64,000 nucleotides of DNA from Demequina aurantiaca (lineage in GTDB: Bacteria; Actinomycetota; Actinomycetes; Actinomycetales; Demequinaceae): NCBI RefSeq assembly GCF_000975135.1, contig NZ_BBRF01000002.1, positions 310,001-374,000 on the forward strand, read 5' to 3'. Shown here one piece after another: positions 1-64,000 of this stretch (position 1 is its first letter; each line of letters begins with the position of its first letter). A program made the translations under genes and the position numbers. The notes under the pieces are model-generated. The model searched no databases. It had not been told where the DNA came from and was given only the letters and a program-made list of their open reading frames with translations.

Positions 1-927
1 GGGCATGTTCTCGGCGAGGCACAGCCAACCGACAACACCGATCTGCAGGTTTGCCTGCGCGGCACCAAGCACCGTGTGCATGACGGCGGCCGCACCCGCC
101 ATGTCGGACTTCATGGTCTCCATCGACTTTGGCGGCTTGAGCGAGATTCCACCAGAATCAAAGGTGATTCCCTTGCCCACGAGCGCGACGGTCTGCTTCG
201 CGCCCTCAGGCTTCCATTCGAGACGCACCAAGCGCGGCAGTCGAGCCGAACCCATGCCTACGGCGAGGATGCCATTGAAGCCCTCCTCGGCGAGCTGCTG
301 GACGTCGAAAACGGTGGCCTCGACTCCCATCGCGCCGGCATACCCCTCCGCGATCTCCGCGAATGAGCCGGGGAAGAGATCTAGTGGGGGAGTGTTGACG
401 AGGTCGCGGGTGCCGGCAACGGCGCCCGCGATGATGCTTGCGCGCTTGAGAGTGTCCGCGGAGGCGCCAGCGACAAGCCAGGCCGTTCCGGTGTCCTCAT
501 CGGTGGCGTCGTCATCCATCACTGCATCGGACTTGTAATCGGTGAAGCGGTAAGCGCCGAGCAGCGCGCCCACCGCGAACGCCGCGATGCCGTCGTCGTC
601 TGCCTCAATCGCGATGACGACTGTCGAGGGCTCCTTGCCGCATTCACGCGCGGCGCTACCTGCCGCAAGCCGTAGGTCGGTAGGCGTGCCGTCGCCTAGG
701 CCCACTAGCACCACCCGCTTAGCCGCCAGGCCCACGCCCGGAAGGACGGTGGTCGCGCCCACCTTGCCCGAGGCGTCGAGCTTGCCCGCGAGCTCGGAGA
801 GCGTTGCGAGGGCTTCGTCGTCCAGCTGGCCATGGGGCGAGATTGCTCCGTCCGCAGTAACGCCCAGGATGAGGGCGTCCGCGGTGAGCGTCGATAGATT
901 GTCGCTTGTTGCGTGTATTGAGGTCAT
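1..927 (-). CDS. pepA: Leucyl aminopeptidase (M17), C-terminus cut by window edge
   Basis: Cytosolic metallo-exopeptidase that removes N-terminal residues from peptides. The visible part (about 309 residues) holds the N-terminal macro-like domain and the start of the catalytic domain, including the M17 signature GKGITFDSGGISLKP with the metal-binding Lys and Asp. The remaining catalytic residues lie beyond the left edge. The ATG at 927 was chosen because TAGGCT lies 6 nt upstream on the minus strand (934-939), suggesting a leaderless mRNA. The gene is divergent from pyrD with only 32 bp between starts. Family assignment is firm. Confidence 0.93.
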   Translation of the reverse strand, partial: MTSIHATSDNLSTLTADALILGVTADGAISPHGQLDDEALATLSELAGKLDASGKVGATTVLPGVGLAAKRVVLVGLGDGTPTDLRLAAGSAARECGKEPSTVVIAIEADDDGIAAFAVGALLGAYRFTDYKSDAVMDDDATDEDTGTAWLVAGASADTLKRASIIAGAVAGTRDLVNTPPLDLFPGSFAEIAEGYAGAMGVEATVFDVQQLAEEGFNGILAVGMGSARLPRLVRLEWKPEGAKQTVALVGKGITFDSGGISLKPPKSMETMKSDMAGAAAVMHTVLGAAQANLQIGVVGWLCLAENMP

Positions 928-959
928 GAAACGAGCCTAACCCCCGCTAGGTTGGAGGC
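928..959. promoter_or_regulatory. Divergent leaderless promoters for pepA and pyrD
   Basis: On the minus strand TAGGCT (934-939) ends 6 nt before the pepA ATG. On the plus strand TAGGTT (948-953) ends 6 nt before the pyrD GTG. Both fit TANNNT -10 boxes with transcription starting at the start codon. No clear -35 boxes are visible. This is inferred from spacing only. Confidence 0.5.
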
Positions 960-1967
960 GTGTACTCGTCTCTCTATCGCCACGTCATTTCCAAGCTCGA
1001 TGCCGAGAGCGCTCACCGGCTCGGCGTCAACGCGTTCCACTACGGATACGTGGGGTTTCGCGCCGCGCGTGCCACCGGGGTGCTGGACCAACCGGACCCT
1101 AGCGGTGCAGTGACCGTGATGGGAATCACGTTCCCTGCCCCGCTCGGCCTGGCCGCCGGCATGGATAAGAATGGTGAATCTGTCCGCGGTCTCGCGGCTG
1201 CCGGCTTCGGGTTTGTCGAGATAGGCACCGTCACGGCACGTGCGCAGCCGGGCAATCCCAAGCCGCGCTCATGGCGCGAGCTGGACGTGCGCGGCCTGCG
1301 CAACCAAATGGGCTTTAACAACGATGGCGCGGATGCTGTCGCCGAGCGGCTATCCGTGATGCGGGCCTCGCCTGAGGGCGCCAAGGTGATCATGGGCGTC
1401 AACATCGGCAAGACGAAGGCCACCCCCGCCGCCGATGCTGCGGCTGACTATGCGTACTCGGCGCGGGTTCTCGCTCCGTACGCCGACTACATGGTGGTCA
1501 ATGTGAGTTCGCCCAATACGCCTGGGCTGCGCGATCTCCAGTCCACCGAGGCCCTGCACCCTATCCTGGTGGCCGTGCAGGCCGCCATGGAGGACGTGGG
1601 CAAGCGGGTGCCCCTGCTGGTGAAGATTGCGCCGGACCTTGCCGACGAGGATGTGGATGCCGTGGCTGACCTTGCTGGGGAGCTGGGGTTGGACGGCATT
1701 GTCGCGACCAATACGACCATCGCTCACGATCGCGGTCCAGGAGGGCTGTCGGGCCCCCCGGTGCATTCACGAGCACTTGACGTCGTGACACGTCTGCGCG
1801 CTCGCGTGGGTGGAGAGATGACCATCATCGGAGTGGGCGGAATCGACTCGGTCGACGACGCACGAGCGCTTCTCGCGGCGGGTGCGAATCTGCTACAGAC
1901 CTACACGGGCTTTGTCTACAACGGCCCCGGGTGGGTTGCACGGCTGAACGCCGAACTTACGCGGTAG
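960..1967 (+). CDS. pyrD: Dihydroorotate dehydrogenase, class 2 (quinone-dependent)
   Basis: Oxidises dihydroorotate to orotate in de novo pyrimidine synthesis, passing electrons to membrane quinone. The 335-residue protein is full length. It has an N-terminal extension typical of class 2 enzymes, then the FMN barrel with [10 protein letters not shown] near residue 63, [20 protein letters not shown] at 181-190 (class 2 catalytic Ser), VKIAPDL, and the phosphate-binding GVGGI and TGFVYNGP near the C-terminus. The GTG start is 6 nt after TAGGTT. Its tail overlaps the convergent transporter gene by 11 bp. Confidence 0.96.
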
Positions 1968-3093
1968 CCCACGCAGCGGCGACGTGAGACTGCGCCCTGA
2001 CGAAGGTGCGGCGCGCGGTCACTGCCCAGCCGGCGACAAGCAGGGCGAAAAGTGCCATGGCAAGTCCTGCCAGTGCAGTGGAACCCGTGTGAGCAGCCAG
2101 CCCGGAAGCCCCGGTCACACAGGTGCCCACGGGGAAGGTAAACGACCACCACGACATGGTGAACGGCATTCCGCGGCGCAGAGCGTGACGAGTGAGCAGG
2201 ACCACGATCACCAGCCACATCATCGCGAAGCCCATCGTGGGAACGCCATAGGCGACGGCTAGCTTGGGAGCGGCTGCGGCGGCGGCAGGCCCCACGACCG
2301 TTCCCGTGTGGTCAGCCAGCAGGTTTGTCGCCGTGGTGGACTGGCCGAGGAAGCCAAGCACGATCCACGCAGTGGGGACAATCGCTGCTGCGGGCACCGA
2401 CTTGTGCATCATTCGGCTCCACAATTGCGTCGTGAGGATGATCGACGCGATGAGGCTGGCACCGAACATTGCGCCGAGCGCCAGGGTGAACGTCAGCCTT
2501 GGTTGCCCCGCCCCGACGTGTTCGATGAGAAGCGCCCCCGTGGATGCGGACACCATGGGCGCAACCACGGGCATCAGCCAGCCACCAAAAGCGCCGTCCG
2601 ATTCAAACGTGTGCCGAGTGAACATGAGGTACGGAATGACAGTGGCAGAGGCGAGTCCGATGGCGGTACCCACCGTCCACAGCACAACGAAGACGCCAAG
2701 TGCGACCGGATCGGGAAGGAACTGCCCCCCTGCGAGATAGGCCCCGGCACCTACCGACATGATCCCCATGGCCGGTGCTCCGTAGGAATGCGCACGCACG
2801 GGGTCAAGGTGGTGGCGAGCGGCGAGGTGCGGGTGGCGCACTGCCTGGAGAATCCCGGCAGAAGTAGCGGCGATCATGACCGTTGCTCCCAGCACCCATA
2901 CGAGGGCAGCGATCGCGTGGGTTGCCGAATTTCCGACGGGCAAGGTCATGAGTGCGACCGCAATGATCGACGTACCCATCACAGGCGTGAACCACGACGG
3001 AGAAAAGCGTGCGCTCACCACGTCAGCGGCGCCGCGCAATCGTGATGCAGTGCCGGTAGCGAAGTCTGTCGGGGGGAAAGTTGTCGTCGTCAC
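1957..3093 (-). CDS. TDT-family (TehA/SLAC1-like) membrane transporter
   Basis: Polytopic membrane protein of about 378 residues with roughly ten hydrophobic segments and the family-type opening FSPSWFTPVMGTSI. The TDT family (tellurite-resistance/dicarboxylate transporters, SLAC1 anion channels, sulfite exporters) moves small anions; the substrate cannot be read from sequence. The GTG at 3093 was chosen because CACAAT (3100-3105, minus strand) lies 6 nt upstream, giving a leaderless start; an in-frame ATG exists at 3120. It is divergent from a LysR regulator, a common pairing that suggests control by that protein. The 3' end overlaps pyrD by 11 bp. Confidence 0.85.
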   Translation of the reverse strand: MTTTTFPPTDFATGTASRLRGAADVVSARFSPSWFTPVMGTSIIAVALMTLPVGNSATHAIAALVWVLGATVMIAATSAGILQAVRHPHLAARHHLDPVRAHSYGAPAMGIMSVGAGAYLAGGQFLPDPVALGVFVVLWTVGTAIGLASATVIPYLMFTRHTFESDGAFGGWLMPVVAPMVSASTGALLIEHVGAGQPRLTFTLALGAMFGASLIASIILTTQLWSRMMHKSVPAAAIVPTAWIVLGFLGQSTTATNLLADHTGTVVGPAAAAAAPKLAVAYGVPTMGFAMMWLVIVVLLTRHALRRGMPFTMSWWSFTFPVGTCVTGASGLAAHTGSTALAGLAMALFALLVAGWAVTARRTFVRAQSHVAAAWATA

Positions 3094-3147
3094 GTTTCGA
3101 TTGTGTGCCTCGCGATGCATTCTCGGTAGGGGCTCCCATTTGTCGGG

Positions 3148-3166
3148 ATACAAGTTAATGTTGTAT
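3148..3166. promoter_or_regulatory. Inverted repeat ATACAA-N7-TTGTAT, probable LysR operator
   Basis: Perfect 6-bp arms (3148-3153 and 3161-3166) separated by 7 bp in the divergent region between the transporter and lysR. It contains the T-N11-A arrangement typical of LysR-type binding sites. A TAATGT -10-like box (3156-3161) lies inside it on the plus strand, which would allow autorepression. Confidence 0.6.
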
Positions 3167-3168
3167 CT

Positions 3169-3189
3169 ATGTTCAGGTGCCTCCCATGA
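3169..3189 (+). CDS. Possible six-codon leaderless upstream ORF before lysR
   Basis: ATG at 3169 opens a short frame (MFRCLP) whose TGA stop overlaps the lysR ATG as ATGA. TAATGT (3156-3161) ends 7 nt before this ATG, so an mRNA could start exactly here, and the arrangement would translationally couple lysR to the mini-ORF. No peptide conservation can be judged from one sequence. Confidence 0.35.
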   Translation: MFRCLP

Positions 3190-4100
3190 CCCGTCAGCCG
3201 ACAGAGCTCGCTCCGCTGCGCATGCTGGTAGCCGTGCATGAGCACGGCTCACTGAGTGCTGCGGCAGATGTCCTGGGGGTCTCTCAGCAGGGCGTGTCCG
3301 CGCGTATGCGGGCGCTGGAGTCCCAGTGGGGTTTGCGCTTGTTCGAGCGGTCGACTCGCGGGACGACATTGACCCCCGAGGGCGTCGTGATCGCCGAGTG
3401 GGCCCACGACCTACTGAGCAGGTCTGCGTCATTCGAGTCCGCGGTAGACGCACTCAAGAAGGATGCGCAGTCCCACGTGCGCGTGGCCGCTAGCCTTACG
3501 GTCGCGGAGCACCTCATGCCCTTGTGGCTGACCAGATTTGCGGCGACTGGCGACCCGGCGCGCCTCGAACTATCCGCAGCCAACAGTGCCGGGGTGATTG
3601 CGGGTGTAAGGGACGGCAAGTACTCCATCGGCTTCATTGAGACTCCCGACGTGCCCGAGGATCTTGATTCTATGATCGTTGCCAGCGACGAACTGGTCGT
3701 CGTCGTGGGTAATACCCACGCATGGGCGTCGCGCGATGCGGTGACAGTCGAAGAACTCGCCGCCACCCCACTCATCAGCCGAGAGCGCGGATCCGGAACT
3801 CGGACCACACTCGAGCGCCGCGTGCGCCTCGCAGCCGAGGGCTTGACCATCGTGGAACCCGCAGCAGAGTTACCCACGGCACTCGCGATCCGGTCGACGG
3901 TGATGGCCGGCGGGGGAGTCGCGGTACTCAGCGGACTGGCTGTTGCGGATGACTTGGCCGCAGGCCGACTCACCCGCGTGGAGACCGAGGACCTCACCTT
4001 TCCGCGTCCAATCGTGGCGGTGTGGGACCCGCGTGCGCCTCGTCACGACGCGGTCAGACGGCTACTGGACATTGCCCGAGACGGCGCCAAACCTTCCTGA
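3186..4100 (+). CDS. LysR-family transcriptional regulator
   Basis: About 304 residues, the usual LTTR length. The N-terminal winged helix-turn-helix (residues ~5-65) reads PLRMLVAVHEHGSLSAAADV then SQQGVSARMRALE. A linker helix and a LysR substrate-binding domain (~95-300) follow. The divergent TDT transporter and the palindrome at 3148-3166 make the transporter its likely target; the inducer is unknown. The ATG at 3186 is preferred over a GTG at 3177 because AGG at 3174-3176 can serve as a weak ribosome-binding site and because of the ATGA overlap with the mini-ORF. Confidence 0.9.
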   Translation: MTRQPTELAPLRMLVAVHEHGSLSAAADVLGVSQQGVSARMRALESQWGLRLFERSTRGTTLTPEGVVIAEWAHDLLSRSASFESAVDALKKDAQSHVRVAASLTVAEHLMPLWLTRFAATGDPARLELSAANSAGVIAGVRDGKYSIGFIETPDVPEDLDSMIVASDELVVVVGNTHAWASRDAVTVEELAATPLISRERGSGTRTTLERRVRLAAEGLTIVEPAAELPTALAIRSTVMAGGGVAVLSGLAVADDLAAGRLTRVETEDLTFPRPIVAVWDPRAPRHDAVRRLLDIARDGAKPS

Positions 4101-4202
4101 AAAGATACTTTGAATATCGGGAACTAGTACCGAATCTCGCCCGTTATCCAAGTGTGCGTACCTGCCAGGCGCACGATCATTGTTTTCTCCTTTGAAACAA
4201 GT

Positions 4203-4242
4203 AGAAGGGCCCCGCGATCCTGGACGGTCGCGGGGCCCTTCT
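4203..4242. terminator. Bidirectional hairpin terminator
   Basis: Perfect 15-bp arms (4203-4217 and 4228-4242, AGAAGGGCCCCGCGA and its complement) around a 10-nt loop, placed between the convergent lysR and aldo/keto reductase genes. There is no strong T-tract, but the stem is very stable. Confidence 0.8.
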
Positions 4243-4265
4243 GTGTTCAATGCTGCTGTTGACGG

Positions 4266-5282
4266 CTACACCGGCCGGGTCTGCGGACTGGTCTTGACGG
4301 TCATTCCGGGGTCGCGCACCACGGCATCGCCCAGGGCGTCGTCGATGCGGGTCATGAGTTCGTCCGGGATGGTGACGCCCGATGCCTTGGCGTTCTCGTA
4401 TACCTGCTCGGGACGTGACGCGCCGATGATGGCCGCTGCCACATTCGAGTTCTGTAGCACCCAGGCCACGGCGAGCTGGGCCATCGACAGGTCCAGTTCG
4501 TCAGCGATGGGTTGCAGTTTTTGCACGCGCGTCAGTAGCTCGTCGTTGCCGAGGAAGCGGCTGATCATGTCCTTACCGCCCTTATCGTCGGTGCCGCGTG
4601 AACCCTCGGGAGCGGGCTGACCCGGCTTGTACTTGCCGGTGAGCACACCTTGGGCGACGGGGGACCAGACAATCTGCGAGAGACCCGACTCCTCCGAGGC
4701 GGGGACAACCTCGTCTTCGATCACGCGCCACAGCATCGAGTACTGGGGCTGGCTCGAGATTAGCTGGATGTTGAGTTCCTTGGCGAGCGCGGCGCCGGCA
4801 CGGATTTGCTCGCCGGTCCACTCGCTGACTCCGATGTACAACGCCTTGCCCTGTCGGACCACGTCCGCGAACGCGGTCATGGTCTCTTCGAGGGGAGTTT
4901 CGGTGTCGTAGCGGTGCGCCTGGTAGAGGTCGACGTAGTCGGTCTGCAGCCGCGTCAGCGACCCATTGATCGACTCCATAATGTGCTTGCGCGACAGGCC
5001 GGTGTCATTGGGACCCTTGGGGCCAGTGGGCCAATAGACCTTGGTAAAGACCTCGAGTCCCTCGCGCCGCTCACCCTTGAGGATGTCGCCCAGAACGGTT
5101 TCGGCAGCCGTGTTCGCGTACGTGTCGGCAGTGTCGAACGACGTGATGCCGACGTCGAGCGCGGCCTTGACGCAGGCCGCGGCCTGCTCGTTGGCGACCT
5201 GTGACGCGTGCGTCAGCCAGTTGCCGTAGGTGAGCTCCGTGATTTTGAGGCCGGAGTTGCCCAGGTAGCGATATTCAGTCAT
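4266..5282 (-). CDS. Aldo/keto reductase (Kv-beta/YghZ-like)
   Basis: NADPH-dependent carbonyl reductase of the AKR superfamily, 338 residues in a single TIM barrel. The catalytic tetrad is visible: D50, Y55, K81 and H123 (in DLYQAHRYD). The C-terminal cofactor loop has IIGASRPEQ. The overall pattern resembles the potassium-channel beta-subunit/YghZ branch, which often reduces methylglyoxal or similar aldehydes; the substrate here is unknown. The ATG start lies 6 nt after a TAGTGT box on the minus strand (5289-5294), so the mRNA is probably leaderless. It appears monocistronic. Confidence 0.93.
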   Translation of the reverse strand: MTEYRYLGNSGLKITELTYGNWLTHASQVANEQAAACVKAALDVGITSFDTADTYANTAAETVLGDILKGERREGLEVFTKVYWPTGPKGPNDTGLSRKHIMESINGSLTRLQTDYVDLYQAHRYDTETPLEETMTAFADVVRQGKALYIGVSEWTGEQIRAGAALAKELNIQLISSQPQYSMLWRVIEDEVVPASEESGLSQIVWSPVAQGVLTGKYKPGQPAPEGSRGTDDKGGKDMISRFLGNDELLTRVQKLQPIADELDLSMAQLAVAWVLQNSNVAAAIIGASRPEQVYENAKASGVTIPDELMTRIDDALGDAVVRDPGMTVKTSPQTRPV

Positions 5283-5384
5283 ACCTTCACACTAACCAGC
5301 GCCGGAGCGGCGAGGGCAGAAAACCTTACGCGCTGGGTGAAACGGCTATTCCGCGCATCGATGAGTGGCGCGCGGAACTAGGAG

Positions 5385-5999
5385 TTAGACGGGGAACTCG
5401 CCGCGCTTGACCTTAGGGCGGGGCACGCGGAAGCGGCGCAGGTTGAAGTGACGCGAGATCACATAGAACACCCAGCCACGCGGTAACTTGCCAGCACCAA
5501 ACTTGGTGATGAAGTGCTTCTTCAGGCGCCGAGTCATGAGCCACGTGTCGACCGCCGCGGCGAGCACGATGACGTAGAAGACCAGGATCAGCGAGCCGCC
5601 GAGTGCCGCGTTGTTGAGAAACAGCGAGCCGATGACAAAAACGATCGACATGGGCAGCAAGAACTCGCCAATGGAGGTGCGGGCGTCCACAAAGTCGCGC
5701 AGGAAGCGCCGCTCGGGTCCGCGGTGCTCGAGCGGCATATTGCGCTCGTCGCCGCTGCGCATGGCCTGGTACTGCATCTCGCGCTCGGCGCGGACCTTCG
5801 CCTTGCGCTCCTTGGCGCCAGCCTTGGGGTCGATGATGAGGCCGCGCTGATTCTTGGCCTCCTGCTCCTTGCGCGTGGGCGTGGGGCGGCCCTTCTTGGC
5901 CGCCGCTGTCGCGTCGGTCTCAGCTTCACCCGTGGACTCAGCCGGCGCGATGGTGGGCTCGGCGGGCGCGGGCACGGACTTGTCGTTGTTCTTGCTCAT
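5385..5999 (-). CDS. DUF3043 membrane protein
   Basis: About 204 residues. A low-complexity charged N-terminus (Ala, Pro, Glu, Lys) is followed by the conserved [13 protein letters not shown] block near residue 37, a basic region, then two hydrophobic segments near residues 110-155 and a basic C-terminus. The family is a conserved actinobacterial membrane protein of unknown function (Rv2206-like). AAGGA sits about 4 nt before the ATG at 5999 and directly abuts an ATG at 6002, so 5999 is preferred. It lies 45 bp downstream of nadA and is probably cotranscribed with it. Confidence 0.85.
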
Positions 6000-6047
6000 C
6001 ATTTCCTTAAATCACATCACGCGCCACGAGGCGCTTGGGCTGAAGTC

Positions 6048-7253
6048 TTAGTCCTTGGCCGCGTCTTTAGCGGGCAGGGCGAGCATGCGGTCTAGCGCGA
6101 CCTTAGCCTGCTCCTGTGTCTGAGCGTCCACGGTGACCTGGTTGGGCACGTCTCCGGCGACCAGTGACTCAAGCGCCCACACCAGGTGTGGAAGATCGAT
6201 GCGGTTCATGGTGGAGCAGAAGCACACAGTGTCTTCGAGGAACATGATCTGCTTGTCCGGGTGGGCGTTCGCGAGGCGACGCACCAGGTTGAGTTCGGTG
6301 CCGATCACCCATGCGGAGCCGGGCTCGGCTGCGTCGAGTGTCTTGATAATGAACTCGGTGGAGCCCACGTAGTCCGCGCTCGTGACTACCTCGTGGGTGC
6401 ACTCGGGGTGAACCAGCACGTTGATGCCGGGCACCTGCTCGCGAGCTGCGTCGACGTTGGTCTTGCGGAAGCGGCCGTGCACGGAGCAGTGGCCCTTCCA
6501 CAGGATGACCCGAGCGGCGGCGAGCTCCTCGGCGGTGTTGCCGCCAAGTGGCTTGCGGGGATCGTAGACCACGCAGTCCTCGAGGCTGAGTCCCAGTTGC
6601 AGGACTGCAGTATTGCGCCCCAGGTGCTGATCTGGCATGAACAGCACCTTGCCGGTGCCATCTACTCCGCCGACCTGGTCGAAGGCCCAACGCATCGCGA
6701 CTTCGGCATTCGAGGACGTGCAGACCACGCCGCCGTTGCGACCACAGAATGCCTTGATCGCCGCGGTCGAGTTCATATAGGTCACGGGCACGGTCTGTTC
6801 GGCCACGCCCGCCTCAGCGAGTTGCTCCCACGCGTCCTCGACCTGGTTGATGTTCGCCATATCCGCCATTGAGCAGCCGGCCGCCATGTCGGGCAGGATC
6901 ACCGCCTGTGACGAGTCGGTGAGTACGTCCGCGCTTTCGGCCATGAAGTGCACGCCACAGAAGACGATGAATTCGGCTGCGGGGCGAGCAGCCGCGTCGC
7001 GCGCGAGTTTGAAGGAGTCACCGGTCACGTCGGCGAACTGGATGACTTCGTCACGCTGATAGTGGTGGCCGAGGACGAATACGCGTTCGCCGAGTGCCTC
7101 CTTGGCCGCGGTTGCGCGCGCCACCAGGTTCGGGTCGGACGGCTCAGGCAGGTCTCCAGGGCAGTCCACGCCGCGCTCGGACATCGGATCGCGGCGGCCT
7201 CCGAGGAGCAGCAGCGCCGGCGAATCGGACGGTTCGGTGAACGTCGAAGTCAT
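6048..7253 (-). CDS. nadA: Quinolinate synthase
   Basis: Condenses iminoaspartate with dihydroxyacetone phosphate to quinolinate for NAD synthesis. The 401-residue protein contains VLGHHYQRDEVIQFAD, FCGVHFMAESADVL with the first cluster Cys, the GHCSVHGRF block, PECTHEVV, and DTVCFCSTMNRI near the C-terminus, consistent with a [4Fe-4S] NadA. No nadB or nadC is adjacent, so the rest of the pathway must be encoded elsewhere. CACAAT on the minus strand (7260-7265) lies 6 nt before the ATG. DUF3043 follows on the same strand. Confidence 0.95.
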   Translation of the reverse strand: MTSTFTEPSDSPALLLLGGRRDPMSERGVDCPGDLPEPSDPNLVARATAAKEALGERVFVLGHHYQRDEVIQFADVTGDSFKLARDAAARPAAEFIVFCGVHFMAESADVLTDSSQAVILPDMAAGCSMADMANINQVEDAWEQLAEAGVAEQTVPVTYMNSTAAIKAFCGRNGGVVCTSSNAEVAMRWAFDQVGGVDGTGKVLFMPDQHLGRNTAVLQLGLSLEDCVVYDPRKPLGGNTAEELAAARVILWKGHCSVHGRFRKTNVDAAREQVPGINVLVHPECTHEVVTSADYVGSTEFIIKTLDAAEPGSAWVIGTELNLVRRLANAHPDKQIMFLEDTVCFCSTMNRIDLPHLVWALESLVAGDVPNQVTVDAQTQEQAKVALDRMLALPAKDAAKD

Positions 7254-7293
7254 TCGTCCATTGTGTCACGATCCGCAGGGCACACTAGTGTCC
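7254..7293. promoter_or_regulatory. 40-bp divergent promoter region nadA / glycerate-kinase-like gene
   Basis: Minus strand CACAAT (7260-7265) ends 6 nt before nadA; plus strand CACACT (7281-7286) ends 7 nt before the ATG at 7294. Both look like weak -10 boxes of leaderless transcripts. A perfect CACTAGTG palindrome (7283-7290) overlaps the plus-strand box. Confidence 0.4.
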
Positions 7294-8328
7294 ATGCGTG
7301 TAGTGATGGTGTGCCAAGAATGGGATGGGAACGGACCCTTTTCGGTTCCCGCGGATTCGGCACAGGAGATTTCGCTGCTGGCCTGGGGTACGGCCGCCCC
7401 TCACGTCGATGTCCATGCCTTCGCGATCGGGGACGGCGGACCACGTTCGGCCGATGCTGTAGCGGGGTCTCGTTCCCGCGTGGGCGGAGTCGAGCTGGTC
7501 GCCTGGGATGCGACCCTCGACGGTGGTGCTGTGATGGCCGCACCTCGGGGTACCGAGACGCGCTGGAACCCGCTCGATCTCGCGTCGGGGCTCATGGGTC
7601 TAGCAGCCGAGGCTCGTCGTGGGGGCAGACGCCAGACGGTGGTGGTTCCCGTCGGCAATGGAGACTGTGCGGGGGACGCCACCGGCTTGTGGGGCGTAGG
7701 AGCGTCGTTGGCGCAAAACGTCGCCGCAATGCGATCAACGCTCGATGTGCTGGACATCGTGGTGCTGACCACTACAGATCGACCGCTGCTGGGTTTTCAC
7801 GGCATGAGCTCGGCGCTGCGCGACGGACGCGAGTCCGATGCAGCAGTGTCCGTCGCGGCTCAGGCGCAGGAGGAACGCTGGACTGCCATCGCCCGTGAGA
7901 TCGATGCAGAGGTATCACGGCCCATGCTGCTCGGTGCGAACAGGCTGTCCGATCAGGCGGGCACCGGAGCCGCGACGGGGCTTGCGTACTGCCTTGCCGC
8001 TGTCGGAGGGCGACTGGTGACCGACGCCGCCGGATACCTCATGGACGCCGTGGGGGTAACGGCGGCCATCGGTGACGACGTGACCGTGGTGGTGGCCCTG
8101 GCCCCCACGCTGACCCCCACGACCCTCGACCATGGAGTCGCCAGCTCATTGGCCCGGACAGCATCGGCCGCCGCCGTTCCAGTCGTTGCTGTTGCCCCGG
8201 AAGTTCACGTCGGAAAGCGTGACCTTATGGCTGCTGGAGTCGCTGCCGCCTATGAGGCGGGGCACGGCGAGAACGCGCTTGGGGATCAGATTCGTCGCGT
8301 CGCACAGACCTGGACGCGGCTCGACTGA
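7294..8328 (+). CDS. Glycerate-kinase-like protein, divergent
   Basis: 344 residues, weakly resembling the GlxK/GckA glycerate kinase fold. It shows TRWNPLDLASGLMGLA, VVVPVGNGDCAGDATG in the position of the family GIGGSATNDGG loop, and TGAATGLAYCLAAVGGRL. The usual N-terminal ADGGEGT motif is not recognisable and the central loop is altered, so catalysis is uncertain. Position supports orthology: in mycobacteria a glycerate-kinase-annotated gene (Rv2205c) sits next to the HesB/ErpA gene, as here. The ATG at 7294 was chosen over an upstream in-frame ATG inside nadA. Confidence 0.65.
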   Translation: MRVVMVCQEWDGNGPFSVPADSAQEISLLAWGTAAPHVDVHAFAIGDGGPRSADAVAGSRSRVGGVELVAWDATLDGGAVMAAPRGTETRWNPLDLASGLMGLAAEARRGGRRQTVVVPVGNGDCAGDATGLWGVGASLAQNVAAMRSTLDVLDIVVLTTTDRPLLGFHGMSSALRDGRESDAAVSVAAQAQEERWTAIAREIDAEVSRPMLLGANRLSDQAGTGAATGLAYCLAAVGGRLVTDAAGYLMDAVGVTAAIGDDVTVVVALAPTLTPTTLDHGVASSLARTASAAAVPVVAVAPEVHVGKRDLMAAGVAAAYEAGHGENALGDQIRRVAQTWTRLD

Positions 8329-8367
8329 CGGTGCGTCAACCAGTTGTACTGAGTTTCTCCGGAATGC

Positions 8368-8395
8368 TTGGAATATCCGCAACACGGCGTACGCT
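8368..8395 (+). promoter_or_regulatory. Probable promoter of erpA
   Basis: TTGGAA (8368-8373) and TACGCT (8390-8395) are separated by 16 bp, 33 bp upstream of the erpA ATG. A GAGAGGAG ribosome-binding site follows, so this gene has a normal leader, unlike many neighbours. Confidence 0.5.
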
Positions 8396-8428
8396 ATTAC
8401 CTACAGACCTATCAGAGAGGAGCGGCAT

Positions 8429-8782
8429 ATGACTGATACCGCGACCGAGAACGCCACGCATGGAGTGGTCATTACCGACGGCGCCGCCAGCAAGGTAAAG
8501 AGCCTGTTGGAGCAAGAAGGCCGTGACGACCTCAACCTGCGCCTCGCGGTGCAGCCTGGTGGTTGCTCTGGCCTGATCTACCAGCTCTACTTTGACGAGC
8601 GCACGCTTGACGGTGACGTCCGCATGGAGTTTGACGGCGTGGGAGTTGTCGTTGACAAGATGTCGGTTCCGTATCTTGACGGTGCGACCATCGACTTTGC
8701 CGACACGATCGAGAAGCAGGGCTTCACGATTGACAACCCCAATGCTTCGAGTTCCTGCGCGTGCGGAGACTCCTTCAGTTAA
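8429..8782 (+). CDS. erpA: Iron-sulfur cluster insertion protein, A-type carrier
   Basis: 117-residue HesB/IscA/ErpA family protein that delivers Fe-S clusters to apoproteins. It has the three conserved cysteines in GGCSGLIY and the C-terminal SCACGDSFS. It starts at an ATG with an excellent upstream AGAGGAG. It lies beside nadA, acnA-type and respiratory Fe-S clients (Rieske, quinolinate synthase) in the wider region, so it may serve them; that link is contextual inference. Confidence 0.95.
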   Translation: MTDTATENATHGVVITDGAASKVKSLLEQEGRDDLNLRLAVQPGGCSGLIYQLYFDERTLDGDVRMEFDGVGVVVDKMSVPYLDGATIDFADTIEKQGFTIDNPNASSSCACGDSFS

Positions 8783-8864
8783 GCGCGACGATTCTTACGC
8801 AGGACGGGCGGTGCGGGCCAGAAGTGGCCCCGCCGCCCGTTTGCATGTGCGGGCCCACGACGGG

Positions 8865-9995
8865 CTACGAGCCCAGTACCCCCATGTCGGATTTCACGTC
8901 AGCGATCACTCGCGGCAGGACGCCGATGAAGCGGCGCACATCAGCGTGAGTCACACCAGGGTGCAAACCGATGCGGAGGTTGCCGTGGGTCAGCGCTCCC
9001 ATCACCTCGAGTACGCGACTGGGCTCGAAGGTCGCCTTCCCACAAGCGGATCCCGAGCCGACGGCAATGCCCGCACGGTCGAGACGCGACACGAGCGGTT
9101 CGCCGTCCAGATAGAGGAACGCGGCAGTAAGAACGTGGGGGAGTCGTTCCTCGGAGTCGCCGATGACGGTCACGTCCTCGAGGCCGTCGATGGCCGTGCG
9201 AATCTCGTCGATGTACGAACTGAGACGCGTCGCGGTGCGCTCCCGCTCCTCAACACGCTCCTGAAGCGCCACCGCTGCGGCGAGCGCGAGCGGAACGGAG
9301 ATGCCGCCAGGTGCCCACGGGTCACCATCGGGCCATGCTTGCAACCATCGCGTCTGTGGACGCAGCGCTACCACTCCGAGGCCAGCGGGGCCACCCCAAT
9401 CCGCGGGGTTCGCCACGAGGGCATCCCAATGCTGCGGAGATTCGATGTGACCGATGCTGGCGGTCGCATCCACGACCAATGGCACCGAGTGATGTGAAGT
9501 CACCGCCGCGACATCCGTTAGTCGCTGGACCGTTGCGACCTCATGATTTGCGTGCTGAACCGCGGCCATCGCGGTCGCGGGGTCGCTGGTGAATGCGGAG
9601 AGGGCATCGAGATCGAGGTGACCGAGCCTGTCGACGGGGACGAGATCAACCTCGCCTTTGGTTGCGAAGGTCGCGGCGTCAAGCATCGCATCGCGTTCAA
9701 TCGCCGAGGCGACGATGCGGTCGCGTCCTCGTCGCGCCGAACAGATGCCAGTCACCACTCGCTCAAAGCCAAGACTGACCGAGGCCGTGAAGTGCAAATA
9801 CTCGCTCTGAGTACCGATCACATCCGCGATCGCGCCGCGGGCACCGTCCACGAGTGCGCGGGCTCGTCGGGATTCGACGTGAAGGCGATTGGGGTCAGCC
9901 CAACCGTCGGCAAAACCGACTCGCAGGGCATCGGTGACGCGGGGTGTAAGGGGCGCGGAACCGCTTGCATCCAGAAACATGCGGGTGTCTGACAT
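8865..9995 (-). CDS. Cysteine-desulfurase-like protein lacking the PLP lysine
   Basis: 376 residues, class V aminotransferase fold of the NifS/IscS type, beginning FLDASGSAPL. It keeps N150 (HANHEVATVQ), D176 and the mobile-loop C318 in GSGSACGK. The position of the Schiff-base Lys is occupied by D199 (NPADWGGPAG where IscS has SSHKIYGPKG), the catalytic His of the EH pair is R101, the Gln after D176 is Ala, and the GATE-like phosphate loop is absent. It is therefore probably not a PLP desulfurase. The ATG lies 6 nt after TAACGT (10002-10007, minus strand). It is divergent from ctaC and convergent with erpA. Confidence 0.85.
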   Translation of the reverse strand: MSDTRMFLDASGSAPLTPRVTDALRVGFADGWADPNRLHVESRRARALVDGARGAIADVIGTQSEYLHFTASVSLGFERVVTGICSARRGRDRIVASAIERDAMLDAATFATKGEVDLVPVDRLGHLDLDALSAFTSDPATAMAAVQHANHEVATVQRLTDVAAVTSHHSVPLVVDATASIGHIESPQHWDALVANPADWGGPAGLGVVALRPQTRWLQAWPDGDPWAPGGISVPLALAAAVALQERVEERERTATRLSSYIDEIRTAIDGLEDVTVIGDSEERLPHVLTAAFLYLDGEPLVSRLDRAGIAVGSGSACGKATFEPSRVLEVMGALTHGNLRIGLHPGVTHADVRRFIGVLPRVIADVKSDMGVLGS

Positions 9996-10027
9996 GCCCT
10001 CACGTTATCGCGCGCTAGACTGACCGC
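9996..10027. promoter_or_regulatory. 32-bp divergent leaderless promoters (desulfurase-like / ctaC)
   Basis: Minus strand TAACGT (10002-10007) ends 6 nt before the desulfurase-like ATG. Plus strand TAGACT (10016-10021) ends 6 nt before the ctaC GTG. The two genes must share most promoter DNA, so their transcription is probably linked or mutually exclusive. Confidence 0.55.
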
Positions 10028-10900
10028 GTGTCCAAAGTAACTCGTCCCAGAACACTTCGTTATGCCCTTGGCGCAACTGGTGCAGTAGCGGTGATGCTCC
10101 TGCTCTCAGGCTGTGTGGAGGGTATTGAGAACGGCGCGCTGCCAAGCACGCCGGACGTCACAAACCAAACCGGTCGCATCATCACTCTGTGGAATGGGTC
10201 GTGGATTGCGGCCCTTGCCGTCGGTGTGCTGACGTGGGGTCTCATCCTGTGGTGCGTTGCGGTGTACCGCAAGCGCAAGGGTGACTCCAAGCTGCCGCTA
10301 CAGACTCGCGCCAACGTGCCGCTTGAGCTCATGTACACGGTGGTACCGCTGATGCTTATTGGGGTGCTGTTCAAGTTCACCGCGCAGGACATCAGCGCGA
10401 TACGCGACACATCGGAGACTCCGGATGTCACGATCCAGGTGATCGGAAAGCAGTGGAGTTGGGACTTCAATTACGTGGACGACAACGTCTACACCGCAGG
10501 CGTGCAGGCGACGCTGACCGGTGAGACCGGCGTCGAGGAGACTCTCCCCACGCTCTACCTGCCCGTCAACGAGCGTGTCGAGTTCATCCTGAACTCCCGT
10601 GACGTGATCCACTCCTTCTGGATTCCGGCGTTCCTCTATAAGGAGGACACGATTCCCGGCCGCACCAACAGTTTCCAGGTGATTCCCACTCAGACGGGCA
10701 CGTACAAGGGCAAGTGTGCTGAGCTTTGCGGCGAGTACCACGCGTCCATGCTGTTCAACGTCGAGGTGGTGGAGCGCGACGAGTACGACGCATACATTCA
10801 GGAACTGCGCGACGAAGGCTACGAGGGCCAGATCGGTCTGGAATACAGCCGTGACCAGGTCGTCAAGATGACCCAGGACCACGAGGAGACCCACGAATAA
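10028..10900 (+). CDS. ctaC: Cytochrome c oxidase subunit II (lipoprotein)
   Basis: 290-residue CuA-bearing subunit of the aa3 oxidase. An N-terminal lipoprotein signal ends at LLLSGC (C29). Two membrane helices follow (about 53-73 and 97-117), then an extracytoplasmic cupredoxin domain with the aromatic WSWDFNY patch, IHSFWIPAF and the CuA ligands in [12 protein letters not shown]. The GTG start gives a leaderless mRNA (TAGACT 6 nt upstream). The stop overlaps the ctaD ATG as TAATG, so subunits I and II are translationally coupled. Confidence 0.97.
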
Positions 10901-12615
10901 TGGCGACCGACATCATTGAAGCTGCGGATGCGGCGTCAACCCACGAGCCCACACCCAAGGCACCCATGAGCAAGGGACGCTTGTTCATCAAGTGGATCAC
11001 CTCCACTGACCACAAGACCATCGGGTACATGTACCTGATCACGTCGTTTATCTTCTTCTGCATCGGCGGTGTGATGGCGCTGATCATCCGCGCCGAGCTG
11101 TTCGAGCCAGGTATCCAGGTGGTGCAGTCGGCTGAGCAGTACAACCAGCTGTTTACCATGCACGGCACCATCATGCTGCTGCTGTTTGCGACGCCGCTGT
11201 TTGCCGGCTTCGCCAACGTCATCATGCCGCTGCAGATTGGTGCACCCGACGTCGCGTTTCCGCGTGTCAACATGTTTGCGTACTGGCTCTACCTCTTCGG
11301 TGGACTCATCGCATCGGCCGGCTTCTTTACGCCCCAAGGCGCCGCCGCGTTTGGTTGGTTCGCCTACGCTCCGCTGAGCAACGCCGTGTATTCGCCTGGA
11401 GTAGGCGGAGACCTGTGGGTGTTCGGTCTGGCACTTGGTGGCTTCGGTACCATTCTCGGTGCTGTGAACTTCATCACCACGATCGTCACGATGCGTGCGC
11501 CCGGCATGACGATGTTCCGTATGCCGATCTTCACCTGGAACATCCTCGTGACGTCCATGCTCGTGCTGATCGCATTCCCCCCTCTGGCCTCCGCATTGCT
11601 CGCGCTGGGCTCCGACAGACGGTTGGGGTCGCAGGTCTTTAACCCGGACAATGGCGGAGCCATCTTGTGGCAACACCTGTTCTGGTTCTTTGGGCATCCA
11701 GAGGTCTACATCATTGCGCTGCCGTTCTTCGGCATCATTACCGAGATCATCCCGGTGTTTTCGCGTAAGCCGCTCTTCGGGTACCACGGCCTGGTCTATG
11801 CGACCATCGCCATTGCTGCGCTGTCCGTGACTGTATGGGCGCACCACATGTACGTCACCGGTGCCGTGCTGCTGCCATTCTTCGCCTTCATGACCATGTT
11901 GATTGCGGTGCCGACAGGCGTGAAATTCTTCAATTGGATTGGCACCATGTGGAGAGGAAAGTTGACATTCGAGACGCCGATGCTGTGGACGATCGGCTTC
12001 CTCATCACCTTCCTTTTCGGTGGACTGACCGGTGTCATTCTGTCCGCACCGCCGCTCGACTTCCCCGTGTCCGACTCGTACTTCGTGGTGGCTCACTTCC
12101 ACTACGTGGTGTTCGGCACCGTGGTATTCGCGATGTTCGCGGGCTTCTACTTCTGGTGGCCAAAGTTCACCGGCAAGATGCTCGACGAACGCCTGGGCAA
12201 GCTGCACTTCTGGTTGTTGTTCATCGGCTTCCACACCACGTTCCTCATCCAGCACTGGGCCGGAGTGCAGGGCATGGCTCGACGCTACGTCGACTACCTC
12301 CCGGAGGACGGCTTCACTGGTATGAACCAGGTGTCGACCATCGGTGCGTTCATTCTCGCGATCTCGACGCTTCCGTTCCTGTGGAATGTGTACCGTACTC
12401 ACAAGAAGGCGCCCAAGGTAACGGTCGACGACCCGTGGGGCTTCGGAAACTCGCTTGAGTGGGCGACGTCCTGCCCGCCGCCCCGTCACAACTTCACCTC
12501 CATCCCGCGTATTCGCTCTGAGCGTCCCGCGTTCGACCTCCACCACCCGGAGGCAGCGGCCATCGATCACTACCAGGCTGAACGCGACGATGCCGATCAT
12601 GCAGTGGTGAGCTAG
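10900..12615 (+). CDS. ctaD: Cytochrome c oxidase subunit I
   Basis: 571 residues with twelve predicted helices; carries heme a and the heme a3-CuB centre. Visible landmarks are the low-spin heme His in [18 protein letters not shown] (CuB His and cross-linked Tyr), [10 protein letters not shown] with the two other CuB His, and [11 protein letters not shown] with the heme a3 and heme a ligands. Full length. It is the second gene of ctaC-ctaD-ctaF and would act in the bcc-aa3 supercomplex with the qcr genes on the opposite strand. Confidence 0.98.
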
Positions 12616-12626
12616 GGGTATAGACA

Positions 12627-13028
12627 GTGAACATTGAAGCGAAGCTCTTTAATCTGCCGGCGATCTTCTTCTTCCTGGTAGCGATCCTGTACGGAATCTT
12701 CAACAGTTTTGATGAGTGGGTCGGCTTTGTCGGCATCCTGCTGACCGGGGGCCTTTTCCTCATGGTCGGAATCTACTTCCGCATGCTGGACAAGCGTCAC
12801 GGCGCGCGTCCCGAGGACCGCAATGATGGCGAGATCGCTGAGCTCGTCGGCGAACAGGGAATCTATGCCCCCTGGAGCTGGTGGCCCTTGGTGCTTGCAG
12901 CATCGGCTGCGCTTGGATTCCTAGCTCTCGCTGTGGGCTGGTGGATCATGGCCCCGGCCGTGGCGATCTTCGTGATCGGAATCGTCGGTTGGGTCTTTGA
13001 ATACTCGCGCGGACAGCACGCGCACTAG
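12627..13028 (+). CDS. ctaF: Cytochrome c oxidase subunit IV (actinobacterial CtaF)
   Basis: 133 residues with four hydrophobic segments, starting VNIEAKLFNLPAIFFFLVAI and containing the conserved EDRNDGEIAELVGEQGIYAPWSWWPL block between helices 2 and 3 that is typical of actinobacterial CtaF. It is an accessory membrane subunit of aa3 oxidase. The GTG start is 11 bp after ctaD. A strong terminator follows. Confidence 0.95.
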   Translation: MNIEAKLFNLPAIFFFLVAILYGIFNSFDEWVGFVGILLTGGLFLMVGIYFRMLDKRHGARPEDRNDGEIAELVGEQGIYAPWSWWPLVLAASAALGFLALAVGWWIMAPAVAIFVIGIVGWVFEYSRGQHAH

Positions 13029-13046
13029 CGCTTCTCTGAAGTGAAA

Positions 13047-13076
13047 GGGCCGGCGCCATAGGGAGCCGGCCTTTTT
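13047..13076 (+). terminator. Rho-independent terminator of ctaCDF
   Basis: Stem GGCCGGC (13048-13054) with GCCGGCC (13065-13071), followed by TTTTT (13072-13076). It starts about 20 bp after the ctaF stop. This is the clearest classical intrinsic terminator in the window. Confidence 0.88.
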
Positions 13077-13188
13077 GCGTTGCTCAACCCCATACCGGCC
13101 CCGCAATGGTCCACAGTGGGCCGCCTGAATCGTGGCGGTCTCCAGTTAGACAGCTCGGGACCGCTAGGTTATTGGTCAGGAGGTGGGT

Positions 13189-13869
13189 ATGTCTCAACGC
13201 GGAACTCTTTGGGTGCTCTTTGGATGCCTGGTACTGCTGCAGTTCGGCTATCCGGTCACCGCTTATGGACCATGGTGGACGGTCGGCTACCTCTTGCTCT
13301 ACAGCGGAGTAATCTTCTACGGCGCGCGGGAGATCGCCATCCACCCACGTGCTGGATGGCCGATCGTTCCCGGTGTGATCTTGTTAGTCGGTGCCGCCGT
13401 GTGGTTCGCCCTCAATCAGGGCGAGAAGATGGCCACGGTCATCTTGCTGGGAGCAGTCGGTATCTTCCAGTTGATGCTGCTCGTGATCCTGATACGACGG
13501 CTCCTGCAGCCATCCCACCACGCGCATACCATCGACATGTTGTTGATCGCGGTCTCCGCGTATTTGCTTCTCGGCGGGGTCTTCGGGGTCATCGCCAGCC
13601 AACTCGAGTTCGCCGCCGCGGGCAGCTACATCGATGCGACATCGGCGGAACCTGTGACGTGGCAGAGCCTGTTCTATGGGAGCTATGTGACGATCTCCAC
13701 CCTCGGTTACGGAGATATTGTCCCCAAGTCGGACTGGGCACGCTCCCTGGGCTCACTGGAGGCCGTCCTGGGCACCTTGTTCGTTGCAGTGGTCATTGCA
13801 CGCCTGGTGGGCCTGGGCGGGTCACGATGGCGCAAGGACGAACCAGCGGTGGAAACCGAGTCAGCTTAA
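13189..13869 (+). CDS. Ion channel family protein, potassium-type filter
   Basis: 226 residues, five to six hydrophobic segments and a pore loop with the selectivity filter TLGYGD (ISTLGYGDIVPKS, near residue 175). There is no S4-type row of positive residues and no cytosolic RCK domain, so it looks like an ungated or simply gated K+ channel. The ATG at 13189 has AGGAGG 5 nt upstream; a TAGGTT -10-like box lies at 13165-13170. It sits between the two respiratory operons, where it could help dissipate or adjust membrane potential; that role is speculative. Confidence 0.85.
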   Translation: MSQRGTLWVLFGCLVLLQFGYPVTAYGPWWTVGYLLLYSGVIFYGAREIAIHPRAGWPIVPGVILLVGAAVWFALNQGEKMATVILLGAVGIFQLMLLVILIRRLLQPSHHAHTIDMLLIAVSAYLLLGGVFGVIASQLEFAAAGSYIDATSAEPVTWQSLFYGSYVTISTLGYGDIVPKSDWARSLGSLEAVLGTLFVAVVIARLVGLGGSRWRKDEPAVETESA

Positions 13870-13897
13870 CCGCTCGGCTACTTCACCAGGACGCGAC

Positions 13898-13933
13898 AAA
13901 GGGGGCCGGCTCCATGTGGAACCAGCCCCCCTT
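13898..13933 (-). terminator. Terminator hairpin of sodA
   Basis: Arms 13901-13914 and 13917-13930. The two mismatches are C-A on the plus strand but become G-U wobbles in the minus-strand RNA, which marks it as serving sodA. A short TTTGT follows on that strand. Confidence 0.7.
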
Positions 13934-13962
13934 AGTCGTGCTGTCAAGCGTCGCGCATCACG

Positions 13963-14583
13963 TTACGCGATAAGCCCGGCGCCCTGCGTGCGGGCGGTCG
14001 CGAAGCGAGCCTGGACGTTGGCCCAGTCGATGACGTTCCACCAGGCCTTGACGTAGTCGGCCTTCACGTTGCGGTACTGCAGGTAGAAGGCGTGCTCCCA
14101 CATGTCGAGCATCAGCAGCGGAATGATGCCGATAGGCAAGTTGCCCTGCTGGTCGTAGAGCTGCACGATGATGAGCTTCTCACCGAGCGTGTCCCAGGCC
14201 AGAATTGACCAACCGGAGCCCTGAATCGTCATCGCGGTGTTCGTGAAGTGCCCCTGGAAGCCGTCGAACGAGCCAAAGTGCTCGTCGATTGCGGAGGCGA
14301 GGTCGCCTACAGGCTTGTCGCCGCCATCGGGCGACATGTTGGTCCAGAAGACGGAGTGGTTGACGTGACCGCCGAGGTTGAACGCGAGGTTCTTCTCCAG
14401 CATAGGGATGGTCGCGAAATTCTCGGAGTCCCGTGCCTCGGCCATCTTTTCGAGTGCGGTGTTCGCGCCCGCGACGTACGCCGCGTGGTGCTTGCTGTGG
14501 TGCAACTCCATGATTTCGCCCGCAATGTGCGGATCGAGTGCGCCATAGTCGTAGGAAAGATCTGGAAGGCTGTAGTCGCCCAT
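13963..14583 (-). CDS. sodA: Superoxide dismutase, Fe/Mn type
   Basis: 206-residue cytosolic enzyme converting superoxide to peroxide and oxygen. The metal ligands are H28 (ELHHSKHH), H76 ([10 protein letters not shown]), D160 and H164 ([12 protein letters not shown]). Metal choice (Mn, Fe or cambialistic) cannot be set from sequence alone. AAGGAGACTCA precedes the ATG. The leader contains a 20-bp inverted repeat. Its position between two respiratory-chain operons suits a role against electron-leak oxidants. Confidence 0.96.
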
Positions 14584-14602
14584 TGAGTCTCCTTAGGTCG
14601 TG

Positions 14603-14622
14603 TCCAGTCGGGTCCGACTGGA
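14603..14622. promoter_or_regulatory. Inverted repeat in the sodA 5' region
   Basis: TCCAGTCGG-GT-CCGACTGGA, perfect 9-bp arms around a 2-bp centre, 19 bp upstream of the sodA ATG and just upstream of its ribosome-binding site. It may be an operator for a metal- or redox-responsive regulator; as RNA its 2-nt loop would force the innermost pairs open. Confidence 0.5.
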
Positions 14623-14717
14623 GCTTTTCTGGGAACCCTTCGAGCCTAGTCCCGCCCGGCCAAGATCGCTTGGCGCATCGCGGAGGCATAGCCGACTCAC
14701 TAGGGTCCTACCTGGTC

Positions 14718-14764
14718 AAACACGAATGGCCCGCCCAAGATTCCCGGGCGGGCCATTCGTGTTT
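14718..14764 (-). terminator. Terminator of the ctaE-qcrCAB operon
   Basis: Perfect 19-bp arms (14718-14736 and 14746-14764) with a 9-nt loop, immediately downstream of qcrB on the minus strand. The arm sequence ends GTGTTT on that strand, giving a short U-run. Confidence 0.85.
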
Positions 14765-14779
14765 GTGAAACGGCGGTGA

Positions 14780-16396
14780 CTAGTGGTGGTGTTGGGCTTC
14801 CTCGAGCTCGGCCGGCGTCACAGGTGACACGCGGTCCTCGAAGTAGAAGCGCGACAGGCGGTGCTTGAACCGGTCGAACTTGTGGCCCTTGCGCTCCACA
14901 CCACGGTCGTTGTGCGACGGCGCCACCACGCTAGGAGCGATGTCGTCATAGTTCACGGCAATCCAGCGAGCCTGCTCATCGAGCGGCTCGTGGACCTCAA
15001 TGTACTCGCCGTTTTCGTGACGCACGATGCGGCCGGTCTCGTTGCCGTGAAGCACGAGCTCGCGGTCCTTCCGCTGCAGTCCCAGGCAGAAGCGCTTGGT
15101 CACCATGAATGCCACGACGGGCAGGATGAAGATCGCGAAGCGGAAGAAGATCGTGAGGTCGTTGAGCGACAGGTGGAACAAGTTCGCCACGATGTCATTG
15201 GAGCCCTCGAGAACGAGGATGACGTAGAACGTGATGACGGCGACGCCAATTCCGGTGCGAACTGGTGCATTGCGGGGCCTGTCCAGCACGTGCTTCTCGC
15301 CGCGGTCGCCGGTAGCCCACGCCTCGAACCACGGATAGAAGGCCATGAAGCCAAAGAGCAGGGCAGGCATGATGAGGCCCGGAATCAGCAGGTTCATCGA
15401 CAGCGTGTAGCCACCAATAACCCACTCGAAGGGGAAGCCCCATAGCTCGCCAGGCATCATGCGCAGTGCGCCGTCGACAAACAGGATGTACCAGTCAGGC
15501 TGGGTACCTGCCGAGACGGGGGAGGGGTCGTAAGGACCGTAGTTCCACACCGGGTTGATGGTGAAGAACGCACCCATGAATGCGATGACACCGAACACGA
15601 CGAAGAAGAATCCACCGGCCTTGGCCGTGTACACGGGGAACAACGGAAGACCCACAACATTCTTGTGCGTCCGTCCACCGCCCGGGTACTGAGTGTGCTT
15701 GTGCAGGAACACCAGGAAGAGGTGCAGTGCAATCAACCCCAGGATGAGCGCTGGCACCAGCAACACGTGCGCGGTAAACAGCCTCGGGATTAGCACCTCA
15801 CCGGGGAACTCACCACCGAACAGCCAGTACGAGATGTACGTACCGATGATCGGAATGGCCTTGACGATTCCGTCGATGATTCGCAGACCGTTGCCGGAGA
15901 GAACGTCATCGGGGAGCGAGTAGCCCGTGAAGCCCGCCGCGAGCGACATGATCATCAGCGTGAAGCCGATGAGCCAGTTGATCTCGCGCGGCTTGCGGAA
16001 TGCTCCGGTGAAGAAGACTCGCGCCATGTGGAACAGGATCGATGCGGTGAAGAGCAGCGCCGCCCAGTGGTGGATCTGACGCATCAGGAGCCCGCCTGGC
16101 ACCTCAAAGGAGGTGTCGAGCGTGGAGGCGAACGCACGTGACATCTCCACGCCCTGCATGGTGGGGAAGGTGCCGTCGTAGTGGATGATGTCCATCGAGG
16201 GCACAAAGAATGCGGTCAGGAAGACACCTGAGATAAGCAGCACGATGAACGAGTACAGTGCGACCTCGCCCAGCATGAATGACCAGTGGTCAGGGAAGAT
16301 CTTGCGTGCGAAGAACTTGACGAAGCCGCCGATCGACGTGCGCTCGTCAACGTAATTGGCCGTGCCGGCAGCGGCGTTATTGAGCTTGGTACCCAT
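14780..16396 (-). CDS. qcrB: Cytochrome bc1 complex cytochrome b subunit
   Basis: 538 residues, the extended actinobacterial form. Membrane-embedded diheme cytochrome b oxidising menaquinol. The N-terminal half has helices with heme His residues (MRQIHHWAALLFTASILFHMARVFFTG) and GYSLPDDVLSGNGLRI; the C-terminal half carries the PDWYILFVDGALR Qo-site region. A hydrophilic tail of over 120 residues ends in HHH. The start overlaps the qcrA stop by one base (TAATG). Last gene of the operon. Confidence 0.97.
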   Translation of the reverse strand: MGTKLNNAAAGTANYVDERTSIGGFVKFFARKIFPDHWSFMLGEVALYSFIVLLISGVFLTAFFVPSMDIIHYDGTFPTMQGVEMSRAFASTLDTSFEVPGGLLMRQIHHWAALLFTASILFHMARVFFTGAFRKPREINWLIGFTLMIMSLAAGFTGYSLPDDVLSGNGLRIIDGIVKAIPIIGTYISYWLFGGEFPGEVLIPRLFTAHVLLVPALILGLIALHLFLVFLHKHTQYPGGGRTHKNVVGLPLFPVYTAKAGGFFFVVFGVIAFMGAFFTINPVWNYGPYDPSPVSAGTQPDWYILFVDGALRMMPGELWGFPFEWVIGGYTLSMNLLIPGLIMPALLFGFMAFYPWFEAWATGDRGEKHVLDRPRNAPVRTGIGVAVITFYVILVLEGSNDIVANLFHLSLNDLTIFFRFAIFILPVVAFMVTKRFCLGLQRKDRELVLHGNETGRIVRHENGEYIEVHEPLDEQARWIAVNYDDIAPSVVAPSHNDRGVERKGHKFDRFKHRLSRFYFEDRVSPVTPAELEEAQHHH

Positions 16397-17469
16397 TAGT
16401 GGCTGCCCTCCTCAGGGGTCAAGTCGCCGTCAGGAGTCTTGAGGCGGTCCCAGTAGCTTGGTCCCACTGGCTCGTCAAAGTCGCTCTTGGCGATGATGTA
16501 GCCCTCATCGTCTACGGCGATGGGCAACTGGGGCAACGGGCGCTTTGCGGGACCGAAGACCACTTTGGCGCCATCGGAGACGTCGAAAGTTGACTGGTGG
16601 CACGGGCACAGCAGGTGGTGCGTCTGCTGCTCGTAAAGAGCAACCGGGCAACCGACGTGGGTGCATACCTTGGAATAGGCGACGATGCCATCAAATGACC
16701 AGTCCTCGCGCCCAGGCTGAATCGTGAGGTCACGGGGGTCAAGGCGAACCATGAGCACGATGGCCTTGGCCTTCGCCTCGAGCTTGCCGTGACCCATCTC
16801 ATTGAGTCCCTCGGGGATCACGTGGAAGGCGGAGCCGATAGTGACGTCGGAGGCCTTGATGGGGGTGCCGTCAGGGTCACGCGCTAGGCGGGTTCCCTTC
16901 TTCCACATGGTGTGGCGCAGCAGACCCACGTTCCAGTCGCCGCCCATGTTGCCGATCTGGGGCACGAGTAGTGCAAGCGGAGCCACAAGCATCGCGGTGA
17001 TGAGTGATCCCTTGAGTAGGCCACGACGCGGGACGCCCTCCTTGGATGCCCCAATGCCGGAGTCCTCGACGCCGTCCTTGAGGTTCTGAATCGCACCCGC
17101 GCGGCTCTCGTCCGACGAGCGCAGTTCGTGGCGCTCTTCAACCATTTCGTGATCGCGCATGAGCGTCTTGGCCCAGTGAATGGCGCCCCAGCCGATGCCG
17201 AACATCGCGAGCATGACACCGATACCGATGACCGTGTTGGTCTGCTGGATCGACTCAACGTCTTCGCCCATGTCGTGGAGGCCAAAGTAGGCCCAGATGG
17301 CGATGACGGTGCCGAGGATCGAGATGCCGAACATTGCGGCCACCTGACGCTCAGCGCGCTTGGCGGCCTTGGGGTCCTTGTCGGACAGACGCGGGCGGTG
17401 GTACGGGACACCCGGATCCTGGAACGAATCAGGTTCCGTGGTCTCTTGACTCTGATCTGACTGGCTCAT
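16396..17469 (-). CDS. qcrA: Cytochrome bc1 complex Rieske iron-sulfur subunit
   Basis: 357 residues. Three N-terminal membrane helices, a feature of actinobacterial QcrA, precede the Rieske domain with CTHVGCPVAL and CPCHQSTFDV as [2Fe-2S] ligands. It transfers electrons from menaquinol to cytochrome cc. The ATG at 17469 was chosen since it overlaps the qcrC stop as ATGA; a longer frame from 17529 would intrude 64 bp into qcrC. Confidence 0.97.
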   Translation of the reverse strand: MSQSDQSQETTEPDSFQDPGVPYHRPRLSDKDPKAAKRAERQVAAMFGISILGTVIAIWAYFGLHDMGEDVESIQQTNTVIGIGVMLAMFGIGWGAIHWAKTLMRDHEMVEERHELRSSDESRAGAIQNLKDGVEDSGIGASKEGVPRRGLLKGSLITAMLVAPLALLVPQIGNMGGDWNVGLLRHTMWKKGTRLARDPDGTPIKASDVTIGSAFHVIPEGLNEMGHGKLEAKAKAIVLMVRLDPRDLTIQPGREDWSFDGIVAYSKVCTHVGCPVALYEQQTHHLLCPCHQSTFDVSDGAKVVFGPAKRPLPQLPIAVDDEGYIIAKSDFDEPVGPSYWDRLKTPDGDLTPEEGSH

Positions 17470-18251
17470 GAAGAACGCGCTCCTACCCACACGGTGCTGG
17501 CGATGATGAGGCCGATTCCGACCAGCCAAGCCCAGAAGCCTTCAGCAACGGGGCCAATGGCGCCTAGCTTGAGTCCGCCGGGAGACGGCTGACGCTGCTC
17601 CTCGAGGTACGCGATGACGTCGCGCTTTCCCTCGGACGAGATGTTGGCGTTGTTGAACACCGGCATCGACTGCGGGCCCGTCAGCATCGCCTCGTAGATG
17701 TGAGTGGGAGTCGTGGCCCACAGCGAAGGCGCGTACTTGCCCTGGGTCAGTGCTCCACCACCACCGACTGAGCCGTGGCACATGGCGCAGTTGGTCCGGA
17801 AAAGTTCCATGCCATTCGCGGGGTCACCGAGCGAACCGTCGACCTGTTCCGCGGTGGGAACAGTGGGTCCAGCGCCGAGCGACGCGACATAGCCAGCGAG
17901 CTGGTCGATCTGGTCCTGGTCAAACTGTGGTGCCTTGGCGCGCGCCTGGGGTCCGGACATCTGCATCGGCATGCGGCCGGTGCCCACCTGGAAGTCCACG
18001 GCGGCTGCACCTACGCCGACCAGCGAGGGAGCAATATCCTCTTGGCCCTGGGCGTCCATGCCGTGGCAGGTGGCGCAGTTGGCTGCGAAGAGTTTTTCGC
18101 CCTGTGCGACGTCGTCTTCAGACACCTGGGTCGCGGCGGTGGCGGGGGAGCTGGTGGTCACCGCGGCGACGCCAGTGATGGCGGCGAGCAGTAGCAGTAC
18201 CAGCATGAGCGGAGCGGCCTTGTGGTACCGCTTTTTGGCTAAAGATTTCAT
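17466..18251 (-). CDS. qcrC: Diheme cytochrome c of the bcc complex
   Basis: 261 residues with an N-terminal membrane anchor, two c-type heme sites (C59-A-T-C62-H63 and C155-A-M-C158-H159) and a C-terminal helix. In actinobacteria this fused diheme subunit replaces a soluble cytochrome c and passes electrons straight to CtaC. GTAGGGA lies 7 nt before the ATG at 18251 and only 1 nt before an ATG at 18257, so 18251 is preferred. Confidence 0.96.
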   Translation of the reverse strand: MKSLAKKRYHKAAPLMLVLLLLAAITGVAAVTTSSPATAATQVSEDDVAQGEKLFAANCATCHGMDAQGQEDIAPSLVGVGAAAVDFQVGTGRMPMQMSGPQARAKAPQFDQDQIDQLAGYVASLGAGPTVPTAEQVDGSLGDPANGMELFRTNCAMCHGSVGGGGALTQGKYAPSLWATTPTHIYEAMLTGPQSMPVFNNANISSEGKRDVIAYLEEQRQPSPGGLKLGAIGPVAEGFWAWLVGIGLIIASTVWVGARSS

Positions 18252-18260
18252 GGTCATTCC

Positions 18261-18890
18261 CTACTGAACCAGGTAGATCACGGCGAACAGGGCAATCCAG
18301 ACCACGTCGACGAAGTGCCAGTAGTACGACACGACGATGGTGGTGGTCGCCTCATGGTTGCCGAACTTGCGGGCCGCGAACGAGCGTCCAAGCACGAACA
18401 ACATGGCAATCAGACCACCGAGCACGTGAAGTCCGTGGAACCCGGTAGTGAGGTAGAACACGGAACCATACGGGCTCGAGGAGATCGTGAGACCGTGCGA
18501 CACCAGCTCCGAGTACTCAAACACCTGGCCACCGATGAAGATGGAGCCCATGATGAAGGTCAGCACGAACCACTCGTGCATTCCCCACTTCTTGAACTGC
18601 CAAATTGAGCCCTCACGTCGGCGCTGATAGCGCTCGGCGGCGAACACGCCCGCTTGGGCGGTAAACGAGGACAACACCAGGATGGTGGTGTTGGCGATGG
18701 CGAACGGGACGTTCAGGAGTTGCGTTTCCTCGGCCCACACCTCGGGGACCTGCGCCCGGAGTGTGAAGTACATCGCAAAAAGGCCAGCAAAGAACATCAG
18801 TTCGGAGCTGAGCCAGACGATGGTGCCTACGGCAACCTGATTGGGGCGCGTCGCGTGAATAGGCGACGGCTTAGTCGTGGCTTGGGACAT
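18261..18890 (-). CDS. ctaE: Cytochrome c oxidase subunit III
   Basis: About 209 residues with five predicted helices, the short five-helix form; contains [32 protein letters not shown] and [12 protein letters not shown]. It is the first gene of ctaE-qcrC-qcrA-qcrB, joining oxidase and bc1 genes in one transcript. The start at 18890 is favoured by AATAAT (18898-18903, minus strand) 7 nt upstream; the alternative ATG at 18899 adds three residues. Confidence 0.95.
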
Positions 18891-19003
18891 GTCGTTCATT
18901 ATTGCGTAAATAAGAGGACTTGTGTGCCAGCGACAGGCCCCAATGCCAGGCGTCTATGTGTGCCCGCAGTGCATTGTGCGTAACTCGTGCCAAAATGGGC
19001 GAC

Positions 19004-19426
19004 ATGAGCGATGTGGCAAAGAACAATGACGGAGCGGTGAACACCGCCAAGGCAACAATCCTGATCTACTCGGATGACAAGAACGTGCGTGAGAAGGTGC
19101 GCTTTGCGGTGGGTTCTCGCACGCACGGCCGCACTATTGAGTGGACAGAAGCGGCCACGCACGATGCAACGATCGGCTTCCTCGACGCAGGCACGTTTGA
19201 CCTCGTGATCTTGGACGGCGAAGCAGCAAAGTCCGGCGGCATGGGAATTTGCCGGCAGATGAAGCACGAGTACTTCGACTGCCCACCGGTGCTGCTCCTC
19301 GTAGGGCGCCCTGGTGATGCTTGGCTCGCCACGTGGTCCGAGGCCGATGCCGCCGTAGCGCACCCTCTCGACCCATTCATCGTCCGCGATACCGTCGACG
19401 AGTTCTTCGCGCCCGCCGCGGTCTAG
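19004..19426 (+). CDS. Single-domain response-regulator-like protein
   Basis: 140 residues resembling a CheY-type receiver with no output domain. It keeps the acidic pair D24-D25 and the phosphoacceptor-like D71 (LVILDGEAAKSGG). The conserved Lys of the KP motif is H120 (AVAHPLDP), and the switch Thr/Ser after beta-4 is missing. It may therefore be phosphorylated weakly or act without phosphorylation. The ATG at 19004 lies 7 nt after CAAAAT (18991-18996), a possible leaderless start; 18995 is the alternative. No histidine kinase is nearby. It is divergent from ctaE. Confidence 0.7.
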   Translation: MSDVAKNNDGAVNTAKATILIYSDDKNVREKVRFAVGSRTHGRTIEWTEAATHDATIGFLDAGTFDLVILDGEAAKSGGMGICRQMKHEYFDCPPVLLLVGRPGDAWLATWSEADAAVAHPLDPFIVRDTVDEFFAPAAV

Positions 19427-19498
19427 CCGGCTGACTTTCACTTAGGCGACTGCCGAGCAGCCGCGCACATTCGACTCGACCCAACGGAGGCACCCGTC

Positions 19499-20539
19499 AT
19501 GGCATCGTGGCGCGATATTTTGAACCGACTCGTGAGTGGCGAGGACTTGGAGACCGCCGACACCCGATGGATTATGGATCAAATCCTCACCGGTGAGGCG
19601 ACCGCGGTTCCCATGGCGGCGTTCCTCGCGGGACTGCGTGTCAAGGGTGAGACGCCGGCAGAAGTCGAGGGACTTGTCGACGCCATGCTGGAGCATGCCG
19701 TCAGAATCTCCATTCCAGTGCGTTCGGTGGACCTGGTGGGTACCGGCGGAGACGGTGCCAACACCGTCAACATCACCACGATGGCCTCTCTCGTGACAGC
19801 CGGAGCTGGACTCACTGTGGTGAAGCACGGCAACCGCGCCGCGTCGTCCACTACAGGAAGCTCGGACGTTCTCTCCGAACTTGGAATCAACCTCAACGCC
19901 ACGCCTGAACGGGTCGCGGAACTCGCGACCGAGGTGGGTATCACGTTCTGCCCCGCGCCCGTCTTTCACTCGTCGATGAAGTATGTGGGGCCGATTCGTT
20001 CGGAACTGGGCATCGCCACGACGTTCAACATCCTGGGACCGCTCACGAACCCCGCCCAGCCCGAGGCCTCGGCCATTGGCGCCTCTAGCCGCGACCTGGC
20101 CCCGGTAATTGCCGGTGTGCTCGCTCGCAAGGGACGCGACGGACTGGTATTCCGGGGTGGAGACGGGCTCGACGAGCTCGCCGCGACGGCGCCGTCGAGC
20201 GTCTGGGAAGTGCGCGGAGGCGAGATTGCCGAGATCACGCTCAACGCCGTGACCGAGCTCGGCCTTCCCGCGATTGAGACCGCCGACCTCAAGGGCGGCG
20301 ACCCTCAATACAACGCCTCGGTGGTGCACCGTGTGATGGATGGCGACAAGGGGGCCGTGCGCGACACTGTGCTGTTGAACGCCGCTGCCGGCATCGTTGC
20401 AGACGCGACACTCCCGGGAACGGCCGATGGCACCTTTGCCGAGCGCATGCTCGTAGGCCTCGAGTTCGCAACTCAGTCGATTGATACAGGCGCCGCAGCC
20501 GACGTGCTGTCGCGGTGGGCGACTGCCAGCAACAACTAG
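19499..20539 (+). CDS. trpD: Anthranilate phosphoribosyltransferase
   Basis: 346 residues; transfers phosphoribosyl from PRPP to anthranilate in tryptophan synthesis. The glycine-rich DLVGTGGDGANTVNITT (residues ~79-95), KHGNRAASSTTGSSDVL and FLAGLRVKG are typical. It is separate from the other trp genes, as in mycobacteria where trpD also sits beside ctaE. GGAGG lies upstream of the ATG. Confidence 0.96.
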   Translation: MASWRDILNRLVSGEDLETADTRWIMDQILTGEATAVPMAAFLAGLRVKGETPAEVEGLVDAMLEHAVRISIPVRSVDLVGTGGDGANTVNITTMASLVTAGAGLTVVKHGNRAASSTTGSSDVLSELGINLNATPERVAELATEVGITFCPAPVFHSSMKYVGPIRSELGIATTFNILGPLTNPAQPEASAIGASSRDLAPVIAGVLARKGRDGLVFRGGDGLDELAATAPSSVWEVRGGEIAEITLNAVTELGLPAIETADLKGGDPQYNASVVHRVMDGDKGAVRDTVLLNAAAGIVADATLPGTADGTFAERMLVGLEFATQSIDTGAAADVLSRWATASNN

Positions 20540-20621
20540 CAACTGCGAGGAGCACCTCGGAGGGGCGTCGTTCGAGTAGCTATGGTTGCGACTGCGGTTG
20601 GTCGAGCAGCATCACTGCGGA

Positions 20622-22415
20622 CTAGAACATGCGAGAGTCGCCCCGCGCCACGTCGAGCACCAGTTCGTGATCCGATCGGCGTGCGGCAACCCATGCATGG
20701 TGAGGGCCCGCGCTAGCGAGGGGCTGTGCCCAGTCTCCGTCGATGTGAAGGAGTCTGGTACCTGATTGTTCGAGCCACCGAGCAACCATCTCCTGTTCCT
20801 CGATGAGGGGCGTCCCGTCCGCATCAGCGTCCCACGTGGACTGCAGGGCATCCGCGGCGTCCCACACTCCGCTCGTGACGCGCGCACTGCCGGTGAGGCG
20901 CCCGTGTGCCACGGAGACGAGCTCCCACGAGTCTCCTACCCGCCGCGTGGCGACAAGTCTCACCCTTTTCAATGACGCAAGCCGCTCGGTGCGCATCCCT
21001 GCCTCAACGATCGCACTCGCGGCGTCCCTGAGTTCCGCAGCACGCTCGTAGTCGAGCGCCTCGGCATGGTGTGCCACTTGTGCCGCGAGGGCGGCAATCA
21101 CGGGAGAGGGGTCCTGCGAGATCGCGTGTCTAGCCGCGACCACCACCGAGTCATAGCCGGAATCGGCGCCTTCTACGCAAGGTGCATCGCACGCCCCGAG
21201 GTCCTTCAGCAGACACGCTCGCGCCCCCTTGCGCGGCACCACGGTCAGGCGCGGAGTGCATGTGCGCAACCGCAACGCATGTTGAAGCGCCTCCAGTGCC
21301 CGCTTTGCATCGCCGCCTCCGCGCATCGGGCCCAGCACCGTTCCCTTGCCGTCGGCGGATCGGGTGATACTGAGCCTCGGGTAGCGCTCATCCGTCAGCG
21401 TCAGCCAGACGGTTCGCTCGGGACGTACGGAGCGGCGGTTGTATCGCGGTCGGTACTGGTCAATCATGCGAACCTCGAGAACAGCCGCCTCGAGTGGGGT
21501 CGCGCATACGTGTGGCTCGACGCTGACGGCGAGTTCGAGCATCTCGCGCATCCGTCGCCGCTGCTCTCCGCGCGTGAAGTAGGTTTTGACTCGTGAGCGC
21601 AGGTTCTTGGACGTGCCGACGTATAGGTGCTCGCCACGCGGCCCACGGAATACGTAGACGCCAGGCTTGGCTGGCACAGCATCGGCCATCGTGGCCTTGC
21701 GTCGTAGGTGTTCCGGCACCGGGTTGCGCAGCGCGTCGAGGTCCTCGCGGTGGGTAATACCCCACGCGGCCAGCCTTTCGAAGAGACCGTGGAGCACCTG
21801 CGACGTGGCGCGTGCGTCCTCCAGTGCCCGGTGATTGGGCTCTACCGTGGAGCCAAAGAGGCGGGCGAGCGTCGCCAATTTCTTGTTGGGCGCCTCTTCT
21901 TTGGTCGTGGCGCGACGGGCCAACGTGAGCGTGTCGACAATCTCGTTGCCCGGCCACGCATAGCCGTGATCCCGACATGCCGCCTTGAGGAATCCCACGT
22001 CGAATCGCGCGTTGTGTGCCACGAGGACTGAGTCGCCGAGAAACTCAAGAAACGCAGGTAGCACGCCCTCGATGCGGGGTGCGGCCATCACCATGGCGTC
22101 AGTAATGCCGGTCAGGGCGATGATGAATGGTGGAATGGGTCCGCCCGGGTCCACGAAGGTCTGAAACTCACCAATGATTTCTCCGCCGCGAGTCTTAACC
22201 GCGCCGATCTCGGTGATGGCAGAGGTGGCGGGGGAGCCCCCCGTCGTCTCGAGGTCGACCACCACGAATGTTGTGGCGGACAGTGGCTCACCGATGTCGT
22301 CGAAACCCGGTTGAATAATGTCGCCCAGCTGATCTCGCACCGGTTCGGCAACACCTGCCTTGTCCCCACGCGCTTCGGTATGCGCGCCGGTCCGGGTGGC
22401 GGGAGTCGTGCTCAT
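20622..22415 (-). CDS. DEDDh 3'-5' exonuclease fused to GIY-YIG/UvrC-like nuclease
   Basis: 597 residues in three parts. Residues ~48-215 are a DnaQ-type exonuclease with D54/E56 (VVVDLETTGGS), D139 (VAHNARFD), H195 and D200. Residues ~248-325 are a GIY-YIG domain (PGVYVF, YVGTSKNLRSRV). The C-terminal part resembles UvrC and has a UVR motif (ALDYERAAELRDAAS, near 465). The UvrC RNase H and helix-hairpin-helix ends are absent. Same architecture as M. tuberculosis Rv2191; probably a DNA repair nuclease. The ATG at 22415 lies 6 nt after TATGTT. Confidence 0.88.
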   Translation of the reverse strand: MSTTPATRTGAHTEARGDKAGVAEPVRDQLGDIIQPGFDDIGEPLSATTFVVVDLETTGGSPATSAITEIGAVKTRGGEIIGEFQTFVDPGGPIPPFIIALTGITDAMVMAAPRIEGVLPAFLEFLGDSVLVAHNARFDVGFLKAACRDHGYAWPGNEIVDTLTLARRATTKEEAPNKKLATLARLFGSTVEPNHRALEDARATSQVLHGLFERLAAWGITHREDLDALRNPVPEHLRRKATMADAVPAKPGVYVFRGPRGEHLYVGTSKNLRSRVKTYFTRGEQRRRMREMLELAVSVEPHVCATPLEAAVLEVRMIDQYRPRYNRRSVRPERTVWLTLTDERYPRLSITRSADGKGTVLGPMRGGGDAKRALEALQHALRLRTCTPRLTVVPRKGARACLLKDLGACDAPCVEGADSGYDSVVVAARHAISQDPSPVIAALAAQVAHHAEALDYERAAELRDAASAIVEAGMRTERLASLKRVRLVATRRVGDSWELVSVAHGRLTGSARVTSGVWDAADALQSTWDADADGTPLIEEQEMVARWLEQSGTRLLHIDGDWAQPLASAGPHHAWVAARRSDHELVLDVARGDSRMF

Positions 22416-22487
22416 AGGACGAACATACGTCAGGCGACTGACACTGATAGGACCCACGTGTCAGAGGGCAGTTCTAGGGTCAGTGAC
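22416..22487. promoter_or_regulatory. Divergent leaderless promoters (exonuclease fusion / four-Cys protein)
   Basis: Minus strand TATGTT (22422-22427) ends 6 nt before the exonuclease ATG. Plus strand TAGGGT (22475-22480) ends 7 nt before the ATG at 22488. The two -10 boxes point outward across about 50 bp. Confidence 0.5.
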
Positions 22488-22745
22488 ATGATTATTGATT
22501 GCGACACCTGCGAGGTGCGAGACAAGGCGTGCGGCGATTGTGTCGTGTCCTTCCTCACCATTCCGGTGCGCGCCGGGGCGGCTGCCCCACGCGACACGCA
22601 TGGAGTGTGGATGGACGCGGAGCAGGAGGCTGCCGTCGAGGCGTTGGTCGCTGGCGGGCTCGTACCGCCGCTGCGACTGGTCCACAGTGCGGAGCCACGC
22701 TCGCTGCCGCCTCGGGTGGCGAGGACCGGCCAGCACGCGAGCTAG
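22488..22745 (+). CDS. Small four-cysteine protein, function unknown
   Basis: 85 residues. The N-terminus has C5-x2-C8-x6-C15-x2-C18 (MIIDCDTCEVRDKACGDC), spaced like a zinc knuckle or small Fe-S site. The remainder is an acidic patch (DAEQEAAVEALV) and a Pro/Arg-rich tail. It is divergent from the exonuclease/UvrC fusion and overlaps fadD tail-to-tail by 4 bp. Codon use and the TAGGGT box support a real gene. I do not recognise a named family. Confidence 0.7.
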   Translation: MIIDCDTCEVRDKACGDCVVSFLTIPVRAGAAAPRDTHGVWMDAEQEAAVEALVAGGLVPPLRLVHSAEPRSLPPRVARTGQHAS

Positions 22746-24541
22746 TCCTCGGGCGAGTCCCTGCGCGCATAGACACGCTCGACTGCGTCGGCGTAGTCGG
22801 CCAGAACTCGATCACGCTTGACCTTGAGCGACGGCGTGAGCGTGCCGGCCTCGACGGTGAAGTCGTCCTCGAGGATCTCGAAGTTGCGCACCGACTCGGC
22901 GCGCGAGACAACGGAGTTCGCGCGCTTAATGGCCTTCTCTACCCGGGCTCGCACGCGAGGATCGCGAGCCGCCTCGGCTACGCTCATGTTCTCGATTCCC
23001 TTGCTCTTGAGCCAACCGGGCAGACCTTGCTCGTCCAGTGTGACGAGCGCACCGATGAAGGGACGCCCATCCCCAACGACAATGCACTGGCTGACCAGAG
23101 GGTAGGCGCGCAAGCGGTCCTCGATGACAGCGGGTGCCACGTTCTTTCCGCCCGCGGTCACGATGATCTCCTTCTTGCGACCGGTGATTCGCACATAGCC
23201 GTCGGCGTCCTCCTCGCCAAGATCGCCCGTCATGAACCAGCCGTCCTTCATGGTCGCGGCGGTCGCATCGGGGTTGCGGTGGTACCCGTCGAAGAGCGTC
23301 TCTCCGCGCATCAGGATCTCGCCGTCGTCGGCGATTTTTGACTCAAGTCCGGGGAGCGGCGGACCGACCGTGCCCATCTTGACCAGTTCGGGCCGGTTGA
23401 CATGTGATGCCGCATTCGTCTCGGTGAGCCCGTAGCCCTCCAGCACAGTGAGTCCGAGCCCGCGATAGAAGTGACCCAGTCGCTCACCGAGCGGCGCCGA
23501 GCCGGACACCGCCCAGGTGGCCCGCCCGCCGAGGACGTCGCGTATCTTTCCGAGCACCAACTTGTCCGCAATTCCATGACGCGCCTTGAGCGCCAAGGAC
23601 GGGCCGTGGGGGTTGTCCAGCGCCGTCGAGTAGTCGATGGCTTGCTTGGCCGCCCAACGGAAGATTTTGACCTTGCCACCGAGTTCGGCTTTCTGTTCCG
23701 CACCCGCGTAAACCTTCTCAAAGACGCGTGGCACGGCGAGCACCAGGGTGGGCTTGAGCGAACCCATCATGGGCACGAGCTGTGCGGCATCCGGGCAATA
23801 GCCGATGCGCATGCCGGAGGCGAGCAGTACCACCTGGATCATTCGCGCGAGTGAATGAGCGAGCGTGAGGAACAGGACGGTGCTGCCGTCCTTTTGGAAC
23901 ACCACGCCGGGAGCGATTTCCTGGATGCCCTTGATCTGCCTCAGGTAGGCAAAGTGGGAGAGGCGCACGCCCTTGGGTCGACCAGTGGTGCCGGATGTAT
24001 AAACAATGGTGGCGAGATCCTGTTGCCCGGGGCCAGCCTTACGCTCCATCAACGTGTCGTCGCTCACCTTCGCACCATCCTCGATGAGCTCATCGAGGAT
24101 GCCGTGATCAATGACATACACGTCGTTGAGGGGGGACTCCGTGTCCGCGGCAACAGCGTGGGCGAGGGCAGCGTGCGCATCGGTCTCGACGAACAGCACC
24201 GACATGTCGGAATCGGAGGAAATCCAGTCAACCTGAGAACGTGCTGACGTGTCATAAATGGGGATCGGGATGGCGCCGGCTGACCAAATGGCAAAGTCCA
24301 ACACTGACCACTCGTAGCGCGTGCGAGCCATGATGCCGACGCTCTGGTGAGGTTCAATTCCGCGCGCAATGAGCCCTTTGGCGACGTCATCGACCATTTG
24401 TCGGAACTCGTAGCCGGTGAGGTCAACCCATGCATCGTCAACCATGTGGCTGACCAGGACGCGGTCACCGTAGCGTTCCCAGGCGTTGTTCACCTCCACC
24501 ACGATGTTGGGGGCATAGTCGGGGTGAGCGTTGGCTGGCAT
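22742..24541 (-). CDS. Long-chain fatty-acid-CoA ligase, FadD15-like
   Basis: 599 residues, ANL superfamily enzyme activating fatty acids through acyl-AMP. Motifs: P-loop TIVYTSGTTGRPKGVRLSH, GYGLTETNAA (A5), WFMTGDLGEEDADGYVRITGRKKEII (A7/A8) and the C-terminal region. The ATG at 24541 was chosen because GGAG lies 6 nt upstream within the longer open frame; ATGs at 24553 and 24559 are possible. A fadD15 gene occupies the matching mycobacterial neighbourhood. Confidence 0.93.
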   Translation of the reverse strand: MPANAHPDYAPNIVVEVNNAWERYGDRVLVSHMVDDAWVDLTGYEFRQMVDDVAKGLIARGIEPHQSVGIMARTRYEWSVLDFAIWSAGAIPIPIYDTSARSQVDWISSDSDMSVLFVETDAHAALAHAVAADTESPLNDVYVIDHGILDELIEDGAKVSDDTLMERKAGPGQQDLATIVYTSGTTGRPKGVRLSHFAYLRQIKGIQEIAPGVVFQKDGSTVLFLTLAHSLARMIQVVLLASGMRIGYCPDAAQLVPMMGSLKPTLVLAVPRVFEKVYAGAEQKAELGGKVKIFRWAAKQAIDYSTALDNPHGPSLALKARHGIADKLVLGKIRDVLGGRATWAVSGSAPLGERLGHFYRGLGLTVLEGYGLTETNAASHVNRPELVKMGTVGPPLPGLESKIADDGEILMRGETLFDGYHRNPDATAATMKDGWFMTGDLGEEDADGYVRITGRKKEIIVTAGGKNVAPAVIEDRLRAYPLVSQCIVVGDGRPFIGALVTLDEQGLPGWLKSKGIENMSVAEAARDPRVRARVEKAIKRANSVVSRAESVRNFEILEDDFTVEAGTLTPSLKVKRDRVLADYADAVERVYARRDSPED

Positions 24542-24616
24542 TCTTGACTCCATTGTCATTGACCGGGTAGGGAAACGATACTCTTTCTGGTGTTGATCAA
24601 GTGACCGGGGGAGAGT

Positions 24617-25582
24617 ATGACGAAGCACGCAATCGGTGTGGATATTGGCGGAACCAAGATTGCCGTAGGTGTCGTGGACGAGCACGGCGCGATTGTGGCG
24701 AAGACTCGCCGCAAGACGCAGCCCCAGGATCCCGCCAGCATCGACTCCGCAATCGCCGATGCGGTCGCTGAGTTGGCTCAGAACTACGAGTTCCACGCCG
24801 TGGGCTTGGCGGCCGCGGGATTCGTCTCCGCCGATCGTGCGCACGTGACCTTTGCCCCAAACATCGCCTGGCGCGAGTACCCGCTCGCCGCCAATGTCTC
24901 GGCGCTGATTGGCCGCCCCGACATCACCGTGGTGGTTGAGAACGACGCCAACGCGGCCGGATGGGCGGAGTACAAGTACGGCGCGGCACGAGACGCCACC
25001 AACATGGTGATGCTCACTATCGGGACTGGACTGGGCGCCGCGCTCGTGGTCGACGGCCGCCTGGTTCGCGGTCAGTACGGCTTTGGTGCCGAGCTGGGGC
25101 ACTTCCGAGTCGTTCCTGGAGGTCACGCGTGCGGATGTGGGCACCGCGGCTGCTGGGAGCAGTATGCGTCTGGCTCGGCCTTGGTACGCGAGGCACACCG
25201 CGCGGGTGTGGAGCGGCCGGTCCGCTCAGCGGCACTCCTCGAGCTCGCAGGCGGAAGCGCCGCAGGCATCACAGGTCCGCATGTGACGACGGCAGCAGTG
25301 GCGGGCGACGAGCTCGGCATCGAGTTGCTCGCAGAGCTCGGCTCATGGATCGGACAGGGCTGCGCCTCTCTGGCCGCAGTTCTCGACCCCGAACTATTCG
25401 TCGTTGGGGGCGGCGTGATTGCGGCGGGAGACTTGATGCTCGAGCCAGCCCGCGCATCGTACTCCGAATATTTGCCCGCACGCGGGCACCGTCCGATCGC
25501 GTCGATTGTGGCCGCGGATATGGCAAACGACGCCGGAATTGTGGGCGCGGCCGCCCTGGCGCGCGAGGCGACCGGGGAGTAA
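24617..25582 (+). CDS. glkA: ROK-family glucokinase
   Basis: 321 residues; phosphorylates glucose with ATP. N-terminal DIGGTKIAVGVVD phosphate loop, VENDANAAGWAEYKYG sugar site, TIGTGLGAALVVDG, the zinc-binding ROK signature HACGCGHRGCWEQYASG, and a C-terminal VVGGGVI adenosine motif. It is too long and too different at the N-terminus for a polyphosphate glucokinase, though polyphosphate use cannot be excluded. GGGGGAGAGT precedes the ATG. It lies upstream of plsC and pfp, possibly in one transcript. Confidence 0.92.
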   Translation: MTKHAIGVDIGGTKIAVGVVDEHGAIVAKTRRKTQPQDPASIDSAIADAVAELAQNYEFHAVGLAAAGFVSADRAHVTFAPNIAWREYPLAANVSALIGRPDITVVVENDANAAGWAEYKYGAARDATNMVMLTIGTGLGAALVVDGRLVRGQYGFGAELGHFRVVPGGHACGCGHRGCWEQYASGSALVREAHRAGVERPVRSAALLELAGGSAAGITGPHVTTAAVAGDELGIELLAELGSWIGQGCASLAAVLDPELFVVGGGVIAAGDLMLEPARASYSEYLPARGHRPIASIVAADMANDAGIVGAAALAREATGE

Positions 25583-25615
25583 CCGGCTAGCCTGAGAAGC
25601 CAGGAAAGGACGCGG

Positions 25616-26323
25616 ATGTACTACGGGTTGTTTAAGCACGTACTTTTGGGGCCGGGCCTCAAGACGTATTATCGACCCTGGGCGGAAGGCGTAGAGAATG
25701 TGCCGGCTGCAGGCGGCGCGATCCTAGCGTCGAACCACCTGTCATTTTCTGATTCCGTCTTCCTACCGCTCGTCCTCAAGCGCAAAGTCGTATTTCTCGG
25801 CAAGGCTGAATACTTCACGGGCAAGGGCATCAAGGGCTACGGCACCAAAGCCTTCATGCAGGGCGTGGGGGTCATCCCCGTCCACCGTGGGGGAGGGAAG
25901 GCTTCCGAGGCCGCGTTGCGCACGGGACTTGAGGCGCTCCAAGGCGGTGACCTGCTTGGCATTTACCCGGAAGGCACCCGCAGCCCCGATGGGCGTCTAT
26001 TCCGCGGCAAGACGGGCATGGCGCGGATGGCCATTGAGGCGCAGGTGCCCATCGTTCCTGTGGCCATGATCGACACGGATATCGCACAACCCATCGGGCA
26101 ACGGGTGCCATCTCGCCATCCCATTGGCGTGCGCATCGGCAAGCCGATCACCCATCAGCCCTACGTGGGGATGCAGGACGACCGCGTCGCATTGCGCACC
26201 TTCACCGACAGTGTGATGGAAGCGATACGTGAACTGTCGGGCCAGGAGTATGTCGACCGCGATTCCGCGCAATATAAGCGTGAACTCGAGCGCGAGAACC
26301 GCGCCAACGGCGACTCCGCCTAG
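25616..26323 (+). CDS. 1-acyl-sn-glycerol-3-phosphate acyltransferase family
   Basis: 235 residues, PlsC-like membrane-associated acyltransferase. The catalytic H41-x4-D46 motif (NHLSFSD) and the glycerophosphate-binding EGTRSPDG at 119-126 are intact. Probably makes phosphatidic acid; some actinobacterial relatives act on other lipids. It follows glkA by 33 bp, with AGGAAAGG upstream of the ATG and a possible TAGCCT -10 box at 25587-25592. Confidence 0.92.
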   Translation: MYYGLFKHVLLGPGLKTYYRPWAEGVENVPAAGGAILASNHLSFSDSVFLPLVLKRKVVFLGKAEYFTGKGIKGYGTKAFMQGVGVIPVHRGGGKASEAALRTGLEALQGGDLLGIYPEGTRSPDGRLFRGKTGMARMAIEAQVPIVPVAMIDTDIAQPIGQRVPSRHPIGVRIGKPITHQPYVGMQDDRVALRTFTDSVMEAIRELSGQEYVDRDSAQYKRELERENRANGDSA

Positions 26324-26332
26324 CTGGCGGCT

Positions 26333-26359
26333 TTGGCCATTATTCTTCGCCCCTAGAAT
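26333..26359 (+). promoter_or_regulatory. Probable promoter of pfp-aroG
   Basis: TAGAAT (26354-26359) is a good -10 box; TTGGCC (26333-26338) is 15 bp upstream and could be the -35. It lies 40 bp before the pfp ATG, which has GAAAGGT as ribosome-binding site. Confidence 0.5.
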
Positions 26360-26399
26360 GGGCGTGAAATCACCTAAGCATTGAACTGAAAGGTATGTC

Positions 26400-27599
26400 A
26401 TGACGGTACGTCGCGTTGCACTGCTCACCGCCGGAGGGTTCGCCCCCTGCCTGTCCTCCGCAGTTGGTGGACTGATCGAGCGTTACACCGAGATCGCGCC
26501 GGAGGTCGAGATCATCGCCTATGAGCACGGCTACTGGGGCCTGCTGCTCGGCAAGAAGACTGTCATCGACGATGAGGTGCGCGCCAAGGCCGGCATCCTG
26601 CACGAGTTCGGGGGGTCGCCCATCGGTAACTCACGCGTCAAGCTCACCAACCGTGAGGACTGCGTCAAGCGCGGTCTGGTCCAGGAGGGGCAGGACCCGC
26701 TCGCGGTGGCCGCGGAGCGTCTCAAGGCGGACGGGGTGGACGTGCTTCACACCATCGGTGGAGACGACACCAACACGACGGCCGCAGACCTCGCCGCCTA
26801 CCTGTCAGAGAACGACTACGACCTGACCGTCGTGGGACTTCCCAAGACCATCGACAACGATGTGGTACCGATTCGCCAGTCGCTGGGTGCGTGGACCGCT
26901 GCCGACGAGGCCGCAGGGTTTGCACGCAACATCATCGGCGAGCACCGTTCCGGTCCGCGCATGTTGATCATTCACGAAGTCATGGGTCGTGCCTGTGGTT
27001 GGCTCACCGCCGCCGCGGCAGCGTCGTACCGCAAGGACCTCGACACCCGTGAGTTCCTGCCCGGAATTGGCTTGACCAAGGAGCGTTGGGACATCCACGC
27101 CATCTACGTCCCGGAGTCCAAGCTGGACCTGGATACGGAGGCAACGCGCCTACGTACCGTGATGGATGAGGTCGGAAACGTCAACATCTTCCTGTCGGAA
27201 GGCGCTGGAGTGCCCGAGATCATCGCGGAAATCGAGGCATCCGGTGGAACCGTTGACCGCGACCCGTTCGGTCACGTCAAGCTCGACACCATCAATCCCG
27301 GTGCGTGGTTCGCTAAGCAGTTCGCGGAGCGCCTTGGAGCTGAGAAGGTCATGGTTCAGAAGTCCGGCTACTTCTCGCGTGCCGCGGCCGCGAACGCCGA
27401 GGACCTTCGCCTCATCAAGTCGATGACCGACCTGGCGGTGGAGTGTTCGCTGCGCGGTGAGTCCGGCGTGATCGGCCACGACGAGGAGGACGGCGACCGT
27501 CTCAAGGCCATCGCGTTCCCGCGCATCGCCGGCCACAAGGCATTCGACACCACGACGCCCTGGTACACCAACATGCTGTCCGAGATTGGTCAGGCATAG
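26400..27599 (+). CDS. pfp: Pyrophosphate-dependent 6-phosphofructokinase
   Basis: 399 residues. It has GGDDTNTTA with D122-D123 where ATP enzymes have Asp-Gly, and the PKTIDND motif with K149, both diagnostic for PPi as phosphoryl donor. The protein closely resembles the characterised Propionibacterium freudenreichii enzyme (LLTAGGFAPCLSS, FGGSPIGNSRVKLTN) as I remember it. It interconverts fructose 6-phosphate and fructose 1,6-bisphosphate reversibly. aroG follows 4 bp downstream. Confidence 0.93.
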   Translation: MTVRRVALLTAGGFAPCLSSAVGGLIERYTEIAPEVEIIAYEHGYWGLLLGKKTVIDDEVRAKAGILHEFGGSPIGNSRVKLTNREDCVKRGLVQEGQDPLAVAAERLKADGVDVLHTIGGDDTNTTAADLAAYLSENDYDLTVVGLPKTIDNDVVPIRQSLGAWTAADEAAGFARNIIGEHRSGPRMLIIHEVMGRACGWLTAAAAASYRKDLDTREFLPGIGLTKERWDIHAIYVPESKLDLDTEATRLRTVMDEVGNVNIFLSEGAGVPEIIAEIEASGGTVDRDPFGHVKLDTINPGAWFAKQFAERLGAEKVMVQKSGYFSRAAAANAEDLRLIKSMTDLAVECSLRGESGVIGHDEEDGDRLKAIAFPRIAGHKAFDTTTPWYTNMLSEIGQA

Positions 27600-27603
27600 C
27601 GCG

Positions 27604-28953
27604 ATGACTCAGGCCGATCTTCAGGCCGCGGGAGTGGACTCGTTCCTTTCCTGTGAGGCCAAACAACAGCCCGTGTGGCCAGACGCGGAGGCGCTCAAGC
27701 GTGCCACCGACCGGCTCCGTGAGGTTCCACCGCTGGTCTTTGCCGGGGAGGCAGACGTACTCCGCGAGCAGCTCGCGGCCGCCGGTCGCGGCGAGGCATT
27801 CGTGCTGCAGGGCGGTGACTGCGCGGAGGTCTTCTCCGAGGCAACCGCCGACCGCATCCGCAACAAGATCAAGACGATCCTGCAGATGGCCGTCGTTCTT
27901 ACGTATGGCGCCTCGACGCCAATCGTCAAGATCGGACGCATGGCCGGGCAGTATGCGAAGCCGCGTTCGTCGAACGATGAAACGCGCGACGGAGTCACCC
28001 TTCCCGCATACCGCGGTGACATCGTGAATTCGTCTGCGTGGTCGCCAGAGTCGCGTATTCCCAACCCCGAACGCCTGCTCGACGCGTACCACGTGTCCGC
28101 GTCCACGTTGAACCTCATTCGTGCCTTCACGACCGGTGGATTCGCGGACCTGCGCCGTGTTCACGCCTGGAACAAGGGCTTCGCCGCCAATCCTGCATAC
28201 GCGAAGTATGAGCAGACGGCCGCCGAGATCGACCGTGCAGTGCGCTTTATGGCGGCCGCAGGCGGCGACTTCGACGCGCTCAAGACTGTCGAGTTGTTCT
28301 CTAGCCACGAGGCGCTCTTGCTGGACTACGAGCACGCGCTCACGCGCATCGATTCCCGCACGGGGCTCGCATATGACTGCTCCGCACACTTCCTTTGGAT
28401 TGGCGAGCGCACCCGCGAGTTGGACGGCGCCCACGTGGAGTTCATGTCCAAGATTCACAACCCGATCGGTGTGAAGCTCGGACCCACCACCAAGCCCACG
28501 GACGCTCTCGCTCTCGCTCAGCGCCTCAACCCGGACAACATTCCTGGGCGACTCACGTTTGTGGCGCGTATGGGCGCGGACAAGGTGCGGGAAGTGCTGC
28601 CGAGCTTGGTCGAGGCGGTGCGTGACGCAGGAGTGGTTGTCACGTGGATGACGGATCCGATGCACGGCAACACCTTCACGTCCGACTCTGGCTACAAGAC
28701 GCGTAAGTTCGACACGATCCTGGACGAGGTCACCGGATTCTTTGAGGTGCACCGCAACGCAGGCACGGTGCCGGGCGGAATTCACGTCGAACTCACCGGC
28801 GACGACGTCACCGAGGTCATGGGCGGTACTGAGGAGATTGATGACGAAGGCCTTGCCCGTCGTTACGAGACCAAGGTTGACCCGCGTCTGAACCACCAGC
28901 AATCGCTGGAGATGGCCTTCAAGGTGTCGGAGTTACTCTCGCACCAGCCGTAG
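27604..28953 (+). CDS. aroG: 3-deoxy-7-phosphoheptulonate synthase, class II
   Basis: 449 residues; condenses erythrose 4-phosphate and phosphoenolpyruvate, the first step of aromatic synthesis. Class II features: FVLQGGDCAEVFSEATAD, KIGRMAGQYAKPRSS, LLLDYEHALTR and the C-terminal GGIHVELTGDDVTE. The ATG at 27604 follows the pfp stop by 4 bp, so sugar phosphate supply and shikimate entry are cotranscribed. Confidence 0.95.
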   Translation: MTQADLQAAGVDSFLSCEAKQQPVWPDAEALKRATDRLREVPPLVFAGEADVLREQLAAAGRGEAFVLQGGDCAEVFSEATADRIRNKIKTILQMAVVLTYGASTPIVKIGRMAGQYAKPRSSNDETRDGVTLPAYRGDIVNSSAWSPESRIPNPERLLDAYHVSASTLNLIRAFTTGGFADLRRVHAWNKGFAANPAYAKYEQTAAEIDRAVRFMAAAGGDFDALKTVELFSSHEALLLDYEHALTRIDSRTGLAYDCSAHFLWIGERTRELDGAHVEFMSKIHNPIGVKLGPTTKPTDALALAQRLNPDNIPGRLTFVARMGADKVREVLPSLVEAVRDAGVVVTWMTDPMHGNTFTSDSGYKTRKFDTILDEVTGFFEVHRNAGTVPGGIHVELTGDDVTEVMGGTEEIDDEGLARRYETKVDPRLNHQQSLEMAFKVSELLSHQP

Positions 28954-28972
28954 AGGATTCTCCGGCACTGAG

Positions 28973-29011
28973 AACGGCGCCCGCACCCCTCACAGGGGTG
29001 CGGGCGCCGTT
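28973..29011. terminator. Bidirectional terminator between aroG and pknL
   Basis: Perfect 18-bp arms (28973-28990 and 28994-29011) with a 3-nt CAC loop between the convergent genes aroG (+) and pknL (-). Short T-runs flank both sides. Confidence 0.85.
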
Positions 29012-29038
29012 TGCGTTGGTTCCTGTCGCGCTCGTGCG

Positions 29039-30994
29039 TCAGTTGTAGATCAGGACGATGGTGGTGCCGCGTTCGACGTCGGTGCCGGGCGCAATCGACT
29101 GGTCCGCGATCTGGTTCCGGGTGCTGAACGGCCAGCGGGCGCGCAGCTCGGGCACCAGACCGACGTCCTTCGCGGCCTGCACAGCCTCGTCTACCGGGTC
29201 GAAGACAAAGTTGGGGACGTCGACCAGGGGAGGGCCGTCCGAGACCCAAATGGTGATCGCATCGGTTCGGGTGCCGGTGTCGCCTGCTGCGGGGTCCTGC
29301 TTGAAGACCTTGCCCTTGTCTTGCTCCGCACTACGCTCGCGCTTGACGGTGACCACGAGTGCATCGTCTGCGAGCGTCTCCTGGGCATCGGCTTCAGTGC
29401 TGCCAACGACGTTGGGGATTTCGATGGGTTCGGGTCCGTCGGACACGACGAGGTTGATGGTGGTGTCGTGGCGAACTGATTCACCAGCCTCCGGATCCTG
29501 CTCGAGAACCTCACCCTTCTTGACCGTGTCGGAGAACTTCTTTTCGGAGTCCCCAACCTTGAACCCGGCTTCGCGGATGTCGTTGATCGAGTCGCCTTCA
29601 GTGGCACCGACGAGGGAGGGCACCGTGGTCATCTTGGGGCCCTGGGAGACGATGATGGTGACCTTGGCGCCGTTGGGGACCTGCTTTTGGCTGGTGGGAT
29701 CGGTAGCGATCACGATACCTTCAAGAACGACGTCGTCATATTCAAACTGTGTCTCGGTGACCAACCCCGCTGCTTGAAGAGCCTTTTCCGCCTCCTGCTG
29801 GGTGCCGGTGACGGTGGGCACCGTGGTGTAGGCGCCCGGTCCAATCGAGTTGTACCACCAGAATCCGACGCCGCCGAGAACCAGGATTGCAGCGAGAATC
29901 GCGCCGGCCCACCACAGGCCACGGCGCTGTGGTGCGAGCGGTTCGCGTGCCTCGGGATCGTCCTCAATGAGGGTGGCGGCGTTTGTCACGGGCGCGAACG
30001 CCGACTCGCCTAGGCCTATGGGAAGGGCTACGGTGGCACCGGCTGGAGCGGGATCGAATACCGTGGTGGCGTCATCGTCGCGGTCCATGAGGGCGATGGA
30101 TCCCGAGGGTGGATCGGCCCGACGGTCGAGCGTGGGGTCATCGATGAGAGCGCGGGCCTGGCGCACCATGGTGAGCGCGACGGCAGCGTCATGGGGACGC
30201 TCGTCGGGATCGCGGGCTACAAGGTTCGCGACTAATTCGTCGAATTCGGGGGGTAGCCAGGCAACTGACTGTGATGGTGCGGGCACATCCTCGTGCACGT
30301 GGCGCGTGGCGACGTCGATGGCGGAGTCGCCCGTGAACGGCTGATGACCGGTGACCATTTCGTAAAGAAGGATGCCGGCCGCGTAGACGTCGGTGCGCGC
30401 GTCCTGGGTGCCTCGTGACACCAATTCCGGACCCAAATAGGCAACGGTGCCCATGATGGTTCCGGTTGACGTGGAGGTGACCTCGGTGACGGCACGCGCG
30501 AGTCCGAAATCGGCGACCTTGGTCCGTCCATCCTCGTCAAGGAGTACGTTCTCCGGCTTGATATCGCGGTGCACGAGGTGCTGACGATGGGCTGCGGCGA
30601 GTGCGTCCAGTACGCCCTCGGTCACAGTAAGGGCCTCGCCAAGGGTCAGGCAACCCTCGTGGTTCATGCGCTGGCGTAGGTTCTCGCCCTCGACGTACTC
30701 CATGGTGAGGTAGGAGATTTCGCCGTCGATGCCTTGGTCGTAGACCCGCACCATTCCGGGGTGCGTCAGGCGGGCGGCCGCCTTCGCCTCGCGTCGGAAG
30801 CGCGCAGTGAACTCCGTGGAGTCGAGGTCGGAGCCAAGTCCAGCGCGCATGACCTTGAGTGCAACGAGGCGTTCGAGGCGCTTGTCGAAGGCCAAGTACA
30901 CGGTGGCCATGCCACCCGCGCCGACGCATTCGCGCACCACATAGCGGCCGTCGATGAGACGGCCGAGCAACGGGTCAGTGATGGTCTCGGACAC
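29039..30994 (-). CDS. pknL: PASTA-domain serine/threonine kinase, PknL type
   Basis: 651 residues. The N-terminal Hanks kinase (~17-280) has G-loop VGAGGMATVY, K47, HRDIKPENV with D144, and DFGLA. An acidic linker and one membrane helix (~357-377, WWAGAILAAILVLGGVGFWW) lead to four extracellular PASTA repeats that usually sense peptidoglycan fragments or lipid II. It lies beside an Rv2175c-like gene, whose mycobacterial counterpart is a PknL substrate. Unlike the M. tuberculosis PknL I recall, this one retains PASTA repeats. The GTG start is 6 nt after TAGAAT. Confidence 0.94.
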   Translation of the reverse strand: MSETITDPLLGRLIDGRYVVRECVGAGGMATVYLAFDKRLERLVALKVMRAGLGSDLDSTEFTARFRREAKAAARLTHPGMVRVYDQGIDGEISYLTMEYVEGENLRQRMNHEGCLTLGEALTVTEGVLDALAAAHRQHLVHRDIKPENVLLDEDGRTKVADFGLARAVTEVTSTSTGTIMGTVAYLGPELVSRGTQDARTDVYAAGILLYEMVTGHQPFTGDSAIDVATRHVHEDVPAPSQSVAWLPPEFDELVANLVARDPDERPHDAAVALTMVRQARALIDDPTLDRRADPPSGSIALMDRDDDATTVFDPAPAGATVALPIGLGESAFAPVTNAATLIEDDPEAREPLAPQRRGLWWAGAILAAILVLGGVGFWWYNSIGPGAYTTVPTVTGTQQEAEKALQAAGLVTETQFEYDDVVLEGIVIATDPTSQKQVPNGAKVTIIVSQGPKMTTVPSLVGATEGDSINDIREAGFKVGDSEKKFSDTVKKGEVLEQDPEAGESVRHDTTINLVVSDGPEPIEIPNVVGSTEADAQETLADDALVVTVKRERSAEQDKGKVFKQDPAAGDTGTRTDAITIWVSDGPPLVDVPNFVFDPVDEAVQAAKDVGLVPELRARWPFSTRNQIADQSIAPGTDVERGTTIVLIYN

Positions 30995-31006
30995 AGGGTC
31001 ATTCTA
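30995..31006 (-). promoter_or_regulatory. Leaderless -10 of pknL
   Basis: TAGAAT on the minus strand (31001-31006) ends exactly 6 nt before the GTG start, giving an mRNA beginning at the start codon. Confidence 0.55.
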
Positions 31007-31058
31007 AGCCGGTCATGCCGCGCGCAAGGCAAAGCCACGAGCGGTAGTGACACATCTG

Positions 31059-32351
31059 TTACTGGAAGCGCGTCATCAGCGACTTAACGCTGGACACGTA
31101 GCGCACGGTGTCGGTGTAGAGGCCGTACTTACGCACAGCAGTCTCACCCTGGTAATAGCCGCCAATCGCGTCGGACAGCGGGGTGCCATCGCGCTGGAGT
31201 TTCTTCAGGATGGCGACACCGGCGGTCACGTTGTCCTGGGGGATGAGTAGGTTGAGGTCTCGTCCCACGATTTGCGATGCCCATTCGCCCGAAGACGGGA
31301 TGACCTGCATGACACCAATGGCGTTGGCCGGGGACACCGCGCGCATGTCGAAACCTGACTCTTGGTAGGCGACTGCCTGGGCGAGGGCCGGATCGACGCC
31401 CATTTGCTTGGCAGTGGCGATGATCATCGCCTGCATCTGGGACTTGGATGGCACGTCCATCGACTTCAGCGTGGCCTTGTTCTGGTTCGCGGCTCCCACG
31501 ACGGGAGCGGAGTAGGTGCGGCCCAGGAACGTGTCTCCGACGAGTCCGCTGGCCTGGTTGGAGAATTCATTGACGTTGTTCTTGGTCGCGACCTTGGGCT
31601 CACCCGACGACGTCGCGGTGACCTTCGTGACGTTGGAAACGGTGGACGCGGTAGCGCCGGGGATGGTGAGGTTCTGGCCCACGTGAATGACGGCTGACTT
31701 GCTCAGGCCGTTCGCATTGATGATGGCGGTAATGGTTGAGCCGTATTTGCGCGCAATCCCCCAGACGGTGTCGCCCGACGAGACCTTATACGTTCCGATT
31801 GACGCCGCGGACTTAGTGGTGCTCGTGGACTCCGACGACGACGTGGACTTAGACGTGGCCGCTGTGGTCGTGGTCTCGGCGGCAGTGCCGGCCTTGCCCG
31901 GAATGGTGAGCTTCTGGCCCACGTGGATGATGGCGGACTTGTTGAGGCCGTTCGCGCTGATGATCGCGGAAATCGTCGTGCCGTACTTGCGCGACAGGTC
32001 CCAGACGGTGTCACCGCTGACGACCTTGTGGGTACCAGTGGCACTGCTCGTGGTCTTGGTGGTCGTCACCTTTGCGGGCGCCGATGCGGTGGCGGACGTC
32101 GTGTGGGTGGGAATCGTGAGGGTGGTGCCCGTGTAGATCGTCGCGCGTGAGTTCAGGCGGTTGGCCTCGATGATCGCGTTGATGGTGCTGCCGTAGCGGT
32201 GCGCGAGGGCACTGACGGTGTCCCCGTTATTGACCTTGTGCTGCTCGTCTGCGCTAGCGGCGGTGGCGCCAAAGGCGGTGAAAGCGATGGCTGCGGCGGT
32301 GCCGAGTGCGGCAATTCGAGTCGCTGGACGTGACGGACCAAGATTTCCCAC
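31059..32351 (-). CDS. Secreted LysM lytic transglycosylase
   Basis: 430 residues. A signal peptide (IAALGTAAAIAFTAFGATAASA) is followed by three LysM repeats joined by Ser/Thr/Ala linkers (~33-240), then an SLT lysozyme-like domain (~310-430) with the catalytic Glu in AYQESGFD and SPANAIGVMQV. It should bind and cleave peptidoglycan outside the cell. The GTG at 32351 has GGGAGG 5 nt upstream. An in-frame ATG at 32375, 7 nt after TAACAT, could be a leaderless alternative. It adjoins the cell-wall-sensing kinase pknL. Confidence 0.9.
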   Translation of the reverse strand: MGNLGPSRPATRIAALGTAAAIAFTAFGATAASADEQHKVNNGDTVSALAHRYGSTINAIIEANRLNSRATIYTGTTLTIPTHTTSATASAPAKVTTTKTTSSATGTHKVVSGDTVWDLSRKYGTTISAIISANGLNKSAIIHVGQKLTIPGKAGTAAETTTTAATSKSTSSSESTSTTKSAASIGTYKVSSGDTVWGIARKYGSTITAIINANGLSKSAVIHVGQNLTIPGATASTVSNVTKVTATSSGEPKVATKNNVNEFSNQASGLVGDTFLGRTYSAPVVGAANQNKATLKSMDVPSKSQMQAMIIATAKQMGVDPALAQAVAYQESGFDMRAVSPANAIGVMQVIPSSGEWASQIVGRDLNLLIPQDNVTAGVAILKKLQRDGTPLSDAIGGYYQGETAVRKYGLYTDTVRYVSSVKSLMTRFQ

Positions 32352-32382
32352 GATGACCTCCCTGATGATGCGCATGTGTTGG

Positions 32383-32398
32383 ATGTTACTCATGTTAC
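32383..32398 (-). promoter_or_regulatory. Tandem TAACAT promoter elements upstream of LysM gene
   Basis: GTAACAT occurs twice, two bases apart, on the minus strand. Each contains TAACAT, a good -10 match, so there may be two close start sites or a direct-repeat regulator site. Confidence 0.35.
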
Positions 32399-32451
32399 AA
32401 AAGTGAATCTAACCCACTCCGTAGGTGTGCGCAAGGGGGTCCACGTGTTTG

Positions 32452-32463
32452 TACGCTTGCGCT
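32452..32463 (+). promoter_or_regulatory. Leaderless -10 of the Rv2175c-like gene
   Basis: TACGCT (32452-32457) ends 6 nt before the ATG at 32464. Confidence 0.5.
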
Positions 32464-32814
32464 ATGACTCAATCGACGCAGTGGCTGACCATCCCCGAAT
32501 TTGCAGTGGAACTGGGCGTGGAAGCAGGCGATGTCCGCGACAAGATCCGCGAAGGCAAGATCGTGGCGGTGCGCCGAGGGGAAAACAACACGTGGCAGCT
32601 GCCCGCTGGCTTCATCATTCCGGGCGCGGTGAGCCCGCACATCATCCCCACGTTGCGCGGCACGTTGACTCTGCTCTCGGACGTCGGCCTGTCCGACGAG
32701 GAAGCCATGGAGTGGCTTCTGGAGCCGGCCAAGGAACTCGGCATGTCGCCCCTTGATGCGCTCCGTGAGGGGCAGCGCGCCCCGGTGCGCAGGCTCGCGC
32801 AGACGCTGCTCTAA
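32464..32814 (+). CDS. Rv2175c-like DNA-binding protein
   Basis: 116 residues. The N-terminal winged-helix-like part (~8-50) reads WLTIPEFAVELGVEAGDVRDKIREGKI and AVRRGENNTWQLPAGFI; the C-terminal helices follow (LLSDVGLSDEEAMEWLL). It matches the mycobacterial Rv2175c DNA-binding protein, a known PknL substrate whose phosphorylation alters DNA binding. Its position next to pknL supports the same partnership here. It ends 9 bp from the convergent polyprenyl synthase gene. Confidence 0.85.
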   Translation: MTQSTQWLTIPEFAVELGVEAGDVRDKIREGKIVAVRRGENNTWQLPAGFIIPGAVSPHIIPTLRGTLTLLSDVGLSDEEAMEWLLEPAKELGMSPLDALREGQRAPVRRLAQTLL

Positions 32815-32823
32815 GAAAGGGTT

Positions 32824-33900
32824 TTACGCGGCTCGGTCCGTCGCGGCGTTGAAGAGTGAGGTCAACAGTTCCACTCCATGCGGATCAAGTTCGAGTGCCG
32901 CGAGTTGCGTCGCTGCGTTGCTGGCGAGTGTCGCGATCTCCTGTTCGACCAGATCCAGGGCGTCGGTAGCAGCGATGACGGCGACGGCTTCGGCAACCTC
33001 GTCATCGTTGGCGTCCCGTCGCCCGAGCGTCGCTTGAAGACATGCCCTGCCCGCGGCATCGGTGACCTGCCAGGCCCGCCACGCCAGCATCGTCCGCTTG
33101 CCTTCGCGGATGTCGTCCCCCGCAGGCTTCCCAGTGACGGCGGGGGAGCCAGTGAGGCCGAGCACGTCGTCCCTCAATTGAAATGCGATTCCGAGCGGAA
33201 CGCCGAGGGCTCGTATCGCTGTGATCGAATCGGCGGACGCCCCCGCGCAAGCGGCACCGAGCGCCAAGGGAAACTCGGCTGAGTATGACGCTGTCTTGGT
33301 GCGCATGACGTCTCGAATGGCAGATTCCTGGTCACCGAGTGTTGCCAGTGGCTGCGCGGCAACCCGCATGTCGAGGTATTGACCGACAGTGACGAGCTCG
33401 GCCATGTCCGCGAACAGGGCGGTCGCAGTCGCTGAATCCTTGGGGCCCAGGGGCTGCACGGCGTCGAAGAGTGCCCGGTGCGCGGCCATGAGGGTCAGAT
33501 CGCCGGCCAAAATTCCCGCGGCCGCACCAAAATCATCGGCAGACCCGAGCCAGTCGTGACGGCGGTGCAGGTCGGCGAGGATGCGGTGGGCAGCGGGCCG
33601 TCCGCGTCGAGTGTCCGAGTCGTCAAGCACGTCGTCGTGAAGAAGTGCCGCGGTTTGGAACATCTCCACGGCCGCGCCGATGCCAAGGGCCGCCTCCAGC
33701 TGATGGCCACGGTGAGCGTCGTGCGCCGCGGCAATCAGTTGCGCGCGCAGACGCTTGCCCCCGCTGGACGATGCGGTGATCTGGTCGGTGATCTCCGTGG
33801 CGGCCGCACCTGCCGGGGCTGTCGCGCTGGCAGTTTTGGCGAGGGTGGCAGCGACGCGGTCGTCGACGGCGCGGGCGCGTTCGGTTAGCAGGTTGTCCAC
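32824..33900 (-). CDS. Polyprenyl diphosphate synthase (IdsA-like)
   Basis: 358 residues of all-alpha isoprenyl synthase fold. It has GGKRLRAQL, first Asp-rich motif LLHDDVLDDSDTRRG and second Asp-rich motif FQLRDDVLG, so both metal-binding sites are intact. It elongates allylic diphosphates, likely to geranylgeranyl or a longer polyprenyl chain for quinones or carotenoids; chain length is not readable with confidence. The GTG start lies 6 nt after TACGCT (33907-33912, minus strand). Confidence 0.92.
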   Translation of the reverse strand: MDNLLTERARAVDDRVAATLAKTASATAPAGAAATEITDQITASSSGGKRLRAQLIAAAHDAHRGHQLEAALGIGAAVEMFQTAALLHDDVLDDSDTRRGRPAAHRILADLHRRHDWLGSADDFGAAAGILAGDLTLMAAHRALFDAVQPLGPKDSATATALFADMAELVTVGQYLDMRVAAQPLATLGDQESAIRDVMRTKTASYSAEFPLALGAACAGASADSITAIRALGVPLGIAFQLRDDVLGLTGSPAVTGKPAGDDIREGKRTMLAWRAWQVTDAAGRACLQATLGRRDANDDEVAEAVAVIAATDALDLVEQEIATLASNAATQLAALELDPHGVELLTSLFNAATDRAA

Positions 33901-34008
33901 GCGTCAAGCGTAGAGCGCTTATGTCCACAGGCTGACGCGGCGCGGTGGTCATCCACACAATGCGCGACAGCACAGACGCGAGGGACTATTCACGGCCACG
34001 GTTGAAGC

Positions 34009-35091
34009 ATGACTATTCCAACACTTCGTGGTCCCGGCGAACTGCTCGCCACCCTGCCGTCAATTCTCGGCTTCACGCCGGTCGAGTCGGTCGTGATCGT
34101 CGGCATACGACACGGCGGCGAGATTGGCGCAATCATGCGGGTGGACCGCGAGGATTGCCTCGTTTCCGAGACTCTGGAGCCGATGTCGCGTGCCGTCGCC
34201 GCGCAGCTGGCCCGGGACGCCACTCAGGCTGTGATTCTGGTGTCGTATACCGATTGCCCTGTTCGAGTCTGTTGCGAGGCCGCCGATGCGTTGCGTGCGC
34301 AGGTGGCGGACACTGTGCCTCAGGTGGACACCTGGGCCGTCGCGCGCGGTCGTTATTTCGCGCCCGGCTGTGCGGATGTGGCGTGTTGCCCCATCGAAGG
34401 TCGTGCGGTGCCAGAACCCACCGCGACGATGGTTCCGAATCCCGGGATGGCGACGATGTGCGCTTCACCTTCGCACTCGCGGTCACGCAACCTGTGGGGG
34501 ACCGCGCCCGCGCTGGAACGCCGTAGGTGCGCTCGTGCTGCTGACCGATGGGCCGGCAAGGGGGAGGGTGATGAGGACACATGGAGACGGCGGAGCCTTG
34601 AACTGTGGCAGCAGCACCTGATTCGAGGCATGAGCCCCGAGGCAGTTCTCCGCGAGGCGGACATGGGCAAGTTGATTGCTGGCATAGCCGATGTGCGGGT
34701 GAGGGATTCTTTGATCGTCTGGCTCATACCGGGCTCAAGCGCTGCGATCGATGACGTTCTCGCCGGAATCCCCTCGGAAGCGGTCTCGAGGGCGCTAGAC
34801 GCAATTCTTGATCCACAGCACGCGATGATGCTTGACGACGTGCAGTGCGCCGCACTCCGGCGCGTAATCGGCGCGTGTGTGGCAAACGGACGACGCAAGG
34901 ACGCTGCACCTCTCCTTGCGGTGCACGCGCTAGTGGAGTGGTGGGCGGGTGATGCAGAAGCCGGGCTCTCCCTCTGCGGCGCCGCGATCGCCAGCGCACC
35001 CGGCTACCGTCTCGCGGAGCTGATCCGGGCTACTATTCGTGCGGGCATCACTCCGGGCTGGCAGGCACAAGGCGGACAATTGGGGCGCTAG
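34009..35091 (+). CDS. DUF4192 protein
   Basis: 360 residues; opens with LRGPGELLATLPSILGFTPVESVVIVGI, the hallmark start of the actinobacterial DUF4192 family. A Cys-rich patch (FAPGCADVACCPIEG) near residue 125 is also typical. The segment around residues 135-180 has unusual composition but no stop. The C-terminal half (ALVEWWAGDAEAGLSLCGAAI) is conserved. Function unknown; no signal peptide. It precedes sigA on the same strand by about 300 bp. Confidence 0.85.
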   Translation: MTIPTLRGPGELLATLPSILGFTPVESVVIVGIRHGGEIGAIMRVDREDCLVSETLEPMSRAVAAQLARDATQAVILVSYTDCPVRVCCEAADALRAQVADTVPQVDTWAVARGRYFAPGCADVACCPIEGRAVPEPTATMVPNPGMATMCASPSHSRSRNLWGTAPALERRRCARAADRWAGKGEGDEDTWRRRSLELWQQHLIRGMSPEAVLREADMGKLIAGIADVRVRDSLIVWLIPGSSAAIDDVLAGIPSEAVSRALDAILDPQHAMMLDDVQCAALRRVIGACVANGRRKDAAPLLAVHALVEWWAGDAEAGLSLCGAAIASAPGYRLAELIRATIRAGITPGWQAQGGQLGR

Positions 35092-35155
35092 GGCACACCG
35101 GTAAAAGATCTTTCCTCGAAATTGGTGCAAATCGCCGTCCCGGGGAACGATTCGG

Positions 35156-35184
35156 TTGACAGTCGCGTTACACTTTAATGGATT
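35156..35184 (+). promoter_or_regulatory. sigA: Probable sigA promoter
   Basis: A consensus TTGACA (35156-35161) with a 17-bp spacer to TGGATT (35179-35184). The -35 is the best in the window; the -10 is weaker. It implies a leader of roughly 200 nt before the sigA coding frame. The 302 bp between DUF4192 and sigA otherwise hold a short AAAGATCTTT palindrome (35104-35113) and the upstream ORF listed next. Confidence 0.5.
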
Positions 35185-35265
35185 TGCGCGACGCGGCGAA
35201 GAGCCTTCTGAGCGTAGTTTCGCTACCACTTCTACGTAGCCCCGCTGCCGTCAGAGAGGATCCTC

Positions 35266-35367
35266 GTGTCGCCCCACAACCCTGACCCTCTTGGTCGTTG
35301 TGTTGCGGGGGCGCCTGGTGTCAACCTCGTTCGATGTGCAAGTCCAGCCGTGCGAACCCTTACCTGA
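35266..35367 (+). CDS. 33-codon upstream ORF in the sigA leader
   Basis: GTG at 35266 is preceded by AGAGAGGA with 5 nt spacing, the best ribosome-binding site in this leader. The frame encodes 33 residues ([12 protein letters not shown] at the start) and stops 25 bp before the likely sigA GTG, in a different frame. It may be a leader peptide, or fortuitous. Confidence 0.35.
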
Positions 35368-35392
35368 CGCTTCGTGCGTCGCAAGCCCGTTA

Positions 35393-36781
35393 GTGTCCAA
35401 GCCCTCCGCCGCATCGGCGAAGGCAATGAAGAAGGAGAAGGCCACGACTACCGCAGCCTCACCCAAGACCACCGCTACTAAGGCAAGCGCCAAGGGCGCC
35501 ACCAAGAAGACGGCCGCTAAGAGCGCGCCAGAAGCAGTGGAGACCGAGAAGGACGCGAAGCCGGTAACACGCAAGAAGGCCGCCGCGCCCAAGAAGGAAG
35601 CTGCGCCTAAGAAGGCCGCAGCGACCAAGAGCACTGCTGCCGCGAAAAAGGCTGCGGCACCTACCGCCGCGGCCAAGCGGGCAGCAGCGAAGCGAGCCAA
35701 GGAAGACGCCGAGGCTCAGGCGCGAAGTGTCGAAAACCAGGATGCCCCTGTCGCTCAGGTCGAGGACGAGCCCGTTGAGGCCAAGCCAAAGGATGAGGAC
35801 TCTGAAGAGCGTGGCTACGTCCTGCGTAGCGCTGACGACGATGCGCCCGTGCAGCAGGTCTTCACCGCTGGTGCCACAGCCGACCCTGTCAAGGACTACC
35901 TCAAGCAGATCGGTAAGGTTGCCCTGCTGAACGCCGAGCAGGAGGTCGACCTCGCCAAGCGCATTGAGGCCGGCCTGTTTGCCGAAGAGAAGCTCGGCTC
36001 CGGTGAGAAGATCGCGCCCAAACTGCGTCGCCAGCTGGAGTGGATCGCGAACGACGGTCGCCACGCCAAGAATCACCTGCTCGAGGCCAACCTGCGACTG
36101 GTGGTGTCGCTCGCGAAGCGTTACACCGGTCGCGGCATGCTGTTCCTGGACCTGATCCAGGAAGGAAACCTCGGTCTGATCCGTGCCGTCGAGAAGTTCG
36201 ACTACACCAAGGGGTATAAGTTCTCGACCTACGCCACGTGGTGGATCCGTCAGGCCATCACGCGCGCCATGGCCGACCAGGCCCGCACCATTCGTATCCC
36301 CGTCCACATGGTCGAGGTCATCAACAAGCTCGCACGCGTGCAGCGCCAGATGCTGCAGGACCTGGGCCGTGAGCCCACGCCCGAGGAACTTGCCGCAGAG
36401 CTCGACATGACGCCCGAGAAGGTCGTCGAGGTCCAGAAGTACGGCCGCGAGCCCATCTCTTTGCACACGCCACTTGGCGAGGACGGCGACAGCGAGTTCG
36501 GTGACCTCATCGAGGACTCCGAGGCCGTCGTCCCTGCAGACGCCGTGGGCTTCACGCTGCTCCAGGAGGAGCTCAGCAAGGTGATGGACACCCTCAGCGA
36601 GCGCGAGGCCGGCGTGGTCGGTATGCGCTTTGGTCTCACCGATGGTCAGCCCAAGACGCTCGACGAGATTGGTCGAGTGTTTGGCGTGACTCGCGAGCGC
36701 ATTCGTCAGATCGAGTCCAAGACGATGTCGAAGCTGCGTCACCCCAGCCGCTCACAGGTACTGCGCGACTACCTGGACTAA
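35393..36781 (+). CDS. sigA: Primary RNA polymerase sigma factor
   Basis: About 462 residues from the GTG at 35393. Residues ~2-100 are Lys/Ala-rich low complexity, ~105-135 acidic. Then come sigma 1.2 ([16 protein letters not shown]), sigma 2 with the -10 recognition helix ([20 protein letters not shown]), sigma 3, and sigma 4 with the [22 protein letters not shown]. It is the housekeeping sigma. The exact start is uncertain: GTG 35393 and ATG 35426 are the candidates, neither with a good ribosome-binding site, while the open frame extends to 35291. Confidence 0.95.
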
Positions 36782-36794
36782 GCGCTCCCACATC

Positions 36795-36840
36795 ACGCAA
36801 CAATGCCCCCACGCTCTAGAGCGTGGGGGCATTGTTGCGT
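36795..36840. terminator. Bidirectional terminator between sigA and the TspO-like gene
   Basis: A perfect 46-bp palindrome with 23-bp arms (36795-36817 and 36818-36840), forming a long stem with a CTAG tip. It lies 13 bp after sigA and 33 bp from the convergent gene. Confidence 0.87.
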
Positions 36841-36873
36841 TGTTTGGGCGGGGTCGCAGTGACCTCGTGACTC

Positions 36874-37737
36874 CTACCGAGGTGCCAGGGGATCCTTGCG
36901 GCCGATGTACGACCAGTCGCGCACCGCGAACGGAGTCGCGAGGGCGACAATGGCGGCGAGCCCGGCGGCCCAGCCCACCGCAACGCTCTCGGGCGAGTCG
37001 GTCAGCCTTCCGGTGGCAATCCACCACAGACCCCAGGCAATGGCAACTCCGGTGGCGATGCTCAAAGCAGTTGAGGCTCGCAGTCCTCGCACAATCGCGA
37101 CGGCAAGCACCGCGGCCACTACCAGGACAGCGATCGCGAAGCCTACGCCGTCTCCCGCCGCGAAATCGTCGATACCGCTCGCGATCGTGGCAGTGATGTC
37201 AGCCAGGGTCGCGACGACCACCCAGCCCAGATACAGGCCCACTGGTACGTCCGTGGTGAGACGCTCAGCCCATGACGACGGGGGAGTGGCAGCCAAACGT
37301 TTGGCCACCACCGCGAGCACTGCCGCCAGCACAGCAATCACCGCTACCGATGCCCAGAGCCAGCCCGCCTGAACCACTCCGATCCAAGCGGCGTTCAGCA
37401 GCATCGACGCGAGCACCCACCACGACGTGGCACGCAGCCGCGGGTCGGTCGCGTGACTCGGTAGGAACTGGAAGATCGCGAAGACGACGAGACCCAGGTA
37501 GATGACCGACCAAATGGAGAAGGCCGTCGATGCGGGTGCGAGCAGCGTCGCGTCGGCAGCAAGCGCGCCCCCTGCCGCGTCCTGGATGGGGGTGCCGCCA
37601 AAGGCACCGGAGCCCCAAGCCGCGCCGACGATTGCAACGATGGCGCCAATCAAGACCGTCCAGCGTCGCGCAGTATCCGCGCTGGTACGGGCCTGGGTAA
37701 TGGGATCTGTTGATGACCTGGTGTGTGAGTGTGCCAT
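36874..37737 (-). CDS. TspO/MBR-like tryptophan-rich membrane protein
   Basis: 287 residues with about seven to eight hydrophobic segments. It shows the TspO-type pattern PASTAFSIWSVIYLGLVVFAIFQ near residue 65, WWVLASMLLNAAW, and TTDVPVGLYLGWVVVATLAD. The long actinobacterial members are annotated as tryptophan-rich sensory proteins; ligand unknown (tetrapyrroles for true TspO). GGAGGAAAAA precedes the ATG at 37737; longer frames upstream lack support. Confidence 0.75.
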   Translation of the reverse strand: MAHSHTRSSTDPITQARTSADTARRWTVLIGAIVAIVGAAWGSGAFGGTPIQDAAGGALAADATLLAPASTAFSIWSVIYLGLVVFAIFQFLPSHATDPRLRATSWWVLASMLLNAAWIGVVQAGWLWASVAVIAVLAAVLAVVAKRLAATPPSSWAERLTTDVPVGLYLGWVVVATLADITATIASGIDDFAAGDGVGFAIAVLVVAAVLAVAIVRGLRASTALSIATGVAIAWGLWWIATGRLTDSPESVAVGWAAGLAAIVALATPFAVRDWSYIGRKDPLAPR

Positions 37738-37840
37738 GGTTTTTCCTCCTGCAAGGTCAAACCTATGCCACACGCAAAATCTTCCCGGCATCGGCCGATG
37801 GGGTGGCTGAGACATCGCTTTCCGGCTCGGGAGAGAACGG

Positions 37841-38851
37841 CTATGGAACGGCGGGAGGAGCCTCGACCACTGATTCCTCAGTACTCACCAAGGTCTGGTC
37901 CCCGGGTCTCGTGCGCGCTGTCTGCGCCACCACGATTCCCACCAAAACGAGGGCGGCACCACCTACCTGAAGCGTGGACAGCGTCTCGCCCAGCCATGCC
38001 CAGGCGACGATGAACGCAAAGAGCACCTCCGACGAGGCGAGTATGCCGACCGCGGTCGCGGATAGATGACCGAGGGCCGAGAAGATCAGCACGAAGGGGG
38101 CGAAGGCCCCAAGTGTGACAACAAAGAGCAGGGGCAGCCAGACCGGGACGACGATGGATTCGAAGGCACCAGAAAGCGAGACATCAGCGGCCAGAGTGGA
38201 GGGATCGAGCGTCCACCATGCTGAAAAGACACCCCAGAAAGCGCTGGCGAAGACGGATGCCCAGAACGCGACAGCCATGGGCGGCATGGCTGCCACCACA
38301 CGTTCACCCATGATGAAGTAGAACGCGTAGGTGATGGCGGCTCCGAACGCGGCGAGCACGCCGAGCAGGGCTAAAGTGCTGTTCCACACTTGTGCCACAA
38401 CAGCGAGTCCCACGAGCACTGCACCGATCGCGAACCACAGCCGAGGTTGGACGCGTTCGTTGAAGATGAGCCACGCGGCGAGAGCGACGAATACCACCGC
38501 GGTGTACTCAATCAACAGGGCGACGCCCACGGGCAGAATCGAGATTGCGACCGCGTAGAGCCACTGGATCATCGCGAGTCCGCCAATGCCGAGCGCGGCG
38601 AGATTGAAGAGTTGACGCCGAGTAGGTCGAAACTGCGACCGGTCGCTAACGAGCAGCACAGCACCGGCGATGATGACCGTCGAGAGTACGCGAAAGAATG
38701 TTAACTGGGCCGGGCTGACGCCCGCACCGATGACCACCTTCGAAACCGAGCCGTTGATGCCAAACAGTGCGGCACCAACGATCACGTAGATCGCGCCGCG
38801 AGCAGGCGACGTGGCCCGACGTGCCGGGACGTCGGGAGATGGCGTGGTCAC
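37841..38851 (-). CDS. EamA/DMT-family transporter
   Basis: 336 residues, ten hydrophobic segments in two EamA repeats (~18-150 and ~160-300). The first begins GAIYVIVGAALFGINGSVSKVVI; the second ends FIVAWAWLGETLSTLQVGGAALVLVGI. Probably exports a small metabolite such as an amino acid or cofactor precursor; substrate unknown. The GTG start lies 7 nt after TACGAT (38859-38864, minus strand). Confidence 0.9.
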   Translation of the reverse strand: MTTPSPDVPARRATSPARGAIYVIVGAALFGINGSVSKVVIGAGVSPAQLTFFRVLSTVIIAGAVLLVSDRSQFRPTRRQLFNLAALGIGGLAMIQWLYAVAISILPVGVALLIEYTAVVFVALAAWLIFNERVQPRLWFAIGAVLVGLAVVAQVWNSTLALLGVLAAFGAAITYAFYFIMGERVVAAMPPMAVAFWASVFASAFWGVFSAWWTLDPSTLAADVSLSGAFESIVVPVWLPLLFVVTLGAFAPFVLIFSALGHLSATAVGILASSEVLFAFIVAWAWLGETLSTLQVGGAALVLVGIVVAQTARTRPGDQTLVSTEESVVEAPPAVP

Positions 38852-38864
38852 GAGCGCAATCGTA
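38852..38864 (-). promoter_or_regulatory. Leaderless -10 of the EamA transporter gene
   Basis: TACGAT on the minus strand (38859-38864) ends 7 nt before the GTG start. Confidence 0.5.
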
Positions 38865-38958
38865 CGCCGCGGAGGCGTCCTGGAGCCGCGTGTGCAGGCA
38901 TCATCGGCGAGGCAGCCGCGATAACATCGTGGCCAACGACTTTTAAGGAAAGAGCTCC

Positions 38959-39303
38959 ATGGACGCCCTGCGCTACATCCTCCTGATTCTGCACTTCATC
39001 GGCCTGGCCGCGATCCTCGGCCCGTTCCTCGGACAGTGGACGGCGAAGGCCAAGAGCATCACCAAGACGATGGTCTGGGGTGCCCGCGCGCAGCTCGTGA
39101 CCGGACTCGGACTCGTCGGCGTGGCCTACGCGAGCGACAACGAACCCGACCACGTCAAGATCGCGGTGAAGCTGCTCATCGCGCTCGCAATCGTCGCGAT
39201 TTGCGAGGCCAACAACAAGAAGTCTGGCTCCGTCAGCACCGCCTGGTGGCTGGTTGGCGGACTGACCGTCGCGAACATCGTTGTCGCGGTGGTGTGGCAC
39301 TAG
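38959..39303 (+). CDS. Small integral membrane protein, unknown function
   Basis: 114 residues with about four hydrophobic helices: ILLILHFIGLAAILGPFLG, a segment around AQLVTGLGLVGVAYA, VKLLIALAIVAICEA and a C-terminal LVGGLTVANIVVAVVWH. Resembles other short actinobacterial membrane proteins of the same layout. GGAAAGAG lies upstream of the ATG. The GNAT gene starts 2 bp after its stop, so they are cotranscribed. Confidence 0.8.
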   Translation: MDALRYILLILHFIGLAAILGPFLGQWTAKAKSITKTMVWGARAQLVTGLGLVGVAYASDNEPDHVKIAVKLLIALAIVAICEANNKKSGSVSTAWWLVGGLTVANIVVAVVWH

Positions 39304-39304
39304 C

Positions 39305-39778
39305 ATGACGCTTGTCCGTGCCGCGACGCCGAGCGACGCTGCGGAGATCGTTCACCTCGGGGCGCTGATGTACAAGGCTGTAGGCGCCGCGCCCACTCCC
39401 ATGTGGGCCGTCGACTCGACCAAACTCGTGGCCGAACGCATCGGCGACGATCTCATTGGCATGGTGATTGATGCGCCGGAAGGCGGCCTGGCGTGCTGTG
39501 GGCTGGTCAACGTCGCGCCACGCCTGCCTCGGCCCGGCATGCTCGCACACCACATGGGCTACGTGCAGTGGGTCTCCACGTCCGCGCAGCACCAGTACAA
39601 GGGATATGCGCGCGCCGTGATGGACGCGCTGCTTGAGGAGACCGACAAGCGTGGCATCGAAGTGGTCGAGTTGCATGCCAGCCCGCAGGGCCGCCGCATG
39701 TACGAGGACCTTGGGTTCTTCGTCAAGGACGACAACGTCGCGATGACGCAGCTGCGTAAGCGCAAAGGTCCGCAATAG
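39305..39778 (+). CDS. GNAT-family N-acetyltransferase
   Basis: 157 residues, complete GNAT fold: LVRAATPSDAAEIVHLGALMY, the acetyl-CoA-binding loop region QHQYKGYARAVMDALLEE, and the C-terminal VELHASPQGRRMYEDLGFF. Substrate unknown. The ATG is 2 bp past the upstream membrane-protein stop. Confidence 0.88.
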   Translation: MTLVRAATPSDAAEIVHLGALMYKAVGAAPTPMWAVDSTKLVAERIGDDLIGMVIDAPEGGLACCGLVNVAPRLPRPGMLAHHMGYVQWVSTSAQHQYKGYARAVMDALLEETDKRGIEVVELHASPQGRRMYEDLGFFVKDDNVAMTQLRKRKGPQ

Positions 39779-39833
39779 CATTTCACCGCGTCGGAGTGCG
39801 GCGCGGCATGAAGGCGATGTCGTCCGCACAAAC

Positions 39834-39846
39834 TACGCTGTAGCCC
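39834..39846 (+). promoter_or_regulatory. Leaderless -10 of parE
   Basis: TACGCT (39834-39839) ends 7 nt before the parE GTG. Confidence 0.5.
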
Positions 39847-41946
39847 GTGGCTCAATCAGATTACTCAGCGCGTCATCTTTCCGTTCTCGAGGGACTCGAG
39901 GCGGTCCGCAAGCGTCCCGGCATGTACATCGGCACCACCGACTCGCGTGGGCTCATGCATTGCCTGTGGGAGATCATCGACAACTCGGTCGATGAAGCGC
40001 TCGGCGGCTTCGGCAATGAGATCGAGATCATCCTTCACCCCGATGATTCCGTGGAGGTGCGCGATAACGGGCGCGGCATCCCGGTCGACATCGAGCCCAA
40101 AACCGGACTGACCGGCCTCGAGGTCGTCATGACCAAGCTGCACGCGGGCGGAAAGTTTGGAGGCGGCTCGTACGCCGCGTCCGGTGGTCTGCACGGAGTG
40201 GGTGCCTCGGTGGTCAACGCTCTTAGCGAGCGCCTCGACGTATGGGTGGATCGTGGCGGCAAGACCCACCACATGGGCTTCCGCCGCGGTGAGCCGGGTT
40301 ACTTCCAGGATCCTGCCAGCGGTCCGACGCCCGATGCCGACTTCGAACCGTTTATCACGGGCTCTGAGTTGCAGACCACGGGCAAGGTCGCCAAGGCCAA
40401 GACTGGCACGCGTATTCGCTACTGGTCCGACCGTCAGATCTTCAATAAGTCCGCGAGTTTCACGTACGAGGACCTCATTGTGCGGGCACGCCAGACGGCA
40501 TTCCTGGTCCCCGGACTCACGCTCAGCGTTCGCGACCAGCGCGACCCCCTCGAGCCCATTGAGGAGAGCTTTCGTTACGAGGGAGGCCCGCGCGACTTCG
40601 TCGACTTCATTGCGCACGATGCCCCCGTCACCGACACGTGGGAACTCACCGGAAGCGGTTCCTACGTCGAGACCGTGCCGGTTCTCAAGCCCAACGGTCA
40701 ATTGATCTCCGAAGAGGTGCAGCGCGACTGCCACGTGGACGTGGCCCTACGGTGGGGCAACGGATATGAGACCGAGGTGCGGTCCTTCGTCAACATCATC
40801 GCCACGCCCAAGGGCGGTACGCACCAGGCTGGCTTCGATGCCGGACTCACCAAGGTGCTTCGCTCCGCCATCTCGACCAACGCGCGCCGCCTCAAGCTGA
40901 CCGGCAAGGACGGCGCGGAGAAGATTGAGAAGGACGACATCATGGCCGGCTTAACGGCGGTGGTGACGGTCCGGATCGCGGAGCCACAGTTCGAGGGACA
41001 GACCAAGGAGGTCCTAGGGACGGGACCGGTGCGCGGCATCGTTGCCAAGGTCGTGGAAAAGGAGCTACACGCGCTGCTCACATCTCCCAAGCGCGACCTC
41101 AAGACGCAGTCGACCAACGTGATGGAAAAGATCATCTCCGAGATGCGTGCCCGCGTCGCAGCGCGCAAGCAGAAGGAGATTTCGCGACGCAAGAACGCGC
41201 TCGAGACCTCGTCGCTGCCCTCCAAACTTGCGGACTGCCGCAGCAATGACGTGGAGACCAGCGAGCTGTTCATCGTGGAGGGTGACTCCGCTCTCGGCAC
41301 GGCCAAGCTCGCTCGCCAGTCCGACTTCCAGGCGCTACTGCCCATCAGGGGCAAGATCCTCAATGTCCAGAAGGCCTCAGTGACGGACATGCTCCACAAC
41401 GCGGAGTGCGCGTCGATCATCCAGGTGATCGGCGCCGGTTCGGGACGTACGTTCGATATCCCCGCGGCGCGCTACGGCAAGATCATTTTGATGACTGACG
41501 CCGACGTGGACGGTGCGCATATTCGCACGTTGCTGTTAACTCTTTTCTTCCGCTACATGCGCCCCATGGTGGATGCGGGTCGCGTGTACGCCGCTGTGCC
41601 CCCGCTGCACCGTATCGAGGTGATGGGTAGCCCGCGTCGCGAGAAGGAATACATCTACACGTACTCGGAGAAGGAACTTGTTGAGACGTTGAGCGACCTG
41701 CGTCGCAAGGGCCGCAAGTACAAGGAAGATATCCAGCGCTATAAGGGTCTCGGTGAGATGGATGCGGACCAGCTGGCTGAGACCACGATGGACCCCCAGC
41801 ACCGCATGTTGCGCAAGATCACGGCGCATGACGCCGAGGGTGCGGAGCGCGTGTTCGAGTTGTTGATGGGTAACGACGTCGCGCCTCGTAAGGACTTCAT
41901 TGTCGCCGGTGCTGCGAATCTGGATACCAACCGCATCGACATGTAG
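39847..41946 (+). CDS. parE: DNA topoisomerase IV subunit B (ParE/ParY)
   Basis: 699 residues; ATPase subunit of a type IIA topoisomerase. The GHKL ATPase shows EIIDNSVDEAL, DNGRGIP, and GGLHGVGASVVNAL; the TOPRIM domain has EGDSALGTAKLARQ and MTDADVDGAHIRTLL; the tail has YKGLGEMDADQL. Location near sigA and a separate partner gene (45515-47974) match the second actinobacterial topoisomerase pair (ParX/ParY in Streptomyces) and not gyrBA near dnaA. The GTG start is leaderless. Confidence 0.9.
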   Translation: MAQSDYSARHLSVLEGLEAVRKRPGMYIGTTDSRGLMHCLWEIIDNSVDEALGGFGNEIEIILHPDDSVEVRDNGRGIPVDIEPKTGLTGLEVVMTKLHAGGKFGGGSYAASGGLHGVGASVVNALSERLDVWVDRGGKTHHMGFRRGEPGYFQDPASGPTPDADFEPFITGSELQTTGKVAKAKTGTRIRYWSDRQIFNKSASFTYEDLIVRARQTAFLVPGLTLSVRDQRDPLEPIEESFRYEGGPRDFVDFIAHDAPVTDTWELTGSGSYVETVPVLKPNGQLISEEVQRDCHVDVALRWGNGYETEVRSFVNIIATPKGGTHQAGFDAGLTKVLRSAISTNARRLKLTGKDGAEKIEKDDIMAGLTAVVTVRIAEPQFEGQTKEVLGTGPVRGIVAKVVEKELHALLTSPKRDLKTQSTNVMEKIISEMRARVAARKQKEISRRKNALETSSLPSKLADCRSNDVETSELFIVEGDSALGTAKLARQSDFQALLPIRGKILNVQKASVTDMLHNAECASIIQVIGAGSGRTFDIPAARYGKIILMTDADVDGAHIRTLLLTLFFRYMRPMVDAGRVYAAVPPLHRIEVMGSPRREKEYIYTYSEKELVETLSDLRRKGRKYKEDIQRYKGLGEMDADQLAETTMDPQHRMLRKITAHDAEGAERVFELLMGNDVAPRKDFIVAGAANLDTNRIDM

Positions 41947-42009
41947 CCATCAGCTCGACCAATCCGAACGCCTCTTCCGGGCGAACCCCTGGTGGAACCG
42001 CTTCACGGT

Positions 42010-42026
42010 GAATGCAGATCGCATTC
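42010..42026. promoter_or_regulatory. Inverted repeat GAATGC-N5-GCATTC upstream of the CHRD-like gene
   Basis: Perfect 6-bp arms (42010-42015 and 42021-42026) in the 147-bp gap between parE and the surface-protein gene. Possible operator; the regulator is unknown. Confidence 0.4.
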
Positions 42027-42093
42027 GCGGGGAAGCAGTTCCGTGGCAGGACCGACAACGGTCATCCACCAGTAGTGCAACGGAAAGGCAATC

Positions 42094-42867
42094 ATGAAGA
42101 TTCTCCGCACCTCAATGCTCCTCGCCGCAACCGGCCTGCTTGTCGCAGGCCCGGCATCGATGGCGATGGCAGCTGACGGAACATACGATGGCAGCATGTC
42201 CGAGCTCAACGGCTCGGGCGCCTCCGGAACCGCGCAGGTCAAGGTCGACGGCACGGAAGTGTCCGTCAACATTTCAGGCACGGGCTTTACCCCCAACGCT
42301 CCCCACGCACAGCACCTTCACGGTGACGTGTCAGGTAAGGACTTCGTGTGCCCCACTGACGCGGACGTCGAGGAACTCGACAAGGACGGCGACGGACTGC
42401 TCAGCACTCTCGAGGCAGCGCCGCTCTACGGTGGGGTGCTCATCGCACTGACGACCGAGGGCGACACCTCGCCCGACTCAGCACTTGCGGTGGACCGTTT
42501 TCCCACGGCCGATGCTGATGGCAACCTGGAATACAGCCGCACCTTCACGGTGACGCAGGATGTCGCAGACCAGATGGCCAACCTTCACATTGTGGATCAC
42601 GGTATCGACCTCGATGGTTCGGGCACCTACGACGGTGACGTCAAGAGCTCGCTGTCTGAGGACCTCCCGCTAGAGGCGACCATCCCCGCCGCGTGTGGCG
42701 CACTCGGTGACGCACAGACCGAAGCAATGCCCGCCGGTGGAGTGGCAACCGGTGACGCCATGGGCGACACCTCGACGGCCGTGATCTACGGATCGGTGGC
42801 CCTCGCCGCGCTGGCTGCTGCCGGTGGAGTGGTGATGACCAACCGCCGCCGCACAGCAACCAAGTAA
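42094..42867 (+). CDS. CHRD-like secreted surface protein with EF-hand loop and C-terminal anchor
   Basis: 257 residues. A signal peptide (1-26, ending ASMAMA) leads to a beta-rich domain with FTPNAPHAQHLHG, reminiscent of CHRD domains. An EF-hand-type Ca loop occurs at 96-107 (DKDGDGLLSTLE) and a second Asp-rich turn at 172-182 (DLDGSGTYDGD). C86 and C201 may pair. The end has PAGGVATGD, a hydrophobic helix (~229-249) and RRR, like a cell-wall sorting signal without LPXTG. The sortase gene follows. Confidence 0.75.
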   Translation: MKILRTSMLLAATGLLVAGPASMAMAADGTYDGSMSELNGSGASGTAQVKVDGTEVSVNISGTGFTPNAPHAQHLHGDVSGKDFVCPTDADVEELDKDGDGLLSTLEAAPLYGGVLIALTTEGDTSPDSALAVDRFPTADADGNLEYSRTFTVTQDVADQMANLHIVDHGIDLDGSGTYDGDVKSSLSEDLPLEATIPAACGALGDAQTEAMPAGGVATGDAMGDTSTAVIYGSVALAALAAAGGVVMTNRRRTATK

Positions 42868-42881
42868 CGGCGAAGTACTGA

Positions 42882-42917
42882 GGAGGGGCCGGGCCGAGGC
42901 ATCGGTTCGGCCCCTCC
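42882..42917 (+). terminator. Hairpin between CHRD-like gene and sortase
   Basis: GGAGGGGCCG (42882-42891) pairs with CGGCCCCTCC (42908-42917). No T-tract follows, so it may be a partial terminator or mRNA stabiliser that lowers sortase expression relative to its substrate. Confidence 0.5.
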
Positions 42918-42951
42918 GCAGTTCCGTCGCCTCGAACCCCAGGGAGTTCAC

Positions 42952-43698
42952 ATGTCTTACTCGGAAGCTCAGTCCAATCGTGGCCGCCTACCAGGCGGAC
43001 GCCAAGCCTGGATGGTGGGCGCACTCGTCGCAGTGGCCCTGATCTTCGCGGCACTTGCCTGGGCCGCGACCCGGCCCGTCGTGCCCGAGCCGCTGGCACA
43101 GGACGCGCAGAGCCAAAGCCCCGCGGCAACGTCGTCCCCGGCCCCCACATCGACCCCATCGCAGCTGAACTCGCCCGCGCCGCGGCCATCAGCATCGGCG
43201 ACACCCGTTCCCATTGATCTCACGGGCCGGGTCGAGCCAGCGATGACACGCCCGCCGCAGGCGGCACCAGCAACGTTGACGGTGAATTCCGTGGGGATCT
43301 CCACTAATCTCGAATCATTGGGACTGATGGACGATGGCACGCTGGCGACCCCAGTCGACACCGATTTGGCGGGATGGTACGACGGCGGGCCTAAGCCGGG
43401 CGCCGTGGGACCGGCGGTAATTGCGGGGCATGTGAGTTACGGCGGGGGAGAGTCAGTGTTCTTTCGCCTGAGCGAGATCGAGCGTGGCGACAAGATCACC
43501 GTGGCTCAGGAGGATGGATCGAACGTGAACTTTCGAGTGACTCGGGTGGAGCAGCATCCCAAGGATGAGTTCCCGACTCTCGCGGTTTATGGGAACACCG
43601 CCACACCTGAGCTCCGCCTCATTACGTGTGGCGGGGACGTCGACACCTCCACCGGCCACTTCTATGACAACGTCATTGTGTTTGCGCAGATGGAATAG
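42952..43698 (+). CDS. Class F-like sortase
   Basis: 248 residues: short cytosolic N-terminus, one membrane anchor (~20-40), a Ser/Pro/Ala-rich stalk (~48-100), then the sortase barrel with catalytic H160 (VIAGHVSYG) and C226 (LITCGGDVD). The segment STGHFYDNVIVFA has Tyr at the place where I would expect the catalytic Arg of many class F enzymes, so activity needs checking. GGGAG lies 5 nt before the ATG. The gene immediately upstream encodes a likely substrate. Confidence 0.85.
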   Translation: MSYSEAQSNRGRLPGGRQAWMVGALVAVALIFAALAWAATRPVVPEPLAQDAQSQSPAATSSPAPTSTPSQLNSPAPRPSASATPVPIDLTGRVEPAMTRPPQAAPATLTVNSVGISTNLESLGLMDDGTLATPVDTDLAGWYDGGPKPGAVGPAVIAGHVSYGGGESVFFRLSEIERGDKITVAQEDGSNVNFRVTRVEQHPKDEFPTLAVYGNTATPELRLITCGGDVDTSTGHFYDNVIVFAQME

Positions 43699-43722
43699 CG
43701 ACGGTGCAGCCGGATGGTGCGC

Positions 43723-43734
43723 CACAATGGAGGG
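43723..43734 (+). promoter_or_regulatory. Leaderless -10 of thrE-like gene
   Basis: CACAAT (43723-43728) ends 6 nt before the GTG at 43735. A GGAGG in between is too close to the GTG to act as a ribosome-binding site. Confidence 0.4.
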
Positions 43735-45078
43735 GTGAGCGAACCAGACGACGTCCCCATCAAGGAAATGGTGCGGCCGGTGAGCGCCGACGAAGAAGCC
43801 ATGGAGCCCGTCGAACTCATCGAGCAGTCGGGGGCCATCATGCGCACGGGCCGGCTCATGCTCGCCGCGGGAACCGCCAGCTACCGGGTGGCACAGGCGA
43901 TGCAGGCCGTCGCACAATCACTCGGCGTCGACGCTCACCACGCCCAAGTGTCGCTGACTGACATCACCGCGACCTCGCGACGCGGGCGGATCTTCCGCAC
44001 TGAACTCGTGACCAATAGTGTGTTCTCGGTCAACACCGACAGAATCGTCGCACTCGACCGGATGCGGCGCACTATGCCGGAACACACCACAGCCGCGGAA
44101 GTCCACAAGACTCTCGACAATATCGAGGCCCGAGGTGCGCGCTACCCGGTGATAGCGAACGCGGCGTTCGCCGGTGCGGCGTGCGGCGGGTTTGCACTCC
44201 TGAACCATGCGAGGCTACTCGAGATCGTCGCGGTGTTTTTGGCTGCAGGGCTAGGTCAGTATGTGCGGCGCCTCCTCATGATGCGTCACTTCAATATCTT
44301 CGGAGTCACCATGGCGGCCGCTGCGGTGGCGACCGGCGTCTATATGTCCAGCATGGCCCTGCTCAATGTCACAGGAGTCCAGGTGAGCACCCACGCCGCG
44401 GGCTATATATCCGCGGTGCTCTTCCTTTTGCCTGGGTTCGCTCTCATCACTGGAGCTCTCGACATGGCAAAAATGGATATCACTGCCGGGATATCGCGCA
44501 TCGCCTTCGGAACCATGATCACGCTCGGCGCGACGGTGAGCGTGTGGGCGGTGTCGCTTTTCGGCACCCTGGAGATCAGCGAACGGCCCGAGGCGAACCT
44601 TCCTGTCGCAGCAGATATTGCACTGTGGGCGGGTGGCACCGCGGTTGGTGTGCTGGGCTTCGCGTTGATGTTCAATAGCGCCTGGCGGCTCGCGCTCTCC
44701 GCTGCCGCCATTGGTGCCATCGCCAATACCGGTCGTCTCTTTGCGATGGATCAGGGCGTCGCCATCCAGACCGCAACGGCGGCGGCGTGCGTGCTGGTGG
44801 GCGTGCTCGCCGCGTGGGCGGCCCGTGGCGGTCGCTTCCCCGTAATCACCTTGTCAGTGCCGGCCGTGCTCGTGATGGTGCCCGGGGTGACAGCCCATGA
44901 GGCGGTAGTGAGCCTCAACCGCGGTGACTATGGCACGGCCGTCGCCGGGGTGCTACTCGTGGTTCTGGTGGTGCTGTCCATCATGGTGGGGCTGGTTGTC
45001 GCTAAATTACTCACGGACCGAGAATGGGCCTTTACACAAACGGAGCAATCATGGCATCACATCGATACCGCGAAGTAG
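43735..45078 (+). CDS. Threonine/serine exporter family protein (ThrE-like)
   Basis: 447 residues. The N-terminal ~150-residue soluble part carries AGTASYRVAQAMQAVAQSLGV and the ThrE DUF1212 region; about ten hydrophobic helices follow, with the second ThrE half beginning near residue 310. Corynebacterium ThrE exports threonine and serine by proton motive force; substrate here is inferred by family. GTG 43735 is preferred by the leaderless rule; an in-frame ATG occurs at 43714. It overlaps the next gene by 28 bp. Confidence 0.87.
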   Translation: MSEPDDVPIKEMVRPVSADEEAMEPVELIEQSGAIMRTGRLMLAAGTASYRVAQAMQAVAQSLGVDAHHAQVSLTDITATSRRGRIFRTELVTNSVFSVNTDRIVALDRMRRTMPEHTTAAEVHKTLDNIEARGARYPVIANAAFAGAACGGFALLNHARLLEIVAVFLAAGLGQYVRRLLMMRHFNIFGVTMAAAAVATGVYMSSMALLNVTGVQVSTHAAGYISAVLFLLPGFALITGALDMAKMDITAGISRIAFGTMITLGATVSVWAVSLFGTLEISERPEANLPVAADIALWAGGTAVGVLGFALMFNSAWRLALSAAAIGAIANTGRLFAMDQGVAIQTATAAACVLVGVLAAWAARGGRFPVITLSVPAVLVMVPGVTAHEAVVSLNRGDYGTAVAGVLLVVLVVLSIMVGLVVAKLLTDREWAFTQTEQSWHHIDTAK

Positions 45079-45410
45079 ACCCCAGCCTTCCTGACGTGGG
45101 CAAGAGTGCGGGTGGGCCCAAGGAAATGACGCTCGACGACGCGAAGGCGATCATGGCGTCGACTGACGTGTTGGCACTTGGCCTGCTGCACGGATACCTG
45201 CGGTCATACGCGGCGACCGCAGGCGCGATCATGTTTGCCCCCGCCATTGCGGCGATCGCGCTGGTCCTAGGCTGGACCGGAGTCGCGATCATCTTCTTTG
45301 CATTGTTCGGCATGGCGGCCTGGGTCGTCATGGAAGCACGACGCCGCGCCCGCAAGTGGGAGTCCGTGGTGTCCACTCGTATTGCGCAGCTGACTGCTTC
45401 GCCAGGGTGA
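45051..45410 (+). CDS. Small two-helix membrane protein
   Basis: 119 residues. A hydrophilic N-terminus (MASHRYREVDPSLPDVGKS) leads to two adjoining hydrophobic helices (about 64-82 and 83-101) and a basic C-terminal tail (EARRRARKWESVV). GGAG lies 5 nt before the ATG. It starts inside the 3' end of the ThrE-like gene, so it is cotranscribed and perhaps translationally coupled. Family not recognised. Confidence 0.75.
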   Translation: MASHRYREVDPSLPDVGKSAGGPKEMTLDDAKAIMASTDVLALGLLHGYLRSYAATAGAIMFAPAIAAIALVLGWTGVAIIFFALFGMAAWVVMEARRRARKWESVVSTRIAQLTASPG

Positions 45411-45435
45411 CGCCAAGCCAGTCCTCGCCAGCCGC

Positions 45436-45487
45436 AGTGCAACGTGACGGTCGCTCAAACGCCCCTTGACGACCCTGAGGTTGCACT
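45436..45487. repeat. Imperfect inverted repeat between convergent genes
   Basis: AGTGCAAC (45436-45443) and GTTGCACT (45480-45487) with inner GTCG/CGAC pairing form an interrupted hairpin between the small membrane protein gene and parC. It could act as a weak bidirectional terminator. Confidence 0.4.
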
Positions 45488-45514
45488 ACGGAAGGAGGGG
45501 CGAGTGGTTGGACG

Positions 45515-47974
45515 CTAGCCGATCCCATGAACGGGCGCGCTGATCCGGGTGCCGGACCCGTCGCGTCGTCCAAACTCCTCGGGGAGGTCGATTGACTGAC
45601 CGGCGCCGGAACTTGCGCGGGCGGGGCCGGTCCCGACCCAGGCTGACATCAGTGCATCCTCTCCACGAACAAACCGATGCGCGCGCACCCCACCAGTCGC
45701 CCGTCCCTTGGAGGGGTACTCGGCGAACGGGGTGACCTTGGCGCTACCGGGGGTGGTCCCAGGAAGGGCGGTCGACGGGCCAGCGATCGTGACCACCACT
45801 GGCGCTGTGGGATCGTCACCCTGGGCAGCATCGGCTGCGACGACGCCAAAGTAGGTGACCTTGGCGCCCGCGCTCAACTTGATGCCAGCCACACCACCAC
45901 CGGCACGCCCCTGAGGGCGCACGAGCGAGGCGGCGAAGTGAAGAAGTTGGGCGTCATCGGTCACGAACACCAGCGAGTCGTCATCGGCAGCGAGTACAGC
46001 GCCGACCACCGCATCCCCATCCTTCAGCGAGATGACCTCCCACGCGTCCTTGTTGGGTGCGTCACCTGGGGCGACGCGCTTGACGACACCCTGAGCCGTA
46101 CCCAGCGTGAGTGGTCGCTCGCCGGTCAGCGGAACGATGGATAGCGGCTCCTCGCCGCGCTCCAATGTCACCAGTTCCGTGAGCGGCACGCCGCCGCCCA
46201 GCGAAGGCGGCTCGGACGATGGAGCGAGCGCTGGCACGTCGAGCAAAGACAGGCGGACGATGCGCCCTAGTGTCGTCACGACGCCCACGTCCGCGCGTGC
46301 CGAGGCGGGGATCATGGCCCTGATGACGTCGTGCGAACTTCTGCGTCCCTCGGTGGGGACAGGGGAGTCGTCGGCAGTGCGCGCCACGAGGCCCGTGACC
46401 GAGAGCAACGCAAAGCACGCGGTGTCCTCGATCTCCATCGGGATAGCGGCGCTGCGAGACGAGGTTCCCGTGCCGACGGCACCGAGTGACGCAGGTGCAC
46501 CAGCATCGGCCAGCAAGATGGTGCGGCGAGGCGTGCCGTACTCGGCAGCGGCGGCATCCATCTCGGTGCCGACGACGGATCGCAGGGTGGTGGGGGAGGA
46601 CAGGATCTCCTCGAGCTCGGCGATCTCCGCAAGCAGTTTGGCCTTCTCCTCTTCCAGTTCGAGCTTGGAGAACTTGGTCAGGCGGCGCAGCCGCAGTTCG
46701 AGGATGTACTCGGCCTGAATCTCCGACAAGTCAAAGGCCGTCATCAGGCGCGAGCGCGCCTCGGCCACCTCCTCCGAGGACCGAATGATCTGAATAACGT
46801 CGTCGATGTCAAGAATTGCGATCAACAGGCCGTCGACCAGGTGCAAGCGGTCGAGACGTGCCTGGAGGCGGTGCTTGGAGCGGCGTGTCACCACGTTGAT
46901 GCGGTGCCCCACCCACACGGCCAGCATCTCCTTAAGGCCCATGGTGCGCGGCTCGCCGTCAACGAGTGCCACGTTGTTGATGGAGAAGGACTCCTCAAGT
47001 GGGGTGTATCGGTACAGCTTCTCCAGCACGGCCTCGGGGTTGAAGCCATTCTTGATCTCGATCACCAGACGCAGGCCATGGTGGCGGTCGGTGAGGTCGG
47101 TCACGGCGCTGATGCCGTCCAGCTTCTTGTTGGAGACACCGTCCTTGATCTTCTCAATGACCTTCTCAGGGCCTACCAGGTATGGCAGCTCGGTGACGAC
47201 GATTCCCTGACGTTTAGGGGTGACCTTTTCGATCCGCGTCGTGGCACGAGTCTTGAACGCCCCCTTACCGGTCTCGTAGGCCTGACGTACGCCATCGAGG
47301 CCCACGATCTTGCCGCCGGAGGGAAGATCCGGACCGGGCACAAAGCGCATCAGCTCGTCGAGGTCGGCCTTGGGGTTGGAGAGGAGATGGCGCGCGGCAG
47401 CGATGACCTCGATGAGGTTGTGTGGCGCCATATTGGTCGCCATTCCCACGGCGATTCCCGATGCCCCGTTGACGAGCAGATTGGGAATGGCGGCAGGCAG
47501 CACTTCTGGCTGCTGCAGCTTGTTGTCGTAGTTGGGGACAAAGTCGACGACGTCCTCGCCAAGATCAGCGGTGAGCGCCATCGACGCCTTGGCCAGTCGT
47601 GCCTCGGTGTAACGAGCGGCCGCGGGGCCGTCGTCGAGCGAGCCGAAGTTTCCGTGGCCGTCCACCAGCGGCAAGCGCAAGGAGAAGTTCTGGGCCATGC
47701 GCACCAGTGCGTCGTAGATGGCTGAGTCGCCGTGAGGGTGAAGCTTCCCCATGACCTCGCCGACCACGCGGGCGGACTTCACATAGCTGCGCTCCGGGCG
47801 CAGACCCATGTCCTGCATCATGTAGACAATGCGCCGCTGTACGGGCTTGAGGCCATCTCGCGCATCGGGAAGAGCGCGCGAGTAAATCACCGAGTAGGCG
47901 TACTCCAGGAACGAAGCCTCCATCTCGGCACTGACATCTATATCGACGATCTGCGAGTCCGACACGTCGGTCAT
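45515..47974 (-). CDS. parC: DNA topoisomerase IV subunit A (ParC/ParX)
   Basis: 819 residues; cleavage subunit partner of parE. The active-site Tyr is Y122 (AARYTEARL). The quinolone region [15 protein letters not shown] has S84 and D88, the sensitive-type residues. The C-terminal beta-pinwheel has only a degenerate GyrA-box (QGRAGGG), consistent with a decatenating topoisomerase IV and not gyrase. The ATG at 47974 has GAGGAGTGAG directly upstream; longer frames to 48013 lack support. Confidence 0.9.
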
Positions 47975-48116
47975 CTCACTCCTCAGGAACAGCGTGGGTC
48001 TAGTGAACTGCACGTATTGTCTCGCGACCGGGCAGGGTCATGGTGCAGCCACGCGGCGTGCGCCCGTCACAGCGGTGAAGTTCCCACGGCGAGTCGGAAG
48101 GTGGAACACTAGTGGC

Positions 48117-48683
48117 ATGTCTCAGACGCTTGACCAAGCAGTTGCCGTCGCCGGGTATTACCCGGCCCTCGCATCGTCCGTCCTCAAGGGCGCCATCGGT
48201 GCCGAATCCGTACGCGCGCACTTTGTGCACGCCGAGACGACGTTCGACGACCGCGAAGTGCGCCGCCACATGACGGTCCTGGTCATCACCGACACACGGC
48301 TACTTCGAGTACACATGGACGATGGCGCTGGGCACTCGGGCGAGGGCGCCCACGAGGCATCGGCGACCGTCGAGACGGCCTTCCTCACTCGAATCTCGAA
48401 CATGGCAATGACCCATGTGGTGCACCACCCGGAGAACTTTCGCGAGGGAGATGGTCCATCGGAACTCGTCCTCGCGGTGGGCTGGGGCATTCACTCACGT
48501 ATTGAGCTCGAGCCAGCAACATGTGGCGACGAGAACTGCGATGCCGATCACGGCTACACCGGCGGTATTACGGGTGACGACACGTTGGTGCGCGTCAGCG
48601 CAATCGCCGATGGTATCGACTCAGTTCACGCCCTTGAGAGGTTCGCCGCGACCCTTCAGCAGGCCATCGGGGCCCCTGCGTGA
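48117..48683 (+). CDS. DUF5998 protein
   Basis: 188 residues, soluble, opening MSQTLDQAVAVAGYYPALASSVLKGAIG and with REVRRHMTVLVITDTRLLRVHMDD in the middle; matches the actinobacterial DUF5998 family. A CGDENCDADHGYTGG stretch near residue 142 could bind metal. Function unknown. The start lies 6 nt after AACACT. Its stop overlaps the GTG of the phosphodiesterase gene (GTGA), indicating coupling. Confidence 0.8.
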   Translation: MSQTLDQAVAVAGYYPALASSVLKGAIGAESVRAHFVHAETTFDDREVRRHMTVLVITDTRLLRVHMDDGAGHSGEGAHEASATVETAFLTRISNMAMTHVVHHPENFREGDGPSELVLAVGWGIHSRIELEPATCGDENCDADHGYTGGITGDDTLVRVSAIADGIDSVHALERFAATLQQAIGAPA

Positions 48684-49849
48684 CGCTCGCCCAGCACCTC
48701 GGTGCTGCCGGGCTCAGCCTTCCCAATTACGGGCGCAAGGACCTGGGGGCGGTGCTCCCCGCGGCACTCGCGTCGGTGGGCGCCGGTCATGTCGTCAAGG
48801 GGCGCAACGCCGAATCCGACCGGCAACGGCTAGGTCTCCCTCGCGCTCGTCACGTCGTGGTGGTGTTACTCGACGGGCTGGGACACCTCCAGCTCGACGC
48901 GCGTCGCGGACACGCACCCTTTCTGCGGTCGATCGAGTCCGGCATCGTGACCGCCGGGTACCCAACCACGACCGCGGCCTCGTTGGCGATGTTCGGTACC
49001 GGGCAGCCTTCGGGTCGAACCGGGATGACGGGTTACACCGCGATGAATCCTGACACGGGCAAGGTCGCCAACCTCATCTCATGGGAGAACGCCGATGCGC
49101 CGGAAGAGTGGCAGCGACAGCCGTCCCTTCTCGAGCGGGCCGCGGCAGACGGTTTCACCATCACGACCCTTGGAAAGCGCCGCTTCGCCGGGTCAGGTCT
49201 GACGCAGGCCGTGTTGCGCGGCGGTCAGTTTGTGGGGGCCGAGAGTCTCGCGGAGCGAATTGACGTCGCACTGGGCGCCGCCCGCCAGTCCGGAGTGTCG
49301 TACTGCTACTGGGGAGAGATCGATGCCGCGGGGCACCGTTACGGCTGGGAGAGTGAGCAGTGGGTGGCGGCGCTCGAAGACGCCGACCGTGAGCTGCGCC
49401 GTTTAGCCTCTCAACTTCCGCGGGGGGCAGCCATGGTCGTCACGGCAGATCATGGCATGGTCGACGTCACGGACGCGCCTCGTTGGGATGCCGGCGAACA
49501 CGCGGGCCTGCTGGAGGGCGTCCGACTCACGGCGGGGGAGCCGCGCGCCTTACACCTTCACCTCAACGAGGGCGCGGACGCCGCAGGCGTGGTGGAGCGC
49601 TGGCGCAACATCTTGGGCAAACACGCCGCAGTCGTCACCAAGGAGGACGCCGATGCTGGGGGGCTCTTTGGGCCGATCCTGCCGGAGGTCTCGGGCCGCA
49701 TCGGCGACGTTGTCGTCGCCATGTCAGGACGGGCGACCGTGGTCGACTCCCGCACGCAGTCGGAGCGATCGATGGCGCTGATTGGTGTGCACGGCTCACT
49801 CACCCCCGAGGAACTGCAGGTTCCCCTACTCACTGCGTCCGGAGACTAG
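48680..49849 (+). CDS. Alkaline-phosphatase-superfamily phosphodiesterase
   Basis: 389 residues, nucleotide pyrophosphatase/phosphodiesterase type. Metal and nucleophile motifs: VVVLLDGLGHLQ (first Asp), YPTTTAASLAMFGTG with the Thr nucleophile, GEIDAAGHRYGWES, and VVTADHGMVDV. No signal peptide, so cytosolic or peripheral. It is translationally coupled to the DUF5998 gene and overlaps sepH tail-to-tail by 4 bp. Confidence 0.88.
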   Translation: MTLAQHLGAAGLSLPNYGRKDLGAVLPAALASVGAGHVVKGRNAESDRQRLGLPRARHVVVVLLDGLGHLQLDARRGHAPFLRSIESGIVTAGYPTTTAASLAMFGTGQPSGRTGMTGYTAMNPDTGKVANLISWENADAPEEWQRQPSLLERAAADGFTITTLGKRRFAGSGLTQAVLRGGQFVGAESLAERIDVALGAARQSGVSYCYWGEIDAAGHRYGWESEQWVAALEDADRELRRLASQLPRGAAMVVTADHGMVDVTDAPRWDAGEHAGLLEGVRLTAGEPRALHLHLNEGADAAGVVERWRNILGKHAAVVTKEDADAGGLFGPILPEVSGRIGDVVVAMSGRATVVDSRTQSERSMALIGVHGSLTPEELQVPLLTASGD

Positions 49850-50976
49850 TCGCGCGGCGGCTCTTCGTTCTTGGCGCCAAAGACGATCTCGTCCCAACTG
49901 GGAACTGACGCGCGACCCTTCTTAGAGGGACGCTTCTCGCCCGTCTCAGGGTTCACGTTGCGCTCGACTGCGGGCGTCTTGCCCACCTGAGCCGAAGCGT
50001 CATCGCGACGCGCGGATCCGGCCGGGTGCGGCATCGTCTGGCCGGCGGAACTGAATCCCACGTCGGCGCTACGAGCCTTGGCCGCCGGGCCAAAGCCCTC
50101 GAATCCGCCGTCTTCGTCGTACTCGTCCACGTCGTCCTCGTCGACACTCTCACGAGTGCCGCGCTTGCCCTGCAGGTCTTCGAGCAACGCCTCTGTGGGG
50201 TTGACCGTGAAATCGCGCTCGGCCTCACCCCCCGCGGCGGGGACAGGGGCGTCGTCGTCAAAGTCGTCGTTGTCGAGGTGGAAGCCGCCCTGAGTTTGAT
50301 CGGGCAACGCGGTCACCGCTGGAGGACGCGTCTCGTTGAGCGGTCCTGCCTCGGCCTCCTCGCCCCGAACGGCACTCAGGTGTCGCTTGGGGATGGGAAC
50401 GTCAAGGAGTTCGGTCTCGGTGAGCCAGCGGGCCTCGTCGTCCTCGGCGGTGACTGCCCGAGCACTGTGGTCAAAGGTCCACCGGGCGCGAACGCTACGT
50501 CCACCGGCGACGTAGTCTGCCGCAACTTGCCACGGCTCGTCGACCTCACGCCATGCGTCCCACACGATGCTCTCTGTGTCGACGCCTCGGGATGCCAGCC
50601 TGTCCGCGACGAGGTCGCCCAGGACAGGGGAGCCCACGTCGCGACCAATTCGCGTGCCGCGGGCGAGGTCCGCGATGTAGGAGCGTTCTGCGATGACCGG
50701 GACTTCGTACTTCTCGAACGAGCGCACGTCCTCTCCGGTGATCTCCGCGAGCTCGGCGGCGTTCAATCCCGCACGGATACGCTGTTGGATCTCCTTGGGA
50801 CTGAGTCCAGAGGATGCTGGGGCGGGCGCAGTGCTCACCGGGGTAGTTGCCCTCGCGTGCCGAATGGCGCGACGAAGTTCGTCCGAGATCGGCAACGTAT
50901 ACCGTTCCCCGGATTCGGAAGTAACGATGAGGTTTTCACCATCATCGGCTGGGCCCACCAAAGACAAGCGTGTCAT
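49846..50976 (-). CDS. sepH: Cell division protein SepH
   Basis: 376 residues. The N-terminal DUF3071 domain (~1-170) includes LSPKEIQQRIRAGLNAAELAEITG, the HTH-like segment that contacts FtsZ in Streptomyces and mycobacteria. A long acidic disordered linker follows, and the conserved C-terminal peptide SVPSWDEIVFG closes the protein. SepH stimulates FtsZ assembly during division. The ATG is 6 nt after CACGCT (50983-50988, minus strand). Confidence 0.92.
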   Translation of the reverse strand: MTRLSLVGPADDGENLIVTSESGERYTLPISDELRRAIRHARATTPVSTAPAPASSGLSPKEIQQRIRAGLNAAELAEITGEDVRSFEKYEVPVIAERSYIADLARGTRIGRDVGSPVLGDLVADRLASRGVDTESIVWDAWREVDEPWQVAADYVAGGRSVRARWTFDHSARAVTAEDDEARWLTETELLDVPIPKRHLSAVRGEEAEAGPLNETRPPAVTALPDQTQGGFHLDNDDFDDDAPVPAAGGEAERDFTVNPTEALLEDLQGKRGTRESVDEDDVDEYDEDGGFEGFGPAAKARSADVGFSSAGQTMPHPAGSARRDDASAQVGKTPAVERNVNPETGEKRPSKKGRASVPSWDEIVFGAKNEEPPRD

Positions 50977-51097
50977 GTGCCCAGCGTGCCACGCCTTGCG
51001 GCGTATCGCGCGTCACGCCACGCTGAAGCACCACCTGAGAACGGGCGGCTCTGTGCCCAATCCGCCCTCGCACGCTTGATGGGGCACCATGGGTGCC
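50977..51097. promoter_or_regulatory. Divergent promoter region sepH / suhB-like
   Basis: CACGCT (50983-50988, minus) serves sepH. CACCAT (51085-51090, plus) ends 7 nt before the ATG at 51098. Both are weak -10 matches with leaderless spacing. Nothing else is evident in this 121-bp gap. Confidence 0.35.
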
Positions 51098-51925
51098 ATG
51101 ACCGAGACCCCCGCCTACGACATTGATGTGCTCCTCGACATCGCTCGAACCCTGGCGCGTGAGACTGGTGAGCAGGTGGTTGCATCTCTGCGTGAAGCCA
51201 AGGTTTCTGCCACCAAGTCCAGCGCAGAGGATGTGGTGACCCAGAACGACCTCGCAGCCGAGCGCCACCTCAGATCCCGCATCGCTCAACTGCGCCCTCA
51301 TGATGGGATTCTGGGAGAGGAGGGGGAGGACGTCGTGGGCACCTCGGGTGTGACCTGGGTACTTGATCCGATCGATGGCACCGTGAACTACCTCTACGGA
51401 TTGCCGCACTACGGCGTGTCAGTCGCCGCAGTCGCTGGACCCCCACGAGCGAGCGAGTGGACCGCGCTGGTGGGAGCCGTGTACGACGGTTCTGGGGTGC
51501 TGTGGTCTGCGGGCCGCACGAAGGGAGCGACCCGGGACGACGTGCGTTTGGCGCGCACCACGGGACCGGATGTGGCGGGAACGCTACTCGCGACGGGGTT
51601 TCAGTACGTGGCAGAGCGTCGCGTACGGCAAGGGGAGATCGCGACCCGGATGCTGGCCCAGGTGCGAGACATCCGTCGCCTCGGCGCGGCATCGGTGGAT
51701 TTGTGCCTCGCGGCTGCCGGTCACGTCGACGCCTATTACGAGCATGGACTCAACGCATGGGATTTTGCTGCCGGCGCGTTGATTGCGACTGAGGCGGGCC
51801 TGACGGTGGCGGGAATCGACGGCGGGCCCGCTGACGAGCGTCTAGTCATCGCGGCCGTACCTGGTGCGTGGGAGGCTCTCCGAGATGCTCTAATTGAGGC
51901 CGGCGCGGAGCACTCATGGTCGTGA
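51098..51925 (+). CDS. suhB: Inositol-1-monophosphatase family protein (SuhB-like)
   Basis: 275 residues, Mg-dependent phosphatase fold. Motifs: GEEGED (first metal Glu), WVLDPIDGTVNYLYGLPHYGVSVA, and the C-terminal AWDFAAGALIATEAG. It dephosphorylates inositol 1-phosphate or a related sugar phosphate. A suhB-like gene lies in the matching mycobacterial neighbourhood beside sigA, DUF4193 and dut. Start 51098 is preferred; 51089 adds three residues. Confidence 0.92.
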   Translation: MTETPAYDIDVLLDIARTLARETGEQVVASLREAKVSATKSSAEDVVTQNDLAAERHLRSRIAQLRPHDGILGEEGEDVVGTSGVTWVLDPIDGTVNYLYGLPHYGVSVAAVAGPPRASEWTALVGAVYDGSGVLWSAGRTKGATRDDVRLARTTGPDVAGTLLATGFQYVAERRVRQGEIATRMLAQVRDIRRLGAASVDLCLAAAGHVDAYYEHGLNAWDFAAGALIATEAGLTVAGIDGGPADERLVIAAVPGAWEALRDALIEAGAEHSWS

Positions 51926-52046
51926 TAGCGCGCGTCGAGTCGCATTCCGCCGATTTTTCAGGCACAATGCGTGCGCCTGGGGAACAAATTTAACCGCAGG
52001 CGCATTGAGTACTCACCAGTACTTTTCGTGAAGGGAAGACCGCCGA

Positions 52047-52346
52047 ATGGCAACGGACTATGACGCACCACGTAAGACGGACGACGAGATCTCCGCAGAC
52101 TCGATCGAGGAGTTGAAGGCACGCCGTGCCGACAAGTCCTCCGGAGTGGTGGATGAAGACGAGGCGGAGGCCGCCGAGGGTTTCGAACTCCCCGGTGCTG
52201 ACCTGTCAGGCGAGGAGTTGAGCGTTCGCGTTCTCCCGCCGCAGCAGGACGAATTTACTTGCATGTCTTGCTTCCTCGTTCACCACCGCAGTCAGCTTGC
52301 TGAGTTTAAGAACGACCAGCCCATCTGCTCGGAGTGCGCCGCCTAA
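52047..52346 (+). CDS. DUF4193 zinc-ribbon-like protein
   Basis: 99 residues. An acidic N-terminal half leads to C72-x2-C75 (FTCMSCFLVHH) and C94-x2-C97 (PICSECAA), forming a probable zinc ribbon. It is a near-universal actinobacterial protein (Rv2699c-like) of unknown function. Ribosome-binding site AAGGGAAG lies upstream. dut follows 11 bp downstream. Confidence 0.92.
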   Translation: MATDYDAPRKTDDEISADSIEELKARRADKSSGVVDEDEAEAAEGFELPGADLSGEELSVRVLPPQQDEFTCMSCFLVHHRSQLAEFKNDQPICSECAA

Positions 52347-52357
52347 GGGCGAACGTG

Positions 52358-52846
52358 ATGACGACGCTCGACGTGCTGATCAGCACGATATCTCCCGATG
52401 TGCCGTTGCCCGCGTACGCCCATCCAGGCGACGCGGGCGCGGACATTACGACCCGAATCGACGTGACACTCGCTCCGGGAGAGCGAGCGACGGTACCCAC
52501 CGGCATCAAGATTGCGCTCCCCGACGGGTACGTGGCACTGATTCACCCGCGATCAGGGCTAGCGGCCAAGCACGGCATCACCGTGGTCAATGCCCCGGGA
52601 ACTGTGGACGCCGCCTATCGAGGCGAGATCGCAGTCACGCTCCTCAACACCGATGCAACCACGTCGATGACCTTTGCTAAGGGTGATCGAATCGCACAGC
52701 TTGTGATCCAACGCGTCGAGCGCGCCGCATTCGTGGAGGTCGAACGCCTGCCAGGGACTCACCGCGGTGAGGGTGGATTCGGCTCAACGGGCGGCACCAC
52801 CGCTTCCCACCAGACCGACGCCGCCAGCGACGCGACTGCGTCCTAG
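52358..52846 (+). CDS. dut: dUTP diphosphatase
   Basis: 162 residues; hydrolyses dUTP to dUMP, keeping uracil out of DNA. All five trimeric dUTPase motifs are present: HPGDAGADI, PRSGLAAKHG, NAPGTVDAAYRGEI, DRIAQLVI and RGEGGFGSTG. A short Ala/Thr-rich tail follows. AAGGG lies 8 nt before the ATG at 52358; a GTG one codon upstream is also possible. Confidence 0.96.
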   Translation: MTTLDVLISTISPDVPLPAYAHPGDAGADITTRIDVTLAPGERATVPTGIKIALPDGYVALIHPRSGLAAKHGITVVNAPGTVDAAYRGEIAVTLLNTDATTSMTFAKGDRIAQLVIQRVERAAFVEVERLPGTHRGEGGFGSTGGTTASHQTDAASDATAS

Positions 52847-52854
52847 GCCCTGCC

Positions 52855-53145
52855 ATGACCCAGCCTCCCACCGCGCTTTCCCCCATTTCTGAGGCCCAAC
52901 CACGCACCTACGCGCGGGTTGCCGGCCGCATTGTGTGGGTTCAGGTCGAGCCCTCGGACGCCGCGCCCCAACTGACGGCGCGCATCGAGGACCAGTCCGG
53001 ACGCCTCGACGCAATCTTTCAGGGCCGCCGCGCCATCGCGGGCATCGAGCCCGGTCGTCGTGTGGTTCTCGAGGGCCGGATCTGCGAGGCGACTGCCGTT
53101 CCCCTCATGTACAACCCTCGCTACGAACTGGTGGCCAGCGCATGA
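52855..53145 (+). CDS. OB-fold nucleic-acid-binding-like protein
   Basis: 96 residues, a single OB-fold: TYARVAGRIVWVQVEP, LTARIEDQSGRLDAIFQGRRAI, GRRVVLEGRI. This resembles the tRNA-anticodon OB type and the mycobacterial gene between dut and DUF3159. It overlaps the DUF3159 start by 4 nt (ATGA). Ligand unknown. Confidence 0.85.
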   Translation: MTQPPTALSPISEAQPRTYARVAGRIVWVQVEPSDAAPQLTARIEDQSGRLDAIFQGRRAIAGIEPGRRVVLEGRICEATAVPLMYNPRYELVASA

Positions 53146-53846
53146 GTGAGCCAACTGAAGCGAGTGAGCCTTCCGAGACCGGCGGTGCGGCAGCAACTGC
53201 CGCACGCGGAGCCCAACTCTTGGGAGGTGAGGACTTCTCCTTCGCTGCTGCGATCGGTGGGCCGCGCGGCTTCGTCGAATCGATCCTGCCCGGGCTCGTC
53301 TTTGTGGTGGCCTACATCACCGTGGGCGGCTTCCAGGTGCCCGTCATCGCCTCAGTGGTGGTCGTGGTCGCCATGGTTGCGGCGCGGCTTATTCAACGCA
53401 CCCCGGTCACGCAGGCGCTCTCAGGAGTCCTTGGTGTAGCACTGGGCGCCGTGTGGGCCTGGCGTTCCGGCGATGCGGGGGAGTACTTCTTGCCGGGACT
53501 CTGGATCAATGCCGCGTATCTAGCCGCTGTGCTCATCACCATGATTGTTGGCTGGCCGGTCGTGGGGATCGCCGTGGGCTTGTTGCGCGGCTTGGGCACG
53601 TCGTGGCGCAAGGACCGCGCGCTTCGACGACGGATGCAACTCGCGACCGCCGTTCTTGCCGCGACGTTCCTGCTGCGGCTCGTGGTGCAGGTCCCGCTGT
53701 ACATGTCGGACAACGTCGCCGCGCTGGGAACCGCAAAACTTGCCATGGGCGTGCCACTCTTCGCCCTCAGTCTGTGGGTGATGTGGCTCCTGGTGGGGTC
53801 CGTAGGACGGCCGCAAGCAGCTCGGGATCAGCCTCAGCAGACATGA
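53142..53846 (+). CDS. DUF3159 membrane protein
   Basis: 234 residues with five to six helices; conserved opening FSFAAAIGGPRGFVESILPGLVFVVAYI, then WRSGDAGEYFLPGLWINAAYLA, matching DUF3159. Function unknown. It is translationally coupled to the OB-fold gene. Its last 80 bp overlap the 3' end of the opposite-strand trkA-like gene. Confidence 0.88.
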   Translation: MSEPTEASEPSETGGAAATAARGAQLLGGEDFSFAAAIGGPRGFVESILPGLVFVVAYITVGGFQVPVIASVVVVVAMVAARLIQRTPVTQALSGVLGVALGAVWAWRSGDAGEYFLPGLWINAAYLAAVLITMIVGWPVVGIAVGLLRGLGTSWRKDRALRRRMQLATAVLAATFLLRLVVQVPLYMSDNVAALGTAKLAMGVPLFALSLWVMWLLVGSVGRPQAARDQPQQT

Positions 53847-54453
53847 CGAACAGCAGTTCGTCGCGGGCCTCGAGGGTGTCCTCGGGGCTCGGCGCGATGG
53901 TGCGGTCGGAGCGCATGATGCACGACAGCACAATCTCGCCGGGCCACTGAATCTCACGCACGAGCGCGCCCACCACTGGGGACGTCGGCGGGAGGGTGAC
54001 CTCGACAATCGACGCGCCTGACTGGTGAAACGTGAAGACCTTGACCAGGTCACCCACGGCCACCGCCTCTTCGACCATGGCGGTCATGATGCGCGGAGTT
54101 GATACCGCGACATCGACACCCCATTGGGAGTCATACATCCACTCATTGCGCGGGTTATTGACGCGGGCAACGGTGCGAGGCACCCCAAACTCAGTCTTGG
54201 CGAGGAACGAGATGACCAGGTTGGCCTTGTCGTCACCCGTAGCGGCGACCACGACGTCCATGGTCTCCACCGCTGCCTCGCGAAGAGCGGTCAGCTCGCA
54301 GGCGTCCGCGAGCATCCACTCGGCCTCAGCGACCTGTGCCACTCGCATCGCGCTGGGTGAGTGGTCCATCAGGAGCACCTCGTGGCCATGCTCGAGGAGG
54401 TCACGCGCGATCGAGCGTCCAACGGAGCCGGCGCCGGCGATGAGAACCTTCAT
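53767..54453 (-). CDS. trkA: TrkA-family potassium uptake regulatory protein (CeoC-like)
   Basis: 228 residues: RCK-N domain with Rossmann motif LIAGAGSVGRSIARDLLEHGHEV and acidic D30 for NAD(H), then an RCK-C domain (~140-220). Such proteins gate Trk/Ktr K+ transporters from the cytosol. The ATG overlaps the stop of its upstream paralogue (ATGA). The tail overlaps DUF3159 by 80 bp. Confidence 0.93.
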   Translation of the reverse strand: MKVLIAGAGSVGRSIARDLLEHGHEVLLMDHSPSAMRVAQVAEAEWMLADACELTALREAAVETMDVVVAATGDDKANLVISFLAKTEFGVPRTVARVNNPRNEWMYDSQWGVDVAVSTPRIMTAMVEEAVAVGDLVKVFTFHQSGASIVEVTLPPTSPVVGALVREIQWPGEIVLSCIMRSDRTIAPSPEDTLEARDELLFVMSAEADPELLAAVLRTPPGATSPTD

Positions 54454-55115
54454 GCCTTCACCGTCCTGGGGCGTGACAAGACGCGTTCGGCGTCCTTGGC
54501 GACTGCATCGGGCACGATGAAATACACCTCGTCGCCGGTTTGAAGGAGCGACTCGACATCGGGAAGAGTCGCCTCGCCAAACCGCACGACATACGCGACA
54601 CGACATCCCGAGGCCTCCTCGACGGAGGTCAGCGAGTGGCCAACCCAGCTCTGGTGAGGCGCCATCCGACGCAACGAGACTCCTGCCGCGGGGTCGACGA
54701 ATTCAGCATCCGTGACACCCGGGAGCAACCGGGACACGATCTGAGACGTCGTCCACGGCACTGGTGCAACGGTAGGGATGCCCAGCCTGCGGTACACGTC
54801 CGCACGCCCGGAGTCCGAGATCCGGGCGACTACGTTCTCGACGCCATATGTCTCACGCACCACCCGGGCCGCAAGGATGTTTGAGTTGTCACCGTCGGAC
54901 ACCGCGGCGAACGCGTAGGCGTCCTCGACCCCTGCGGAGACCAGCGTCTCGCGGTCAAATCCGATGCCGGTGATCTTCTGACCCTGGAAAGATGAGGGGA
55001 GTCGGCGGAAGGCGTCACCCGTGCGGTCGATGATGGCGACGGAGTGCCCGCGCGCCTCAAATTCTTCCGCCAACGAGGACCCGGTACGGCCGCAACCCAT
55101 AATGACTATATGCAC
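54450..55115 (-). CDS. TrkA-family protein (CeoB-like)
   Basis: 221 residues, second RCK protein: VIMGCGRTGSSLAEEFEARGHSVAIID for nucleotide binding and a C-terminal RCK-C. The pair resembles ceoB/ceoC of mycobacteria and likely forms a heteromeric regulator of a K+ transporter encoded nearby, perhaps the divergent APC permease. The GTG start lies 8 nt after TAGCGT. Confidence 0.92.
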   Translation of the reverse strand: MHIVIMGCGRTGSSLAEEFEARGHSVAIIDRTGDAFRRLPSSFQGQKITGIGFDRETLVSAGVEDAYAFAAVSDGDNSNILAARVVRETYGVENVVARISDSGRADVYRRLGIPTVAPVPWTTSQIVSRLLPGVTDAEFVDPAAGVSLRRMAPHQSWVGHSLTSVEEASGCRVAYVVRFGEATLPDVESLLQTGDEVYFIVPDAVAKDAERVLSRPRTVKA

Positions 55116-55156
55116 GAGAACCCACGCTATACCCGTTACGCCTAGGATTGTGCGAC
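55116..55156. promoter_or_regulatory. Divergent leaderless promoters trkA pair / APC permease
   Basis: Minus strand TAGCGT (55124-55129) ends 8 nt before the GTG at 55115. Plus strand TAGGAT (55143-55148) ends 8 nt before the GTG at 55157. The permease and its likely regulators share about 40 bp. Confidence 0.5.
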
Positions 55157-57034
55157 GTGCGACAGTTTCTGGAAAGGCTCAAGGCTCTCGTCTTCGGACG
55201 ACCCATCGCGACTGACCGCGCGCGCCCAATAATTCTGCGGACGAGGTTGGCACTTCCCGTGTTCGGCGCCGGCATCGTCTCTGCCGTGGCGTACGCGCCC
55301 GATGCTGTTCTGGACGCACTCAGACGAGGCAGCCAGCAGAGCGCAATGCTCGCCATGGCGATCGGCGTGTTGGCGATTCTGTTGCTCTTGGGATTTGCGT
55401 ACCGCTCCAACGTTCACCAACGCCCCGACGAACTAGGGGACTACGGCCTGGTTCGCGACAAACTGGGAGCGCAAGCCGGCGTGATTACCGGCTCCGCGCT
55501 ACTGATTGACTACCTGTTCACCGTGGCCGTCTCAGTCGCAGCGCTTGCGCACTTCCTGAGGTACCTCGTGCCCTGGGCGAACGACTGGCACACCGTCATC
55601 GCGGTGGGGGCTATTGGGCTGATGACCCTCGCGGCACTGCGCGGTATCAGGGACCGTGCTCGCATCCTGCTCCTCGTGTTTTTTGGCTTCCTTGCCATCA
55701 TCGCGCTCGTGGTGACGTTCGGCATCGTGCGGCACACAGATTCCATCCTCGCCCCCATCGAAGCCGCGGCACCCACCACCATGACGGTGATCTTCGCGTA
55801 CGCGGGAGCCATCGCGTCCGGTGCCGTGATGGTGACGGGGATCGAGCACCTCGCCTCGGCGGGGCCCTACCACGCGGAGCCTCGCGGCAAACGAGCGGGC
55901 CGGACGCTACTGATCGCGGTAGCAGCCGCCGGAGCGGCGTTCTTTGGAGTCTCGTGGCTGGTGTGGTCGTACCGCGTGACTGGATGGACCGATGGGCCGG
56001 TGCTGCTGCAAGCAGCCGAGCGTGCCTTCGGCTCGACCTGGGTCCTGTGGATCGTCGCCCTTGCTGCCGTCGCCATTCTGTACGCCGCCGCATCGGCGGT
56101 CTTCAAGCGCTTTGCGAATCTAACGTCGCTGTTGGCACGCGACTCCTACCTACCCCGACAGCTCGCGACCCGCAATGACCGGCTGGTGTTTCGTGGCAGC
56201 GTGCTGCTCGTCGGTGTGCTGTCCGCGATCCTAGTGATTGCCGTCGACGCTCGGCTCGACCAACTGATTCACATGTACGTGATCGGCGTCTTTACCTCGA
56301 TCGTGCTGAGCCAACTCGCCATGGTGCGCCTCTTCGATGGCAAGCTTGCGTTGGAAACGGCAGGCAAAGCGCGTACGCGCATGGCTCTCACTCGCATCCT
56401 GCACTGGGTTGCCACGATCGTGGCAGCCACCGTGCTCGCAGTGGTCGCGATCTTCAACTTCCTCAACGGCGCCTGGGTGGCGTTGGTGCTGATCGTGGTG
56501 CTGGTCGTCATGATGCGCGCAATTAAGAGCCACTACAGTCACGTTGCCGCGGACCTCAAGATCGTGCCCGGGGACCATACCTCGGCGCTTCCGAGTGCCA
56601 CCCACGGCATCGTGCTTGTGACCCAGTTGAACCGACCGGTGTTGCGCACGCTCGCGTACGCGAAGGCCGCGCGTCACTCCTCACTCGAGGCGGTCTCCGT
56701 CCGTGTGGAGGCGAACGCGGCGACCGAACTGCAGAATTCCTGGGGCAAACTCACGGCAGGCGTGCCCCTCGTCATCCTCGACTCTCCGTATCGTGACGTG
56801 GTGGGACCGGTCATGGAGTATGTCCGCTCCATTCACCGAGACAGTCCCCGAGACGTCGTCGTGGTGTACGTACCGGAGTTCATCGTGGGACGCTGGTGGG
56901 AGCGATTCCTGCACAACCGGTCAACGGTTCGCCTGCGGTCGCTGCTCTTGCACATGCCGGGCGTGGTGGTTGCCGCCGTGCCCTGGCACCTTGAATCAGC
57001 GCAAAGTGCGCGCGAAGACGCCCAACGCGGCTAG
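55157..57034 (+). CDS. APC-family permease, KUP/KtrC-like potassium or amino acid transporter
   Basis: 625 residues. About 12 helices (~25-470) open with LVFGRPIATDRARPIILRTRLALPVFGAG, and a cytosolic C-terminal domain of about 150 residues follows. The fold is APC superfamily, related to KimA-type K+ importers; divergence from a TrkA pair supports potassium transport, but amino acids remain possible. GTG 55157 fits the leaderless rule; a TTG at 55148 is less likely. Confidence 0.87.
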   Translation: MRQFLERLKALVFGRPIATDRARPIILRTRLALPVFGAGIVSAVAYAPDAVLDALRRGSQQSAMLAMAIGVLAILLLLGFAYRSNVHQRPDELGDYGLVRDKLGAQAGVITGSALLIDYLFTVAVSVAALAHFLRYLVPWANDWHTVIAVGAIGLMTLAALRGIRDRARILLLVFFGFLAIIALVVTFGIVRHTDSILAPIEAAAPTTMTVIFAYAGAIASGAVMVTGIEHLASAGPYHAEPRGKRAGRTLLIAVAAAGAAFFGVSWLVWSYRVTGWTDGPVLLQAAERAFGSTWVLWIVALAAVAILYAAASAVFKRFANLTSLLARDSYLPRQLATRNDRLVFRGSVLLVGVLSAILVIAVDARLDQLIHMYVIGVFTSIVLSQLAMVRLFDGKLALETAGKARTRMALTRILHWVATIVAATVLAVVAIFNFLNGAWVALVLIVVLVVMMRAIKSHYSHVAADLKIVPGDHTSALPSATHGIVLVTQLNRPVLRTLAYAKAARHSSLEAVSVRVEANAATELQNSWGKLTAGVPLVILDSPYRDVVGPVMEYVRSIHRDSPRDVVVVYVPEFIVGRWWERFLHNRSTVRLRSLLLHMPGVVVAAVPWHLESAQSAREDAQRG

Positions 57035-57048
57035 GAACGAGACACGAC

Positions 57049-58266
57049 GTGAACACCATCCGACTAACCATTGGCAGCCCTGCGCACGGAGGCCACTGCG
57101 TTGCCCGGCACGACGGACGGGTCATCTTTGTGCGGCACACGTTGCCCGGCGAAGTGGTCGAGGCGGAACTCACCGAATCCGCGGGCGATGCCACGTTCTG
57201 GCGAGCCGATGCCGTGGAGATTGTGGAGGCGTCGCCAGATCGCGTCGCTTCCGTCTGGCCAGAGGCAGGACCCGGCGGCGTTGGCGGGGGAGAGCTGGCC
57301 CATGTGTCCCTCGACGGCCAGCGCGCGTGGAAGCTGGCGGTGGTCAAGGAGTCCTTTGAGCGGTTCGCGAACCAAGAATTCCCCGGAGTCGTGAGCGCCG
57401 CACCGAGCGACGCCGAGCGTGGCGGACTGGGGTGGCGCACCCGCGTGGGCGCCATTGGCGATGTCGAGGGACGCGCAGCGATGCACCGATTCCGTTCCAC
57501 ATCGATCGCCACGCTGACAGCGATGCCGCTTGCCGTACCTGCCGCGGAGGAGGCATTGCTGAGCCAACGCTTTCCCGGCGGGAGCAAGATTCAGGTGGTG
57601 GTGCCGGCTGACGGCGAGGCCCGTACGCTCGTCGATGGCGTGCGCTGGAACGGCGGCCGGCGCGACAAGCGAGACAACGCACCCGCGAGCGTGGCCGAGC
57701 GAGTCACCGTAGACGGTCAGACGTATGAGTATCGGGTGGCGACCGGTGGCTTCTGGCAGGTACACACGGACGCCCCCGAAACCATGATTCGCGAAGTGCT
57801 GCGTCGGGTGGGTGACGCCCCCGCAGCGTGGGATCTATACGCCGGTGCCGGACTATTCTCGCTTGCGCTCGCCACCGCTGGTAAGCGAGTGATTTCCGTC
57901 GAGGAGGACGAGACTGCGTCCAAGAATGCACGCCGGAACCTCCACAGCTTCGAGGGAGCAACGGTGCTCAATGGGGATGTGCGCAAGACGCTGGCCGACT
58001 CGCTGACGAATCCTGCGCTCGCCCTCGGAGACGAGGTAGCCGTAGTTCTAGACCCGCCGCGCTCGGGTGCCGGCGGGGCGACCATTGAGCGCATCGTCGC
58101 CTTGAACCCCGCCCGGATTGTGTACGTGGCGTGCGACCCCGTTGCACTGGCCCGTGACACTGCTTTTCTTGCCGGGCACGGATACGTTCTTGCCGGTGCG
58201 GAGGCGTTTGATCTGTTCCCCATGACACACCACGTCGAGGCGATTGCGACGTTCGAACGGGCGTAA
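57049..58266 (+). CDS. TRAM-domain 23S rRNA (uracil-5)-methyltransferase-like protein
   Basis: 405 residues. N-terminal TRAM domain (~1-60), then a RumA/TrmA-type methyltransferase with WDLYAGAGLFSLALA (SAM), VVLDPPRSGAG and the catalytic Cys in YVACDPVALARD. The [4Fe-4S] cysteines of RlmD are missing: the family CGGCxxQH region reads GGVGGGELAHV. It probably methylates U in rRNA or tRNA. It is 14 bp after the APC gene. Confidence 0.9.
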   Translation: MNTIRLTIGSPAHGGHCVARHDGRVIFVRHTLPGEVVEAELTESAGDATFWRADAVEIVEASPDRVASVWPEAGPGGVGGGELAHVSLDGQRAWKLAVVKESFERFANQEFPGVVSAAPSDAERGGLGWRTRVGAIGDVEGRAAMHRFRSTSIATLTAMPLAVPAAEEALLSQRFPGGSKIQVVVPADGEARTLVDGVRWNGGRRDKRDNAPASVAERVTVDGQTYEYRVATGGFWQVHTDAPETMIREVLRRVGDAPAAWDLYAGAGLFSLALATAGKRVISVEEDETASKNARRNLHSFEGATVLNGDVRKTLADSLTNPALALGDEVAVVLDPPRSGAGGATIERIVALNPARIVYVACDPVALARDTAFLAGHGYVLAGAEAFDLFPMTHHVEAIATFERA

Positions 58267-58307
58267 CCGGGCACAGTTGGCCGCAAAAGACGCTGCCCTC
58301 ATCCGGA

Positions 58308-58313
58308 TAGGAT
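58308..58313 (+). promoter_or_regulatory. acnA: -10 box of acnA
   Basis: TAGGAT, 29 bp upstream of the acnA ATG, with ACGGAGGAAG as ribosome-binding site. No clear -35. Confidence 0.4.
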
Positions 58314-58342
58314 GGACGGCAGCGAACTAAACGGAGGAAGAC

Positions 58343-61177
<2,835 letters not shown>

Positions 61178-61207
61178 CAAACCCCGTCTAGTTAGACATC
61201 TCCATCA

Positions 61208-61239
61208 GTTCGCCGCCACCCATTCGGGTGGCGGCGAAC
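61208..61239 (+). terminator. Terminator hairpin of acnA
   Basis: Perfect 13-bp arms (61208-61220 and 61227-61239) with a 6-nt loop, followed by CTTGTCTTT, 30 bp after the acnA stop and before dxs. Confidence 0.78.
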
Positions 61240-61298
61240 CTTGTCTTTAATGCCAGCCACACGTCGTACAGTGGAAAGACGCCAGGTAAGGAGGCACG

Positions 61299-63170
61299 GT
61301 GCTCGAGCGAATCAGTTCGCCCCGCGACCTGCGTGACTTCACGCCCGAGCAGCTTGACGAGCTCGCGGCGGAGATTCGTGACTACTTGGTCGATTCCGTG
61401 TCGCGCACGGGGGGACACTTGGGCCCCAACCTTGGTGTCGTTGAGCTCACTATCGGCATTCATCGCGTGTTCGAGTCCCCCCGCGACCCGATCGTGTTCG
61501 ACACGGGACACCAGTCGTACGTGCACAAATTGCTCACTGGGCGTGGAGACTTCTCCAACCTCCGCAAACGCGACGGACTGTCGGGGTACCCCTCTCGCGC
61601 GGAGAGTGAGCACGACATCGTCGAAAACTCGCACGCCTCCACCGCGCTGTCATGGGCCGCGGGTATTGGCCGCGGACACACCATTAAGGGCGAAAAGGAC
61701 CGCACCACGGTCGCGGTCATCGGCGATGGCGCGCTGACCGGGGGAATGGCCTGGGAGGCTCTCAACTCGCTTGGTGCCTCGAAGGACCGCGTGGTGGTGA
61801 TTGTGAACGACAACGGGCGCTCGTATGCCCCCACCATCGGCGGGCTCGCCCGCAAGCTTGACGGGATTCGCACCGATCGTCGCTACGAGGAGTTCCTGGG
61901 TTGGGGCAAGCGCACCTTCCAGGATCGTGGGCCGTGGCGCAACTTCGCCTATCGCTCGGTGATGCACGGCAAATTGGCCCTCAAGGGCCTCATCCAGGAA
62001 CCCAGTATGTTTGACGACCTTGGTCTCAAGTACGTGGGTCCCATCGATGGCCACAACCTCGAGCACGTGGAGGCCGCCCTCACGCACGCGCGGGACTTCG
62101 GCGGTCCTGTGCTGGTCCACGTTCTCACCGAGAAGGGGCGCGGATATTCGCCCGCCGAGGAGGACGTCGCGGATCGTTTTCACGCCGTGGGCAAGATCCA
62201 CCCGGAGACGGGGCTCCCCATTGAGCCATCGCGTTTTGGGTGGACCAAGGTCTTTGCCGAAGAGGTGCTCGAGGCGGGGCGTCAGCGAGAGGACATCGTC
62301 GCGCTGACGGCCGCGATGCTCGCGCCGGTGGGCCTGCAACCCTTCGCGGACGAATTCCCCGACCGAGTGATCGACGTTGGCATCGCTGAGCAGCATGCTG
62401 TCACCTCCGCGGCGGGCCTGGCGTTCGCTGGCCTGCACCCCGTGTTCGCCGTGTACGCCACGTTCTTGAATCGTGCGTTTGACCAAGTATTGATGGATGT
62501 GGCCCTGCACAAGGCTGGTGTCACGTTCATGTTGGATCGTGCCGGCATCACCGGTGACGACGGCGCGAGTCACAACGGCATGTGGGACATGGCGTTGCTA
62601 CGTCACGTGCCGGGGCTGCGCCTCGCCGCACCCCGCGATGAGCCCACCATGCGCCGGGCGTTCCGCGAGGCCATTGAGGTGGACGATGCGCCCACAGTGG
62701 TGCGTTACCCGAAGGGGGCCGTGGCCGAGGACCTACCCGCGGTGCGTTCACACCGTGGCATTGACGTCCTCGCCGAGCATGGCACGGGCATGCCGGAGAT
62801 CATCGTGTTCGGCATCGGCTCGATGGCGGTGACGGCCGTGGAGGTCGCGGGCAAACTCGCAGCTGACGGCCGCAGCGTCATGGCGGCCTCGGCGACCTGG
62901 GTACGTCCGGTTCCCGATGGCCTGGCTGAGTTCGTTGCCGGCGCGCAGTTGGTGATCACGATCGAGGACGGGCTACGTGACGGGGGAGTTGGCGAGGAAT
63001 GGGCCGATGCTCTGAGTGGGTCGTCCGTCGCTGGTCGGGTGGCCTGGGAACACCACGGCGTGCCTACCCAGTTCCTCGATCACGCGACACGCGCGCAGAT
63101 TATCGAGGCGATTGGCCTGGATTCATCTGCCATCGCGGACGATGCTCGGGAGACGTTGACGCGCGACTAG
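61299..63170 (+). CDS. dxs: 1-deoxy-D-xylulose-5-phosphate synthase
   Basis: 623 residues; thiamine-diphosphate enzyme, first step of the MEP isoprenoid pathway. Motifs: SRTGGHLGPNLGVVELT, FDTGHQSYVHKLLTGR, the ThDP motif GDGALTGGMAWEALN with NDNGRSY, and the transketolase C-domain (DVGIAEQHAVTSAAGLA, DRAGITGDDGASHNG). GTG start with AAGGAGG just upstream; TACAGT at 61267-61272 is a possible -10. Its product feeds the polyprenyl synthase encoded at 32.8-33.9 kb. Confidence 0.97.
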   Translation: MLERISSPRDLRDFTPEQLDELAAEIRDYLVDSVSRTGGHLGPNLGVVELTIGIHRVFESPRDPIVFDTGHQSYVHKLLTGRGDFSNLRKRDGLSGYPSRAESEHDIVENSHASTALSWAAGIGRGHTIKGEKDRTTVAVIGDGALTGGMAWEALNSLGASKDRVVVIVNDNGRSYAPTIGGLARKLDGIRTDRRYEEFLGWGKRTFQDRGPWRNFAYRSVMHGKLALKGLIQEPSMFDDLGLKYVGPIDGHNLEHVEAALTHARDFGGPVLVHVLTEKGRGYSPAEEDVADRFHAVGKIHPETGLPIEPSRFGWTKVFAEEVLEAGRQREDIVALTAAMLAPVGLQPFADEFPDRVIDVGIAEQHAVTSAAGLAFAGLHPVFAVYATFLNRAFDQVLMDVALHKAGVTFMLDRAGITGDDGASHNGMWDMALLRHVPGLRLAAPRDEPTMRRAFREAIEVDDAPTVVRYPKGAVAEDLPAVRSHRGIDVLAEHGTGMPEIIVFGIGSMAVTAVEVAGKLAADGRSVMAASATWVRPVPDGLAEFVAGAQLVITIEDGLRDGGVGEEWADALSGSSVAGRVAWEHHGVPTQFLDHATRAQIIEAIGLDSSAIADDARETLTRD

Positions 63171-63222
63171 GCCGCATGTGGGTGGACGAGCGGCACAGCT
63201 TGGGGCAGCGTGACTCGCTCGA

Positions 63223-63282
63223 GCGTGCGAAATCGGACCAACAAGGCGCCGAGTAGCCCTGAGGCGTGCCAAATCGGACCAA
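63223..63282 (+). repeat. Two 19-bp direct repeats between dxs and rnd
   Basis: GCGTGCGAAATCGGACCAA (63223-63241) recurs at 63264-63282 with one mismatch (C for the second G of GTGCG). The copies start 41 bp apart in the 145-bp convergent gap. No coding or hairpin function is evident. Confidence 0.6.
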
Positions 63283-63315
63283 TAGAGTTTGGGCGGTGGG
63301 GCGAAGTGAGGCTCT

Positions 63316-64000
63316 CTAGGAGTCTGATTCCGCAGCCGCGGCAGACTCGTCGGCCGCCGCGGCGAATGCTGCCGCCAGAACCGGGGCGGTAAGGTCGATT
63401 TGCCACTGACGTGCACCGCGCCCTGCCTGGAATTCGCGAATCCAGGCCTCGGTATCGGTGTCCGGGCTCGGCCGGAACTCCCAGCACGTGCGACGCAACG
63501 CGTCAGGCTGCAGCAGGTTCTCCGCCGGGACATTGTGCTCGTCCACCAGCGCCTGGATGGCCTCGCGAGCGTGCGTCAACCGGATGGCTGCCTCAGGGCG
63601 TTTGTCCCTCCACATTCTGGGCTGAGGGGGGCCATCTCCAGCAGGCCCGCGACGCGGCGGCAGCTTCTTGTCCGGGAGCGCCATGGCCTCCTCGACGGCT
63701 ACGTACCATTCACGAGCGCGGCGGCGCGTGCCCTTGGACTGCCACTCGCGGATGGCGACCAGCTCGTCAAACGAGGTGGGCTTGGCCTGGCCGGCGGCGG
63801 TGATCGCAGCATCGCGCAGGACCCGGCCAGGGGACGTGTCGCGGCGTTGCGCCTCGCGATCGCGCGCCTCCCACAGTGACTTGACGACGGCTAGTCCGCG
63901 CGGATCGCGGATCTGATGTGACCCAGAGGTGCGTCGCCACGGATCTACGCGCGGCGCGGCTGGGGGAGCGAGGCGAACTGCCTCGAACTCTTGCTGGGCC
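63316..64000 (-). CDS. rnd: Ribonuclease D-like HRDC protein, N-terminus beyond window
   Basis: The visible 228 codons are the C-terminal part. They show two HRDC-type helical regions (GSHQIRDPRGLAVVKSLWEARD, then PGRVLRDAA; later AREAIQALVDEHNVPAENLL) ending in an Ala-rich tail (ADESAAAAESDS). The DEDD exonuclease domain should lie past 64000. The matching mycobacterial gene (Rv2681) is also adjacent to dxs. Likely 3'-5' RNase involved in RNA maturation. Confidence 0.87.
   Translation of the reverse strand, partial: AQQEFEAVRLAPPAAPRVDPWRRTSGSHQIRDPRGLAVVKSLWEARDREAQRRDTSPGRVLRDAAITAAGQAKPTSFDELVAIREWQSKGTRRRAREWYVAVEEAMALPDKKLPPRRGPAGDGPPQPRMWRDKRPEAAIRLTHAREAIQALVDEHNVPAENLLQPDALRRTCWEFRPSPDTDTEAWIREFQAGRGARQWQIDLTAPVLAAAFAAAADESAAAAESDS

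Follow-up and report, generated by a model that had tools for sequence, protein, structure and literature searches.

What can a protein with the fold of a cysteine desulfurase do once the lysine that anchors its PLP cofactor has been replaced? The question is raised by a gene of Demequina aurantiaca located in a stretch of 64,000 nucleotides (positions 310,001 to 374,000 of contig NZ_BBRF01000002.1; hereafter the window, from whose first letter all coordinates are counted). Automatic annotation would be likely to label such proteins as desulfurases, given that the window's member matches aminotransferase-V and desulfurase-type models alone, and if the Lys-less members free no sulfur, pathway reconstructions would be wrong in the class of this common family. 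Loss of the anchor, together with a strictly kept loop cysteine and the retained cysteine of TusA, the product of a frequent neighbouring gene, amounts to a natural experiment on whether the scaffold docks, relays or ligates besides its chemistry; an archaeal precedent poses the same question in another domain.

Fold and cofactor site of the window protein

The gene lies on the minus strand, starts with ATG and encodes 376 amino acids in an unbroken frame. The features of the locus are the following.

10028..10900, plus strand: ctaC, cytochrome c oxidase subunit II, divergent upstream neighbour (COX2, PF00116)
9996..10027, no strand: divergent intergenic region shared with ctaC, 32 bp, conserved in the genus (columns and motif, 39 genus rows)
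8865..9995, minus strand: Lys-less NifS/IscS-fold pseudo-desulfurase, 376 aa (ORF list, Pfam, NCBIfam, AF2 model, Foldseek, VIA-align)
9759..9791, minus strand: degenerate phosphate-binding loop, residues 69-79 (alignment)
9693..9695, minus strand: codon of Arg101, replacing the catalytic, PLP-stacking His (alignment; role as for His104 of E. coli IscS, PMC9978102)
9459..9461, minus strand: codon of Ala179, replacing the Gln that bonds PLP O3' (alignment; role as for Gln183 of E. coli IscS, PMC9978102)
9399..9401, minus strand: codon of Asp199 (GAT), replacing the Schiff-base Lys (alignments; aligns with the Asp of Archaeoglobus fulgidus IscS, PDB 4eb5)
9042..9044, minus strand: codon of Cys318 (TGT), the loop cysteine, kept (alignment)
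8973..8975, minus strand: codon of Arg341, kept, counterpart of Arg354 in E. coli IscS, which binds the substrate carboxylate (alignment; PMC9978102)
8783..8864, no strand: short gap where many relatives have tusA, with none in the window (TusA profile scan)
8429..8782, plus strand: erpA, A-type Fe-S carrier, convergent downstream neighbour (PF01521)

The protein has been found to match solely aminotransferase-V and desulfurase-type models of Pfam and NCBIfam. The Pfam match is Aminotran_5 (E 1.2e-28), and the best NCBIfam model is NifS, for which its 159 bits fall well short of the cut-off of 530.75, a threshold also missed by the canonical NifS of the same genome (368 bits); the IscS model gives 115.1 bits against a cut-off of 643.2. 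An AF2 model (mean pLDDT 87.9), built from a 20-sequence alignment whose 13 desulfurase-like rows make it lean to that fold, has the IscS-like architecture of fold type I. In VIA-align comparisons this model superposes on E. coli IscS (3lvj/3lvm) with a Z of 45.5 and 2.1-2.2 Å over 368 residues, in a tie with human NFS1 (Z 45.8), and on A. fulgidus IscS with a Z of 44.2-44.3. One of the closest folds is the IscS-TusA complex 3lvj, and Foldseek agrees on IscS-type desulfurases. The same relatives are recovered by sequence comparison alone, the best match in the PDB being A. fulgidus IscS (4eb5, E 7.8e-39).

Within this scaffold, a sequence-only reading of the window had reported that D199 stands for the Lys, R101 for the His and A179 for the Gln, and that the phosphate loop is gone while the C318 loop is kept, all of which has been borne out by the alignments. 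Asp199 is followed directly by W200, residues 176-179 read D176-A177-T178-A179, and the phosphate loop reads FTASVSLG, versus FTSG[AG]TEA in most canonical rows; the loop GSGSACG, which carries Cys318, is intact. The roles of the corresponding His, Asp, Gln, Lys, Cys and Arg residues in E. coli IscS have been described (PMC9978102). Judging from model and alignment, the window protein appears to share with class I desulfurases (NifS, IscS, NFS1) the whole fold, the Cys loop, Asp176, Asn150 and Arg341, and differs from them in lacking the Schiff-base Lys, the catalytic His, the Gln and the phosphate loop. Since the covalent anchor and most other PLP contacts are lost, it should not be able to cleave cysteine.

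Extent of the family and history of the lysine loss

The relatives were collected with a profile made from 22 Lys-less rows (A1). By its score the window protein, itself one of those rows, belongs to the ctaC/erpA-linked NifS-TusA family. In the window's order, the family comprises 104 matches of at least 304 bits in 103 of 396 genomes; the next block, at 230 bits or less, holds the canonical NifS rows that were read. At the class level the profile is matched by 200 of 394 sampled genomes (E 1e-75), and at the phylum level by 51 of 296 (1e-70), where weaker matches grade into canonical NifS. Sequences were read for 82 of the 104 order-level matches, for 62 of the 194 matched genomes of the class outside the order, and for 20 of 40 in other classes. 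Among them, Lys-less rows number 93 in the window's order (f1, f5, f9, f12, f15, f17 and f18, where f-codes are families of the genome search and f1 rows belong to the window's genus) and 22 elsewhere (f40, f41, f44, f50, f51, f54 and f57). Outside the order, 20 of the 26 sampled families of the class have Lys rows, with SAHKWGGP or a similar motif, and f54 holds both types. These Lys-bearing NifS proteins of other actinobacterial families belong to the same family as the window protein and often have tusA, ctaC and erpA at their locus; they have kept the Lys, whereas the window protein has lost it and its genome has lost tusA.

Active-site residues were read in 168 family rows, 53 with the Lys and 115, including the window's, without it (excluded from row counts: L001, the window; L032, L043, L044 and L047, duplicates; L055-L059, own-genome searches). 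The Lys site is occupied by Asp in 73 of the 115 and by Ser in 24, other residues making up the remainder. Eight positions are conserved in at least 95% of the Lys-bearing rows and in less than 70% of the Lys-less ones, namely G73, T74, H101, V104, S196, K199, L209 and L224 (in this count f62, f63, f76, f102, f103 and two f95 rows were classed as canonical, though the tree puts f95 within the family). Five of the eight are PLP-site positions, namely the His, the Lys, the phosphate-loop positions and the Ser. The His and the Lys are given as PLP-site residues in PMC9978102. The loss is graded, since the His is still found in 28 and the phosphate Thr in 31 of the 115 Lys-less rows, and the window protein has neither. 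On the other hand, Cys318 is present in all 53 Lys-bearing rows and in every one of the 113 Lys-less rows long enough to include it (two stop earlier, at contig ends), among them all 38 without tusA; Arg341 is likewise kept in 113 of 113, Asn150, Glu152 and Gln157 each in 115 of 115, and Asp176, which bonds the ring nitrogen of PLP, in 112 of 115. This last retention is odd if PLP never binds. Within the Lys-less rows, columns 291-294, 323 and 337 vary with the presence of tusA, a difference confounded by kinship.

Chance, a local mutation or a sequencing error has been rejected as the origin of the Asp. D199 is present in all 38 other genus rows read, including the closest named gene, that of D. 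oxidasica (91% identity), and between the latter and the window gene the dN/dS is 0.047 at a dS of 1.02. For the same pair of genomes the values are 0.013 for ctaC, 0.025 for erpA, 0.016 for nadA and 0.083 for a glycerate-kinase-type ORF, so the pseudo-desulfurase gene is under constraint, albeit a weaker one than that on its best-kept neighbours. No internal stops have been found in 37 genus matches of the family, one of which runs past its contig end. The homologue alignment thus upholds the view, taken earlier from the sequence, of an intact and conserved pseudo-enzyme in which the Lys-to-Asp change, genus-wide in the rows read, is always accompanied by the Cys. The same reading would have taken Lys retention by relatives with an identical neighbourhood as a sign of a local mutation. 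Such relatives do exist, because the Lys is kept beside ctaC and erpA in other families, but the loss covers whole families of the window's order, and it is therefore an old change under selection.

The number of losses has been approached with two trees. Parsimony on a 158-row tree gives at least eight changes at the Lys site, counted without direction, one of them being that of A. fulgidus IscS, and a more careful 42-row tree gives six. In the latter, all ten rows from the window's order fall into a single clade without the Lys (support 90/96). A long-branched row that has the Lys (L109, f56) is placed among Lys-less rows. A topology that unites every Lys-less actinobacterial row in one clade is not rejected (p 0.198), so that several losses among them are likely rather than proven. 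A common origin with A. fulgidus IscS, which groups with canonical IscS, is rejected (AU p 1.75e-35), and the archaeal and bacterial losses are therefore independent.

Gene neighbourhood and the TusA link

The window gene lies between ctaC and erpA, as is characteristic of the family; its position opposite the former and next to the latter, noted at the outset, has been confirmed by Pfam matches of the neighbours and by locus comparison. Among Lys-less loci, 112 of 115 have ctaC divergent and no more than 700 bp upstream, and 92 have erpA convergent and downstream, with 20 further loci having too little flank. Among 49 Lys-bearing loci, ctaC is found in 33 (11 without, 5 lacking flank) and erpA in 35 (12 with too little flank); the Lys-bearing rows from other classes are without ctaC. 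The Fe-S enzyme gene nadA is frequently next in the neighbourhood and is close by in the window too. A role in copper-centre assembly, also put forward from the sequence, has nothing behind it except the ctaC neighbour.

Two side observations concern the flanks. In the 32 bp of 9996-10027, all 39 genus rows have CGCG in columns 16-19 and two TA steps, and further columns are invariant as well; the pattern looks as if two back-to-back -10 elements might produce near-leaderless transcripts, though kinship adds to the conservation. At 7102-8328, a glycerate-kinase-family ORF adjoins erpA and is present in most genus loci with modest identity.

The most recurrent partner gene is tusA, detected by a profile scan. 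Of the 115 Lys-less loci, 75 have it next to, overlapping with or fused to the gene, 38 are without it and 2 are cut off; in 74 of the 75 its product retains the CPxP cysteine. Among the 53 Lys-bearing rows, tusA is adjacent or fused in 42, 1-1.5 kb away in 3 and absent in 8. The loci tagged as fused comprise three true Lys-less fusions (L085, L118 and L124) and five overlapping starts; Pfam confirms the NifS-TusA fusion in L085 and L118, as well as in the Lys-bearing L070, and the TusA profile supports L124. The CPxP motif is intact in the TusA domains of all three Lys-less fusions. The association is common among Lys-less loci rather than strict, and the window locus has no tusA. Within the genus, 18 loci have the gene, 20 (including the window) do not, and one is cut off. 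A search for TusA in the whole genome of the window (G000) gave no matches, while such a match exists in 31 of the 37 searched genomes of the genus, located at the same locus or within a long ORF of about 490-950 aa.

Other sulfur genes are present in the window's genome. It encodes a canonical NifS, with a nearby gene that resembles mnmA by eye, and SufS beside SufU; the sufU gene, on another contig, is the single NifU_N-type match.

Possible functions of the Lys-less protein

The reading to which we give about an even chance sees the window protein as a pseudo-desulfurase that carries no PLP and works, by way of Cys318, as a sulfur relay or dock. Its ancestor would have been a Lys-bearing NifS encoded beside tusA, erpA and ctaC; selection maintains the reading frame, the mobile Cys318 loop and the carboxylate-binding Arg341. 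Cys318 would receive a persulfide (sulfane sulfur) from another source, be it SufS, the canonical NifS or a small-molecule persulfide, and the sulfur would be held there or handed to an acceptor docked at the site that TusA uses on IscS. TusA, encoded next door or fused, would be this acceptor in most Lys-less relatives. In the E. coli relay, the loop Cys of IscS meets the TusA Cys, and the two sulfurs of the docked proteins are about 4 Å apart (PMC2854127). For this reason a Lys-less protein beside an intact TusA would most simply still receive sulfur and pass it on, or hold TusA. The likeness is a proposed one, and it differs in one respect, because E. coli IscS forms its own persulfide using PLP and the window protein should not. 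Against the relay or dock stand the 38 Lys-less loci without tusA and the TusA-free result for the window's own genome, where a replacement acceptor would be needed, with ErpA and SufU as candidates. The graded loss of the cofactor site and the retained Asp176 also count against it, as does A. fulgidus IscS, drawn with PLP bound in a figure legend of PMC9769115 despite having no Lys; loss of the Lys alone is therefore no proof of PLP absence. The Cys-based carrier or Fe-S scaffold suggested by the sequence-only reading survives as the best class of explanation, favoured by the tusA gene of relatives and by the A. fulgidus precedent, while its exact mechanism is conjectural. TusA, the archaeal precedent and the kept Arg341 lay beyond the reach of that reading.

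A bolder version, which we regard as unlikely, is a PLP-free sulfurtransferase built on the desulfurase scaffold, perhaps more than once. Here a small persulfide, for instance cysteine persulfide, would be gripped by its carboxylate at Arg341, and Cys318 would take the outer sulfur without a cofactor and deliver it to TusA or, in lineages that have lost TusA, to a newly recruited acceptor, for example ErpA. If true, it would mean that old desulfurases have been converted into cofactor-free carriers of sulfane sulfur.

The main rival of the relay or dock is possible, if somewhat improbable. It holds that Cys318 serves as a ligand to a [2Fe-2S] cluster on SufU or ErpA and that the protein supplies no sulfur, in the manner of A. 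fulgidus IscS. The latter has Lys199 replaced by Asp, has been reported to be without desulfurase activity, and lends a Cys as ligand to the [2Fe-2S] cluster that IscU carries (PMC7585200; PMC9769115; original papers listed as Marinoni 2012, Yamanaka 2013 and Pagnier 2014); it is represented in the PDB by 4eb5 and 4hvk, and by a D199K mutant, 4r5f, confirmed by its title. Like the window protein, it has lost the Gln and retained the loop Cys, and with erpA adjoining and nadA close by, the window locus has an Fe-S setting that fits such a role. The resemblance has limits, since A. fulgidus IscS has retained both His and phosphate loop and carries Leu at the Arg341 site, the reverse of the window protein, and it lies on an independent branch. 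Moreover, the recurring partner of the window's family is TusA, present in many relatives and lacking in the window's genome, and not IscU, and the only candidate for a dedicated partner of the A. fulgidus type in that genome is sufU beside sufS, on another contig. IscS1 of Methanosarcina acetivorans, also without the Lys (PMC7585200), shares this absence with the window protein, a likeness drawn from its description and not from its sequence. A Lys-less IscS with a useful Cys is thus already known in archaea. What appears to be new in print, as far as the open-access literature searched goes, is a bacterial family of this kind, with TusA as partner, a deeper loss of the cofactor site in which the Arg is kept, and the absence of TusA in one lineage; titles and abstract openings of that literature yielded no publication on the Lys-less actinobacterial family.

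Less probable is a regulatory or structural pseudo-subunit, which would pair with the canonical NifS or SufS, or sequester an acceptor, and use Cys318 for binding instead of chemistry. Serine palmitoyltransferase offers a parallel, in that its LCB1 subunit, which has no such Lys, is paired with LCB2. Mixed dimers would be possible in principle, as cysteine desulfurases form homodimers (PMC8300815), and both NifS and SufS occur in the same genome; however, the window protein is only 26-29% identical to its own NifS, and docking needs less than the strict conservation of Cys318 and Arg341.

A cryptic enzyme that binds PLP non-covalently and still carries out slow desulfuration or another reaction seems very improbable. 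The data on the K206A mutant of E. coli IscS have been read by their authors as a reaction at a very low rate (PMC9978102). Asp176, Asn150 and Arg341 are moreover retained. However, the window protein also lacks the His, the Gln and the phosphate Thr, and H104, Q183 and K206 are termed indispensable in E. coli IscS (PMC9978102). Finally, a decaying relic, to which the lost Lys and the absence of tusA in the window's lineage might point, is hardly credible in view of the low dN/dS at a dS near one, the stop-free genus matches and the strict Cys318.

Two minor observations lie outside this argument. Twelve canonical-type NifS homologues (L203-L214) come from IMG/VR contigs catalogued as viral, which may be host DNA. 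In genome G186, a second Lys-less copy (L092) that is not near ctaC has the unusual loop VGCGCTCG, and beside it lies a TusA-like frame without its own cysteine (GLGNPTTF).
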